From the NCBI GenBank assembly GCA_945892765.1, contig CAMDDQ010000004.1, forward strand, positions 1-61,333: 61,333 nucleotides of DNA. Reading direction: 5' to 3'. How positions within the stretch are numbered: position 1 is the stretch's first letter; every line of letters begins with the position of its first letter. The notes beneath the pieces are model-generated. The model made no database searches. It saw only the letters and a list, made by a program, of their open reading frames with translations, and was not told where the DNA came from. Shown here piece after piece: positions 1-61,333 of this stretch. The position numbers and the translations under genes are program-made. The DNA is from Asaia bogorensis (GTDB taxonomy: Bacteria; Pseudomonadota; Alphaproteobacteria; CACIAM-22H2).

Positions 1-732
1 CGCCCGCAATGGTCGAGCTTCGCCCATCTTGAAGCGGTGATGCCGGGCGCCCGCCAGGATTCGATAAGGGCCTGGCTCGGCCGCTTCGGCCTGTCACAAG
101 AAAAGGCGGAAATACCCGCCGCGTCCCTGTCAGGCGGAGAAAAATCGCGCCTAGCATTCGCCCTCCTGGCCCGCGCTTCTCCCAATCTTCTCATCCTGGA
201 CGAGCCGACCAACCACCTCGACATCGATTCGCGAGAGGCTCTGGCTCAGGCTCTGAACGACTTTTCCGGTGCCGTGCTCCTGATCACGCATGACTGGCAT
301 TTGATCGAGGCGACCTGCGACCGGCTCTGGCTGGTTGCCGATGGCGCTGTCAGCCCCTTTGACGGAGATCTCGACGATTACCGGCGCCTGCTTCTCGATA
401 AGGCCCGGCGCCCGGCCGACAATCCCTCACAGCGCGGCACGCCGAGCGGAAGGAAGGAGAACCGTCGCGAAGCCGCCGAGAATCGGGCGCGCGTTTCCCC
501 CTTGCGCAAAGCCACGCGGGATGCCGAGGCGGTGATCGCCAGCCTGGCCCAGGAACGCAAAGCCATCGAGGCCGCGCTCGCCGATCCAAGGATTTACAAT
601 GGCGGCCAGGCGGAAACGACGGCCAGGCTCAAGCGGCGCGCCGCGCTGGACCGCGAAATCGCCGCCGCGGAGCGCCTATGGCTGGAAGCCGCCGAGGCGC
701 TGGAAGCCGCCCAGGCTTCCACGGAGGGCTAA
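1..732 (+). CDS. ABC-F family ATP-binding protein, C-terminal part (truncated by window start)
   Basis: Frame is open from base 1 (RPQWSSFAHLEAVM...). LSGGEKSRLAFALL signature, LLILDEPTNHLDI Walker B, and a charged C-terminal coiled coil typical of ABC-F. Confidence 0.9.
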   Translation, partial: RPQWSSFAHLEAVMPGARQDSIRAWLGRFGLSQEKAEIPAASLSGGEKSRLAFALLARASPNLLILDEPTNHLDIDSREALAQALNDFSGAVLLITHDWHLIEATCDRLWLVADGAVSPFDGDLDDYRRLLLDKARRPADNPSQRGTPSGRKENRREAAENRARVSPLRKATRDAEAVIASLAQERKAIEAALADPRIYNGGQAETTARLKRRAALDREIAAAERLWLEAAEALEAAQASTEG

Positions 733-1497
733 ATGAGCAACGGCTTCAAGGATCACTTTTCGGGCCACGCCGAGCAATACGCCGAGGCCCGCCCCATTTA
801 CCCGCGCAGCCTTGCCCAGGTACTGGCCGAACGTGTGGAGCACCACGGCCTGGCGCTCGATTGTGGCTGCGGCTCTGGGCAGCTTTCCCTGTTGCTCGCG
901 GAGCATTTCGAGCGGGTGGTCGCGACCGATGCCAGCGCCGAACAAATCGCAAATGCCTTCCCGCACTCCCGCGTCACGTATCGCGTCGCGGCGGCGGAGC
1001 ACAGCAATCTGCCCGACCGCAGCGCCGATTTGGTGGTTGCGGCGCAGGCGGCGCATTGGTTTGATCTGCCGGCTTTTTGGCACGAAGTCACCCGCGTGGC
1101 CCAGCCGCGCGGCCTTGTCGCCCTGGTCGGCTATGGCCTTCTGAAGATCGCCGATGATCTGGATCCCGCGATCGACGCGTTGCATCATTCGACACTTGAG
1201 GCGTATTGGCCGCCGGAACGGCAGCTTGTCGAATCGGGCTATCGGTTCATCGATTTTCCCTTTGAGGAGCTGCCGGCACCGGCGCTGGAGATGACCGCGC
1301 AGTGGTCGCTGCCTCAGCTTATCCGCTATTTGTCGACCTGGTCGGCGATCAAGGCGATGGAAAAGGCCACCGGCGGCTCACCGCTTCCGGCCCTCGCCGA
1401 GCGACTTGCGGCACCCTGGGGTCCGCCCGATAAGAAACGATTGGTGCGCTGGCCACTGGCGCTGCGGCTGGGTCGCGCAGGGTCGGGCCGAATTTGA
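733..1497 (+). CDS. Class I SAM-dependent methyltransferase
   Basis: ALDCGCGSGQLSLLLAEHFERVVATDAS motif I; HEVTRVAQPRGLVALVGYG; starts right after the ABC-F stop. Confidence 0.85.
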   Translation: MSNGFKDHFSGHAEQYAEARPIYPRSLAQVLAERVEHHGLALDCGCGSGQLSLLLAEHFERVVATDASAEQIANAFPHSRVTYRVAAAEHSNLPDRSADLVVAAQAAHWFDLPAFWHEVTRVAQPRGLVALVGYGLLKIADDLDPAIDALHHSTLEAYWPPERQLVESGYRFIDFPFEELPAPALEMTAQWSLPQLIRYLSTWSAIKAMEKATGGSPLPALAERLAAPWGPPDKKRLVRWPLALRLGRAGSGRI

Positions 1498-1534
1498 TCG
1501 CCGGCGCAGATTTGGACCTGGCAACAGACCGAGT

Positions 1535-2624
1535 CTAAGGCAGCGCTTTGACGCCGAATGCGTGGGTGGCGTCGCCGCCGATTCCGCTGTGGCTAAGCGG
1601 ACGAAAACGCGAGATCCACGCAACCAACCTCGGGTCCTTGAATCGGGCGTAGTAGGGCTCCGCCCACACGATCATATGGCCGCCGAATGTTCCGCCGGTC
1701 CAATCCTGCTTGGCCCCGGTCAAACGCTCGAAATGCCTTGGGTCGTCGAGGCTTTCGATGACGCGCGCCGCCAAGCGATGCAGCGCGCCGCCCGCTTCGC
1801 CATACAAATCGAGCCCGTTGGCGGCGCCCATCTCCGCCAGCATGATCAACGGTTCCAGCGAGAAGACGTGGTAGTAGCGAGCCTTGCTCTTCCGCGCAAC
1901 TTCCAACGGCAAAGTACCGTCGGCCTGTATCTGGGTCAGGGCAAAGCGGTACTTCGCGACAGCCCAATCGAACAAACTGCCATCATTGCCGACGATGGCG
2001 GCCGCGCCGACAGCGAGGGCCGCCCAATAGACGTGGTTGTTTTCGGAATCCTTGCCCTTCTTCGTGTCGTAATCGGCGACCACCCTGCCGGCAAGGCGCC
2101 CAATCCAGGCTTCGACGGCCTGTTTTCGGTCCGACGCCAGACCCGGTGCGTCGCGAATTTTGAGATAGGCGAGCGCGATCGTGGCCAGCGACCATTTACG
2201 CTCGTAGCCGCCCTGATTCGTGGCATCGCCGAGCAAGCCCCTCGCCTGCCGCCCAACCATGCAGCCAATCGAGCGCACAGGACGCCACCGCTCCGTCCGC
2301 CGGTTTGGCGCGGACGTAGGCGTCGCTCATGGCGGCGAGGCCGGCCGTGAGTGTGTTGAAGGGTTTGGAAGCCGCCTGATAACGAGCGTAGGCCGCCGGA
2401 TCGACAATCGAGGAATTGCTGTCGCTGTAGAAACCCTCGAGCCTGATGTCGCGAACCGGCGACGGCGCCGCCTTGCAGGCAGAGGGCTTGGCGGGCTTTC
2501 CCATTTCCGCGCGCCGCGCCTCCACATCGAAGAGCGGCTTCAGCTCGGCAGCTTCGGTCGGGGCGGTAAATCCGCTGACGAGGCAGACGACCGCCAGTGA
2601 ACGCAGCATGCGTTTCCGGCTCAT
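1535..2624 (-). pseudogene. Alginate lyase (AlgL/PL5-like), interrupted by an apparent 1-nt frameshift
   Basis: Two overlapping ORFs (2196..2624 with signal peptide and GFYSDSNSSIVDP; 1535..2278 with ENNHVYWAALAVGA) join into one AlgL-like protein if one G is removed from the run at 2238-2241. Confidence 0.7.
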
Positions 2625-2637
2625 ACAAGAACTCGCG

Positions 2638-3417
2638 CTACCGCCTGGCCACCAGCAGCTTCTTGACCTCGGCGATGGCCTTCGCCGGGTTCAGGCCTTT
2701 GGGGCATGTCTTTGTGCAATTCATGATGGTGTGGCAGCGATAGAGCCGAAACGGGTCTTCCAACTCGTCGAGCCGCTCGCCCGTGGTTTCGTCACGGGTT
2801 TCGGCGATCCAGCGATAGGCCTGGAGCAAGATCGCCGGGCCAAGGTAACGGTCGCCGTTCCACCAGTAACTGGGGCACGAGGTGGAGCAGCAAAAACACA
2901 GGATACATTCCCACAACCCGTCGAGTTTGGCGCGCTCCTCCGGCGATTGCCGGCGTTCGCGGTCGGGGGGCGGCGGCGAATCGGCGCGGAGCCAGGGTTT
3001 GATCGAGGTGTATTGGGCATACGGCACCGACAAATCGGGCACCAAATCCTTGACCACTGGCATGTGCGGCAAGGGGTAGATGCGCACCTCTCCCTTTACC
3101 TCGTCGATCGGCTTGAGGCAGGCCAGTGTATTGGTGCCGTCGATGTTCATGGCACAACTGCCGCAGATGCCCTCACGGCAGGAGCGGCGAAAGGCGAGCG
3201 TGGAATCGATCTCGTTTTTGATCTTGATGATGGCGTCCAGCACCATCGGCCCACAGGCGGCGAGATCGATTTCATAACGATCGAGCCGCGGGTTTTCTCC
3301 GCTATCGGGCTCCCACCGATAGACCGAAAACGTCTTGGGACGTTTGGCCTTGGCGGCGGCCGGCCAGGATTTACCCGGCCAGACCTTGGAATTCGCGGGA
3401 AGGGTGAATTGGGCCAT
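2638..3417 (-). CDS. sdhB: Succinate dehydrogenase iron-sulfur subunit
   Basis: [58 protein letters not shown] motifs; follows sdhA. Confidence 0.97.
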
Positions 3418-3427
3418 GGCGGGACGC

Positions 3428-5212
3428 CTAATAAACGCGCGCCTTGGGGGGGAAGGACTGCACGTCGTTGGTCAGAGGTTTCATGTGCACGGGGCGATAG
3501 TCGATCAGCACGGAGCCGTGTTCACCGAGCCAGGCGACGCTGTGTTTCAGCCATTGAGCGTCATCGCGCTCGGGAAAATCTTCACGCGCATGGGCGCCGC
3601 GGCTCTCCGTCCGATTAAGCGCCGAGTGCAGTGTCACCAACGCTTGAGCAATCAGATTCTCGAACTCTAGCGTCTCGACCAAGTCCGAATTCCAGACCAT
3701 CGAGCGGTCGGAAATATTGATGTCGGCGCGCTTTTCCCAAGTTTCGCGGAGCTTCTCGACGCCGCTTTCGAGCACCTCGCGCGTACGGAAGACCCCGCAA
3801 TCCATCTGCATGATGCGCTGCATTTCGAGGCGCAGCACGGCGGTTGGCGTTCCGCCCTTGGCGTTGCGCAGCCGGTCGAAGCGGGCCAGGATGGCTTCAT
3901 CCGCCGATTTCGGCAACTGCGGCAGCGCCGCGTTGGGATGGATCAGCTTAGCGCAGCGTTTGGCCGCCGCGCGCCCGAACACCACGAGATCCAGCAGGGA
4001 ATTCGAGCCCAGCCGATTGGCGCCGTGGACCGATACGCAGGCCCCTTCGCCGATCGCCATCAAGCCGCGAACGACCCGGTCGGGATCACCTTCGCGCGGG
4101 GCCACGACCTCGCCCCGGTAACGCGTCGGCACGCCACCCATGTTGTAATGCACGGTCGGCAGCACCGGGATGGGGTCGCGCGTGACGTCGATGCCGGCGA
4201 AGATCCGCGCGGTCTCGCTGATGCCGGGCAACCTCTCTTCCAGCACATGCGGATCGAGATGCTCCAGATGCAGGTGGATATGGTCCTTGTGCTGGCCCAC
4301 GCCGCGGCCGTCGCGGATCTCGATGGTCATCGCCCGGCTGACCACGTCGCGGCTCGCTAAATCCTTGGCCGAAGGCGCATAGCGCTCCATGAAGCGTTCG
4401 CCTTCGGAGTTGGTCAGATAGCCGCCTTCGCCGCGCGCGCCTTCGGTGATCAGGCAGCCCGATCCATAGACGCCGGAGGGATGGAATTGCACGAATTCCA
4501 TGTCCTGTAGCGGCAGCCCGGCGCGCAGCGCCATGGCGTTGCCGTCGCCGGTGCAGGTATGGGCGGAGGTACAGGAAAAATAGGCGCGACCGTAACCGCC
4601 GGTGGCCAGCACGGTCATATGCGCGCGGAACCGATGCAGGGTTCCGTCTTCCAGATTCCAGGCCATGACGCCATGGCATTGGCCGCGGTCCATCAAGAGG
4701 TCGAGCGCGAAATACTCGATGAAGAACTCGGCATGGTGTTTCAGCGATTGCTGATAGAGCGTGTGCAGGATGGCGTGCCCGGTGCGGTCGGCGGCGGCGC
4801 AAGTCCGATGCGCGGTACCCTCGCCAAAATGCGTGGTCATGCCACCAAAGGGCCGCTGATAGATCCGCCCATCTTCGGTGCGGGAAAACGGCACGCCGAA
4901 ATGTTCGAGTTCGACGATCGCGGGGATCGCCTCGCGGCACATATATTCGATGGCGTCCTGGTCGCCGAGCCAGTCCGAGCCCTTGATGGTGTCGTACATG
5001 TGCCAGCGCCAATCGTCCTCGCCCATATTGGCGAGGGCGGCGCTGATCCCGCCCTGTGCCGCCACCGTATGGCTGCGTGTCGGAAAGACTTTGGAGACAC
5101 AGGCGGTCCGCAATCCCGCGTCCGCGAGGCCCATCGTCGCGCGCAGCCCGGCCCCGCCGGCGCCGATGACGATGACGTCGCATTCATGATCGGCGATCGG
5201 GTAAGCGGTCAT
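3428..5212 (-). CDS. sdhA: Succinate dehydrogenase flavoprotein subunit
   Basis: [20 protein letters not shown] motif, [38 protein letters not shown]. Confidence 0.98.
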
Positions 5213-5218
5213 AGGGCC

Positions 5219-5617
5219 TCAGGCGCCAAGGGAAATCGACAGCACGGCGAGTCCGGCGATGGTGCCGAGAAGAATGGCCAGCCCCTTGACCGCGAGAAGC
5301 GCGGCCAGTTTCAGCCCTTCGCCGTGGACGTAGTCCTCGATAACCACCTGGAGGCCGAGTTGGGCATGGTGGAAAATCGCCGCGATCGACAGCAGCATAA
5401 GAACCGTGCCCACGGGCGAGGCAATCCAGGCGACGACCGCCTCATGTTTGGCGCCGGCCAAGGCGACGAAATTTCCGGCGAGCCAGACCGACAGCGGAAC
5501 CAGAGCGATCGCCGTCACCCGCTGCGCCCACCAATGGACGACACCTTCCTTGGCCGAACCCAGGCCGCGCACCCGGGCCAGGGACGAACGCATGCCGCGC
5601 TGTTCGCCCGGCTTCAT
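5219..5617 (-). CDS. sdhD: Succinate dehydrogenase membrane anchor subunit
   Basis: WWAQRVTAIALVPLSVWL..HHAQLGLQVVIEDYVH; ATGA overlap with the sdhC stop. Confidence 0.92.
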   Translation of the reverse strand: MKPGEQRGMRSSLARVRGLGSAKEGVVHWWAQRVTAIALVPLSVWLAGNFVALAGAKHEAVVAWIASPVGTVLMLLSIAAIFHHAQLGLQVVIEDYVHGEGLKLAALLAVKGLAILLGTIAGLAVLSISLGA

Positions 5618-6054
5618 GCGCCACCGGCGCGAACGGCATGGCCCAAAATCCAGGCCAGCGTCGTCAAGACGATGGAAGCGCCGACCACGGTCCAGCCGCT
5701 GGCATAGACCGTCGCCATTCGGAATCCCCATCCGGCGTCCCAAACCAGGTGCCGAACACCGTTGCACAGGTGAAAAAACAACGAAAACGTCCACCCCAAG
5801 AGCAGAGCTTGTCCGAACCAGGAACCGATGAAATTCTGGGTCGTGGCGAAAGCCTGCGGCCCCGAAGCCGCCGCGGCGAGCCACCACACCAACAATACCG
5901 CACCGGCGCAGAGCGCCACGCCCGTCGCCCGGTGAAGAATGGACAGCACGGCGGTAAGCTGCCAGCTGTAGATCTGAAGGTGCGGCGATAACGGCCGCGG
6001 ACGATCAGGTCGGGACGGGGATTTCATTCGTTCCCTTTTTCCCCCAACGCTCAC
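5614..6054 (-). CDS. sdhC: Succinate dehydrogenase cytochrome b556 subunit
   Basis: RPLSPHLQIYSWQLTAVLSILHRATGVAL; LFFHLCNGVRHLVWDAG; three TM segments. Confidence 0.95.
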   Translation of the reverse strand: MSVGGKRERMKSPSRPDRPRPLSPHLQIYSWQLTAVLSILHRATGVALCAGAVLLVWWLAAAASGPQAFATTQNFIGSWFGQALLLGWTFSLFFHLCNGVRHLVWDAGWGFRMATVYASGWTVVGASIVLTTLAWILGHAVRAGGA

Positions 6055-6195
6055 CTTGCCCAGCGAGCGCGGAATCCGGAATTCGGCGCCGGCTGAACCC
6101 AGCGCTTGTTCAAGGAATTAGCCCGTGGACTTCGGCAAGTCAAATGGCGGAGGGTGGCGCGAGCGGCGGGAATTCGCCGGGCGGCCGTTTTCCGG

Positions 6196-6855
6196 TTATT
6201 TCGGTTGCGGAACGATTCGCAGATAGGGCTTGGGCGCCTTCCAGCCACCTGGGAATTTCTTCTTGGCATCGTCGTCCGAAACCGAGGGAACAATGATGAC
6301 ATCCCCACCTTGTTTCCAGTTCACCGGGGTCGCCACTTGATGTTTGGCGGTGAGTTGGCAGGAATCGAGCAGGCGCAGGATTTCATCAAAATTGCGCCCG
6401 CTGCTCATGGGATAGGTCATCATCGCCTTGATCTTCTTGTCCGGCCCGATCAGGAAGACTGAGCGAACGGTTGCGTTGTTCGCCGCGGTCCGCCCCTGCG
6501 ACGTGGCGCCGGCTTCGGCGGGCAACATGTCGTAGAGCTTTGCGATCTTGAGTTCGGGGTCGCCGATCAACGGATAATTGACGGCGTACCCCTGCGTTTC
6601 CTTGATGTCGCCCAGCCACCGTTGGTGATCGCTGACCGGGTCGACGCTGAGCCCGATGATTTTGGTGTCACGCTTGTCGAACTCAGGTTTCAGCTTCGCC
6701 ACATAACCCAGCTCGGTCGTGCAAACCGGCGTGAAATCCTTTGGGTGCGAAAACAAAATGGCCCAGCCGGCGCCGATCCAGTCATGGAAAACGACCTTTC
6801 CTTCGGTCGTGTCGGTCGTGAAGTTCGGGGCTTCGTCATTGATGCGCAGCGACAT
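6196..6855 (-). CDS. Peroxiredoxin, 1-Cys (Prx6) type
   Basis: FSHPKDFTPVCTTELGYVAKL with C-terminal Prx6-type domain. Start set at MSLRINDEAPNF; the ORF-track start is overextended. Confidence 0.93.
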   Translation of the reverse strand: MSLRINDEAPNFTTDTTEGKVVFHDWIGAGWAILFSHPKDFTPVCTTELGYVAKLKPEFDKRDTKIIGLSVDPVSDHQRWLGDIKETQGYAVNYPLIGDPELKIAKLYDMLPAEAGATSQGRTAANNATVRSVFLIGPDKKIKAMMTYPMSSGRNFDEILRLLDSCQLTAKHQVATPVNWKQGGDVIIVPSVSDDDAKKKFPGGWKAPKPYLRIVPQPK

Positions 6856-7126
6856 GGCTCGGATCCTTCTGTCCAGGGAATTGCAATCGGCCGGGGGGGC
6901 CACCACCGTCGAAGTCTGATCATACCACCCGCCCACCAAGAGGAAATGGGCGGCAACGCCGGTGGCGGCGAGGACATGCGCCCACGCGTTGGACTGGCGT
7001 CTCCACTCCAGTCGGTCTAGACTTTTGCAGGATCGACAAAAGTGCGAGTCCAGGCAGGTTGCGCCGGGCCGCGCGGCTGCCCGCCCTAGCCTCACGACCC
7101 GCAGCGAAGAAGTCTGGACGCGTTAA

Positions 7127-8536
7127 ATGACCGCCAAGCCAAAACCCGCCAAGATGCCGGCGAACCCCCTTTGGGGTGGGCGGTTTGCAACCGGCCCGGC
7201 CGACATCATGGCCCGGATCAACGTCTCCATCGACGTTGATAAGCGGCTTTATGCTCAGGACATAGCGGCATCGCGCGCCCACGCGGCGATGCTCGCCCGT
7301 CAGAGTATCCTAAAGCCAGCCGATGCCGAGGCCATCCTTATGGGCCTTGACCGCGTCCTCGCCGAGATCGAAAGCGGCAATTTCGTATTCAAGGCCGAGC
7401 TGGAAGATATCCACATGAATGTGGAGGGGCGGCTGGCTGAATTGATCGGCGAGCCGGCAGGGCGGCTCCACACGGCGCGCTCGCGCAACGACCAGGTCGC
7501 GACCGATTTCCGGCTTTGGATTCGCGACGCCATCGACGCGCTCGATCCCGCGCTGAAGGATTTGCAATTGGCCCTACTCGACCGCGCCGAGGAACATGCC
7601 GCGACGATCATGCCGGGCCTAACCCACCTTCAGCCAGCGCAACCCGTCACTTTCGGCCATCATCTTCTCGCCTATGTCGAGATGGTCGGGCGCGACCGCG
7701 GCCGGTTCGCCGATTGCCGAACCCGGCTTAACGAATGTCCGCTCGGCGCGGCGGCTTTGGCCGGCACCTCATTCCCGATCGATCGCAATGCGACGGCAAC
7801 CGCACTCGGATTCGATGGACCCACGGCCAATTCGCTCGACGCCGTGTCGGCGCGCGATTTCGCCATCGAATTCCTGGCCGCGGCCGCGATCGCCGGCACA
7901 CATTTGTCGAGGCTCGCGGAAGAACTCATCTTGTGGGTTTCCGATCGCTGGCGGTTCATCACTCTTTCGGATGCCTTCACCACCGGCAGTTCGATCATGC
8001 CGCAGAAACGCAATCCCGATGCGGCGGAGTTGGTTCGCGGGAAATCCGGACGGTTGATCGGCGCGCTTCACCAATTATTGATCGTCATCAAGGGCCTTCC
8101 ACTGGCATACGCAAAGGACATGCAGGAAGACAAACCGCCAGTTTTCGATGCCGCCGACAGCCTCGGCCTTTGTGTCGCCGCCACGACCGGGATGATTCGC
8201 GATCTGCGCGTCAACGCCGCGGCCATGCTCGAGGCCGCTGCCGGCGGGTTTGCGACCGCAACCGATCTCGCCGATTGGCTGGTCCGCGCTCTGGGCCTGC
8301 CCTTTCGGCAGGCTCATCATGTGACGGGCCGTCTGGTGCAGATCGCCGAGAAACGGGGCGTCGATCTTGCGGGGCTCAGTCTCGATGACATGCGTTCGAT
8401 CGAGCCGCGCATCGATGAGACGGTTTTTTCGGTGCTGACGGCGGAGCGCTCGGCGGCCAGCCGGACGAGTTTCGGGGGCACCGCACCACAACGGGTGCGC
8501 GAGGCCGTGCAAGCGGCACGTCGGAGGTTCCTTTGA
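7127..8536 (+). CDS. argH: Argininosuccinate lyase
   Basis: [46 protein letters not shown]. Confidence 0.98.
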
Positions 8537-8667
8537 GCCGAAGATGGCTGCTGGCGTGGCTGCCGGTGATGCTCCTCGCGCTGCTTTCCGGGTGCGGCCG
8601 CAAGGGGAGCGTCGAGCCGCCCGAAGGCGAGGAGAGCCGCTATCCCCGGCGTTACCCGCGTGAGTGA
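8533..8667 (+). CDS. Small lipoprotein, LptM-like (44 aa, TTG start; not in the ORF track)
   Basis: [44 protein letters not shown]: short lipobox (LLSGC) peptide with CGRKG, TTGA overlap with the argH stop and overlap with the lysA start. Small lipoproteins of this type commonly sit next to lysA. Confidence 0.75.
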
Positions 8668-9955
8668 GATTGCCTACAAGAACGGCGAACTTTATGTGGA
8701 ATCCGTGCCGGTTTCGCGTATCGCGGCGGCCGTGGGGACGCCATTTTATTGTTATTCGAGCGCCGCGCTGGTTGGCGCCTACCGCGAATTCGCCGGCGCC
8801 CTGAGTGGACTCAACACCCTTGTCTGTTTCGCGCTGAAGGCCAATTCGAATCTGGCCGTGGTCCAGACATTGGCGGCCGAGGGCGCCGGCGCCGATGTCG
8901 TTTCGGAGGGTGAGCTGCGCCGGGCGCTGGCCGCGGGCATACTGCCCAACCGAATCGTTTTCTCCGGTGTCGGCAAGACCGAGGCAGAGCTGACACTGGC
9001 GCTTGATTCCGGCATTCTCCAGATCAACGTCGAGTCCGAAGCGGAATTGCGGGCCTTGTCTCGGTTGGCGGCGGGGCGGCGGCAAAAGGCGCCAATCGCG
9101 ATCCGCGTCAATCCGGACGTCGATGCCGGCACACATGCGAAGATCACGACCGGCCGCAAAGAAAACAAATTCGGCATCGATATTACCGTTGCGGCCTCGG
9201 TCTACGCTGAGGCGGCTCGCCTTCCCGGACTAGATGTCAGCGGTATCGCCGTGCACATTGGCTCGCAGATCATCGACCTTTCGCCCTACCGGGCCGCTTT
9301 TTCGCGGGTCAAGGCGCTCGCCCTGGACCTCATCGCCCAGGGCCACGATATCCGCCGCCTCGATCTGGGCGGCGGACTGGGGATCGCCTATGACCAGGAA
9401 GTGCCACCCGCCGCGAGTGCCTATGCCACGATCGTGCGCCAAACCTTGGGCGATCTTCGGTGCCAGCTCGTCTTCGAGCCAGGCCGCCGTTTGGTGGGTG
9501 CGGCCGGGTTGCTGGCAACGCGGGTCATCTACGTCAAGGAAAGCGGCGCCCGTCGTTTCCTCATTGTGGATGCGGCGATGAACGACTTGCTACGCCCCTC
9601 GCTCTACGATGCCCACCACCCGGTTTTGCCGGTGCGCGAGCCCAAGGCCGGCACCAGCCTCGCCGCCGCCGACGTGGTTGGTCCCGTATGCGAAAGTGCC
9701 GATGTTCTGGCCAAAGGGCGGTTGCTGCCACCTATGGTGGAGGGCGACCTTCTGGCCCTCGGCGCCGCAGGAGCCTATGGCGCTGCCATGTCATCGACGT
9801 ATAATAGCCGTCCCCTGGCGCCGGAGGTCTTGGTCCGGAACGATGTGTTCGCGGTGGTTCGGCGGCGGCCCGACTACGCCGAGATGTTTGCGTTGGAATC
9901 TTTGCCGCCTTGGTTGGGCGAGCCGCGAGCGCGGCAGTCACGGAGGGCGCCATGA
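8660..9955 (+). CDS. lysA: Diaminopimelate decarboxylase
   Basis: PFYCYSSAALVGAYREF, CFALKANSNLAVV, HIGSQI, LGGGLGIAY, EPGRRLVGAAG; GTG start. Confidence 0.97.
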   Translation: MSEIAYKNGELYVESVPVSRIAAAVGTPFYCYSSAALVGAYREFAGALSGLNTLVCFALKANSNLAVVQTLAAEGAGADVVSEGELRRALAAGILPNRIVFSGVGKTEAELTLALDSGILQINVESEAELRALSRLAAGRRQKAPIAIRVNPDVDAGTHAKITTGRKENKFGIDITVAASVYAEAARLPGLDVSGIAVHIGSQIIDLSPYRAAFSRVKALALDLIAQGHDIRRLDLGGGLGIAYDQEVPPAASAYATIVRQTLGDLRCQLVFEPGRRLVGAAGLLATRVIYVKESGARRFLIVDAAMNDLLRPSLYDAHHPVLPVREPKAGTSLAAADVVGPVCESADVLAKGRLLPPMVEGDLLALGAAGAYGAAMSSTYNSRPLAPEVLVRNDVFAVVRRRPDYAEMFALESLPPWLGEPRARQSRRAP

Positions 9956-12588
9956 CGACAGGCAATTCAAACGGACCCAACGGTTTCGTCGCCGACGTTC
10001 CCGGCTGGAGGCTGTCGATGGCCCGCGCCGCACTGTTCTGGGAGAAGCTGTGGCCGGCCGCGTGGCCCGCGGTTGCCGTAGCCGGCGTGTTCACCGCTGT
10101 GGCGTGGCTCGATGTCCTTCCGTCGCTGTTGCACCCGTGGGTTCATGTCATTTTCCTGCTGGGCTTCGCCGCTACCTTTCTCTTTGCGGTGTGGCAGGTG
10201 CGCTTCTCCATCCCGACTGTGGCCGATTCGGTGCGTCGCATTGAGGTGTTAAGCGGCGTAGCCCACCGGCCGCTCGCCACCTTGCGCGACCAACTCGTCG
10301 CGGGCGAAGGCGATCCAATGAGCCTCGCGCTGTGGGATTCCCATCGCCGCAGAATGCGCGAAATGCTGGGCGGCGGTCGCGTCGGTCTGCCGGCGCCCGG
10401 CATGGCCCGGCGCGATCCCTGGGCGTTTCGTGCCGCGCTCGGCTTGCTGCTGGTCGTGGCCGCGGTCGTCGCCGGGCCGGAGGAATGGAGCACTCGGTGG
10501 TCGCGTGCCGCCATGCCCTCGTTCAAGTTGATCGAAAACACCGCCGACCGCGTCACCGGCTTCGAAGTATGGATCACGCCGCCGGCCTATACCGGCCTGC
10601 CGACCTTGCTGCCGACGCACGAGCAACGCGGCGCCGATCCGTTGTCCGTCGCCGTCGGGAGCGCGATCCTGGTCCAAGTCATCGGCGGCCGCGAGGCCCC
10701 GATGATCCAAATCGGGGAAGGAGCCCCCGTATCCTTCGAAACCATCGATGAGGGCAGTTTCCGCCTTACTTCGACGATCAATTCTGGAAACCGGTTGGTC
10801 GTCACCCAGGCCAAGAAAACACTCGCCGATTGGGCAATGGAGATCGTGCCGGATCGGGTGCCGCAGATTGCCCACGCCGCGGCGCCACAACGCAACCAGC
10901 GCATGGCCATCCGTCTCGAATACGAAGCGGCCGACGATTACGGCCTGGCCGCCGTTCGCGCCTTTGTCCGAAAGGCGCCGCGCGCCGACGGCACCGGCGT
11001 GACGATGACCGAAACACAGGAGGCGATCGAGCTTCAACTGCCGCTGCCGTCGCAACGGCCGAAAGCCGCCCATGCGACCAGCTTCCACGATCTTACGCCT
11101 CATCCCTGGGCGGGCCTGCCGGTTCTCGTGCAACTCCGCGCCACCGACGCACTCGGACAGAGCGGGGTCAGCGACGATTTCGCCATGATCCTGCCCGAGC
11201 GCGTGTTCGTCAATCCTCTGGCCAAGGCCATCATCGCGCAACGCAAGACGCTGTCGGTCAATCCCGGCCAACGGCGCCAGGTTTCCGATGCCTTGCGCGA
11301 GATCGGCGCAAAGCCGGAACAATACTTCGAGGACATCGTCACCTTCCTGTCGTTGCGCACGGCGGCGCTTCGCTTGTTGCGCGATTCCTCCGACGATGGA
11401 ACCAAGGCCGTGCAATCCCTCTTGTGGGACACGGCCCTACGCATAGAAGACGGCAAGGTTTCCGTCGCCCAGCGTGACGTGCGCAACCTCCAGCAAAAAT
11501 TGATGGAGGCCCTGGCCAACAACGCCTCCCCCGAGGAAATCAAGCGGCTGATGGACGAACTGCGCACCGCCATGGACCGCATGTTCCAGGAAATGATGCA
11601 GCAAGCCATGCGCCCGGACGAACAACAACAGCGGGAGCAGGCGGGGCAACAATCCGATCCGAACGCCCGGTCGACCGGGGATAACGATCTGCGCAAGATG
11701 CTCGAACAGGCACAAAAACTTGCCGAGGCGGGAATGAAAGACCAGGCCCGCGAGATGATCCAGAAAATGCAAGACATGATGGACAACATGCGCCAAGCGC
11801 AGCAGCAGGGCGATCAAGAAAAGGCCCGCCAGGCCCAGCAAATGGCGAAGGAAGTTCAAGACCTGGCGAAACGTCAGCAACAGCTTCTCGATCAGAACTT
11901 CCGGCAGCAGCAACAGGCCCAGCGCGGACAGCAACAACAACAGCAGCGTCAGCAAGGCCAACAGGGTCAAGGCCAAGAACAGAATCAGCAGGAAGGCTCA
12001 CAACCCGGCGTCAGCGAACGGCTCGAAGGTCGCGGACAAAGTCAGGGACAGCAGGGTGCCAACCCCGGACGCCAGGAAGGCGAAGGCGGCGGGCAAGGCA
12101 CCGCGGCTTACCAACAGCAGGAACAGCTGCGGCGCGAACTAGGTGAGGTCATGCGCCGCCTCGGCGAGGCCTTTAACAACATCCCAGACACCCTCGGCAA
12201 CGCCGAGCAATCGATGCGTGAGGCCTCGAATGCGCTGCTCCGCGGCCAGCTCAACCAGGCGCTGCGCCCGCAATCCGAGGCCGTCGAGAACATGATGAAA
12301 GGCCTTCGCCAGATGGCACAACAACAGATGCAGGCGCAGGGCGAAGGCGAAGATGGTGATCCGTCGAATGAAGAAATGCGCGACCGGCAGCTGGGCGATA
12401 GCCGCGATCCGGCCGGCCGGCCGCTGAATGGCCTCGGCGGCATCGATGCCCGCGACATCCGTATCCCGGACCAAGCCGACATCCAGCGGTCCCGCGAGAT
12501 CCAGGACGAGTTGCTGCGCCGCGCCAGCGAGCGCGAGCGTCCCCAGATCGAGCGCGACTACCTCGAGCGCCTTCTGAAGCGGTTCTAG
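9952..12588 (+). CDS. TIGR02302/DUF4175 family membrane protein with Gln-rich C-terminal coiled coil
   Basis: N-terminal TM segments, long Q-rich region, ELLRRASERERPQIERDYLERLLKRF end; ATGA overlap with lysA. Confidence 0.85.
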   Translation: MTTGNSNGPNGFVADVPGWRLSMARAALFWEKLWPAAWPAVAVAGVFTAVAWLDVLPSLLHPWVHVIFLLGFAATFLFAVWQVRFSIPTVADSVRRIEVLSGVAHRPLATLRDQLVAGEGDPMSLALWDSHRRRMREMLGGGRVGLPAPGMARRDPWAFRAALGLLLVVAAVVAGPEEWSTRWSRAAMPSFKLIENTADRVTGFEVWITPPAYTGLPTLLPTHEQRGADPLSVAVGSAILVQVIGGREAPMIQIGEGAPVSFETIDEGSFRLTSTINSGNRLVVTQAKKTLADWAMEIVPDRVPQIAHAAAPQRNQRMAIRLEYEAADDYGLAAVRAFVRKAPRADGTGVTMTETQEAIELQLPLPSQRPKAAHATSFHDLTPHPWAGLPVLVQLRATDALGQSGVSDDFAMILPERVFVNPLAKAIIAQRKTLSVNPGQRRQVSDALREIGAKPEQYFEDIVTFLSLRTAALRLLRDSSDDGTKAVQSLLWDTALRIEDGKVSVAQRDVRNLQQKLMEALANNASPEEIKRLMDELRTAMDRMFQEMMQQAMRPDEQQQREQAGQQSDPNARSTGDNDLRKMLEQAQKLAEAGMKDQAREMIQKMQDMMDNMRQAQQQGDQEKARQAQQMAKEVQDLAKRQQQLLDQNFRQQQQAQRGQQQQQQRQQGQQGQGQEQNQQEGSQPGVSERLEGRGQSQGQQGANPGRQEGEGGGQGTAAYQQQEQLRRELGEVMRRLGEAFNNIPDTLGNAEQSMREASNALLRGQLNQALRPQSEAVENMMKGLRQMAQQQMQAQGEGEDGDPSNEEMRDRQLGDSRDPAGRPLNGLGGIDARDIRIPDQADIQRSREIQDELLRRASERERPQIERDYLERLLKRF

Positions 12589-12635
12589 TCGGCGTTTGCC
12601 GGCCTTCGCGCCCGGCCTTCCAGGTCGAGGAAACC

Positions 12636-12665
12636 AAAAAGGGGCGGGAGCCAATCCCGCCCCTT
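12636..12665 (-). terminator. Rho-independent terminator of the response regulator gene
   Basis: Perfect 11-bp arms AAGGGGCGGGA-gccaa-TCCCGCCCCTT; minus strand continues into a T-run. Confidence 0.8.
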
Positions 12666-12685
12666 GTCGTTCCTGGAATCAGACC

Positions 12686-13051
12686 TTACGCCGCGCGGCG
12701 AGGGTGGCGGTCGACCGCGGCGGTTAGCTCCTTCAGCGCGAATGGCTTTCGCAAGACGCCGTGGATCATGTCCTCAAGACCGAACGCGCGCTCGGCCTCC
12801 GCCGGGAATCCCGTCGCAAGCAGGACGGCGGTCGCCGAATGGTCTTTGGCGACCTTCAGCGCCAGCCCGATGCCATCCAATCCCGGCATGACGATGTCGG
12901 CCACGAGCAAATCGAAAGTGGCCAGCGCGAGCGCGCGAACCGCGTCATGGCCGTCACGAACGGCCGTGACGTCGTGCCCCGCCTGCCGCAGCGCCCGCAG
13001 CATGAATTCACGCACCGATTGATCGTCTTCGGCAACCAGGATGCGCGCCAT
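12686..13051 (-). CDS. Single-domain response regulator, CpdR-like
   Basis: ILVAEDDQSVREFMLRAL..LLVADIVMPGLDGI..LRKPF receiver domain only. Confidence 0.85.
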   Translation of the reverse strand: MARILVAEDDQSVREFMLRALRQAGHDVTAVRDGHDAVRALALATFDLLVADIVMPGLDGIGLALKVAKDHSATAVLLATGFPAEAERAFGLEDMIHGVLRKPFALKELTAAVDRHPRRAA

Positions 13052-13116
13052 GACGGCCTACGCCCCCCTATGACGCTGTTTGGGGCAAGTCCGCGTCTTG
13101 CCCCATGGTTGCGCCC

Positions 13117-13785
13117 CTATTCGGCGTGAGCGAAGGCGATAGCCAGGCTCGCCGTATCCAAGCTGGGCTTCCTCACCGAAGTGCGGAAGGCGGAACTTTC
13201 CCCCGGCCCGAGACGCGAGCTGCGCGCGGCAAAGGTCCAATGTTGAAGTTCGGTTTCGCTCGCGTCGCGCAAAGCCGCCCGCAACGCCGGCACACGTCGA
13301 GCCGCGTCCGAGGTATTGACGACTTCGCCTTCCACGATGAGCAAGACGACACCTTCTTCGACCACGCTCACCTGCGTGATGTTGCGCACTTCCAGCCCAA
13401 TTCCGGGTGGATCGACCGGCATGCCGAGCGATTCATAGAGACGCGCAGCCGCGGGCCACGCACCGGTGATCGGCTCCCGTGCCAAAATAGCGCCGCCCAG
13501 TGCGCCGATGACAAGAAGCACGAGCGCGGTCCAGCCCGCGACGCGGCCGCCAGCCGGCCGGCTGGGTGCGGGCGCCATCACCGGCGGCACGCTAAAACTC
13601 GAAAGATCCGAGACCGGGATCGGCGAGGGCGAGGACAGCGATCGCGGGAGATCCGTGGCCGGCTGCTGCAACCAGGTGTGTTTGCAGTTGGCGCAACGAA
13701 CTTTACGACCGACCCCGCCGATGGCGGCAGCGTCCGTCAAATAGCGCGATCCGCAGGCAGGACAGGTGATGATCATGGCAGCCAA
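13117..13785 (-). CDS. MJ0042-type zinc-ribbon / DUF3426 protein with one TM segment
   Basis: MIITCPACGSRYLTDAAAIGGVGRKVRCANCKHTW; TM VLLVIGALGGAILA; C-terminal domain typical of DUF3426. Confidence 0.85.
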   Translation of the reverse strand: MAAMIITCPACGSRYLTDAAAIGGVGRKVRCANCKHTWLQQPATDLPRSLSSPSPIPVSDLSSFSVPPVMAPAPSRPAGGRVAGWTALVLLVIGALGGAILAREPITGAWPAAARLYESLGMPVDPPGIGLEVRNITQVSVVEEGVVLLIVEGEVVNTSDAARRVPALRAALRDASETELQHWTFAARSSRLGPGESSAFRTSVRKPSLDTASLAIAFAHAE

Positions 13786-13916
13786 ATGCCGCTGAGAAAT
13801 AGAGATTTTCTTATAGGCCCGCCCCGGCGGCGTTACAAGAAGGGCGTGCGTCTGGACGCGGCGCCGAGCCGCGTGCCATTCTGGCGCCGCGAGAATCGCG
13901 ACCTCGAGGGGGGGGT

Positions 13917-14639
13917 GTGCGGCCTGTGGTTCGATTCGAAAATGTCGGCCTGCGTTATGGGCTTGGTCCCGAAGTCCTGCGCGACCTCACCTTCGAACTC
14001 GAGTCCGGCGCCTTTCACTTCCTGGTCGGCCCGAGTGGCGCCGGAAAATCGTCCCTGCTCCAGCTCCTTTACCTCGCCCGCCGGCCGACCCGCGGCCTGA
14101 TAACCCTCTTTGACCGTTCGGTTTGGAAAGTGCCGCGGCGCGAACTTCCGGCATTGCGGCAACGCATCGGCGTCGTCTTCCAGGATTTCCGTCTATTCGA
14201 CCACTTGTCTGCGTTCGACAATGTGGCTTTGCCCCTGCGCCTAAAGGGCGCCAAGGAGACCGAGATACGCAAACATGTCAGCGAATTGCTGACCTGGGTC
14301 GAACTTGGCGACCATCTGGACGCCTTGCCACCGACCCTGTCCGGGGGCCAAAAACAGCGCGTCGCCATCGCCCGTGCCGTGATTGCGCGGCCGCGCCTCT
14401 TGCTCGCCGACGAGCCCACCGGCAATGTCGACGACCGCATCGCCATGCGCCTACTCCACCTTTTCGTCGAACTCCACAAAATGGGAACGACAGTCGTGAT
14501 CGCGACCCACAACCTGGAGCTGGTCTCGCGCTTCCGCTATCCGGAGCTTCGGCTCGAGAATGGCGAAATCAAGCAATTTCGGCCTCCCGCGCTACGCGAT
14601 GTCCGGCGGGGAATCGAAGCCGCCACCGGGCACGGGTAG
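13917..14639 (+). CDS. ftsE: Cell division ATP-binding protein FtsE
   Basis: [46 protein letters not shown] start; followed by ftsX. Confidence 0.93.
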
Positions 14640-14643
14640 GATC

Positions 14644-15525
14644 ATGGCGGGACGTATTCGAGTGTTGCCGCTGGATCGTGACGACAGCCGGCGCTATCTA
14701 CCGTGGATCGTTGCGGTCATGGTCTATCTCGCTGCGATGACGCTAGCCGGGGCTATGGCGACGGCGAGCATGGCATCACGATGGCAAACCGGGCTTACCG
14801 GGGCTTTGACGGTGCAGCTTCAGCCGTCGGCCGAAACATCGGCGACCGACGCCCGAATCGGGGCTGTGTTATCCATCCTACGCGGCGATTCCGCCGTGGC
14901 ATCGGCCGAACCCGTTGATGAGGAAAAGATGCTCGGCTTCATTCAACCCTGGCTCGGCCGCGAAGGATTGGCGTTGGATTTACCCCTGCCCCGGCTGATC
15001 GACGTTCGCCTTCACGACCACGCCAGTGTCGACCTGGTCGACCTCGCTGCGCGCCTTGAGGCGGCCGCGCCCGGAACGACGGTCGACGACCATGCCCGCT
15101 GGCTCACCGGAATTTTGAAGCTGGCGCGGGTCATTCGGTTCATCGCCTTCGGCACGGTGGCGTTGATCGCAGCGGCGGCGATAACCGTTCTGGTGTTCGC
15201 GACGCGCGCCGCGCTCGCCGTCCACAAGGACGGGATCGCTTTGCTCCACATTATGGGGGCGCGCAATCGCTTTATCGCAGGCGAATTCCAGGCGGCCGCT
15301 CTGACTCAGGGGTTCCGCGGCGGGTTGATCGGACTACTGACCGCCTTGGCTACGTTGGTCGCGCTGGGCGGCGCCGGACTCAACGCGGATATCGGTATCC
15401 TGCCGCAGGTGACCCTGACCCCGCTGCAATGGCTCGTGCTGGCGGCCCTGCCTCCGGCTGCGGGGGCGGTCGCGTTCGTCACGGCACGGCTGACGGTATT
15501 GAGTGTCCTCGCGCGGCTGGTTTGA
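14644..15525 (+). CDS. ftsX: Cell division protein FtsX
   Basis: Four-TM FtsX-like topology, GALTVQLQP, adjacent to ftsE. Confidence 0.9.
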   Translation: MAGRIRVLPLDRDDSRRYLPWIVAVMVYLAAMTLAGAMATASMASRWQTGLTGALTVQLQPSAETSATDARIGAVLSILRGDSAVASAEPVDEEKMLGFIQPWLGREGLALDLPLPRLIDVRLHDHASVDLVDLAARLEAAAPGTTVDDHARWLTGILKLARVIRFIAFGTVALIAAAAITVLVFATRAALAVHKDGIALLHIMGARNRFIAGEFQAAALTQGFRGGLIGLLTALATLVALGGAGLNADIGILPQVTLTPLQWLVLAALPPAAGAVAFVTARLTVLSVLARLV

Positions 15526-15547
15526 CTCGACCTCCGGGACGAACGCC

Positions 15548-16096
15548 ATGAAGTTAGTAATCCTCGACCGCGACGGAGTTCTCAACGAAAACCGCGAGGA
15601 CTATGTGAAGTCGCCAGACGAACTAGTCCTGCTGCCTGGCTCGGCGCCAGCGGTGGCCCGGCTCAATCGCGCCGACATCAAGGTCGCGGTCGTCTCGAAC
15701 CAGGCCGCCATCGGCCGAGGCATCATCGATCAGGCTATGCTCACCCGCATCCATGACAAATTGGGTCGGGAACTCCTCGCCCAGAACGCGCGACTCGACT
15801 TGATCCTCCATTGCCCCGATCCGCCCTGGGCCGCGAGCGATCGCCGCAAACCCGGGCCCGGCATGTTGCGCGAAGCGCTCGCTCATTTCGGCGCGGCGGC
15901 CGGAGACACACCCATGATTGGCGACGACATCCGCGATATGCAGGCGGCGGTTGCGCTCGGCTGTCCGCGCGTGCTCGTCCGCACCGGCCATGGGAAAAAC
16001 ACGCTCGCCGCCGGATTACCGGCAACCGTCCAGCCGGTTGCGGTGCATGACAATCTTGCCGCCGCCGTCGAGGCGCTGCTCGCTGCCCGCCCATGA
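15548..16096 (+). CDS. gmhB: HAD hydrolase, D-glycero-beta-D-manno-heptose 1,7-bisphosphate 7-phosphatase-like
   Basis: LVILDRDGVLNENREDYVKSPDEL, VVSNQAAIGRG, CPDPP, RKPGPGMLREA, MIGDDIRDMQAA. Confidence 0.88.
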   Translation: MKLVILDRDGVLNENREDYVKSPDELVLLPGSAPAVARLNRADIKVAVVSNQAAIGRGIIDQAMLTRIHDKLGRELLAQNARLDLILHCPDPPWAASDRRKPGPGMLREALAHFGAAAGDTPMIGDDIRDMQAAVALGCPRVLVRTGHGKNTLAAGLPATVQPVAVHDNLAAAVEALLAARP

Positions 16097-16734
16097 ACGA
16101 TCGCCTCAACAAGCGCCAGCGCACGCGCACCGGTCTGACTCGCATCCTTTCGGTGATGGCCTTTGCCGCGATCGCCTGGGCAGGGGGATTAGTGTGGTTC
16201 GGCGAGACGATCCCGGATCGCGTTGAGGATTCCGAAACGCGGACGGACGCGATCGTGGTGTTGACCGGGGGGCCGCAAAGGCTGCGCGCCGGTCTCGGGA
16301 TGCTTGCCGACGGCCGCGCCCGAAAACTCTTCGTTTCCGGGGTGTATCGCGGCGTCGATGTCAGCGAATTGCTGCGAATTGCCCGCCAATCGCCGGCGGA
16401 AATCGAATGCTGCATCGTCCTGGGTTACAGCGCCGACAACACGGTCGGCAACGCCGAGGAGACCGCCACCTGGATGCGGGCCGAGGGTTATGCATCGCTG
16501 CGCCTTGTCACCGCCAATTATCACATGCGGCGCAGCCTGATCGAATTCCGCCACGCCCTGCCGGAGGCAACCATCATCCCCCATCCGGTTTTCCTCGACA
16601 GCTTTCACCGGGAAGATTGGTGGCGGTGGCCTGGAACTGCGAGCCTGATCCTGTCGGAATATCACAAATTCCTGGCCGCTATTGTCTGGACGGCAATTGA
16701 AGGCGTCACTCCCGTGCCAATCCGTCCGTCATGA
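16093..16734 (+). CDS. YdcF/ElyC (DUF218) family protein
   Basis: DAIVVLTGGPQRLRAGLGMLADGRARKLFVSG; SADNTVGNAEETATWM; NYHMRRSLIEFRHALP. Confidence 0.88.
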   Translation: MNDRLNKRQRTRTGLTRILSVMAFAAIAWAGGLVWFGETIPDRVEDSETRTDAIVVLTGGPQRLRAGLGMLADGRARKLFVSGVYRGVDVSELLRIARQSPAEIECCIVLGYSADNTVGNAEETATWMRAEGYASLRLVTANYHMRRSLIEFRHALPEATIIPHPVFLDSFHREDWWRWPGTASLILSEYHKFLAAIVWTAIEGVTPVPIRPS

Positions 16735-17465
16735 GATCGCCGACCATGATTGTTTTCCTCCGATCGGCTCTGTTCAACGTCTTGTTTTTCACGATGACGG
16801 TAGCGGTGATGATCGGCTGCCTCCCGCTTTTCCTCGGCCCACGCCGGTGGGTTAGAAAGGCGACGAACCTTTGGGCGCGGGGTGTCTTGCACCTGCTGTC
16901 ATCGATCATCGGCCTGCGTTATCGGATTGTGGGCATCGAGAATTGGCCGAGTGGCACCGGGCTCATCGCCGCCAACCACCAATCGGCCTGGGAGACCATC
17001 GCCTTTCTCGCCCTGTTTCCCCCGACGTCTTTCGTACTGAAGAAGGAATTGCTGAGGCTGCCGATCTTCGGTTGGTATTTGCGTCGGCTGCGAATGATCG
17101 CGATCAACCGCGCCGGTGGTGGTCGCGCCCTGCAACGCCTGCTCCTTGAGGCCAAGGCGGAAGGCGAGCCGCGCCAAATCGTAATTTTTCCTGAGGGGAC
17201 GCGTGTTCCTCCCGGAGAACGGCGCCCCTTTCATTCCGGCGTGGCCGCGCTCTATTCCAAGCTGGATCTTCCCGTCACTCCGGTGGCGTTGAACTCCGGC
17301 TTGTTCTGGCGGCGGCGCGCCTTCATCAAACGGCCCGGCGTCATCGACGTCGAGGTCATGCCGGCCATTCCACCCGGCCTCGCGCGCCGCCGCTTCATGA
17401 CCGAGCTTCAGGACAAAATCGATTCCGCGCGTCGGCGACTGGAAGAATCGGCGATGGAAACATAA
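16731..17465 (+). CDS. plsC: 1-acyl-sn-glycerol-3-phosphate acyltransferase
   Basis: NHQSAWETIAF (HX4D-like variant), FPEGTRVPPGERRPFHSGVAAL. Confidence 0.9.
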   Translation: MRSPTMIVFLRSALFNVLFFTMTVAVMIGCLPLFLGPRRWVRKATNLWARGVLHLLSSIIGLRYRIVGIENWPSGTGLIAANHQSAWETIAFLALFPPTSFVLKKELLRLPIFGWYLRRLRMIAINRAGGGRALQRLLLEAKAEGEPRQIVIFPEGTRVPPGERRPFHSGVAALYSKLDLPVTPVALNSGLFWRRRAFIKRPGVIDVEVMPAIPPGLARRRFMTELQDKIDSARRRLEESAMET

Positions 17466-17479
17466 CAAGAACATTTGGG

Positions 17480-17508
17480 TTGACCCGGTTGTCAACCGGG
17501 TCTACACT
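17480..17508 (+). promoter_or_regulatory. Predicted sigma70 promoter of nrdJ with embedded palindromic operator
   Basis: TTGACC (17480-17485), 17-bp spacer, TACACT (17503-17508); perfect palindrome GACCCGGTTG-t-CAACCGGGTC at 17482-17502. Confidence 0.6.
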
Positions 17509-17555
17509 AAATACGGAAAATCAGAAATTTATACAATTTCTTAGGCACTTAGACG

Positions 17556-19877
17556 ATGCCAACGATCGCCGCCATTTCCCAACAGATTTGGGACATGAAA
17601 TACCGTCTCAAGGCGGCGGACGGCAGCCCCGTGGACAAGACCATTGAGGAGAGCTGGAGCCGGGTCGCCCGCGCGCTGGCTCAGCCGGAAAAGGACCCGC
17701 AGGCCTGGAGCGGTCGTTTTGCCGAGGCGCTGGAGGGATTTAAGTTCCTTCCGGCCGGACGCATTCTGGCCGGCGCCGGCACCGCGCGCAATGTCACGCT
17801 CTTCAACTGCTTTGTCATGGGAACGGTTCCCGATGACATGGGCGGCATCTTCGAACATCTGCGCGAAGCCGCGTTGACCATGCAGCAAGGCGGCGGCATC
17901 GGTTACGATTTTTCCTCGCTGCGCCCGAAGGGTGCGCCGGTGAAGGGCGTCGGCGCGGACGCTTCCGGCCCGCTGTCCTTCATGGATGTGTGGGACGCGA
18001 TGTGCCGCACGATCATGAGCGCCGGCCACCGTCGCGGCGCCATGATGGCGACTCTGGCTTGCGACCATCCGGATATCGAAGCCTTCATCGAAGCCAAGCG
18101 CGAGCCAGGCCGGCTGCGGATGTTCAACCTGTCCGTGCTGGTCAGCGACGCCTTCATGACCGCGGTGAAGGAGGGTGCGCCGTGGGAGCTCAAATTCGGC
18201 GGCACCGCGTACAAAGCTGTCGCGGCGCGCGATCTGTGGGATCGCATCATGCGCGCGACCTATGCTTATGCCGAGCCGGGCGTGATCTTCATCGACCGCA
18301 TCAATCGGCGTAACAACCTTTATTATGCCGAGGATATTCGGGCGACCAACCCCTGTGGGGAGCAGCCGCTGCCGCCTTATGGCGCCTGCCTGCTTGGTTC
18401 CATCAATCTCGCCGCGTTGGTCAGCGATCCGCTGACACCCGGCGCGCACATCGACAACGCGGCGCTGGAACACCTGGTGCCGGTGGCCATTCGTATGCTG
18501 GACAACTCCATCGATGCGTCGCGCTTTCCACTGCCGCGTCAGGCCGAGGAGGCGCGCGCCAAACGCCGCATCGGTCTCGGCATCACGGGTCTCGCCGATG
18601 CGCTGATTTTGTGCGGCGCGCGTTATGGCAGCGAAGCCTCGATCACGATCGCCGAGTCATGGATGCGGACAATCCAGCGCGCCGCCTATCGCGCGTCGAC
18701 CGAGATCGCCAAGGAAAAAGGCGCTTTCCCCTTGTTCGACGCCGAAAAATACCTGGCCGGCGACACCGTGCGCGAACTCGACGGCGATATTCGTGCCGCG
18801 ATCGCAAAACACGGCATCCGCAATGCGTTGTTAACCTCCATCGCGCCGACCGGCACCATTTCCCTGTTCGCCGACAATGTTTCTTCCGGGCTCGAGCCGG
18901 TTTTCAGCTTCCGCTATACCCGGAGCATCTTGATGCCCGATGGCAGCCGGCGCGAAGAAGAAGTAGCCGATTACGCCTATCGGATGTTCCGGCGGATGTT
19001 CGGCGAAACCGCGGCCCTGCCGGACGCTTTCGTCGATGCGCAGCGCCTGGCGCCGGCCGACCATGTCGTGATGCAGGCCGCCCTTCAGAAATACGTCGAC
19101 AGTTCGATATCCAAGACGATCAACGTACCCGAGGACATCGCCTTCGATTCCTTCAAGGATCTCTATTTCCAGGCTTATGAGCTGGGCTGCAAGGGCTGCA
19201 CGACCTATCGGCCCAATCTCATCACCGGCTCCGTGCTGACGGTGAAGGACGATTCAAAGTCGAAGCCCGCCACGCAGCGGGAGTTGCCCTTTTCCCAGGC
19301 CCCGGCCCGACCGGCGGATTTGTACGAGGCGGGCGGCGTCGTCTACATGACGCGACCGCTGGACCGCCCGGAGGCTCTGCCCGGCCGCACGTACAAACTG
19401 CGCTGGCCCGATAGCGAACACGCGCTTTATATCACCATCAACGACGTCGTTAAGGATGGGCGGCGTCGCCCCTTCGAGGTGTTCATCAATTCCAAGAACA
19501 TGGAACACTACGCCTGGACAGTGGCGCTGACGCGCATGATCAGCGCGGTCTTCCGCCGCGGCGGCGATGTCAGCTTCGTGGTCGAAGAATTAAAAGCGGT
19601 GTTCGATCCGCGCGGCGGTCAATGGGTCGGCGGACGTTATGTGCCGTCGCTGCTCGCGGCCATCGGCGAAGTGATCGAACGGCATATGAACGATATTGGC
19701 TTCTTGGTCGAACCCGCGACCGCGAGGCCGAGTGTCGAGCCGCCTTCCGAGGAACGCCAAGTCGTCGGCCTAACCCAATCCGCCGCGCGCCAATGCCCGA
19801 AATGCGCCCTCGCCGGCCTCATCCGTCAGGAAGGCTGCGATTTGTGTACGTCCTGCGGCTATTCGAAATGCGCCTAA
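17556..19877 (+). CDS. nrdJ: Adenosylcobalamin-dependent (class II) ribonucleotide reductase
   Basis: NCFVMGTVPDDMGGIFEHLREAALTMQQGGGIGYDFSSLRP; NPCGEQPLPPYGACLLGSINLA; C-terminal CPKCA..CDLCTSCGYSKC. Confidence 0.96.
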   Translation: MPTIAAISQQIWDMKYRLKAADGSPVDKTIEESWSRVARALAQPEKDPQAWSGRFAEALEGFKFLPAGRILAGAGTARNVTLFNCFVMGTVPDDMGGIFEHLREAALTMQQGGGIGYDFSSLRPKGAPVKGVGADASGPLSFMDVWDAMCRTIMSAGHRRGAMMATLACDHPDIEAFIEAKREPGRLRMFNLSVLVSDAFMTAVKEGAPWELKFGGTAYKAVAARDLWDRIMRATYAYAEPGVIFIDRINRRNNLYYAEDIRATNPCGEQPLPPYGACLLGSINLAALVSDPLTPGAHIDNAALEHLVPVAIRMLDNSIDASRFPLPRQAEEARAKRRIGLGITGLADALILCGARYGSEASITIAESWMRTIQRAAYRASTEIAKEKGAFPLFDAEKYLAGDTVRELDGDIRAAIAKHGIRNALLTSIAPTGTISLFADNVSSGLEPVFSFRYTRSILMPDGSRREEEVADYAYRMFRRMFGETAALPDAFVDAQRLAPADHVVMQAALQKYVDSSISKTINVPEDIAFDSFKDLYFQAYELGCKGCTTYRPNLITGSVLTVKDDSKSKPATQRELPFSQAPARPADLYEAGGVVYMTRPLDRPEALPGRTYKLRWPDSEHALYITINDVVKDGRRRPFEVFINSKNMEHYAWTVALTRMISAVFRRGGDVSFVVEELKAVFDPRGGQWVGGRYVPSLLAAIGEVIERHMNDIGFLVEPATARPSVEPPSEERQVVGLTQSAARQCPKCALAGLIRQEGCDLCTSCGYSKCA

Positions 19878-19914
19878 ATTGGCGGTAACTGCAGCCGCGA
19901 TGCCGCAACCGCCC

Positions 19915-20397
19915 TTAGTGCAGCTTTTGCGGCAATTCCGCGATCGCTTGATCGATAAGAGCATCGGCACGTTGGCCTTCAAGAGACTCGGCCAACAGCT
20001 TGCGGGTGGCCGCCACCGCGGCATCGACGGCAACGGCGCGCACTTCGGCCGCGGCCTGAGCCTCGGCCTGAGCAATCCGTTGCATCGCCAGTTCTTCGCG
20101 ACGCTTTAGCGCCGCCTCCAAATCCTTTACCGCCTGGGCGGCGTGGCGTTCGGCCTCGGCCTTGGCGCGCACGACCATGTCTTCGGCCTCGCGCACCGAT
20201 TCCTTGTGTTTTTGCCGGTAACTCACCAGCAGCGCCTGCGCTTCATCACGAAGCTTCGCCGCTTGATCGAGTTCGGCCTTGATGCGGACCGCGCGGGCAT
20301 CGAGCGCACCCGTCAGGGCCCCCGCCGCTGGCTTCCACAACGCCACCACGAAGACGACAAAGCTGACGGCAACCCAGAATTCGGCGCTTTCCAGCAT
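19915..20397 (-). CDS. atpF: F0F1 ATP synthase subunit b
   Basis: FWVAVSFVVFVVALWKPA N-terminal TM plus coiled coil; within atp operon. Confidence 0.92.
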   Translation of the reverse strand: MLESAEFWVAVSFVVFVVALWKPAAGALTGALDARAVRIKAELDQAAKLRDEAQALLVSYRQKHKESVREAEDMVVRAKAEAERHAAQAVKDLEAALKRREELAMQRIAQAEAQAAAEVRAVAVDAAVAATRKLLAESLEGQRADALIDQAIAELPQKLH

Positions 20398-20888
20398 CAG
20401 CCGCGTTCCTTCAATGCCGCGGCGACGGCGTTGTCGACTCGATCGGCGGCGGGTTCGGTGCCACCGAGCCGCTTCGTCGCCGCCCGCGCCACGTCCGCGG
20501 CGACGCTGCGGATATTGGAGAGCGCGCCGAGCTTCGCCTTATCGATCCGGCCCTCGGCTTCCTTCACTTGCGCGGCCAAACGCACGCCAAGTTCATTCTG
20601 GCGTTTCGCCGCATCGGCAGCCAACCGCTCCGACGCGATCCGCAACACCGATTGGGCTTCGACGCGTGCGGCGGCGAGAGTCTTCTCATAGGTCGCCAGA
20701 AGATGTTCGGCTTCCGCTTTGGCGGCGGTGGCGCGGTCGAGATCGCCGGCGATTCGACTTTCCCGCGCCTCGACCACCGCCCCGATCCGCGGCAACAGAA
20801 CCGCCCAGATCACCACGACGAGCGGGATGAAGGTCAGGGCAAGCCAGAAGACCTGCGACGCGAAAAATGTCGGATCGAGTTGCGGCAT
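20397..20888 (-). CDS. F0F1 ATP synthase subunit b'
   Basis: MPQLDPTFFASQVFWLALTFIPLVVVIWAVLLPRI plus coiled coil; overlaps the adjacent b gene. Confidence 0.92.
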   Translation of the reverse strand: MPQLDPTFFASQVFWLALTFIPLVVVIWAVLLPRIGAVVEARESRIAGDLDRATAAKAEAEHLLATYEKTLAAARVEAQSVLRIASERLAADAAKRQNELGVRLAAQVKEAEGRIDKAKLGALSNIRSVAADVARAATKRLGGTEPAADRVDNAVAAALKERG

Positions 20889-20912
20889 GGCGCGGCGCCT
20901 ACGTCCCCGCGA

Positions 20913-21137
20913 TCAGCCGAAGAGAATGATGAAGGCGATGACGAGCGCGAACAGCGCGATGGCTTCGCACAACGCAAAGCCCAGCATGGTGAAGGGGAAC
21001 ACCTTCGGCCCAGCGGCCGGGTTGCGGGCGGCCGAAGCGATGTAGCTGGAGAAGATGTTGCCGATGCCCACGCCGACTCCGGCGAGCGCGATCGTGGCCA
21101 GGCCGGCGCCCAGCATTTTTGCGGCTTCGAGTTCCAT
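20913..21137 (-). CDS. atpE: F0F1 ATP synthase subunit c
   Basis: [68 protein letters not shown]. Confidence 0.97.
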
Positions 21138-21199
21138 GGTGCGATCCTTTGTCGTCGTCGTTGATGGTGACGGTCGAAAAAACGCGGCGGGTCGCCGTC

Positions 21200-21937
21200 T
21201 CAGTGGTGCAGATGCAGCGCGTCGTTCAGATACAAACAGGTCAGAATGGCAAAGACATAGGCCTGAAGGAAGGCGATGCCGATTTCGAGCCCGGTCAGCG
21301 CCACCAAGAAAGCGAGCGGCGCCCAACCAAGCAGAATGCCCAAAGCCACGACAAATCCGCCGAACAGCTTCAGCATCGTGTGCCCCGCCATCATGTTAGC
21401 AAACAGGCGGACGGACAGACTGACCGGACGCGCCAGATACGAAATGATCTCGATCGGTATCAGGATCGGCATCATGTAGACGGGCACACCCGTAGGATAG
21501 AAGATCGACAGGAAATGCAATCCGTGTTTGACGAACCCGATGATCGTGACGCCGACGAACACAACCATAGCCAGGGTGAAGGTAACGATGATGTGGCTGG
21601 TCGGCGTGAAGCTGTAAGGGACCATTCCCAGCATGTTTGCGAACAGGATGAACATGAACAGCGAAAAGACGAACGGGAAATACCGGCGGCCCGCCGCGCC
21701 GACATTGTCGCGGACCATGCCGGCGATGAATTCGTAAAGCATCTCGGTCACCGACTGCCAGCGCGTTGGCACGAGCGCGCCGCGGCGAACGCTCAAGGTC
21801 AGGAGCAGCACGATCAGCCCGACGGCAATCACCATGACCAGAGACGAATTCGTGAACGACAGGTCGAACTCGCCGATCCGCAGCGGGATCAACGGCTTGA
21901 TCTGGAATTGTTCGATGGGACTATGTTGTTCTGCCAC
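21200..21937 (-). CDS. atpB: F0F1 ATP synthase subunit a
   Basis: [51 protein letters not shown]. Confidence 0.97.
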
Positions 21938-21970
21938 GTCGGCGACTCGGTTTATGTCTACTGAGGAAAT

Positions 21971-22318
21971 TCAGGATGACGAGGATCCATCCGGATCCCG
22001 AGGCCCCGGCCTCTCCAGGAAAAGTGCGTTCGCCGCCCGCCAGACATTGAGCATACCCGCCGCCGACCCCAACAGACCGAACACCAACACGCCCCACGGA
22101 CCCGTGTCCAGCGTGCGATCAACAAGAAGGCCTATGCCCACGCCGATGCCCACCGCCGCGACCAGTTCCACGCCTATGCGGAAGGCGAACCCGAGGCCGC
22201 TCATATCCGCCCCCGAAGTGCCGCCTTTGCGCGGCGCCGCCGATTTCCGCCGAGCCTGCGCTTCCTTAAGCTGCGCACCGAGCTCGTCGAGAGACGGCGG
22301 GGGCTCGCGCTCTCTCAT
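21971..22318 (-). CDS. atpI: AtpZ/AtpI family protein
   Basis: MREREPPPSLDELGAQLKEAQARR; GLGFAFRIGVELVAAVGIGVGIGLLVDRTLDTGPWG; first gene of the operon. Confidence 0.88.
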   Translation of the reverse strand: MREREPPPSLDELGAQLKEAQARRKSAAPRKGGTSGADMSGLGFAFRIGVELVAAVGIGVGIGLLVDRTLDTGPWGVLVFGLLGSAAGMLNVWRAANALFLERPGPRDPDGSSSS

Positions 22319-22380
22319 GGGAATACCCAAAAATCGCATAGCCGCCGGAACCCGGAACGATGCGTCCAAAGCGCGGGCGC

Positions 22381-22409
22381 ACCTTAGGTGGCGGGCGAAA
22401 AGCTGTCAA
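22381..22409 (-). promoter_or_regulatory. Candidate promoter of the atpIBEF operon
   Basis: Minus strand TTGACA-N17-TAAGGT upstream of atpI; strong -35, weak -10. Confidence 0.4.
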
Positions 22410-22506
22410 GGCTGCAAGAACTAGCAAAACTGCGAAAAAAGACCGCACTCCATAGAGTTGCGTCGCGAGACTATGCTCAGCGACACCGTGCGTTATCGAA
22501 ATTGAA

Positions 22507-22836
22507 TCAAGGAAACAGCGGGGGAGTGTGAGGCGAAAACAGTGTGTCAAATGTCGCGCTGCTAACGAATGTGCCAATACCGGCACCAAACCCAACACTT
22601 AGGGCAACGGCTAATCCCCAACCAAGCGACCCAAAGGCTACAAGCGCCGGAACTATTCGAAACACGATCACTAGCATGATGGCGTTCGTCGTGACGACAG
22701 TCGCGACGAGAAAGGAGTCCGCTACATTAGACGAACTCTTTTGAAGCTCCCGCGCCGACGCCGGTGCCGTCTGATTGGTAAATCTCGGCACTCCAAGAAA
22801 TGCACCTTCAATTGCAAGAGCGCGCGGAGAAGGCAT
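22507..22836 (-). CDS. Hypothetical membrane protein (109 aa), compositionally atypical
   Basis: MPSPRALAIEGAFLGVPRF...VATVVTTNAIMLVIVFRIVPALVAFGSLGWGLAVALSVGFGAGIGTF; two hydrophobic stretches; no family recognised. Confidence 0.4.
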   Translation of the reverse strand: MPSPRALAIEGAFLGVPRFTNQTAPASARELQKSSSNVADSFLVATVVTTNAIMLVIVFRIVPALVAFGSLGWGLAVALSVGFGAGIGTFVSSATFDTLFSPHTPPLFP

Positions 22837-23004
22837 GGTTGTTCTGTCGGTGTTATCCGGGCTTTTTTTCCTGGGTGTTGATGTCGTTACGTGAGTGCGT
22901 CCCGATGTCCAATGCCCGGACTTGCTGCGGGCCAGCGCAAGAGCTAATTTTTCAGGTGCGCCAAAGGCGGACGTCAAACCGTATTCAAATGGAGGAGGCA
23001 GCTC

Positions 23005-23901
23005 ATGCACCCACTGATCAACCAGGAGATTATCAATCTATATGACGAATACACACACGCGCCGCTCCCGCGCCGCGTGTTTCTCGATCGGCTGACGAAG
23101 CTGACGGGCAGTGCGGCAGCGGCCGCCACCGTCGTCGGACTGCTCGACAACAATTACGCCAATGCCCAGACCGTTAAGCTGGACGATCCGCGCATCTCCG
23201 TCACCAGTCGCGTTAACTTCCCCGCGCCGGAGATGATGAACGGCCATCTGGCCTGGCCCAAGACAGGCGGGACGAAATTCCCGGCCGTGGTCGTGATTCA
23301 CGAAAACCGCGGCCTGAACCCGCACACCGAAGACGTGGCCCGTCGTTTCGCCACGGTCGGCTTCCTGGCGCTCGCCCCGGACGCGCTCGCCCCGCAAGGC
23401 GGCTACCCCGGCGACGAGGACAAGGCCCGCGAATTGTTTGCAAAGGTCGACGCCAACAAAGCATCCGAAAACATGGTTGCCGCGGTGCGCTTCCTGAAGT
23501 CTCATCCCAATAGCACCGGCAGGGTCGGCATCGTCGGCTATTGTTGGGGCGGCGGCCAAGTCAACCAAGTGGCCCTTCGCGCCGGCGCCGATCTTACCGC
23601 TGGCGCGCCTTACTACGGCGCGGTGCCGGCCGTGGCGGATATGGGTAAGATCAAGGACATCAAGGCGAAGATGCAGTTGCACTACGCCGAGACGGACGCC
23701 GGCATCAATGCGCGCGTTCCCGAATACGAAGAGGCCCTGAAGGCGGCCGGCGTGTCGTTTGAAAAGCACGTCTATGCCGGCTCCCAGCACGCCTTCTTCA
23801 ATGACACGGCTGGCGCGCGGTACCACGAACCCTCCGCGAAGCTTGCCTGGGATCGTACCGTGGCGTTCTTCAAGGCGAATTTGGGCGGCCCGAGCGCCTA
23901 A
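23005..23901 (+). CDS. Dienelactone hydrolase family protein (secreted; Tat/Sec-like N-terminus)
   Basis: VVVIHENRGLNPHTEDVARR; GYCWGGGQVNQ nucleophile elbow; GSQHAFFND; GGAGG RBS before ATG. Confidence 0.9.
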   Translation: MHPLINQEIINLYDEYTHAPLPRRVFLDRLTKLTGSAAAAATVVGLLDNNYANAQTVKLDDPRISVTSRVNFPAPEMMNGHLAWPKTGGTKFPAVVVIHENRGLNPHTEDVARRFATVGFLALAPDALAPQGGYPGDEDKARELFAKVDANKASENMVAAVRFLKSHPNSTGRVGIVGYCWGGGQVNQVALRAGADLTAGAPYYGAVPAVADMGKIKDIKAKMQLHYAETDAGINARVPEYEEALKAAGVSFEKHVYAGSQHAFFNDTAGARYHEPSAKLAWDRTVAFFKANLGGPSA

Positions 23902-23939
23902 TATGTAGGGGCGCCGAGTAGGCCCCGCAAACGAAGAAC

Positions 23940-24020
23940 CCCCCCTCTCCCGCCCGCGTGTTGCGGGCGAGAGAGGGGGGCTCGCGGTGACACTCGTCCC
24001 AGGGGGAGGGCCCTGGGACG
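23940..24020. repeat. Tandem pair of hairpins, REP-like or bidirectional terminator
   Basis: Hairpin 1 at 23940-23980 (18-nt arms, 1 mismatch, loop GTGTT); hairpin 2 at 23995-24020 (perfect 10-nt arms CGTCCCAGGG/CCCTGGGACG). Confidence 0.7.
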
Positions 24021-24055
24021 GCGACCGCGAGATGGTTAAGCAAAATTCCGAGAAA

Positions 24056-24412
24056 TTACGTTCTGCCCCGCGGCATCGGCATGTGCCGGCCGTGGTCATC
24101 CTCGCGGCGCATTTGCGGCGGCCGTGGCGCAGGCTCCGAGATGACCCCGCTGATGGGGTCCACGGATAACGAATGCAATTCGCCACTCTGATCGAGCGCG
24201 CGAACGACCCACCGGCCGCGCGTCCTCTCGATCTCGCGGATGTTCGAATAGCCGCCATCCTCGAGTTTCTTGACGATGTCGGAAAGCGCCATCGCCTTAG
24301 CCGTCGGCGATGGCAGGGGGGCCGATGGCGGGGTCGGTTGCGCCATGGCGGCACCCCCGACGGCAGTAAGCGCGATCAGCCCAACGGCCAAATTCCGTGT
24401 GGTTTTGTTCAT
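24056..24412 (-). CDS. PepSY domain-containing periplasmic protein
   Basis: Signal peptide; MALSDIVKKLEDGGYSNIREIERTRGRWVVRALDQSGELHSLSVDPISGVI. Confidence 0.8.
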   Translation of the reverse strand: MNKTTRNLAVGLIALTAVGGAAMAQPTPPSAPLPSPTAKAMALSDIVKKLEDGGYSNIREIERTRGRWVVRALDQSGELHSLSVDPISGVISEPAPRPPQMRREDDHGRHMPMPRGRT

Positions 24413-24585
24413 GAGGACAACTCCTGAAGGTCGTGGTCCATAATTGCCATCCTGCCGAAGCCGGCCTTAACCCAGCGTGATGGGGACGTTCATCGTCGGT
24501 TCATCCCCGGCGCGCCACCATCTCGGCGAAATTCGATGTATGATGTTTCGGCGCTCGGCTAGGGGCGCCGATCGGGTCCTGGACC

Positions 24586-24999
24586 ATGCGAGTATTGTTG
24601 TTCATTGCGATGGTGTTGGCGTTCACGCTGCCGTCTACCATCGGACACGCGGACGATCGCACGCGCCACGATCACGATCGTGCCCGCGCGGCCTTCCAAC
24701 GTGGTGAGATCAGGCCCCTGGACGACATATTGGCGCGATTGCGGCCGGATTTTCCTGGGCGGCTTTTGCGCGTCGATCTCGACCTTGAAAATGCGGGCAG
24801 CCAGCGCTGGGTCTACCAAATCCTAGTCCTCGGGAGGGAAGGCAAGGTAACGCGACTGCGAGTCGATGCCCGCACCGCCGATGTTATCGGCGCCGAAGCC
24901 GGACCTTTGCCGCGAGCGCCTCGTCCGCCCATGGCGCCGCCGCCGAACGGCCCGCGGCCGGGTGATTTGCCCGCGACCCGCCCGGCCGTGGCGCGCTGA
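24586..24999 (+). CDS. PepSY domain-containing periplasmic protein
   Basis: Signal peptide; RPLDDILARLRPDFPGRLLRVDLDLENAGSQRWVYQILVLGREGKVTRLRVDARTADVI. Confidence 0.85.
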   Translation: MRVLLFIAMVLAFTLPSTIGHADDRTRHDHDRARAAFQRGEIRPLDDILARLRPDFPGRLLRVDLDLENAGSQRWVYQILVLGREGKVTRLRVDARTADVIGAEAGPLPRAPRPPMAPPPNGPRPGDLPATRPAVAR

Positions 25000-25057
25000 C
25001 ACCCGGCGCACCGAGTCGCGTTCGCGCGAAGCGCCGCAACCGAGTAAGCAAAGTCCC

Positions 25058-25801
25058 ATGCGTGTCTTGGTCGTCGAGGACGATCCCGATCTTTCCCGGC
25101 AATTGGTCGCGGCGCTGACCGAGGCCGGCTATGCCACCGACCACGCGGCCGATGGGGAAGAGGCGCTGTTTCTCGGAGACACCGAACCCTATGACGTTGT
25201 CGTGCTCGACCTCGGCCTGCCGAAGCTCGATGGGGTCAGCGTCCTTAAGCGGTGGCGCGTCGCTGGCCGCACGATGCCGGTACTGATCCTGACCGCGCGC
25301 GATATGTGGAGCGAAAAGGTCTCGGGTTTCGATGCCGGCGCCGACGACTACCTCGCCAAGCCCTTCCATATGGAGGAACTGCTCGCCCGGCTCCGGGCGT
25401 TGATACGCCGCGCCGCCGGCCATTCCCGCGCCGAGATCGAATGTGGCGCGGTTCGGCTCGACACGCGTACCGGCCGCGTCGACGTCAACGGCGCGCCGAT
25501 CCGTCTCACCGCCCAAGAGCAACGAATTCTCGCCTATCTGCTGCACCACCAGGGGCGTACGGTCAGCCGGACTGAGTTGACCGAACATGTCTACGATCGG
25601 GATTTCGACCTCGATTCTAACGTCATCGAGGTTCTGATCGCACGCCTGCGCAAGAAACTCGGCGTGCCCGTGATCGAAACCGTGCGCGGCCTGGGATATC
25701 GCGTCGGCATTCCCGGACCCGCCGCACCGGAAGCCGTGCCAACGAAGGCGGAATCCCCGAAGCTGCCGTCGCCCCAGCGTCATCGTGGCGGCAAGGCGTA
25801 G
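25058..25801 (+). CDS. OmpR/PhoP-family response regulator
   Basis: MRVLVVEDDPDLSRQLVAALTEAGY; winged-helix RTVSRTELTEHVYDRDFDLDSNVIEVLIARLRKKL. Track start is overextended. Confidence 0.95.
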   Translation: MRVLVVEDDPDLSRQLVAALTEAGYATDHAADGEEALFLGDTEPYDVVVLDLGLPKLDGVSVLKRWRVAGRTMPVLILTARDMWSEKVSGFDAGADDYLAKPFHMEELLARLRALIRRAAGHSRAEIECGAVRLDTRTGRVDVNGAPIRLTAQEQRILAYLLHHQGRTVSRTELTEHVYDRDFDLDSNVIEVLIARLRKKLGVPVIETVRGLGYRVGIPGPAAPEAVPTKAESPKLPSPQRHRGGKA

Positions 25802-27134
25802 ATCGCTTGCCCTTCGGCTGGTCACCGCCGCCGGCTTGTGGGCGGCGGCGGCACTGCTCGCCGCCGGGATTTTGCTGTCCGCGCTGTTTGGTGACGCGGT
25901 CGAACGCGGGTTCGATGCACGTTTGGGCGTCATCCTCGACAGCTTGATCGGCAGCGCCGAACTAACGGCCGATGGCGCGCTGGATCTGGCGCTGCCCCCC
26001 GGGGAGGAGAGGTTCAACCAGCCCTATTCCGGGTGGTATTGGCAGGTCAGTCTCGACCGTGAGCCGGTGCTGCGGTCGCGCTCGCTTTGGGATCGGGCCT
26101 TGCCTGGCCTGGTTGCGAATGAAACACCGGAAAGACGAGGTGAACTTTCCGGGCCGCGAGGGGAAAGGCTGCGCTCGATCGAACGCGACGTGGCCGTGCC
26201 CGATTCGCCTTCGGTGCTGCGTTTCCAAGTAGCGGCGGAGGACGCCGAGCTAGTCGAGGAGCAGCGGAATTTTCAATCGGCCTTGGTGGCCGCGTTGGGG
26301 TTGCTCGGGCTTGCCCTGGTGGCGGCGCTGTGGGTACAGGTTCGCTTCGCGCTGGAGCCATTCGGCCGGCTGCGCCGAGCCCTGGCTGCGGTACGAGGCG
26401 GGCGCGAGGCCCGGCTCAAGGGCGTTTATCCCGTCGAAATCGCGCCGCTGATCGATGAGTTGAATGCCCTGCTTGATCACAACGAAATCGTCCTCGTTCG
26501 CGCCCGTAGTGAAGCCGCCAATCTCGCCCATGCGTTGAAGACACCGCTGGCGGTGCTCGCCAACGAGGCCGGCCGCGAGCTCGGCGCTCTGGCCGAGACC
26601 GCCGCGCGCCAGGTCGACGTCATGCGCCAACAGGTTGATCGCCATCTCGCGCGCGCGCGCGCGGCCGGCGGTCAGGTGCTGGGGGCGCGCGCCGAAATAG
26701 CATCGGTGGCCGATGAATTGCGGCGGACGTTGCTGCGCGTGTATGCCGACAAGCACGTTGATATCGACATCGCCAGGACCCCCGGCGTCGCCTTCCGCGG
26801 CGATCGCCAGGACTTGGCCGAGATGCTGGGCAATTTGCTCGACAACGCCTGCAAATGGGCGTGTGGCAAGGTTCGGCTCGATGCCGAATCGGCCGGCGGG
26901 CGGCTCACGCTTAGTGTTGAAGACGATGGGCCGGGATTGTCCGCGGTGGAGCACGAAGCCGCTCTGAACCGCGGCACCCGCCTCGATGAGAGCGTGCCGG
27001 GGAGCGGGCTCGGCCTAGCGATCACCCGGGAACTGGCGGAGCTTTACGGCGGCAGCCTTACCCTTGGTGAAGCCCGCCTTGGCGGGCTTCGCGCGGTCCT
27101 GAATCTTCCCGCCCCCGAGGAAATCGGTTCGTAG
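25785..27134 (+). CDS. Sensor histidine kinase (PhoQ-like architecture)
   Basis: Two TMs, NLAHALKTPLAVLANEAG H-box, NLLDNACKWA N-box, VEDDGPGL, GSGLGLAI. Confidence 0.94.
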   Translation: MAARRRSLALRLVTAAGLWAAAALLAAGILLSALFGDAVERGFDARLGVILDSLIGSAELTADGALDLALPPGEERFNQPYSGWYWQVSLDREPVLRSRSLWDRALPGLVANETPERRGELSGPRGERLRSIERDVAVPDSPSVLRFQVAAEDAELVEEQRNFQSALVAALGLLGLALVAALWVQVRFALEPFGRLRRALAAVRGGREARLKGVYPVEIAPLIDELNALLDHNEIVLVRARSEAANLAHALKTPLAVLANEAGRELGALAETAARQVDVMRQQVDRHLARARAAGGQVLGARAEIASVADELRRTLLRVYADKHVDIDIARTPGVAFRGDRQDLAEMLGNLLDNACKWACGKVRLDAESAGGRLTLSVEDDGPGLSAVEHEAALNRGTRLDESVPGSGLGLAITRELAELYGGSLTLGEARLGGLRAVLNLPAPEEIGS

Positions 27135-27147
27135 AACGGGATCGGCG

Positions 27148-27684
27148 CTATTTTGCCGCGAGCACCATCGTCATCTGCCGGCCTTCCATCTTGGGAAACT
27201 GCTCGACCTTCGCCTTTTCGTCGATATCGGCGCGCACGCGATCGAGAAGCTGCATCCCCAGTTCCTGATGAACCAGTTCACGGCCCCGGAAACGCAGGGT
27301 CACCTTGACCTTGTCGCCTTCCTCGAGGAAGCGGTGCATGGCGCGCATCTTCACGCCATAGTCATTGTTGTCGATGGTTGGGCGCATCTTGATCTCTTTG
27401 ATCTCGATGACTTTTTGCTTTTTGCGCGCCTCGTTTTTCTTCTTCTGCTCCTCGTATTTGAACTTGCCAAAATCGAGGATCTTGCAGACGGGCGGTTCGG
27501 CGTTGGGCGCCACCTCGACGAGGTCGAGATCGACCTCCATGGCCATCCTCAGCGCTTCAAGCAAAGGGACAACTCCGATCATGTCGCCCTTGTGGTCGAT
27601 CAGGCGAATGCTGTTCGCCTCGATCTGATCGTTGATCCGCGGTCCTTCCCGAACCGGGGCCGCGTTGGAAGTCGGTCGCGCGAT
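27148..27684 (-). CDS. infC: Translation initiation factor IF-3, predicted ATC start
   Basis: [44 protein letters not shown].. is in frame upstream of the called ATG; AAAGGAG SD (27693-27699) precedes ATC at 27684-27682. Confidence 0.92.
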
Positions 27685-27759
27685 GTAGAAGTCTCCTTTG
27701 TAAAACCTGCACTCGATCCGGCGAACGACTTTCGCGCCGGTCCCCGTGCGGCGAGGCTA

Positions 27760-29673
27760 TTAGGCCGTGGGGAGTTTGGCCTCGGCCGTAACTCTAGCGA
27801 TGGCGTCCTCCAGCGCAAGGACTTCTTGCGCGCCGCCCGCCAAACGCCGCATCGAAACCTGGCGATTTTCGGATTCCCGCTTGCCGATGGCGAACAGGAT
27901 CGGCGCCTTTGCCAGGGAATGTTCGCGCACCTTGTAGCCGATCTTTTCGTTGCGCAGGTCGATCTCAACCCGCAAGCCGGCGGCGGCCAGATGGCGCTGG
28001 ACCTCGGTGGCATAGTCATCGCCATCGTTGGTGATGGTCGCGACCACGATTTGGACCGGAGCCAACCAGAGCGGGAAACGCCCGGCATAGTGTTCGATGA
28101 GCACACCGACGAAACGCTCGACGGAACCAAGAATGGCGCGGTGAAGCATCACTGGACGGTGTTTCTGCCCGTCCTCGCCGATGTAACTCGCGTCGAGCCG
28201 CTCGGGAAGAACGAAATCGACCTGAAGAGTGCCACATTGCCAATCGCGGCCGATGGCGTCTTTCAGAACGAATTCCAGCTTCGGTCCGTAAAACGCGCCT
28301 TCGCCGGGGTTGAGCACATAGTCGAGCCCCGCCGCCTTCACCGCGTTCTGTAACGCCGCCTCGGCTTTGTCCCAGATGGCGTCGCTGCCGGAGCGCCGTG
28401 CTGGCCGGTCGGAAAACTTGACCTGCGGCTGGCCGAATCCGAAATCGCGATACACCTGTTGCAGCAACGAACAAAACGCCACCGTCTCCGACGTAATCTG
28501 ATCTTCGGTGCAGAAAATATGGGCATCATCTTGGGTGAAGGCGCGCACGCGCATCAAGCCATGCAGGGCGCCCGAAGGTTCGTTGCGATGGCAGGAACCG
28601 AATTCGGCCATGCGCAGCGGCAGGTCGCGATAACTCTTCAGACCCTGACGAAATATTTGGACGTGGCCGGGGCAGTTCATCGGCTTTAGAGCGAGAACCT
28701 TGTTTTCGGACTCGGCGGTGAACATGTGTTCGCCGAACTTCTCCCAATGGCCGGAGGCTTCCCATAGCGAGCGGTCGAGAAGTTGGGGAGTCCGCACCTC
28801 GACATAGCCGTCGCCTTCGATGCGGCGCCGCACATGGCTTTCAACCATGCGGTAAAGCGTCCAGCCCTTGGGATGCCAGAACACGTTCCCGACGGCTTCG
28901 TCCTGCTGATGAAACAGCGCCATTTCGCGACCCAGGCGGCGATGATCGCGAAGCTCAGCCTCTTCCAGCCGATGCAAATAGTCCTTGAGTTGATCGTCCG
29001 TCGCCCAAGCCGTGCCATAGATGCGCTGAAGCATGGCGTTGCGCGAATCGCCGCGCCAATACGCGCCGGCAAGCTTCATCAGCTTGAACGCGGTGCCGAG
29101 CTTACCTGTCTCGGGCAGATGCGGCCCGACGCAGAGATCGATGAAATCACCCTGGCGATAGAGGCTGATTTCTTCGCCGGCCGGAAAACTTTCGATGAGT
29201 TCGGCTTTGTAGTGCTCCCCAGTCGATTTGAAATAAGCGATCGCCTTGCTGCGGTCCCAGACTTCCCGCGCGATCTCCTCGTTGCGGCCGACGATCTCTC
29301 GCATGCGCGTCTCGATGATCGGCAAGTCATCGGGCGTGAAGGCGGTGTCGCGGTGAAAATCGTAATAGAACCCGTCCTCGATCGCCGGTCCGATCGTGAC
29401 CTGGGTTTCGGGATAGAGTTCCTTGACCGCCTCCGCCATGACATGCGCCGCGTCGTGCCGGAGCAATTCGAGCGCGTCGGCGTCCTTGCGCGTAACGATC
29501 GATATTTTCGCGTCGCGGTCGAGGACGGTTTTCAAATCCCGCAGAGCGCCATCGATCCTGATGGCAAGCGCATCCTTCGCCAGTCGCGGGCCAATCGCGG
29601 CGGCGATCGCGGCCCCTGTGATTGGACCATCGAAGCGGCGAACACTGCCATCGGGCAAGGTGAGAGCGGGCAT
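27760..29673 (-). CDS. thrS: Threonyl-tRNA synthetase
   Basis: [23 protein letters not shown] domain; [44 protein letters not shown]; anticodon-binding domain. Confidence 0.98.
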
Positions 29674-29737
29674 GGCGCGGCTCAAAACGGCTTTTTTTTG
29701 GACAGAACCGGGCAATCTAGAGGGAATCGATGAAGTG

Positions 29738-30694
29738 TCAAGTGCTGGGGGCCAGCCATTCCCAGACTTCCGCCGGGGGTAGGTCGGCCAACCTCTCTCG
29801 GCGAAGAACGGTGACGTCGGCGCCACGCGGCGCACACAAGGCTGGATCGGAGGCGGACGAAAAGAGGACCAGGGCGCGGCATCCGGCGGCCGCGATCAGA
29901 TGCATGGGGCCGGTGTCGTTGCCGATAGCGGCCTTGGCGCCGCGGGCCAGGTTGGCGATGTCGGCGAGGGAGGTTTCGCCAGCCAGATCCAGCCCCGTCG
30001 GACAGTTGCGGAGGATGGCTTTGATCATGGATTTTTCCGTGGCCGTGCCCAGGAGTACCGGTTGTTGCCCGGAGGCGGCCAGCGTTGCACCGAGCCCAGC
30101 AAAATGGGTCGCCGGCCATCTCTTTTCCGGGCGGTGGACCGAGCCGCCGGGAACCAACAACACATAGGGTTGGCTCAACCGAAAGCGTGAAATATCCGCC
30201 CCCACCCAGGACAGGTCGGGGGCCGACACGGTGGCGATCCCGGCCATCTGCAACTGTTCGGCCTGTCGTTCCGCCGTGTGCATGAGATCGCGGCCTGGAT
30301 TGGCGTGGGGGTGGGAACAACCCAAGGCGATGCCCGACCATTCCGGCCGCCGCCCCGGGCCGAGGAGCCGGAAATAGGCGCCGCTGCGGTCCGAGGTCTG
30401 AAGGTCATAGACGCGGTCGAAGGCACCGTCGATCAGCTTGCGCCGGAGCCGGAGCCAACCGCCGACATCCCACAAACGCGGGCGATCATCCACCCACACT
30501 GCGTCGAAATAGGGACTGGCGGCGGCGAAATCGGCGAACGCAGCGCCGGTCAGCAGAGTGACATGGGCATCGCGGTGGTGTCGGCGGATGGCGGCGAAAG
30601 GGCCCATGGCCTGAACGAAATCGCCGAGCGCGCCGAGCTTGACGACGAGGATGCGCGAAATCTCCGGTCCCGGCGCTGCCGCTGCCTGGCTCAA
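29738..30694 (-). CDS. Glycosyltransferase family 9 (ADP-heptose:LPS heptosyltransferase-like)
   Basis: [65 protein letters not shown]. Confidence 0.92.
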
Positions 30695-30704
30695 TGCCGC
30701 CCGC

Positions 30705-31895
30705 TCACGCCGAGGAATCGTTCAGGAGTTCGGCGTAGACATCAAGGGTCGCCTGGCACATGGCTTCCTTTGAGAAACGCTCGTGAACATGGGCGATCGC
30801 GGTTTCCGCCAGTCGGAGGCGGCCGTCTTCGCGCAGAGACAACGCCTGATCGATCGCCTGGGCCAGGGCATCGGCGTCGCCTGGCGGCACCAGCCAACCG
30901 GTCTCGCCGGGGATCACGGTTTCGCGGGCGCCGCCATGGTCGGATGCAATCACCGGGCGGCCCATGGCCTGGGCCTCGGCGATGACACGTCCAAATGCTT
31001 CGGGATCGGTCGACGCCGAAACAACGACGGTCGCTAACAACAAGGCGGCCGGCATGTCGCGGCAATCGTCGACGATGCGGGTCGAAAAACCGATACCGAG
31101 TCGTTCGGCCGTGGCCTGCAACTCCGTCCGGTATTTGGTTCGTCCCTGGTCGGAACCAACGATAACGCAGACGACGTCCGGTCGCTTCAGCTTTGCCATC
31201 GCCTCGAGCAACACCGATTGGCCTTTCCAACGAGTGAGCCTGCCAGGCAGCATCACGACCGGGGCGCCGTCGGGAAGTCGCCAATGTACGGCAAGCTGGA
31301 TGATGCGCTCGGGTGATACGCGGTGAGCATCGAAGACGCCGAGATCGATGCCGCGGGGAATGACACGGATGCGGTCGGGATCGGCGCCATAGGCATCGAT
31401 CATGTGGGTGGCGATGAAGTTCGATATGGCGATCACACGGTCGCCGCGGGCCATCACGGAATTGTACCAGAGCTTGAACCGGGTCTCGGCGCCATAAGTG
31501 CCGTGAAACGTGGTGATGAAGGGGCGCCGGCTGCGCCGGGCGGCCAGCCATGCGCTCCAGGCCGGTGCGCGCGAGCGCGCGTGGACGATGTCGACGTTGC
31601 GTTCGGCGATCACGCGCCTAAGGCGTCCGACATTGGCGGCGATGACGATCGGGTTCTTGCTATCGACCGGCAAGGTAATGTGGGTTGCACCTGCGCGTTC
31701 GATTTCGCGAACCATCGGCCCACCCGCCGACGCGACCAGTGAGGTCCAGCCGGCGCCGGCCAGTGCCGCGGCGATATCGACCGCGCCCCGCTCGACGCCG
31801 CCGGTGACCAGGCTCGGCAGAATTTGCAATACCACGGGTGGACGCGTCGGCGGCGTCGCTAATTCCTGCTCGTTTTCTGCAATGTTACTATCCAT
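30705..31895 (-). CDS. Glycosyltransferase family 4
   Basis: LPSLVTGGVERGAVDIAAAL; VHARSRAPAWSAWLAARR; LPGRLTRWKGQSVLLEAMAKL; DPEAFGRVIAEAQAMGRPVIASDHGG. Confidence 0.93.
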   Translation of the reverse strand: MDSNIAENEQELATPPTRPPVVLQILPSLVTGGVERGAVDIAAALAGAGWTSLVASAGGPMVREIERAGATHITLPVDSKNPIVIAANVGRLRRVIAERNVDIVHARSRAPAWSAWLAARRSRRPFITTFHGTYGAETRFKLWYNSVMARGDRVIAISNFIATHMIDAYGADPDRIRVIPRGIDLGVFDAHRVSPERIIQLAVHWRLPDGAPVVMLPGRLTRWKGQSVLLEAMAKLKRPDVVCVIVGSDQGRTKYRTELQATAERLGIGFSTRIVDDCRDMPAALLLATVVVSASTDPEAFGRVIAEAQAMGRPVIASDHGGARETVIPGETGWLVPPGDADALAQAIDQALSLREDGRLRLAETAIAHVHERFSKEAMCQATLDVYAELLNDSSA

Positions 31896-31928
31896 CGTAT
31901 TTCCGATTTTCTAACACGAGCTATCATC

Positions 31929-32738
31929 GTGCAGACGACCTCCGGAGCCGGGTCCAAGACCCCGGCCGCGGCACGCGAGCCGCCGCAAATTCTATCACGC
32001 GACTTGGGTGTCTCAATCGCTTACCGGCGCATTGAAGGAGAATCGCCGGGCGTGATGTTTTTTGGCGGCTTCAGGTCCGACATGACCGGCGCCAAGGCAG
32101 TGGTGCTGGAGGCGGCTTGCCGCGCTGCGGGGCGGGCCTTTATTCGCTTCGACTATCGGGGTCACGGCGAATCCTCCGGGCGCTTCGAGGATGGCACCGT
32201 TGGCGACTGGGCCGCGGACGCGATCGCCGTTCTCGACACTCTGACGACCGGCCCGCAAATTCTCGTTGGCTCGAGCATGGGCGGCTGGATCATGCTGTTG
32301 GCGGCGCTGGCCCGCCCGGATCGTGTCCACGGCCTGGTCGGCGTGGCGTCCGCTCCGGATTTTACCGAAGACTTGGTGTGGGCCCGGCTGAACGATGACG
32401 GCAGGCGGACATTGCAACGCGAAGGCGTGTGGCGCCAGCCCTCCGCTTATGGCGACCCCCTGCCGATCACGTTGAGCTTGATCGCGGAAGGGCGCGGCCA
32501 TCTGCTGCTCCGCGGTTCCATTCCGATCACGGCCCCGGTTCGCCTGCTTCACGGCATGCGCGATCTCGAGGTTCCCTGGCAGACTTCTGGAAAACTGCTG
32601 AAAGCCGTGGAATCCGAGGATGTTCAACTGCATCTGGTCAAGGATGGCGACCATCGCCTTTCTCGACCGCAGGACCTCCAGCTGATCGAAGCTTTCGTCA
32701 CCGAACTTGCCCGGATTCCGTCGCCACTATCGCGCTGA
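31929..32738 (+). CDS. Alpha/beta hydrolase
   Basis: FFGGFRSDMTGAKA; FDYRGHGESSG; LVGSSMGGWIMLLAA nucleophile elbow; KDGDHRLSRPQDL. Confidence 0.9.
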   Translation: MQTTSGAGSKTPAAAREPPQILSRDLGVSIAYRRIEGESPGVMFFGGFRSDMTGAKAVVLEAACRAAGRAFIRFDYRGHGESSGRFEDGTVGDWAADAIAVLDTLTTGPQILVGSSMGGWIMLLAALARPDRVHGLVGVASAPDFTEDLVWARLNDDGRRTLQREGVWRQPSAYGDPLPITLSLIAEGRGHLLLRGSIPITAPVRLLHGMRDLEVPWQTSGKLLKAVESEDVQLHLVKDGDHRLSRPQDLQLIEAFVTELARIPSPLSR

Positions 32739-33585
32739 GGCCGGCGCGATAGTCGGGGTAGAGGAGGCGAACACCAAGCTCCGTCTTGATGCGCTGGTTG
32801 GCAACACGTTTGCTGTCGGCATAGAACGACTGCGCCATTTCGGTCATCGTGGCCCGGGCCCGGTCGAACGGTTCCTCCGGCGGTGGCGGCACGCCAAGCA
32901 ACGCGCAGGCGAAGGCGACCACGTCCTGGGGGGGCGCGGGATCGTCGTCGCAGACATTGTAGACGGCGCCGGGATTGGGCCGGGCCATCGACGCGCGCAG
33001 GACGGAGGTGATGTCGGCCACGTGTGTGCGTGAAAAGACCTGGCCCGGCTTGACGACCCTTCGCGCAGTTCCCGCTCGCACGGTGTCGATCGCGCTTCGC
33101 CCCGGCCCATAAATGCCAGCCAGCCGAAAAACCTGCACCGGCAGGCCGTGCCGTTGCCCCAGATCGAGCCATGCCTTTTCCGCCGCGACACGGCGGCGGT
33201 TGCGCGGCCCGGTCGGGCGGAGTTCGGCATTTTCGTCGACCCAGTCGCCGTCTCGATCGCCATAGACGCCGGTCGTGGACAGGTATCCGACCCAGCGAAG
33301 GTCCGGTATGGCCGCGATCGACGCGGCGTGTTCATCGAGCACCGGATCGCCCAATTCGTCGGGTGGGATGGAGATGAGCAAGTAATTCGCGGTCTCAAGC
33401 GCAGATGGAGAAACCTGCCGGCCCCTTCCGAAGCAAAGCGATGTCATGCCCTTGGTCGAAGGGGGGGCCGGCTCCCCATCGCGGCAACGATGAGTGCCGG
33501 CGATTCCCCAGCCCTCGGCGGCGAGAATTGCGCCGAGATGGGCGGCCGTGTAGCCGAGGCCGAAACAAAATAGGCAGGGAATCAT
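32698..33585 (-). CDS. NAD-dependent epimerase/dehydratase-like SDR family protein
   Basis: FCFGLGYTAAHLGAILAAEGWGIAGTHR; YLSTTGVYGDRDGDWVDE; RLAGIYGPGRSAID. Confidence 0.87.
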   Translation of the reverse strand: MIPCLFCFGLGYTAAHLGAILAAEGWGIAGTHRCRDGEPAPPSTKGMTSLCFGRGRQVSPSALETANYLLISIPPDELGDPVLDEHAASIAAIPDLRWVGYLSTTGVYGDRDGDWVDENAELRPTGPRNRRRVAAEKAWLDLGQRHGLPVQVFRLAGIYGPGRSAIDTVRAGTARRVVKPGQVFSRTHVADITSVLRASMARPNPGAVYNVCDDDPAPPQDVVAFACALLGVPPPPEEPFDRARATMTEMAQSFYADSKRVANQRIKTELGVRLLYPDYRAGLSAIVATESGQVR

Positions 33586-33792
33586 GGCTTTCTGATGGAT
33601 CCGGCTGGAGGAGGCGGGACTGTAGCGAGTGCCGCGGCCGGCCGGCAATGCGCCCGTTCTTCTCGACCCGGCAGTTCTTGCCCCGATGCCGGAAATTCGT
33701 GGAGGACGGAAACCTAACCGGTTGATTTTGCTAAATGAAAATATGGCACCGGTCTTGCTACCTCATTGGCAACGATCTGGTAGAAGCCAACG

Positions 33793-34784
33793 ATGACCGA
33801 AGCCATTCTTCCTTTGTCGCCGCTCTCGCCGGCAGGCACCAATCCATCGGCACCGCAAGCGGCCGCGCCAAGTAAGTTTTCCTTTGGCGACCTGCTGTCG
33901 GTGCTGAACCCCCTGCAGCATATCCCGGTCGTGGGCACGTTTATCGCGCCATCACCGGCGATGTCATTCATCCGGCAGCGCGCGTCCTTGGCGGGGCGTT
34001 GTTCGGTGGCCCCATTGGGCTGGTAACCTCCATCGCCAACGCGATGTACGAACAGATAACCGGAAGGGATTTCGGCGACCAGGCGCTGGCCCTGCTGTCC
34101 CCTGACGACGCCGCGCCGCTTCCGGCCGTTTCCAGCATCGCCGCCGGCACCGCCGAGAGTGCGAAACCGGCGCCGGCGGGACAGCTGGCAAGCGCCTCAG
34201 CGGAGGAACTTTCGTCGGATCGTCCTAACGCAATTCGTTGGTTAACAGAGCGCCAACCAGCGCAGCCGGCGCCAGCGGAACTTGCTTCGGCGGCTCCGTC
34301 GTCGACGGGAAAGATCGACTGGTCCTTGGGGCGCCAGGTTGCCAAGCTAGATATCGCGCCGGACATCGTCCCAACCACGTTAAATCCCATCGCCGCCGCC
34401 AGCCGACCGTCGACGGCCACGGTGCCGCTGAAACACGGAATGGATCCGGCTACGGTCGCGACTCAAGCGCAGCTCCAGGTGGGGAACATGCGCGGAACGT
34501 CCGGAGCGGCGCCTCCGGCGTCGCGTGGCGTGCCATTGGCCTATCAACCCAAGCCGAACCTAGTTGCGGCCGCGCGTTTCGCGCCGCCTGTTCCCATGCC
34601 GCCGGCGGAAATCAAACCGACGATATTAACGCCGGGGAATGGCCCGGTGGCGGTCGCCGCGCCGATCGCGCCGGCCGCGCCGGCGCCCGGTCCATGGTTC
34701 GTCGATGCCATGGCCAAGGGCCTGGAGCGTTATGGCGACGCCTCTCGGCCGCCGACGGGAGCCAAGGTCGACCTGGTCCGCTAA
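33793..34784 (+). pseudogene. Conserved hypothetical protein ('FGDLLSVLNPLQHIPVVG' family), apparent 1-nt frameshift
   Basis: ORFs 33793..34026 and 33999..34784 join as ..NPLQHIPVVGTF-YRAITGDVIHPAARVLGGALFGGPIGLVTSIANAMYEQITGRDFGDQALALL.. if one T is added at 33940-33942. Confidence 0.65.
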
Positions 34785-34843
34785 GCCAAGACCCTGCGCT
34801 GGCGCCCTTGCCATCGGGCGGGGCCAAGTGCTTTTGTGGCCGC

Positions 34844-35371
34844 GTGTCCAAGACCGATGGCCAAGCCGACATCGTCGTATCGCGGAGCGGATTGCTGACC
34901 TGGCGTGGTCGCGACTATCGCTGCGCCATCGGACGATCCGGCATCAGCAACGACAAACATGAGGGGGATGGGGCAAGCCCGGCCGGCCGGTTTGCGTTGC
35001 GCCATGTGTATTTCCGCGCGGATCGGTTGGAGCCGCCGGTGACACGTTTGCCGGTCGTGGCGCTCAGACCAAATGATGGCTGGTGCGACGATCCCGGCGA
35101 TCCTGCCTACAACCGCCCGGTGCTGCTACCCTATGCGGCCCGGGGCGAGACTCTTTGGCGGGAGGATCACGTTTATGATGTGATCGCCGTGCTGGGGCAC
35201 AATGACGATCCGCCGGCTCCGGGAAAAGGGAGCGCGATATTCCTGCATATAGCACGCGACTCGTTTGCGCCAACGGAGGGCTGTGTTGCCTTGGTCCTCG
35301 GCGATTTGCTCACGGTCTTGCGCGATTGCGATCCGTCGACGTTTCTCCAAATCGCGGACGACTCCGCCTAA
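34844..35371 (+). CDS. L,D-transpeptidase (YkuD) family protein
   Basis: SGLLTWRGRDYRCAIGRSGISNDKHEGDGASPAGRFALRHVYFRADR; HIARDSFAPTEGCVAL catalytic Cys motif; probable GTG start. Confidence 0.8.
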   Translation: MSKTDGQADIVVSRSGLLTWRGRDYRCAIGRSGISNDKHEGDGASPAGRFALRHVYFRADRLEPPVTRLPVVALRPNDGWCDDPGDPAYNRPVLLPYAARGETLWREDHVYDVIAVLGHNDDPPAPGKGSAIFLHIARDSFAPTEGCVALVLGDLLTVLRDCDPSTFLQIADDSA

Positions 35372-36087
35372 TCCACCGCCGCAGGGGGGCGCGATCCGAA
35401 GATCGCGGTGCCAAGCCGGACATGTGTGGCGCCAAAGGCGATGGCAACCTCGAAATCGGCGCTCATCCCCATGCTCAATGTCGCGATGCCGTTGCGACGG
35501 GCGATCTGCGAAAGAAGAGCAAAATGCAGGGACGGCTCATCGGCAACCGGCGGGATGCACATCAGCCCGTCGACCCGCAGACCGTGAACCTCGCGGCATT
35601 GGCGGATAAAGCCGTCGGCCTCCGTGGGCGCGATTCCCGCCTTTTGCGGCTCCTCGCCGGTGTTGACCTGCACGAAACAGGCGGGCTGCCGGACGACGCC
35701 GTCTTGCCCTGAACGTCGAATTTCCGCCGCGATGGCGGCGGCGAGTTTTGGACGGTCGACGGTCTCGATGACGTCGAACAGGCCGACGGCCTCGCGCACC
35801 TTGTTGGTCTGCAGCGGGCCGATCAGGTGCAGGGCGAGGTCAGGTTGCGCCGCTTTCAACGTCGGGTATTTCGCCAACGCCTCCTGCACGCGGTTTTCTC
35901 CGAAAACCCGCTGGCCGGCGGCAAGGGCTTCGCGGATCGCGGCTTCGGGATGGGTTTTGGTCACGGCAACCAGGGTGATGCTGCCGGGCGGCCGATCGTT
36001 GGTGCTTTCGGCCGCGGCGATCCGGGCGCGTATCTGTTCGAGCGCGATTGCTACATCGGTACGGGTTTGCGCTTCGGCCGTGGTCAT
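35368..36087 (-). CDS. YggS/PLPBP family pyridoxal phosphate-binding protein (start uncertain)
   Basis: ITLVAVTKTHPEAAIREALAAGQRVFGENRVQEALAKYP; LIGPLQTNKVREAV; GLMCIPP; LSMGMSADFEVAIAFGATHVRLGTAIFG. Upstream ATGs extend the ORF to 36147. Confidence 0.92.
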   Translation of the reverse strand: MTTAEAQTRTDVAIALEQIRARIAAAESTNDRPPGSITLVAVTKTHPEAAIREALAAGQRVFGENRVQEALAKYPTLKAAQPDLALHLIGPLQTNKVREAVGLFDVIETVDRPKLAAAIAAEIRRSGQDGVVRQPACFVQVNTGEEPQKAGIAPTEADGFIRQCREVHGLRVDGLMCIPPVADEPSLHFALLSQIARRNGIATLSMGMSADFEVAIAFGATHVRLGTAIFGSRPPAAVD

Positions 36088-36109
36088 GGCAGGGTCGCGC
36101 CGTAGAGCC

Positions 36110-36841
36110 ATGGATATCGACATCCTGCGCGCCCGCGTGGCCGCCATCCCATTTTGGTATCACCGCATCGACCTGCCCGGCGGGGTAACGACGCCCGGCT
36201 GGGCGCCGATGGACGCCGATTCCTATCGGATTCCGAGTGATCTATCCGGGAAGCGGGTTCTGGACGTTGGGGCATGGGATGGCTATTGGACCTTCGCCGC
36301 GCTGGCGCGCGGTGCGCAGGAAGTCGTGGCGATCGACGATTTTTCGGATCATCTCGGGGGAGCCGGCGCGGCTCGCTTGGCTTGGGAGACGTTCGATCTG
36401 TGCCGCGACGCGTTGGGGCTGAATGGGGATCGCTGCCAACGCCGGGAAATTTCGGTCTATGACGTTTCGGAAGCGGCGCTCGGACGTTTCGACATCGTGT
36501 TCTGCTTTGGCACGCCCTACCATCTGCGCCACCCGTTGCTCGCGCTCGACCGTCTGGCCGCCTTGTGTAACGAAGCGATTTTCGTCGAATCGGCTGTTCT
36601 CGACGACTATAGCCCCTATTGGGGTGGGCTTGGACACGGTTATCCGGGTCGTCAGATGGTGATGGAGTTTTATCCGGACGACCGTTATGGCGGCAATGCC
36701 ACCAATTGGTGAGTGCCGACGCTGGAATGTCTGTCGGCGATGACCCGAGCCGCGGGCTTCGCCAAGACGGAGGCCTGGAAACTGGTGGAAAAGCCACAGG
36801 AGCTTGCGCGCTGCCGCGGCTTCGTGCGCGGCGAAAAATAG
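36110..36841 (+). pseudogene. SAM-dependent methyltransferase (CmoB/DUF1698-like) with in-frame TGA at 36710-36712
   Basis: MDIDILRARVAAIPFWYHRIDLPGGVTTPGW; VLDVGAWDGYWTFAALARGA; frame continues after TGA as VPTLECLSAMTRAAGFAKTEAWKLVEKPQELARCRGFVRGEK*. Confidence 0.75.
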
Positions 36842-36852
36842 GATCGCTAAGA

Positions 36853-38403
36853 TCAGACCGGATCGAGCAGTTCGACGTCGATGGACGTGCGGTTGTGCTC
36901 GATCAGGAGCCTTAGCGTCTCGCCCTTGGCGATGGGTCGCGGCGCCTGAAAATTGTGGATGACGTGGAGCCAGCCCGAGGGCGTGTCGTGCAGGCCGGGG
37001 CGGTTTTCGAAAATCGTTTCGTCATCCAGGTAAAGTTTGATCCATTGCGCGACGCCGATGGCGACACCGTTTTCGGTCGCTTCCAGTACGATCTCACTTT
37101 TCCCGGCATCGATATAGGCATCGCCCGGAAAGTCGAAACGCAAAACCTCGCGGTCCGCCGATAACAACCGATACGGATAAAGATCGAGGTTCAGCGCGGA
37201 TTTGAGCGGCGAGAAACGATTGAATTCACTCAGATCGAAGCCGAGGGCTTCGCCGACGAACATTTGTTGGCCTACGGCCTCGCTGCCGAGCAGCGCGATG
37301 ACGGCCGATGCCGCGGCCGGAATAACGCGACCGCCGGGCACAAGAAGATGTTGCCGGGCGTGATCCATCGTCGAAAGGATATGCTCGCCGAGCAACATGG
37401 AATCGAAGGTTTCGGTGACGATGACGTCGGCACGGCTGGGCAGATCCTTGCCGACGATCAAATCGTTGGATCGTTTGCGGATGATCGTGACGCGATCGCC
37501 AAGGCCGTTGCGTGCCATGACGTCCCCGGCGGCGGCTGCGATTGGCGCAACCATTTCGCAGCTATAGACCTTGGCGAAGGCCTCGCGCCCGGCGCACATC
37601 GACAACAGGCCCGCGCCGGTGCCGATATCGAGCACGATGGCATCGCTGCGCGCGGCTCGCGCGATGGCCTGACGATAGGCGGCATTGCGTGGCGTATCAT
37701 TCATCATGGGGAAATGCCAGCGCGGCACTTCCTTGCCGCGCACCGCCCGCAGGCCACGCCGGGCGGCGACGTTTCCGGGCTCTTCCACGACCAGCGTTTC
37801 AAACAACCGCTCGGCGTCTGGCAGACGGACGAGCGTGTGATACACCTGCGCGAGGCGTAGCCGGATGTCCCGGTCGTCGGGCCGCAACGCCGTGGCCTTT
37901 TCGAGCGCGGCGGCGGCATCGTCCATCTTGCCGAAATCGATCAGCGTATTGGCGAGGTTGAACCACGCTCCGACATGATCCGGCTTGGCGGCGACGGCCT
38001 TGCGGAGTTCGACCGCCGCCTCGCGCACGCGGCCGCCGCGGCGGAGCAACGCACCCAGGTTGTTAAGGAGCGCGGCATTGCCGGGGGCGTGCGAAAGGCC
38101 CTCGCGATAGGCCGTCTCGGCCTCGATCACCTTGCCTTGGGCCGCCAGGGTATTGCCAAGGTGCCGCCAGGGATCGGGGTGGCTCGGCACCCGATCGCAG
38201 GCCGCTCGGAGGAATGCGATCGCCGCGCCGCCGCGCCCTAGCCGACTGGCGAGGAGCCCGGCGAAAATCCAGGTTTCGACCAAACGGGGATAATCGCGCC
38301 GTAACTGGTCGTCGATGGCCGAAGCAATATCCAGCCTGCCGTCGGCGAGTGCAGATTGGCCTTCGGCGAGCAATGTCTGTGGGGCATTCAGATCAGCCGA
38401 CAT
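36853..38403 (-). CDS. TPR-repeat protein fused to a PRMT-like methyltransferase domain
   Basis: N-terminal TPRs (AETAYREGLSHAPGNAALLNNLGALLRRGGR); C-terminal VLDIGTGAGLLSMCAGREAFAKVYSCEM; VTETFDSMLLGEHILSTMDHARQHLLVPGGRVIPAAAS. Confidence 0.85.
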   Translation of the reverse strand: MSADLNAPQTLLAEGQSALADGRLDIASAIDDQLRRDYPRLVETWIFAGLLASRLGRGGAAIAFLRAACDRVPSHPDPWRHLGNTLAAQGKVIEAETAYREGLSHAPGNAALLNNLGALLRRGGRVREAAVELRKAVAAKPDHVGAWFNLANTLIDFGKMDDAAAALEKATALRPDDRDIRLRLAQVYHTLVRLPDAERLFETLVVEEPGNVAARRGLRAVRGKEVPRWHFPMMNDTPRNAAYRQAIARAARSDAIVLDIGTGAGLLSMCAGREAFAKVYSCEMVAPIAAAAGDVMARNGLGDRVTIIRKRSNDLIVGKDLPSRADVIVTETFDSMLLGEHILSTMDHARQHLLVPGGRVIPAAASAVIALLGSEAVGQQMFVGEALGFDLSEFNRFSPLKSALNLDLYPYRLLSADREVLRFDFPGDAYIDAGKSEIVLEATENGVAIGVAQWIKLYLDDETIFENRPGLHDTPSGWLHVIHNFQAPRPIAKGETLRLLIEHNRTSIDVELLDPV

Positions 38404-38462
38404 GTCGCCGCCTCGCCTTCAGTAAAAAAGGGCGTGGCATCTTAGCGTGGTTTCCGTGGGAC

Positions 38463-38495
38463 AAAAAAAGAGAGAGCGGCCGAAGCCGCTCTCTC
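38463..38495 (-). terminator. Rho-independent terminator of porin gene
   Basis: Perfect 11-bp arms GAGAGAGCGGC-cgaa-GCCGCTCTCTC; minus strand followed by T7. Confidence 0.9.
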
Positions 38496-38517
38496 GCTAC
38501 AGATTATGGAAGGTGGT

Positions 38518-39762
38518 TTAGAACGCCAGCCGGATGCCGGTGACCAAACCATACGCCGAACCGCCGTAGCCGGTCGTCGCACCCGAGGGGCCGGGATTGC
38601 CGGGCGACTCATCGTTGAAGTCGTACTTGAAGAGCGACGTTGACCAACGAACGCCCGGTCCGATCGTCCATTCGTTGCCGAACACGAAATATTCACCCTC
38701 GTCGTCGCCGAGGCCAATCGTGTTGTCCTGCTCGCCGCGCAAATGAACGAGGCTGACGCGGCCCGGATAGCCGAGGTTGTAGGTATACGCCAAGCCCACA
38801 TCCCAGGCCGTGCCGTCGATGTTGGTCGTGGTGTTGGAAACGCACGTTGCACCCGCGGTGGCGGCGGTGGTGCCGACGCAACCTGCGTTGTTACGGCCAT
38901 CATTGGTGCCGCCCCATGAAGCGCCGAGGGTGAAGTTACCGTAGGTGAGGTTGGCGCCGATCGTCCAGGCTTGCGCTTTCGGGATTTGGGTCTGGTCGGT
39001 GTCCCACTGCATCCAGCCGCCGCCGAGGGTGAAGGCGACCTGATCGAATGTCTCGGTGTAGTTGAGGCCGAGGGAAACGCCGCGGTTGTATTTGCCGGAC
39101 TTCTGCTCGATGCCCGCGTTGTCGGAGCCGTTGCCGTTGACCGCCGAAGACGGGGTATAGCTGACGCCGAGCTGCAGACCGCTGGAGGCGGTGTTACCGA
39201 ACAGACGCGGCGTGAAATAATTGATCTTCTCGGCGTCGGACTGGAACAGATCGGGCGAGGTCGTGTTGATGGTGCCGTCCGTGCTCGAACCGGTGCGGTT
39301 GGCGCCGCTCTTGGTCTGGCCTTGCGTGGCGCCGAAACCGGCGTTGACGGGACGAATGCCCATCTTTTGCTTCACGTCGTCGGTGGTGCCCAACTGAACG
39401 GTACCGAAACCGCTTTCGATGCTGAGGAAGTTTTCATCGATGTTGTTGGTGCTGTTGGGCAGCGTCGTCGCGCCGGTCTGGTTGTTGCCTTCCAGCTCGA
39501 TGCGGATCGTGAACTTCAACCCATTGTCCAGCGTGGTGGACCCGCTGAAGTAGATTTCCGAGTCCATGTCGAAGTCGACCTTCTGCACGTTGCCCGCGCG
39601 ATCGTCGACATCGAAGAGGTAAAAACGTTGATCGTGGTAGCCGCCAAGCGACAGCTTGATTGGCTCGACCTTAGCCGGTTGTGCTTGGGCGAAGGCAGAC
39701 CCCGTCAATGCAAGAAAGCCTGCGGCGACCAGCGCCGTCGTGCCCAGAAGTTGCTTCTTCAT
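38518..39762 (-). CDS. Porin (outer membrane beta-barrel)
   Basis: Signal peptide MKKQLLGTTALVAAGFLALTGSAFAQ, alternating amphipathic strands, C-terminal ...GLVTGIRLAF. Confidence 0.93.
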   Translation of the reverse strand: MKKQLLGTTALVAAGFLALTGSAFAQAQPAKVEPIKLSLGGYHDQRFYLFDVDDRAGNVQKVDFDMDSEIYFSGSTTLDNGLKFTIRIELEGNNQTGATTLPNSTNNIDENFLSIESGFGTVQLGTTDDVKQKMGIRPVNAGFGATQGQTKSGANRTGSSTDGTINTTSPDLFQSDAEKINYFTPRLFGNTASSGLQLGVSYTPSSAVNGNGSDNAGIEQKSGKYNRGVSLGLNYTETFDQVAFTLGGGWMQWDTDQTQIPKAQAWTIGANLTYGNFTLGASWGGTNDGRNNAGCVGTTAATAGATCVSNTTTNIDGTAWDVGLAYTYNLGYPGRVSLVHLRGEQDNTIGLGDDEGEYFVFGNEWTIGPGVRWSTSLFKYDFNDESPGNPGPSGATTGYGGSAYGLVTGIRLAF

Positions 39763-40084
39763 CGTAGCCCCTCGTTCGTTATGCCCAATGACGGCCAGCG
39801 TTGCGGCCAAATCCCGCGGTCGAACCGCGAACCAGTGGCGCCTTTATCCTTGTGGAGGCGGCCCCAGTCAAGGCGCCAATCCTTAGGGAACTGTGGAAAA
39901 TCGGTTGCTGTGGCGGTTGCGCAACAGTTATTGAGGGGCGTGCCCGGGGCGGTTTGGGGGGAATCTCCCCCCTCTGAAGGTAAAGTTCCATGGGGATACC
40001 TGGCCAATTTTTTGCGGAATTGATGGGATACGGGCTTATAGTTGTGGATATTTTTCGAAGAACCGGTCGAAGGGAATTTCAGGG

Positions 40085-40621
40085 ATGACGAACCGCGTGC
40101 GATTTGGGCTCATAGCGTTGGCCTTGGCCGGCGGGATCCTTGCTGGTTGCCAATATGCCGGCGACACAGCCGCGCCGGAGATTCGGCGCGGCGAGACCAA
40201 TCCGGTGCCCTCCAATGCGCCGCGCGGATCGATGTTGGGCGAGGGTGGGCTGACCCTGTTCGGCAAGGGAGACCCCACGCAAGACCAGGGTGGCGCTCTA
40301 GGCGTCAATTCCCTGCTCTGGCGTGCCTCGCTCGATACGATTTCTTTTATGCCGCTCGCTTCGGCCGATCCCTTTGGCGGCGTGATCCTGACAGATTGGT
40401 TTTCGCCGCCGGAAACGCCGGAGGAGCGGTTCAAGCTCAATATCTTTATTCTTGGGCGACAATTGCGCGCCGACGGCGTGAAAGTCTCCGTCTTCCGCCA
40501 ACAGCGCGCCGCGGGAAATAGCTGGCTCGACGCCGCGGTGGAACCGAGAATTTCGATCGATCTTGAAAATTCCATCCTCACCCGCGCACGCCAGCTTCGT
40601 ATCGATACAGCGAGGCAATAG
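40085..40621 (+). CDS. DUF3576 domain-containing lipoprotein
   Basis: Lipobox ALAGGILAGC; GVNSLLWRASLDTISFMPLASADPFGGVILTDW; directly upstream of leuS. Confidence 0.88.
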   Translation: MTNRVRFGLIALALAGGILAGCQYAGDTAAPEIRRGETNPVPSNAPRGSMLGEGGLTLFGKGDPTQDQGGALGVNSLLWRASLDTISFMPLASADPFGGVILTDWFSPPETPEERFKLNIFILGRQLRADGVKVSVFRQQRAAGNSWLDAAVEPRISIDLENSILTRARQLRIDTARQ

Positions 40622-40772
40622 CGGCGGGCGGAGTGCCGAATTTCGCGCATTCGTGAATCGAATCCGGCGATCCACGAGCCCCCAAATCGGTCCGCAGTCC
40701 AGAACTTGTTTTCGTCGGCGGTTGGCGGCGAGCCGGGCCTTGCGTTATAAGCCGTGAACCTCATCGGCGACG

Positions 40773-43340
40773 ATGGCAATGGCGCGATACAACTTCAGGG
40801 AAACCGAGGTCAAGTGGCAGGGCCGCTGGGAAACACGGGGGTGTTTCGCCGCGCGCGAGGCCGTCGGCCGCCCGAAATATTACGTCCTAGAGATGTTCCC
40901 CTATCCGTCGGGGCGCATTCACATGGGCCATGTCCGCAATTACACGCTGGGCGACGTGGTGGCGCGCTACAAGCGGGCGCGCGGCTTCAATGTCCTTCAC
41001 CCGATGGGCTGGGATGCATTCGGCCTTCCGGCGGAAAACGCGGCGCGCGACCAAAAAGTACATCCGGCGAAATGGACCTACGACAACATCGCGGCGATGC
41101 GCCGCGAGTTGAAAAGCATGGGCCTTTCGCTGGATTGGGCGCGCGAGATCGCCACCTGCCATCCCGGCTATTACCGCCATCAGCAGCGGATATTCATCGA
41201 TTTTCTGAAGGCGGGCCTGGCCTACCGGAAAGAAGGCTGGGTCAATTGGGACCCCGTCGATCACACCGTTCTGGCCAACGAGCAGGTCATTGACGGCCGC
41301 GGCTGGCGGTCGGGAGCACTGGTGGAAAAGCGCAAGCTGTCACAGTGGTTCTTCAAGATCACCGACCACGCCGAGGATCTGCTGAAGGCGCTCGACGGCC
41401 TTGATCGCTGGCCGGAAAAAGTCCGTCTCATGCAGCAGAACTGGATCGGCCGTTCCGAGGGTGCGCATGTCGATTTCGCGTTGCCTGGACGCGGCGAATC
41501 GCTGCGCGTTTTCACGACTCGGCCGGACACGCTGTTCGGTGCTTTTTTCCTAGCGTTGTCGCCAAATCATCCGCTGGCCGTCGCGCTCGCCGCCGCCGAT
41601 CCCGGCCTTGCGGATTTCATCGCCGAATGCAACCGGACCTCGACCAGCGAGGCGGCAATCGAAGCCCAGGAAAAGCGCGGCTTCGACACCGGATTGAAAG
41701 CCACTCATCCGTTCATCGCCGATCGCCGCCTGCCGGTCTATGTCGCGAATTTCGTCCTGATGGAATACGGTACCGGCGCCATTTTTGGCTGCCCGGCGCA
41801 TGATCAGCGCGATCTCGATTTCGCCCGCAAATACGGCTTGCCGGTTCTGCCCGTCGTCTGCCCGCGCGACGTCGACCCAACGGCGTTAGGCATCGGGGAA
41901 GAGGCGTATTTGGGTGACGGAATCGTCGTTCACTCGGAATTTCTGAACGGGCTATCGGTAGCCGCAGCGAAAGACGCGGCTATCGGCCGCCTGGTGCAAC
42001 AAGGTGCCGGTGAACGCGTCGTGATGTGGCGGTTGCGCGATTGGGGTGTTTCCCGCCAGCGTTATTGGGGATGCCCCATTCCCGTTATTCATTGCGCCGT
42101 CTGCGGCGTGGTGCCGGTACCGGAGCGGGACCTACCGGTGTTGTTGCCCGACGACGTGACCTTCGACAAACCTGGCAATCCGCTCGACCGGCACCCAAGC
42201 TGGAAACACGTTTCCTGTCCGGCCTGCGGCAAGCCGGCTCAACGCGAGACCGACACTTTCGACACCTTTGTCGATTCGGCTTGGTATTTCGCGCGATTCT
42301 GCGCGCCGCGGTCCGAGCGGCCGGTCGAACGCGACGCTGTCGATTATTGGCTGGCGGTGGATCAGTATATCGGCGGCGTGGAGCATGCCATCCTGCATCT
42401 GCTCTACGCCCGATTTTTCACGCGCGCGATGCGTCAAACCGGGCATGTGACTGTGAGCGAGCCGTTCGCCGGGCTGTTTACGCAAGGCATGGTCTGTCAT
42501 GAATCCTACCGGGACGAGGACGGCAAATGGCTGTATCCGGAGGAAGTGGACAAGCGCGGCGACGGCAGCGCCGTTCATGCCGCGACCGGGCGGCCCGTCG
42601 TCATCGGCCGCCGCGAGGTGATGAGCAAGTCGAAGAAGAACGTGGTGGCCCCGGCGAGCATCATCGATAATTTCGGCGCCGACACGGCGCGGCTTTTCAT
42701 GCTTTCCGATTCCCCGCCGGATCGAGACCTGGAATGGAGCGATTCGGGCGTGGATGGCGCCTGGCGCTATCTGAATCGCCTGTGGCGCCTGGTTGATGAG
42801 CCGCACATTCCGCTGGGGCTTGGGAGCGAATCTGCGTCGGCGCAGAATGGGCAGGCATCAACAACATTACGCGCCATCCACAAGACCATTCATTTCGTGA
42901 CCGACGATTTGGAGAAGTTTCACTTCAATCGAGCGGTTGCCCGAATCCGCGAATTGACCAATCTTTTGGCCGAAATGCCGGCGGCCGAGCCGGGTGCCGG
43001 TGGTGTTTATCGGTTCGGCGTGGAAACGGCCGTGCGCCTGATCGGCCCGATGATCCCGCATCTTGCCGCGGAGCTGTGGGAGAGGTTGAATCATGAGACG
43101 ATGCTAGTGGATGAGCCCTGGCCGGTGGCCGATCCGACGCTGGTGCTCGACGATATTTTGACCATCGCTGTCCAAGTGAACGGCAAGCTGCGCGGGACGG
43201 TAGCGCTGCCGCGCGACGTTGACGGGGCGGAGGCGCAGGCCGCCGCGCTCGCACTGCCCGCGGTGGACAAAATGCTCGACGGCAAGGCGCCACGCAAAGT
43301 CGTGGTTATCCCCAACCGGATCATCAATGTTGTCCTTTAG
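40773..43340 (+). CDS. leuS: Leucyl-tRNA synthetase
   Basis: [27 protein letters not shown] region; [16 protein letters not shown]1 editing domain. Confidence 0.98.
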
Positions 43341-43845
43341 GGGAGTAACCGCCTGGACTTTGGTCTGGCTGTTCATCGGACTCGCCCTTGGCGGCTGTGG
43401 TTTCGAGCCGCTCTATGGCGGGCGTGACGGCGGGGCCACGCCGGCCGAGCTAGCCCAGGTCCGTATCGACGTGATTTCGGATCGCTCCGGGCAAATTTTG
43501 CGAAATTTCCTGCTCGACCGGCTGAATCCCAATGGTCGGCCGGACCGACCGGTATTTACGCTCGAGATCAATCTGATTGAGCGCCGCGAGGATTTGTCGA
43601 TTCGGAAGGACGAAGTGGCGACCCGGGCCAATTTCGTGGTCACCGCCGAATATCGGCTTCGCGAAACCGGTGCCGGCCGCGAATTGACGCGCGGACAGGT
43701 ACGGTCCAGCAATTCCTTCAACATCGGCATTTCGGAATTCGCGACGCTGTCGGGCGAGGCCGATGCGCGCAATCGCGCACTTCGCGAAATCGGCGACGAA
43801 ATCAAGATCAGGCTGGGCATCTATTTCGACGCCCGCCGGGCGTGA
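43327..43845 (+). CDS. lptE: LPS-assembly lipoprotein LptE
   Basis: Lipobox [15 protein letters not shown]; overlaps leuS 3' end and precedes holA. Confidence 0.88.
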
Positions 43846-43852
43846 GAGGTTC

Positions 43853-44875
43853 ATGGAGCTGAAAGGCCAGCGTGTCGCGGCCTTTATCCGCCGGCCCGAT
43901 CCCGCGATCGGCGCGGTCTTGGTGTACGGCCCCGATGTCGGTCTTGTTCGCGAGCGGGTCGAAGCGCTCGCCCGCACGATTGTCGACGATCTTCGGGATG
44001 CCTTTAGAGTGTCCGACCTTGCCGGCGCGGCGCTGGAGAAAGATCCAGCGCGGCTGTTCGACGAGGCGGCCGCGCTGTCGATGACCGGCGGACGGCGCGT
44101 GGTGCGGGTGCGGGCGGCCGGCAATGTGCTGGCGGAATTGTTCGACCGCTTCCTGCGCGATCCTGGAGGCGATTCCCTGGTCATCGTCGAAGGCGGTGAT
44201 TTGAAGAAAGACTCCGCGCTGCGCAAGGTGTTCGAGCGCGCCGCCAATGCCGCCGCCATCGCTTGTTACGCGGATGAAGGCGAAGGACTTGTTCGCCTCG
44301 TGCGCGAGGAATTGGGGCGCGGCGGCGTGACACCGACACCCGACGCCGTGCAATGGCTGGCGGAACATCTTGGCGCCGACCGCCAACAATCCCGCGCGGA
44401 ACTCGAGAAACTGGCGCTCTATGTCGGTGCCGGCGAGGCGACCCTGGAACAAGCGATGGCCGTCGTCGGCGACAGCGCGGAGCGCGGCCAGGACGATGCG
44501 GTCATGGCGGCCGTCGACGGTGACGCCCCCGGTTTCGATCGCTGCTGGCGCGTGTTGGGCGCGGAAGGGATCTCCGAAATATCACTGCTTCGGGCGGCGC
44601 AACGCCATCTGCAACGCCTCCATCTGGCCGCCTCGTTGGTCGCCGGCGGGCGCGACGAGGAAGGCGCCATGGCGGCGCTCCGTCCGCCGGTGTTCTGGAA
44701 ACAGAAGCCGCGTTTCGAGACGCAGCTTCGTCGCTGGTCGCCGGGCGCCCTGGCCAATTGGCTCGACCGCCTTACCCAGGTCGAACTGCTGTGCAAGGTC
44801 GGCGGGGCGCCGGTGAGTCTGCTCGTCGGGCGGGCGCTCCTCGGCCTCGCCCAGGCCGGTTCCAAACGGCGGTAA
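43853..44875 (+). CDS. holA: DNA polymerase III subunit delta
   Basis: MELKGQRVAAFIRRPDPAIGAVLVYGPDVGLVRERVEALAR; WLAEHLGADRQQSRAELEKLALYVG. Confidence 0.93.
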   Translation: MELKGQRVAAFIRRPDPAIGAVLVYGPDVGLVRERVEALARTIVDDLRDAFRVSDLAGAALEKDPARLFDEAAALSMTGGRRVVRVRAAGNVLAELFDRFLRDPGGDSLVIVEGGDLKKDSALRKVFERAANAAAIACYADEGEGLVRLVREELGRGGVTPTPDAVQWLAEHLGADRQQSRAELEKLALYVGAGEATLEQAMAVVGDSAERGQDDAVMAAVDGDAPGFDRCWRVLGAEGISEISLLRAAQRHLQRLHLAASLVAGGRDEEGAMAALRPPVFWKQKPRFETQLRRWSPGALANWLDRLTQVELLCKVGGAPVSLLVGRALLGLAQAGSKRR

Positions 44876-44894
44876 TCGCCCGCCGGCCGCGCCG

Positions 44895-46217
44895 TTACCG
44901 GCTCGGCAACGCGAGGTTGCCGACCGGATAGTTGGACACGATCGTACGCGCGCGGGCGTGATAGTTGGCGAGTGCGGTTTTTGCGGCTACGCGGTTGCCT
45001 GCGCGGGCCAAGTCGAGAATGGCGCTCATGTCACCGATCAACTGCGCGGAAACGACGCGAACGTCCGGCACATCGGCAGGCAACCTTCCGCCGAATTCGG
45101 CGCGAGTGTCGAAACGCCAGCCGATCCAATTCAAATCGAAATTGACGGTCTCGACGACCAACCCGATGGCCGCGAGGTCGTTGGCCTCGATTGCGTGGTC
45201 GAGCACCGAAACATAGGTCGAGACTTCCCGCATCGCGGCTTGCCGCGTGACCGGTTCATAGCTTCCTTCACCCGCGCTGACGGCATCGAGATAGGCGACG
45301 AGGTCTTCGGTCTCCTCGGGCCTCAGCTTGAGCGAAAAGACGCGATCGAAATGTTCGACGACCTCGAGAAAGCTGGTGTAGCGCCCATCGTGGAAATAGG
45401 GCGCGGTCAATCCGGCATTGATCAGCGTGGGCGTTTTGAAAAGACCGTTGGAACCGACATCGTGGCGGCGGCCATCGGCGAACAGGGACTCCGGAACGTG
45501 GCAGTTCGCGCAAGATTTTCCGTCCATGCCGGCAAACGGCTTAACGAAAAGGGCCTCGCCGCGTTTGGCCGCTGGGTCGGCCGATGAAGCAAGGCGGCCG
45601 AGCCTGTTGAGCTTCGAGTTGGGCAGAAAGTCGATTTGGTCCATATACGCGACCAGCGCGTCGAGAACGCGAGGCTCCGGTTCGGGCCCGGCGAATTCGT
45701 TGACGATGACGTGGCGCGCGAATTCGCGGAGAGAACCGATGCGCCCGTCGCGTCCATAGGGCGCGAGGAAGCGGATGCCGCGCAGGCTTGGGATGTCGAC
45801 GTGGTTGGCGACGCCGTCATCCTGAACCGGATTGAAGAAACCATTGGTGGGATCAAGTCCGCCGCGATGGGCGGAGATGCCCGGGATAAAGAATCTGGCG
45901 TTGATATCGCCTTGTCGGTGGCAGGAGTCGCAGGACAGTCCCGCTTCTTTCGCCTTTTCACCGAAGAGCGTCGGCGAACTGAACGCCGCGTTGCCAAGGG
46001 CGACCATATAGGATTGCCGCCCGCCTTCGGCTTCGCTCTTGAGAATTTGGCGCGGGCGTTCGCGGGCGTCGAGACCGAAATCCGTTCCCTTCGGCAACCC
46101 GGCGATGGTTTGGGCGCGCGCCGCCGGCGCGACGAATGCGGCCAATGCTGCGACCACCAAAAACCCAGCCACTTCCAGCCGACGGCTTCGGCACCGCGTC
46201 GCGAATGAATTCAGCAT
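44895..46217 (-). CDS. Secreted di-heme cytochrome c peroxidase-like protein
   Basis: Signal peptide; CXXCH motifs CDSCH and CANCH; FKTPTLINAGLTAPYFHDGRYTSFLEVVEHF. Confidence 0.85.
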   Translation of the reverse strand: MLNSFATRCRSRRLEVAGFLVVAALAAFVAPAARAQTIAGLPKGTDFGLDARERPRQILKSEAEGGRQSYMVALGNAAFSSPTLFGEKAKEAGLSCDSCHRQGDINARFFIPGISAHRGGLDPTNGFFNPVQDDGVANHVDIPSLRGIRFLAPYGRDGRIGSLREFARHVIVNEFAGPEPEPRVLDALVAYMDQIDFLPNSKLNRLGRLASSADPAAKRGEALFVKPFAGMDGKSCANCHVPESLFADGRRHDVGSNGLFKTPTLINAGLTAPYFHDGRYTSFLEVVEHFDRVFSLKLRPEETEDLVAYLDAVSAGEGSYEPVTRQAAMREVSTYVSVLDHAIEANDLAAIGLVVETVNFDLNWIGWRFDTRAEFGGRLPADVPDVRVVSAQLIGDMSAILDLARAGNRVAAKTALANYHARARTIVSNYPVGNLALPSR

Positions 46218-46261
46218 CGTGTCCCCGGTATGGTTCGTCGCTGGAGGATCAGGCGAACGGT

Positions 46262-46672
46262 CTAGGTCCGGCCGCCGACGGCAAACAGATATATCGCATA
46301 GAGGCCTGTCAGGATAAGGACGAGCCAAGTCAAGGACGTGCCCGCGACCCGGCCGAAACTTGCGCCGCTGGTGGAAACCAAACCTTGGGCGTGAAGCAAG
46401 CAACCAGCGAACAACGCGGCGCCCAAGACATGAACGGCAAGGCTAGGGGCGCCGACGATTTCGATGATGCCCAGAAGAACGAGCGCCATCGGGACATACT
46501 CGGCGTTGTTGGCATGTGTGCGGATGGTCTGCAACATCTCGGCATTGCCGCCATCGCCGGCAAGGATATTGAGGCGCGAGCGGGTCATCGTGACGCGGAT
46601 GGCGAGTATCGTGGCGAGAAGGCCGTTGAGCCCCGCGTAAAGCGCCGTAATAAGAGGTGCGTGCTGCATCAT
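46262..46672 (-). CDS. MAPEG family membrane protein
   Basis: MMQHAPLITALYAGLNGLLATILAIRVTMTR..IRTHANNAEYVPMALVLLGIIE.. four TMs. Confidence 0.9.
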   Translation of the reverse strand: MMQHAPLITALYAGLNGLLATILAIRVTMTRSRLNILAGDGGNAEMLQTIRTHANNAEYVPMALVLLGIIEIVGAPSLAVHVLGAALFAGCLLHAQGLVSTSGASFGRVAGTSLTWLVLILTGLYAIYLFAVGGRT

Positions 46673-46905
46673 GATCCGCTCCCCAGAATAGCTGGGCCAA
46701 AGCCTAACATGAAGGCTGGCCTTCGGACGAGGGCCGCTCGGCGACCTAATCGGCGCGGCATCAATGCCGTTTCGTTTGCGCCGCGGCAAATGATATTGTC
46801 CGGCCCAGAATGGTTTCTCCCTAGGCCTGAGCGTGGCGAAAAAATCGCGCTTGTGCAGCGCAGCATTCAGGCGCCGAGGAGCCGCGGCGGCGAGCAGAGG
46901 GCGAC

Positions 46906-48828
46906 ATGAACCTTCATGTAAGGGATAAGCAACGCCAATCCGCAGCGGGCAAGCTCGCCGCGACGCCCCTTCCCGGCTTGACTCCCGAACTCGCCGCGTT
47001 GCTGGGCCGGGCGCCCAAGGTCACGACCTCGGCCAAGCGCGAAGTCTTGATCGAATTGGCCCTGGGCGGGGCCGGGAACGACACCTACGACGTTGTGTAC
47101 GAGGTTCCGGGCAAGGGCGCTGTCACTGAGGCCACGGTCGTGCGCTGCCGGAACGGCTTGGCCGTTAACTACCCCGATCCTAGAATGCGGCGGCGCGATC
47201 CCGATTGCATGGTCATCGCCGATGATGGCCCGACCGACAAGCCGCAATTCAAGGATCGCTTCGGCATCGGATTCGATGGGTTGCGCAGCGAGATTCTGGC
47301 CTGGCTAGAGCGCCAGGAATTGATTGTGTTGCCCTTCCGCGCCGGCGGAAACCTGATTGGATATGACGCCCTGCTCGTGGCTCCGGCCAATGCCGCTTTT
47401 TTCGCGGCCGCGCTCGGCGACCTGCAAGGGAAGATACCCGGCGGTGACGTGCCCGCCGATTTTTCGCCGCGAGCGGTGATCTATCTCGCGCCGCCCTTCC
47501 GCCATACGCATTGCAAGGGCGAGCAGATCGTTGTCCATAACCGGGCAAAGGGCCTGCACGAGATATTCTCTTTGAATCTCTATCCGGGCCCCAGCGCCAA
47601 GAAGGGCGTGTACGGGGTGCTGCTGTCGATCGGCGAGACCGAAGGCTGGCTGACGGCCCATGGCTCGGTCGTTCAGGTCGTCACACCCTACGACAACGTC
47701 GTCACGATCATGCACGAAGGGGCGAGCGGCAGCGGCAAGAGCGAAATGCTCGAATATCCACATCGGGAGTTCGATGGGCGCTTGCTGCTCGGGGAAAACG
47801 TGGTCACCAAGGAGCGCCGCCGCATCGTTCTTAACCAGGGGTGCGAGCTGCGTCCGGTGACCGACGACATGGCGCTCAGCCACCCGTCGTTTCAGGGACA
47901 AAGCGGCAAGCTTCAGGTTTCGGACGCCGAAGATGCATGGTTCGTGCGTGTCGACCATATCGACCATTACGGCGTCGATCCGCATCTCGAACGCCTGACC
48001 TTGCATCCACCGAAGCCGCTGATCTTCCTCAATCTCGACGCCGTCGCCAATTCGAGTTGCCTGATTTGGGATCACGTCGAGGATGCGCCCGGCAAACGTT
48101 GCCCCAATCCTCGGGTTATTCTCCCGCGCGCCGCGGTGCCCGGGATCGTCGATGGGCCGGTGGAGGTGGATGTGCGTAGCTTCGGCGTACGCGCGCCGCC
48201 CTGCACACTCGAGAATCCGACCTATGGCATTTTCGGATTGATCCATTTTCTGCCGCCATCACTGGCCTGGCTGTGGCGGCTGGTGTCGCCGCGCGGCCAC
48301 GCCAATCCCAGCATTATCGGGGGCACCGGCCTCTCCAGCGAAGGCGTCGGTTCCTACTGGCCTTTCGCGACCGGCCGGCGCGTTGACCAAGCGAATTTGC
48401 TGCTCGGTCAGATCCGCTCGACCCCGCGCACGCGCTTCCTTTTGTTCCCCAACCAGCATATTGGCGCCTGGCGCGTCGGCTTCATGGCGCAGTGGATCGG
48501 GCGTGAATACATCGCCCGCCGCGGCGGCGCCAAATTCCGGCCAGACCAGCTCGTGCCGGCGCGTTCGGCGCTGCTGGGCTACGCGCTCCGCCATATGCAG
48601 GTCGAGGGCACCGTGATCGGGCATTGGTTCCTCGAGACCAACACCCAACCCGAGGTAACGGAGGAAGGCTACGACGCCGGCGCGCTCCAGTTGGTCGATT
48701 TTTTCCGCCGCGAGTTGACGCCTTATCTCGACGAGGCCGACCTTGATCCGACCGGACGCGACATCATCCGATGCTGTCTCGAAGGCGGTGCGCTGGCCGA
48801 CTACGAAAGCCTGTTGCCCTCTGCCTAG
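46906..48828 (+). CDS. 640-aa protein with HPr-kinase/PEPCK-like P-loop (possibly DUF4914)
   Basis: P-loop MHEGASGSGKSEMLEYPH (residues ~270-285) and downstream LRPVTDDMALSHPSF (D320-D321). Confidence 0.65.
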   Translation: MNLHVRDKQRQSAAGKLAATPLPGLTPELAALLGRAPKVTTSAKREVLIELALGGAGNDTYDVVYEVPGKGAVTEATVVRCRNGLAVNYPDPRMRRRDPDCMVIADDGPTDKPQFKDRFGIGFDGLRSEILAWLERQELIVLPFRAGGNLIGYDALLVAPANAAFFAAALGDLQGKIPGGDVPADFSPRAVIYLAPPFRHTHCKGEQIVVHNRAKGLHEIFSLNLYPGPSAKKGVYGVLLSIGETEGWLTAHGSVVQVVTPYDNVVTIMHEGASGSGKSEMLEYPHREFDGRLLLGENVVTKERRRIVLNQGCELRPVTDDMALSHPSFQGQSGKLQVSDAEDAWFVRVDHIDHYGVDPHLERLTLHPPKPLIFLNLDAVANSSCLIWDHVEDAPGKRCPNPRVILPRAAVPGIVDGPVEVDVRSFGVRAPPCTLENPTYGIFGLIHFLPPSLAWLWRLVSPRGHANPSIIGGTGLSSEGVGSYWPFATGRRVDQANLLLGQIRSTPRTRFLLFPNQHIGAWRVGFMAQWIGREYIARRGGAKFRPDQLVPARSALLGYALRHMQVEGTVIGHWFLETNTQPEVTEEGYDAGALQLVDFFRRELTPYLDEADLDPTGRDIIRCCLEGGALADYESLLPSA

Positions 48829-48860
48829 CGTGTGGCCGCAAGAAAGGAGCGCGACGGATC

Positions 48861-49520
48861 GTGGAGTCCCGCGTGCATCCCGAACTCTGGCGCCTGGAGC
48901 CGATGAGCCGCGAATTCGGCGGCGACCGCGGCACGCCGCTTGATCGCTACTATATCGAAGGATGGCTCGCGCGAAACGCGATTGACGTGCGCGGCCGCGT
49001 GCTTGAAGTCGGCGACAACATCTACACGCGCCGCTTCGGCGGGCGTGCCGTCGCCATGAGCGATGTCGTCTATCTGAAGCCAGGCAAACCGGGCGTGACC
49101 ATTGTCGCCGATCTGCGCGATGGGCCGGCTATTCCGTCGCGGGCGTTCGACTGCGTCATCCTGACCCAAACGTTGCACTTGATCGACGATATCAAGGCGG
49201 TGTTGGCGACGGTTCATCGAGTGCTCAAGTCGGGCGGCGTATGCCTGGCATCCCTGCCGGGAATCTCACAGATCAGCAGTTACGATGCCGCGCGTTGGGG
49301 AGATCATTGGCGGTTCACACCGCATTCGGCGCGAAAATTTTTCTCCGAGGCGTTTGTGGGCGGCGTGGTATCCACGGAGTCCATGGGAAATGTGTTGAGC
49401 GCTTGCGGATTCCTTCAGGGCCTCGCCACGCACGAACTGACGCGCGTCGAACTCGACTTCAACGATGCCGACTATCCGTTGGTCATTGCCGTGCGCGCCG
49501 CAAGGAACGCCCTCGCCTAG
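48861..49520 (+). CDS. Class I SAM-dependent methyltransferase
   Basis: GRVLEVGDNIYTRRFGGRAVAMSDVVYLKPG; FDCVILTQTLHLIDDIKAVLATVHRVLKSGGVCLASLPG; GTG start with AAAGGAG upstream. Confidence 0.85.
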   Translation: MESRVHPELWRLEPMSREFGGDRGTPLDRYYIEGWLARNAIDVRGRVLEVGDNIYTRRFGGRAVAMSDVVYLKPGKPGVTIVADLRDGPAIPSRAFDCVILTQTLHLIDDIKAVLATVHRVLKSGGVCLASLPGISQISSYDAARWGDHWRFTPHSARKFFSEAFVGGVVSTESMGNVLSACGFLQGLATHELTRVELDFNDADYPLVIAVRAARNALA

Positions 49521-49527
49521 GGCGCGG

Positions 49528-50060
49528 TCAGTCGCCGACCCTAAATCGGTTGATCCGAAGCTTTTTCAGAACCTCCGTCAATTCCCGTCCAACGCGTCCG
49601 CCTTCCTGCTTCAACTCGTTCTTGAAGACACCGCGTAGCGCGAAGACGTGAAGACCGAGCAAATCGAGGCCCTCCTCCGACCATTCCCGGCCGGGGTCGA
49701 GGAACTTGCAGACCGTGTCGGCAACTAAAGTCGCGAGCGGATAGCCGAAGGTCCCGCTTTGGCCGCGGATTTCGTGGGAAGCGTCATACATCGCTGACCG
49801 GTATGTGCGGACATTCGCAGGGTCCTTGGCCGCCGCCTCATAGGCTTCCGCAGCTTTTCAAACTCCGGTTCGATTTCGCGGATGAAACTGCCGGAATAAT
49901 GGATGACGGCGAGGTCGGCCTTGCCGAGCGCCTCCTCGATTTCGATGCCCCCGGTTGAGCCAACTTTCTGCCTAATATGTTTAGGCGGGCGAATGACCTC
50001 GGCCTTTTTTCGCGCGCGGATGGAGGCGACGGTTTGGGTGGGCTTAGGAGCGGCCTGTTG
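49528..50060 (-). pseudogene. Hpt (histidine phosphotransfer)-like domain protein, apparent 1-nt frameshift; start undetermined
   Basis: VIRPPKHIRQKVGSTGGIEIEEALGKADLAVIHYSGSFIREIEPEFEKLRK | AYEAAAKDPANVRTYRSAMYDASHEIRGQSGTFGYPLATLVADTVCKFLD, joined if one base is added near 49844. Confidence 0.55.
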
Positions 50061-50213
50061 CGGATGATCTGCATCCGTGGCTGTGGCGATATCTGATAGG
50101 GCCGGTCCTGGAAACGCCGATCTGGATCGCCGCGCCAGCGGTTGTGGCCGTAGCCGCGCTGCTGCTCCAGCGCCGGCGCCGGCGCTTCGGTTTGCGGGAC
50201 TAACGCCTCGCGG

Positions 50214-52016
50214 TCATTCCCCGCGCGCCTTGAGCGCGGCGAGGAACGCCGATTGCGGAATCTCGACCTTGCCGAATTGGCGCATTCGCTTTTTGCCTTC
50301 TTTTTGTTTGTCGAGCAGCTTGCGCTTGCGGCTGATGTCGCCGCCATAACATTTGGCCAACACGTCCTTGCGTAGTGCCTTCACGGTCTCGCGGGCGACG
50401 ATGCGCCCGCCAATGGCCGCCTGGATGGCGATCTGGAAAAGCTGGCGCGGGATAAGTTCCTTGAGCTTTTCGCACAAGACACGCCCGCGCGATTCGGCGG
50501 CGCTGCGGTGGACGATGGTGGCAAGTGCGTCCACCGGTTCGGCATTGACCAGGATCGACAGCCTGACGAGGTCGTTTTGTGCGTAGCCGTCGATCTGATA
50601 GTCGAAGCTGGCATAACCGCGCGAAACCGATTTCAGACGGTCGTGGAAATCGAAGACGACCTCGTTCAGCGGCAAACGATACACGAGCATCGCGCGGCTG
50701 CCGGCATAGGTCAGATCGATCTGGACTCCCCGTCGTTCCTGGCAGAGGGCGAGGACCGAGCCAAGATAGGTGTCGGGCACCATGACCGTCGCTTTGATCC
50801 AGGGCTCTTCGATGTGGTCGATGCGAACGGGATCGGGCATGTCGGCCGGGTTGTGCATTTCCATGACCGAGCCGTCGGTCAGGAAGATGCGATAAATGAC
50901 CGATGGCGCGGTGGCGATGAGGTCGAGGTTGAATTCCCGGACCAGGCGTTCCTGGATGATTTCGAGGTGGAGCAGACCGAGAAAACCGCAGCGGAAACCG
51001 AAGCCGAGCGCAGCGGAGGTTTCCGGTTCATAGAGGAAGCTGGCGTCATTCAGGCGCAGTTTGGACAGGCTGTCGCGGAGCCGCTCGAAATCGGCGGCAT
51101 CGATGGGAAACAACCCGCAGAACACAACCGGGAGGCTGGGCTTGAAGCCGGGCAGAGCCACCGCGGCGGGCCGCCGATCCTCGGTCAACGTGTCGCCCAC
51201 GCGGCAATCGGCGACGCTGCGGATGCCGGCGGTGATGAAACCGACCTCGCCCGGACCCAGGCTCGGCACGTCCTTCAGCTTCGGCGTGAAGAAGCCGACA
51301 CGGTCGACATCGTGAACCGCACCGGTCGCCATCATGCGCAGGCGCAGCCCTTTTTTGAGCTCGCCATCCTTAACCCGCACGAGGATGACCACGCCGAGAT
51401 AGGAGTCGTACCAGCTATCGACGAGAAGGGCCTTGAGTGGTGTGGTCTTTTCGCCGATCGGCGGTGGCAGTCTTTCGACAATGGCCTCAAGCACGTCGTC
51501 GATACCCAGCCCGGTCTTGGCCGAAATAGGCACGGCATGGGTGGCGTCGAGGCCGACGACCTCTTCGATCTGCGCGCGCACCCGCTCCGGTTCGGCCGCC
51601 GGCAGGTCGATCTTGTTGAGCACGGGCACGATTTCATGGCCGGCGTCGATTGCCTGATAGGCATTGGCCAAAGTCTGGGCCTCGACGCCCTGGGTGGCGT
51701 CGACGATGAGGAGCGAGCCTTCACACGCGGCGAGCGACCGGCTCACCTCGTACGAAAAGTCGACATGGCCGGGCGTGTCCATCAGGTTGAGTTGATAGGT
51801 CTTCCCGTTCTTTGCCTTGTAAGTCAGACGGACCGTCTGCGCCTTGATGGTGATGCCGCGTTCGCGTTCGATATCCATCGAATCGAGCATCTGGTCGCGG
51901 AAGTCGCGCGAATCGACGCCGCCGCAACGCTGGATCAGACGATCCGCCAACGTCGATTTGCCATGGTCGATATGGGCGATGATGGCGAAATTTCGGATAT
52001 GAGCGAGATCGGTCAT
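50214..52016 (-). CDS. lepA: Elongation factor 4
   Basis: [49 protein letters not shown]-terminal [21 protein letters not shown]. Confidence 0.98.
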
Positions 52017-52208
52017 CGGCTCGGCGGGGGCGCTGGCGAAAATGGGTCGCGATCGGCGATCTGCGCGGCCGGCGAAAGCCACAAGCCGCGTGCGTTGCAC
52101 CGATTGTCCGGTACGGGATTGGCAGCAACATAGGTGGACCCAACCGCACGCGCAACTCCCGCGCTCGCCTCCCGCAGGAAGATAGGCGGGGACGGGCGGG
52201 CGGCCAGA

Positions 52209-54614
52209 TTAGGCACGTAGCGTGCCGGCGGTGGCTTTGGTGACGGCGGCGACAATCTTTTGTCCGACCGCCTCGATGTCGGCATCGGTCAATGTACGGT
52301 CGTTGGGCTGGAGCCGCACCGCGATCGCGATGGATTTTTTGCCCGGCCCGACGCCTTCGCCTTCGTAGAGATCGAAGACCGAAACCTCGGCGATCAGCCC
52401 GCGATCGGCGCCGCGCGCCGCCCGCAACACTGCGTCCGCCGGCACCGCCGCATCAACAACGAAAGCGAAGTCGCGTTCCACTGGCAGCAGCGGCGAAGGT
52501 TTGAGGAGGGGCCGCGCCTTGCCGGCGCGTTCCTTCGGTGGCGGCAGGGCCGACAGGTTCATCTCAAAACCGCAAGCCGGACCCTTGAGGTCGAACCGCG
52601 TCAGAAGTCGCGGATGGATTTCGCCGAAATAGCCGATGACTTTCGGCCCCAGCCGCAAGGTTCCGGCGCGGCCGGGGTGGTACCACGCGGGGGGATCGGT
52701 GGCCACCTGCGCGGCGTCGGCGCCGATGCCGGCGGCGGCGAGAGCCGCCAAGATGTCCGCCTTAGCGTCCAAGGCATCGGCTTTGCGTTGATGGCTGGAC
52801 CAGTGGCGCGGGCGCGATTGGCCGACGCGCAGACCGGTCGCGGCAAGCGACTGATCGGCGGCGGTTTCACCGGCATATTGCGGGCCGATTTCGAACAAGG
52901 CGAGATCGGGCAGCCCGCGATCGGCGTTGCGTTTGGCCGCTTCGAGCAGGTTGGGCAGGATCGAGGGCCGCATCAGATCGAGATCGGCGCTGATGGGGTT
53001 GGCGAGCTTGAGCGATTCGCGGATCCCAAACGGCTCGGCCAATGACGCGCTCATGAATGAATACGTCACCGCCTCGACCATGCCGCGCGCCGCGAGAGCG
53101 CGGCGCACCAGGGCCTCGCGCCGCTGCGCCGGCGTGCGTGCGATCCGGGGAAGGTTGCTGTCGCGCGGCAGCGACAGCGCCGGGATTCGGTCATAACCAT
53201 AGACCCGCGCGACTTCCTCGACCAAATCGGGTTCACCCTCGATATCCGGGCGCCAGGACGGGATGCCGACGCTCAGCCCTTCGGCATCGGGCGTATTGGT
53301 GAACCCGAGATCGGTGAGGATGCGTGCGCTGTCGGCCAAGGGAAGCGTAATCCCGCCGAGGCCGTGCAAGCGGTCGGCTCGCAAATGAACATTGCGTTGC
53401 CAACGCGGTTCGGCGCCGGCGACGACGAGTTCGCCGGCCTCCCCGCCGCAGAGCTCAAGCACCATCTTGGTGGCTGCTTCCATCCCGGCGACGACGAAGG
53501 CCGGATCGACGCCGCGCTCGAAACGATGGCGGGCGTCGCTGTCGATGCCGAGCTTGCGGCCGGTCGCGGCCGTACGCAGCGGATCGAACAGCGCCGCCTC
53601 GATGAAGACATTGGTCGTAGTTTCGGTGCAACCGGTCGATTCCCCGCCGATGACGCCACCCAGGGATAACACGCCGTCCTCGTCGGCGATCACGGTCATG
53701 CCGGGATCGAGCGCATAGGTCTTGCCGTCGAGCGCGGGCAGGCTTTCACCGGGCTTGGCCAGCCGGACGGTCAGGGCGCCGGCGATGGTGTCGGCGTCGA
53801 AGACGTGAAGCGGCCTGCACGCATCGATGGTCAGGAAATTGGTGATGTCGACAAGGGCCGAGATCGGCCGCAGCCCAACCGCTTTCAGCCGCCGCCGCAA
53901 CCAATCCGGGCTCGGTCGATTCCTAACCCCCCGGATCATGCGACCCACGAAGTGTGGGCAGGCATTGGTGGTGCCGTCGGGAAAATCGAGATAGACGCGG
54001 ATCGGGCCTGGGATCGGCTTGGCGGGGGCGGCGCCGGCGAACGCCCAGGGTTTGAGTTTTCCCAAACCGGCCGCGGCAAGGTCGCGGGCGACACCGCGCA
54101 CCCCGAGACAATCGGGACGATTGGCCGTGACCTTGATGTAAATGACCGGATCGTCCAAACCAAGCACGCCAGCGATGGGCTCGCCGATGCGGGCGTCGCC
54201 GGGTAGATCGATGATGCCGTCGTGATCCTCACCCAGCCCCAATTCGCGCGCGGAGCACAACATCCCCGCGCTGTCCACGCCGCGGATCGCGGATTTCTTC
54301 AGCAGGATCCCGGTTCCCGGCAACGTGACGCCGGGCGCGGCGAAGGCTGCCTTCATGCCGGCGCGGGCGTTGGGCGCCCCGCACACGACCTGCACGACGC
54401 CCTTGCCGGTATCGACGCGGCATACTTGCAGACGGTCGGCATCGGGATGCCGTTCGGCCGAAATAACATGGGCGACGGTGAACGGCGCCAGCGCGGCACC
54501 GCGATCCTCCACGCTTTCGACCTCGAGGCCGAGCGCGGTCAGACGCGTCTGGATGTCATCAAGCGACGTGTTGGTGTCGAGATGGTCCGTCAGCCAGCCC
54601 AGCGTGAACTTCAT
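52209..54614 (-). CDS. pheT: Phenylalanyl-tRNA synthetase beta subunit
   Basis: [32 protein letters not shown] tRNA-binding domain; C-terminal FDX-ACB domain. Confidence 0.98.
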
Positions 54615-55687
54615 CGGGACAGTCCTCCGACCAGGCTCGGAATGTCCAGAGCACCGAAGCCATAGTGGCGAAGCCAGCGGAGGTCGGCGTCGAAGAAAGT
54701 ACGCAGATCGGGGATGCCGTATTTCAGCATGGCGATGCGCTCGATCCCCATGCCGAAGGCAAAACCTTGAAATTCGCCCGGATCGACACCGCAATGCGCC
54801 AACACCTTGGGATGAACCATGCCGGCGCCCAGGATTTCCAGCCAGGAATCGCCCGCGCCGATCTTCATCTCGCCGCCTTTGCGCGAACAGCCGATATCCA
54901 TTTCAGCCGAGGGTTCGGTGAAGGGAAAGTAACTGGGCCGGAACCGCACGGGAACGTCGGGTATCTCGAAATAGGCGCGCACGAAATCGATCAGGCAGCC
55001 TTTGAGATGGCCCATATGCGTCGACCGATCGATCACCAGGCCTTCGACCTGATGAAACATCGGCGTGTGGGTCATGTCGGAATCGCGGCGATAGGTGCGT
55101 CCCGGCGCGATGATGCGCAAGGGCGGCCGCGATTTCAGCATCGTGCGTACCTGCACCGGCGATGTGTGGGTGCGGAGAAGCAGCCGGGAGCCGTCGGCTT
55201 TCTGGGGAAGATAGAACGTGTCCCACATCTGCCGGGCGGGATGTTCCGGCGGCATGTTGAGGGCCGTGAAATTGTGGAAGTCGTCCTCGATGTCTGGGCC
55301 TTCGGCGATGGCGAATCCCATTTCGCCGAAAATGGCGACGACTTCGTCGATGGTCTGTCCGATCGGATGAATCCGCCCCTCCGATTCCGGCCGCGGCGGG
55401 AGCGTGACGTCGATGCGTTCGCCTTCGAGACGGCGATTCATCTTGGACTCGCGCAAAGCCGCCGTCTTGGTTTCGATGGCAGTTTCGATTTCGGTCTTGA
55501 TGGCATTCAACGCAGCGCCGGCGGCCTTGCGCTCCTCGGCCGGCAATTTCCCGAGGTCCTTCAGGCGTTGTGTGATGTCGCCCTTGCGGCCGAGCGCGGC
55601 CACGCGGCGCGAATCCAGTGTCTCCAAATCCGCGGCGTCGTGGACGCCCGCCAGGATTTCGTCGCGTAGCCGGTTCAAATCGTTCAT
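54611..55687 (-). CDS. pheS: Phenylalanyl-tRNA synthetase alpha subunit
   Basis: [74 protein letters not shown] overlap with pheT. Confidence 0.98.
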
Positions 55688-55734
55688 CGCGTTGGGTCCC
55701 GGGGAAAAACTAGCCTCTCGCGGAGAGTGAAACG

Positions 55735-55766
55735 AAAAAGGGTCGGCCCTCTCGGACCGACCCTTT
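55735..55766 (-). terminator. Rho-independent terminator/attenuator between rplT and pheS
   Basis: Perfect 10-bp arms AAAGGGTCGG/CCGACCCTTT (55737-55746, 55757-55766); minus strand continues as CCCTTTTTCG. Confidence 0.85.
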
Positions 55767-55788
55767 ATCACCGCCGAGACGCAGTGTC

Positions 55789-56151
55789 TCAGGCGGGCTT
55801 GAGGGCGGCCCGGGCCTTTTCGGCCAAGCCCTTAAAGCCATCGGGATCGGTGATCGCCAGGTCCGACAGAACTTTGCGGTCGATTTCGATGCCGGCCTTC
55901 TTGATCCCGAACATAAGCTGCGAATAGGTCATGCCGGACAGGCGCGCCGCCGCATTGATGCGCTGAATCCACAAGCCGCGGAAATCGCGCTTACGGTTGC
56001 GCCGGTCGCGATAGGCATAACGAAGCGCCTTCTCGACCTTCTCGAGTGCGGCGCGAAAGGTGGTGCTCGACCGGCCGCGATAACCCGCGGCGCGTTTCAG
56101 GACTTTCTTGTGGCGGGCGTGGCCTGTTGTCCCGCGTTTGACGCGTGCCAT
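55789..56151 (-). CDS. rplT: 50S ribosomal protein L20
   Basis: [68 protein letters not shown]. Confidence 0.99.
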
Positions 56152-56166
56152 TGTTCAACGCCCCCG

Positions 56167-56364
56167 TTAATCGTGCAGGAAGAAGCGGATGACCTTGCGC
56201 GCGTCACCCTTTTTCATCGTGGTGCTGGCGCGGGCCTTGCGCTTCATTTTCTGCGAGCGTTTGCGCAGATTGTGACGCTTGAAGGCATGGGCCATCTTGA
56301 CCTTGCCAGTCCCGGTCAGTCTGAACCGCTTTTTGGCGGCAGACTTGGTCTTCATCTTGGGCAT
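56167..56364 (-). CDS. rpmI: 50S ribosomal protein L35
   Basis: [50 protein letters not shown]. Track start is overextended. Confidence 0.98.
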
Positions 56365-56623
56365 TTTGCTTCCTTTCGATGAACCGGCGGCAGTCAACTC
56401 CGACGATTCGTCCATTGGCTCAGGCGGTTGGGCATGCCCGGGGCTATCGCCCTGGCCTCGCCGCCTGGAAGTGGGGGTTTATACAGACCGAGGTGAATTC
56501 GCGCAAGAGCCGCCGCCGGCGTCCGAAGGACGGCGAAAATTGCAGCGAAGGGAGGGCGCCCGCAACCAAAACGCCTTATATAGTGGGTAAACTATATCGG
56601 GGCCACGGCGGCCCCTTTCGGGG

Positions 56624-57259
56624 GTGGCCATGGTAAAGATCTACGGACGCAGCAATTCGGCGAATGTGCAGAAGGTGCTGTGGGTCTGCGAGGAACTGTC
56701 GATACCTGTTCAACGCGAGGTCGTTGGCGGCGAAAGCGGCGGCATGAAGACTCGCGATCCGTCCTATCTCGTCCTTAATCCGAACGGGCTTGTTCCCACC
56801 ATCGATGACGACGGGTTCGTGTTGTGGGAATCGAACGCCATCGTTCGCTATTTCGCAGCCAAACACGGCGCCGGGACGCTGTGGCCGGAAAATGTGCAGG
56901 AACGGGCGGACGCGGATCGCTGGATGGATTGGGCGTCGATGACGATCGCGCCGGCGATGGGGCCGCTGTTTGTCGGGTTGGTTCGGACGCCGCCCGAAAA
57001 GCGCGACCCGGCCGCGCTCGACGAGGCGCGCCACCGGGCACTGGACGCGTGGAAAATCTTGAGCAACGACCTCTCGCGCCGGGATTTCGTGGCCGGAAGC
57101 CACTTCACGATGGGCGACATCGCGCTTGGCGTTCACGCCTATCGTTGGTTCAACCTGCCGATTCAGCGGCCCTCGATGATGGTTGGTCTGCAGAACTGGT
57201 ACGCGCGGCTGACGATGCGGCCAGCCTATAAGAAATGGGTGATGACTACGCTGACTTAG
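56624..57259 (+). CDS. Glutathione S-transferase family protein
   Basis: KIYGRSNSANVQKVLWVCEELSIPVQREVVGGESGG; NPNGLVPTIDDDGFVLWESNAIVRYFAAKHG. Confidence 0.93.
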   Translation: MAMVKIYGRSNSANVQKVLWVCEELSIPVQREVVGGESGGMKTRDPSYLVLNPNGLVPTIDDDGFVLWESNAIVRYFAAKHGAGTLWPENVQERADADRWMDWASMTIAPAMGPLFVGLVRTPPEKRDPAALDEARHRALDAWKILSNDLSRRDFVAGSHFTMGDIALGVHAYRWFNLPIQRPSMMVGLQNWYARLTMRPAYKKWVMTTLT

Positions 57260-57311
57260 CGAGGCTTCGGGCCTTGCGGTCGAGCTGCGGCGAAGGGGCC
57301 GCAATCGGCGG

Positions 57312-58643
57312 ATGACCGGGACGATCTTCGCTTTGGCGACGTCTTCCGGCCGGGCCGGAATTGCCGTGCTGCGTGTCTCCGGTCCGGGGGCGGGCGCGGC
57401 CATCGCCGCCCTGACCCGCCGTCCGGTGCCGCCCGCGCGCCGCGCCAGCCTGCGCCGCCTCGCCGATCCACGGGGCGGGGAGGCTCTTGACGATGCGCTC
57501 GTGCTCTGGTTTCCCGGACCGAGCAGCTTTACCGGGGAGGATGTGGCGGAGTTCCATATCCACGGCGGCGGCGCGGTCGTGGCGGGGGTGAGCGAGGTTC
57601 TGGGGCGGCTGCCCGGTTGCCGTCTTGCCCAAGCGGGAGAATTCACTCGCCGAGCTTTTGAAAACGGGAGGCTCGATCTCACCGAAGTCGAGGGCCTTGC
57701 CGATCTCATCGCGGCCGAGACCGCGGCCCAGCGGCGGCAGGCGTTGCGGCAACTGGACGGGGAACTGGGCGCGCTCTACGAGGGCTGGCGGGCAAGGCTG
57801 ATCCGGGTCCTCGGGCATGCCGAGGCCGATATCGATTTTCCGGACGAGGATTTGCCCCAGGGTTTGGCCGCGGCGATTCGTCCCGAGATCGGGGATCTTG
57901 CTGCGGAGATCGCGCGCCATCTCGATGACGGAAGGCGTGGAGAGAGGCTTCGGGAGGGCCTGTCCATCGCCATCATCGGCGCGCCCAATGCCGGTAAATC
58001 GAGCCTGTTGAACCGGCTTGCGCGGCGGGATGCCGCCATCGTATCGGCCACCGCCGGAACAACGCGCGACGTTATCGAAATTCATCTCGATCTCGGGGGG
58101 TATCCCCTGGTGATCGCCGACACTGCCGGTCTGCGGGACGGCGGCGACGACATCGAGGCCGAGGGGGTGCGGCTGGCGTTGGCACGGGCGAAGGCGGCGG
58201 ACCTCAAGCTCGCCGTCTTCGACGCGGCGGCCTGGCCTGCGGCGGATTCGGCCACGGCGGCTCTGGTCGATGACGACACCATTGTGGTTCTCAACAAGAT
58301 TGACCTTGGTACATCCAAGACGCCGCCAATGCCCAATGGGCGGCCGATGGTGGCGGTTTCGGCGTTGACCGGGGCCGGCGTGGAGGTGTTGTTGAGCGCG
58401 ATCGAAAGGGAGGCCGCGCGCCGGCTCAACGTCAGTGCTTCCCCGGTCCTCACGCGCGCTCGGCATCGCGAGGCGCTTGAGGGCTGTGTGGCGGCGTTGC
58501 GGCGTGGCCTGGTTGCGGGTTTGCCGGAGCTTGCTGCCGAGGATTTGCGTCTGGCCGCGCGGGCATTGGGCCGTATCACTGGACGGGTTGGTGTTGATGA
58601 CATTTTAGACGTCGTCTTCCGCGAATTTTGCATCGGGAAATAG
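57312..58643 (+). CDS. mnmE: tRNA uridine-5-carboxymethylaminomethyl modification GTPase
   Basis: TIFALATSSGRAGIAVLRVSGP; IIGAPNAGKSSLLNRLARRDAAIVSATAGTTRDVIE; C-terminal VVFREFCIGK. Confidence 0.98.
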   Translation: MTGTIFALATSSGRAGIAVLRVSGPGAGAAIAALTRRPVPPARRASLRRLADPRGGEALDDALVLWFPGPSSFTGEDVAEFHIHGGGAVVAGVSEVLGRLPGCRLAQAGEFTRRAFENGRLDLTEVEGLADLIAAETAAQRRQALRQLDGELGALYEGWRARLIRVLGHAEADIDFPDEDLPQGLAAAIRPEIGDLAAEIARHLDDGRRGERLREGLSIAIIGAPNAGKSSLLNRLARRDAAIVSATAGTTRDVIEIHLDLGGYPLVIADTAGLRDGGDDIEAEGVRLALARAKAADLKLAVFDAAAWPAADSATAALVDDDTIVVLNKIDLGTSKTPPMPNGRPMVAVSALTGAGVEVLLSAIEREAARRLNVSASPVLTRARHREALEGCVAALRRGLVAGLPELAAEDLRLAARALGRITGRVGVDDILDVVFREFCIGK

Positions 58644-58744
58644 GGCGGGATGGAAAGGCCCTGCCCGCAAACAACGCGCCCGTGCGAGCGGACAACAATA
58701 TCTGTATATATAATATGATTACATATTACGTGACCGGACAAGAA

Positions 58745-58760
58745 TGTTTCACGTGAAACA
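58745..58760. promoter_or_regulatory. parS site (ParB-binding) in mnmE-mnmG spacer
   Basis: Exact TGTTTCACGTGAAACA within a 28-bp perfect palindrome (58739-58766). Confidence 0.95.
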
Positions 58761-58807
58761 TTCTTGGTTTTGACTTCGGGCCGGACCGCGACTATAGACT
58801 CGCGGAA

Positions 58808-60673
58808 ATGAGCGGTTATGACGTCATTGTGGTGGGCGGCGGACATGCGGGCTGTGAGGCCGCCGCCGCCGCTGCGCGGCTGGGTGCATCGACCCTGCTG
58901 CTGACCCACAATCTGGCGACCATCGGGGAGATGTCGTGTAATCCGGCTATCGGCGGGTTGGCCAAGGGCCACCTCGTCCGTGAAATCGATGCGCTCGACG
59001 GGCTTATGGGGCGGGTCATCGATCGGGCGGGCATTCAGTTCCGCATGCTGAACCGCAGCAAAGGCCCCGCCGTTCGCGGGCCGCGCGCCCAGGCCGATCG
59101 TAAACTCTACCGCATCGCCATGCAGGAGATTCTGGCGGCGCAGCCGAATTTGGCTATTCGGGCGGGCGCGGTCGAGAATCTGCGATTCGGCCGCGATGGT
59201 TCGATCGCCGCCGTGGAGTTGGCGAGTGGCGAGGAGATCGCGACCGGTGCGGTCGTGGTGACGACCGGGACCTTTCTCCGTGGGTTGATCCATATCGGGA
59301 AGGAGACCCAGGCCGCCGGCCGCGTGGGTGAAGCGCCAGCGCTGGGGCTTTCGGAAACTTTCGAAGGTGCCGGCTTCGTGCTTGGCCGGCTGAAGACCGG
59401 CACGCCCCCACGCCTTGATGGGAGCACCATCGATTGGCCGGGGCTCGCGGTGCAACCCGGCGACGATCCGCCGGAACCGTTTTCTTTTCTTACGGCGCGT
59501 ATCGCAACACCGCAGGTTCCTTGCCATATTACGGCAACGACGCTGGAAACCCACGACATCATCCGCGCGAATCTGCATCTCGCGCCGATGTATTCCGGGC
59601 AGATTGGCAGCACCGGCCCGCGTTATTGCCCGTCAATCGAGGATAAGGTCGTTCGCTTCGCCGAACGGACTCGCCATCAAATCTTCCTGGAGCCCGAGGG
59701 GCTGGACGACGACACCGTTTATCCGAACGGCATCTCCACCTCACTTCCTCGCGACATCCAGGTGGCACTCCTTAAGACCATTCCCGGCCTCGAACGCGCG
59801 GAGATGGTCCGGCCCGGTTACGCGGTGGAATATGACTATGTCGATCCCCGGGAGTTGTGGCCAACGCTCGAGACGCGTCGGGTCAATGGACTTTACCTTG
59901 CCGGACAGATCAACGGTACGACCGGTTACGAGGAGGCCGCTGCCCAGGGGCTCATGGCGGGCCTCAACGCGGCGCTGGCGGTATCCGGCGGCGAACCGTT
60001 CACGCTCGACCGCAGCCAAGCCTATATCGGCGTGCTCATCGACGATCTGGTGAGCCTCGGTACGACCGAACCCTACCGCATGTTTACTTCACGGGCCGAA
60101 TTCCGGCTGACTCTGCGGGCCGACAATGCCGATCAACGCCTGACCCCGAGCGGGATCGCCATTGGCTGCGTCGGCGGAGAACGGTCGAAGGTGTTCACGG
60201 CGAAGGCGCGCGATCTGGCCGCCGCGCGGGACCTTGTTTCGAGTCTTCGCGCCACACCCACTGATCTGCAACGCCGAGGGCTTCAGGTTAATCAAGACGG
60301 GACAAAGCGAAGCGCTGGCGATCTTTTGAGCATGCCCGGCGTGGATTGCCGGCGGCTCGCGATCCTGTGGCCCGAGCTGGGCGCCCTGGCACCGCCGATC
60401 GCCGAACAACTTGAAATCGATGCGCGATATGCCGGTTATCTCGACCGTCAGGACGCCGATATTCGGACCTTCCGCCAGGATGAAACACTGCTCCTGCCGC
60501 CCGATCTCGATTATGACGGCCTCACCAGTCTGTCGACGGAGGTTCGCACGAAACTGGCGAAGGCACGGCCGCCAACGCTGGGCGCGGCCGCTCGGATTTC
60601 CGGGGTCACGCCGGCGGCGCTTACCATCCTGTTGCGTTATGTCCGCCGCGCCCAACCCGCTCACACCGGATGA
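58808..60673 (+). CDS. mnmG: tRNA uridine-5-carboxymethylaminomethyl modification enzyme, FAD-dependent
   Basis: [76 protein letters not shown]. Confidence 0.98.
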
Positions 60674-61280
60674 ATTCGATCGTCTGGCCGATGTTTCACG
60701 TGAAACATCGGCCAAGTTGAGAATCCACGCCGCCCTGCTCTTGCAATGGCGGGGGCGGGTGAATCTCATCGGCGATTCGACCTATCCCGACCTGTGGCGC
60801 CGACATTTCCTCGATTCCGCCCAGCTCCATGCGCTTATTCCCCGAGACGCGACGACCCTTCTGGATATCGGCAGCGGCGCCGGTTTCCCCGGTCTTGTCC
60901 TGTCGGCGATGGGGGGGCTGGAGGTCCAATTAATCGAATCCGATGGCCGCAAATGCGGCTTCTTGCGGGAGGTCGTAGCCGCCGCGGCGCTTCCCGCGAC
61001 GATCCATAATAAAAGGGCCGAGGACTTCGATTCCCTGCGAGCCGATATCGTCACCGCTCGGGCCGTGGCGCCACTGCCCCGGCTGCTCGACTATTCCACC
61101 AGGCTCCTTGCGCCCGGCGGCAGTTTCCTTTTCCACAAGGGCCGCGCGGTCGAGGATGAATTGACGGACGCGGCAAAGCGATGGAAGATGGACGTCGAAC
61201 GCTTCCCAAGCCAAACCGATCCGTCGGGTACCATCCTGCGACTCACCGGGGTGCGAAAGCGCAATGCCGAGCGACGTTAA
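60639..61280 (+). CDS. rsmG: 16S rRNA (guanine527-N7)-methyltransferase
   Basis: [79 protein letters not shown]. Confidence 0.96.
60692..60707. promoter_or_regulatory. parS site (ParB-binding) inside the rsmG coding sequence
   Basis: Exact TGTTTCACGTGAAACA within a 30-bp perfect palindrome (60685-60714). Confidence 0.95.
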
Positions 61281-61284
61281 CGCC

Positions 61285-61333
61285 ATGCCCGATATTGCAC
61301 CCGGCACGCCACTGCGGCTAATCGCCGTCGCCA
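61285..61333 (+). CDS. parA: Probable ParA chromosome partitioning ATPase, N-terminus only (truncated by window end)
   Basis: MPDIAPGTPLRLIAVA.. matches the ParA N-terminal strand; position after mnmG-rsmG and next to parS. Confidence 0.7.
   Translation, partial: MPDIAPGTPLRLIAVA

Follow-up and report, generated by a model that had tools for sequence, protein, structure and literature searches.

The window analysed here, a stretch of 61,333 nucleotides of Asaia bogorensis DNA, encodes a 640-residue protein of the family DUF4914, which is almost certainly a full-length relative of phosphoenolpyruvate carboxykinase (PEPCK), an enzyme of central metabolism; the relationship is well supported by predicted fold and profile comparison. 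Judging from its conserved sequence and its structural model, the family would form a fourth PEPCK lineage that interconverts PEP and oxaloacetate, a reading with a probability of roughly 60%. Maps of the PEP-pyruvate-oxaloacetate node are based on gene lists, so that a PEPCK concealed by a DUF label would alter which organisms are presumed capable of making oxaloacetate or PEP. If the reading is true, the organisms affected include Thermotoga maritima, a model thermophile, and Candidatus Accumulibacter, known from wastewater treatment. Cultured organisms are among the carriers of DUF4914.

Family assignment and predicted fold

The open reading frame is single and intact, with an ATG start and zero internal stops, as the preliminary description, made from the sequence alone, had claimed. 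The suspicion voiced there that the product belongs to DUF4914 was confirmed by a Pfam scan, in which PF16260 matches end to end (E 3.1e-299, residues 26-636, profile positions 2-611 of 612) with 993.8 bits against a curated cut-off of 25.7, making the protein a full-length member of the family. No match other than DUF4914 was found in Pfam and NCBIfam, and no paper naming DUF4914 was found among 5.4 million open-access papers; some members may carry automatic "PEPCK" names in databases. A homologue scan with one genome per species returned 373 relatives, 80 of which were kept. These come from about a dozen phyla and share 58-68% identity with the window protein (96% for the protein of the sister genome), so that the family is, in terms of sequence, unusually conserved. 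In the sister gene (L003:8001-9920, + strand), TGA stands at residue 624, close to the C terminus, where most members have a Cys codon, and the frame stays conserved past it up to the next stop; a nonsense mutation late in the gene would explain this, as would, with lower likelihood, a codon for selenocysteine.

An alignment of 55 DUF4914 sequences from many phyla was used for the conservation analysis and as input for an AlphaFold2 model, which has a mean pLDDT of 89.6. Compared with solved structures by Foldseek, the predicted model matches the PEPCK two-domain fold over the whole chain, with E. coli ATP-PEPCK (1aq2, E 1.8e-23) at the top and TM-scores on target length of 0.74-0.78. Each of the 50 matches listed is a PEPCK, whether ATP-, GTP- or PPi-dependent, and they include crystal structures of E. 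coli PEPCK mutants at R65, Y207, G209, K212, K213, K254 and D269.

Identity to PEPCKs is 13-17%, and sequence searches therefore hardly detect the relationship. Neither PF01293 (ATP-PEPCK) nor PF00821 (GTP-PEPCK) matches the window protein at E 1, the family profile finds no match to the PPi-PEPCK chains 6k31 and 8e1u at E 10, and the sole match below E 1 in an hmmsearch of this profile against the PDB is a Thermus ATP-PEPCK (E 0.019). By sequence, the family is placed outside all three known PEPCK families. Profile-profile comparison is more sensitive to the link, with E 7e-6 over 471 co-linear columns for ATP-PEPCK and E 5e-4 for GTP-PEPCK, against a best E of 0.14 for reversed-sequence controls and unrelated families. 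Compared with each other in this way, with six sequences per family, the known homologues ATP-PEPCK and GTP-PEPCK match at E 0.075, more weakly than DUF4914 matches either, and on these profiles DUF4914 lies between the two types. From this position, it can help to reconstruct the divergence of the PEPCK types.

The likeness differs from type to type. With ATP-PEPCK (PckA, EC 4.1.1.49) DUF4914 shares the position of the active-site lid, although it is about 100 residues longer, has GKSE in place of GKTT and carries an insert before the DD motif. With GTP-PEPCK (EC 4.1.1.32), which has a similar length, it shares the EGW..H motif, a related DD region (GDDIAW in GTP-PEPCK, VTDDMA in DUF4914) and the N-x-R motif (HPNxRF and CPNPRV, respectively), whereas the P-loop reads GASGxGKSE in DUF4914 and PSACGKTN in GTP-PEPCK.

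PPi-PEPCK (PEP carboxytransphosphorylase, EC 4.1.1.38) shares the fold, and a smaller, pyrophosphate-dependent analogue of this enzyme would be a sub-case of the fourth-lineage reading, the confidences of the two overlapping. Among the structural matches, 8e1u and 6k31 alone exceed E. coli PEPCK in coverage of the query (TM normalised to query length 0.68-0.73, compared with about 0.64, at a high rmsd of 8-10). A PPDK-sized PEP-utilising enzyme is encoded in 38 of 39 DUF4914 genomes, the only genomes in which it was counted, and Thermotoga has both PPi-PFK and PPDK (PMC3561251). However, PPDK is widespread in these phyla in any case, and the PPi-PEPCK chains, besides lacking a sequence match, have about 1,110-1,130 residues, so that DUF4914 is about half their length. 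Dependence on pyrophosphate is judged unlikely.

Conserved active site

The preliminary description had pointed to a P-loop in VTIMHEGASGSGKSEMLEYPHREFDGRL (residues 265-292) followed, about 40 residues later, by an Asp pair in CELRPVTDDMALSHPSF (residues 313-329). The arrangement is not due to chance, since the protein matches the family profile end to end. The distance from the P-loop Lys to the first Asp is 42 in the window protein (K278 to D320) and exactly 42 in 81 of 82 DUF4914 members. In the compared enzymes, the same spacing is 14 (ATP-PEPCK L083) and 20 (GTP-PEPCK L089). Conservation of the P-loop Lys and Ser and of the DD motif had been set as a test beforehand, and all of them are invariant in the 55 sequences, together with the remaining P-loop positions (G272, A273, S274, G275, G277, K278, S279, E280, and D320 and D321 in full) except residue 276, which is either G or S and gives GASGSGKSE (residues 272-280) in the window. 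The motif PPFRHTHCKGE (residues 196-206) and the HDH-rich flank (VDHIDHYG, residues 349-356) are likewise present as described.

Table 1. Features of the DUF4914 gene in the window, with their proposed PEPCK counterparts
Feature	Position	Strand	Basis
DUF4914 protein, 640 aa, predicted PEPCK-fold enzyme	46906..48828	+	ORF; PF16260; AlphaFold2; Foldseek
R95-R96-R97-D98; R96 corresponds to E. coli PEPCK R65 (oxaloacetate/CO2 site)	47188..47199	+	Invariant; ATP-PEPCK profile alignment
Y226, corresponds to E. coli PEPCK Y207	47581..47583	+	Invariant; ATP-PEPCK profile alignment
K232-K233, correspond to E. coli PEPCK K212-K213 (Mn ligand Lys)	47599..47604	+	Invariant; aligned column for column with ATP-PEPCK
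H252, corresponds to E. coli H232 and GTP-type H264 (Mn ligand)	47659..47661	+	Invariant; ATP- and GTP-PEPCK profile alignments
P-loop G272-A-S-G-x-G-K278-S-E280 (kinase-1)	47719..47745	+	Invariant except residue 276 (G or S); aligned to GLSGTGKTT of ATP-PEPCK
Insert specific to the family, about 25-28 residues, separating P-loop from DD (residues 284-316)	47755..47853	+	Lys-to-DD spacing
D320-D321 (kinase-2), correspond to E. coli D268-D269	47863..47868	+	Invariant; aligned to GDDIAW of GTP-PEPCK
N401-P-R403, corresponds to GTP-type N403-x-R405 (HPNARFTAP), perhaps E. coli R333	48106..48114	+	Invariant; GTP-PEPCK profile alignment
Presumed mobile active-site lid, residues 461-484	48286..48357	+	Low model confidence; ATP-PEPCK lid register

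Beyond what the preliminary description had noted, the positions that make up the PEPCK active site, namely R65, Y207, K213, H232 and the N-x-R motif, also appear to have counterparts in DUF4914 (Table 1). The roles of R65, Y207, K212-K213, H232 and K254 are established in E. coli PEPCK; K254 aligns with K278 in the ATP-PEPCK profile alignment. R96, Y226, K232-K233, H252, N401 and R403 are all invariant in the 55 sequences. For the substrate-side residues R96, Y226 and N401/R403, the PEPCK register is taken from profile alignments only: the match of R96 to R65 comes from a single one, and the register of N-x-R agrees with GTP-PEPCK and is shifted by 5 relative to ATP-PEPCK. In the predicted metal site, K233, H252 and D321 are both invariant and aligned with Lys213, His232 and Asp269. 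The lowest internal confidence of the model falls in the blocks covering residues 461-480 (pLDDT 72 and 68), a stretch that the profile alignment places opposite the ATP-PEPCK lid AGTERGVTEP.

With such a site, a divalent metal would probably be bound by K233, H252 and D321, and the P-loop would hold the phosphoryl donor or acceptor, for which ADP/ATP, GDP/GTP and Pi/PPi are candidates. The conserved active site suggests the reaction oxaloacetate <-> PEP + CO2.

The P-loop itself also recalls HPr kinase/phosphorylase (PF07475), which shares a GxxGxGKSE P-loop followed by DD, and the Ser-Glu after the Lys in GxSGxGKSE is the form of that enzyme, whereas GKTT or GKTN stands at this place in the PEPCKs used for comparison. 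HPr kinase/phosphorylase has no PEPCK lobe 1. In DUF4914, the lobe-1 residues of PEPCK are conserved, the PEPCK fold extends over the whole chain, no HPr kinase appears among the 50 Foldseek matches listed, and PF07475 (Hpr_kinase_C) does not match at E 1. The earlier label "HPr-kinase/PEPCK-like" thus stands in its PEPCK half, while identity as HprK is not supported by fold or Pfam; a protein kinase of HPr-kinase-like type is very improbable.

Alternatively, DUF4914 could be a kinase or (de)carboxylase with the PEPCK fold but a different substrate, for example another 2-oxoacid or a bicarbonate-derived phosphate, in which the PEPCK machinery has been kept for handling metal and phosphate. The strong family-specific invariants RRRDPD, FRHTH, HRExDGR and PNQHIGAW and the insert of 25-28 residues ahead of DD point in this direction, and the new active-site environment formed by the first three motifs could mean a different substrate. 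However, the substrate-side positions that mark a PEPCK (R65, Y207, N-x-R) appear to be retained too, and another substrate is considered improbable.

Genes adjoining DUF4914

In the window, DUF4914 is surrounded by housekeeping genes (leuS, holA, lepA, pheS/pheT, rplT and mnmG), among which no gene explaining its role was found. The methyltransferase at 48861, proposed in the preliminary description as a partner, is a recurrent neighbour of DUF4914 in no genus but the window's own, and the partnership was not upheld. Upstream, on the opposite strand (44895-46403), lies a gene for a MauG/MbnH-like di-haem cytochrome c peroxidase, which matches known equivalogs only partially.

In several other lineages, the neighbours are of a different kind. 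The Na+/bicarbonate transporter SbtA is found near DUF4914 in 4 loci, beta-carbonic anhydrase in 4, and PurK and/or PurE, which are bicarbonate-using purine enzymes, in 12; several of these genes lie directly downstream, for example 13 bases away in L071. At least one of them occurs in 16 of 82 DUF4914 loci from at least 4 phyla (in L016 the PurK gene is 7.6 kb off, and in L025 the carbonic anhydrase is only a fragment), compared to 0 of 60 control loci from the same genomes (0/41 PPDK/PtsI and 0/19 canonical PEPCK). The difference gives a Fisher p of 9e-5, which treats related loci as independent and applies to neighbour families chosen after their recurrence had been seen; many DUF4914 loci end at contig edges and control loci are longer on average, a bias against the finding. 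The lineages concerned include Clostridia, Verrucomicrobiota, Planctomycetota and Pseudomonadota, and the neighbourhood changes at least 11 times on the tree, which means that it was not inherited as a single block.

Based on this company, DUF4914 may be an unrecognised CO2-handling enzyme. Canonical PEPCKs carboxylate in some fermenting bacteria, and the neighbouring genes for bicarbonate supply favour the same direction in the lineages that have them: the most likely reaction would be PEP + CO2 -> oxaloacetate, with an anaplerotic role, a step that is less firmly indicated than the reaction itself. That DUF4914 is a dedicated carboxylating enzyme is weakly supported and somewhat short of an even chance. 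In the majority of loci, including that of the window, DUF4914 has no bicarbonate gene close to it, which also counts against the fourth-lineage reading as such. P-II/SbtB-like proteins adjoin DUF4914 in a few loci as well, as might be expected of a catalytically dead PEPCK homologue serving as a CO2 or metabolite sensor; given that the catalytic residues are invariant across many phyla, such a sensor is highly unlikely.

Two recurrent neighbours were excluded from the bicarbonate-gene count: DUF3360, because its function is unassigned, and MpsC, a candidate that was dropped because it is dispensable for MpsAB bicarbonate transport in S. aureus (PMC6689103). In 9 loci (L037, L044, L042, L033, L051, L030, L005, L076 and L082), a gene with the MpsC domain (PF10057) is close to DUF4914, a distribution that requires 5 or more changes on the tree. 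DUF3360 recurs in clusters of PurE, PurK and DUF4914 in Clostridia (L037:9897-11204, L033:2758-4089, L030:6332-7714, L063:3554-4921 and L051:4933-6312) and might, by its company, be a bicarbonate transporter. One kind of LysR regulator (MEWLNYHHLRYFWTVAKEG), mostly on the opposite strand, is found near DUF4914 in Verrucomicrobiota, Omnitrophota and Rhodocyclaceae (L016, L052, L075, L078, L035, L023, L021 and L070) and is a candidate regulator of it. In L055 (3947-4756) and L081 (9910-10794), a conserved protein of 270-295 residues that matches nothing in Pfam or NCBIfam is encoded directly downstream of DUF4914; in L055 it is followed by carbonic anhydrase.

Occurrence of DUF4914 and of canonical PEPCKs

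DUF4914 is sparsely distributed. It was found in 2 of 399 genomes of the window's phylum, in 3 of 161 genomes of the phylum of an Anaerolinea genome and in 2 of 61 genomes of the Accumulibacter family, and among 61 relatives of the window's genome it is restricted to that genome and its sister. The only carrier among 14 control genomes is Thermotoga maritima, in which profile searches found no ATP-PEPCK, GTP-PEPCK or PEP carboxylase domains; no pepck is listed for three Thermotoga species (PMC3561251).

Among the 39 DUF4914 genomes, 11 have ATP-PEPCK, 19 have GTP-PEPCK and 9 have neither; in two of these nine, the draft genomes G414 and G426, PEP carboxylase and pyruvate carboxylase/OadA were not found either. 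The presence of a canonical PEPCK in 30 of 39 genomes speaks against the fourth-lineage reading and fits an enzyme with another substrate. It means that DUF4914 is not a simple PEPCK replacement, and this coexistence argues for a distinct role. Replacement was also considered for the window's genome and rejected: neither canonical PEPCK is present in this genome or its sister, but the same holds for nearly all of their relatives within the family, where DUF4914 is absent, and the lack of a canonical PEPCK therefore proves nothing there. The window's genome contains a PEP carboxylase fragment and PPDK-type genes.

Taken at its widest, the fourth-lineage reading would make DUF4914 a PEPCK family serving mainly anaplerotic CO2 fixation from PEP in many phyla, coupled to SbtA uptake and carbonic anhydrase, possibly storing energy as PPi, and perhaps filling the missing PEPCK of Thermotoga and of some small-genome lineages; as a whole, this picture is tentative and rather doubtful. 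In the DUF4914 tree, the phyla are intermixed, a pattern that suggests transfer, and the window protein groups with alphaproteobacterial and Chloroflexota members.
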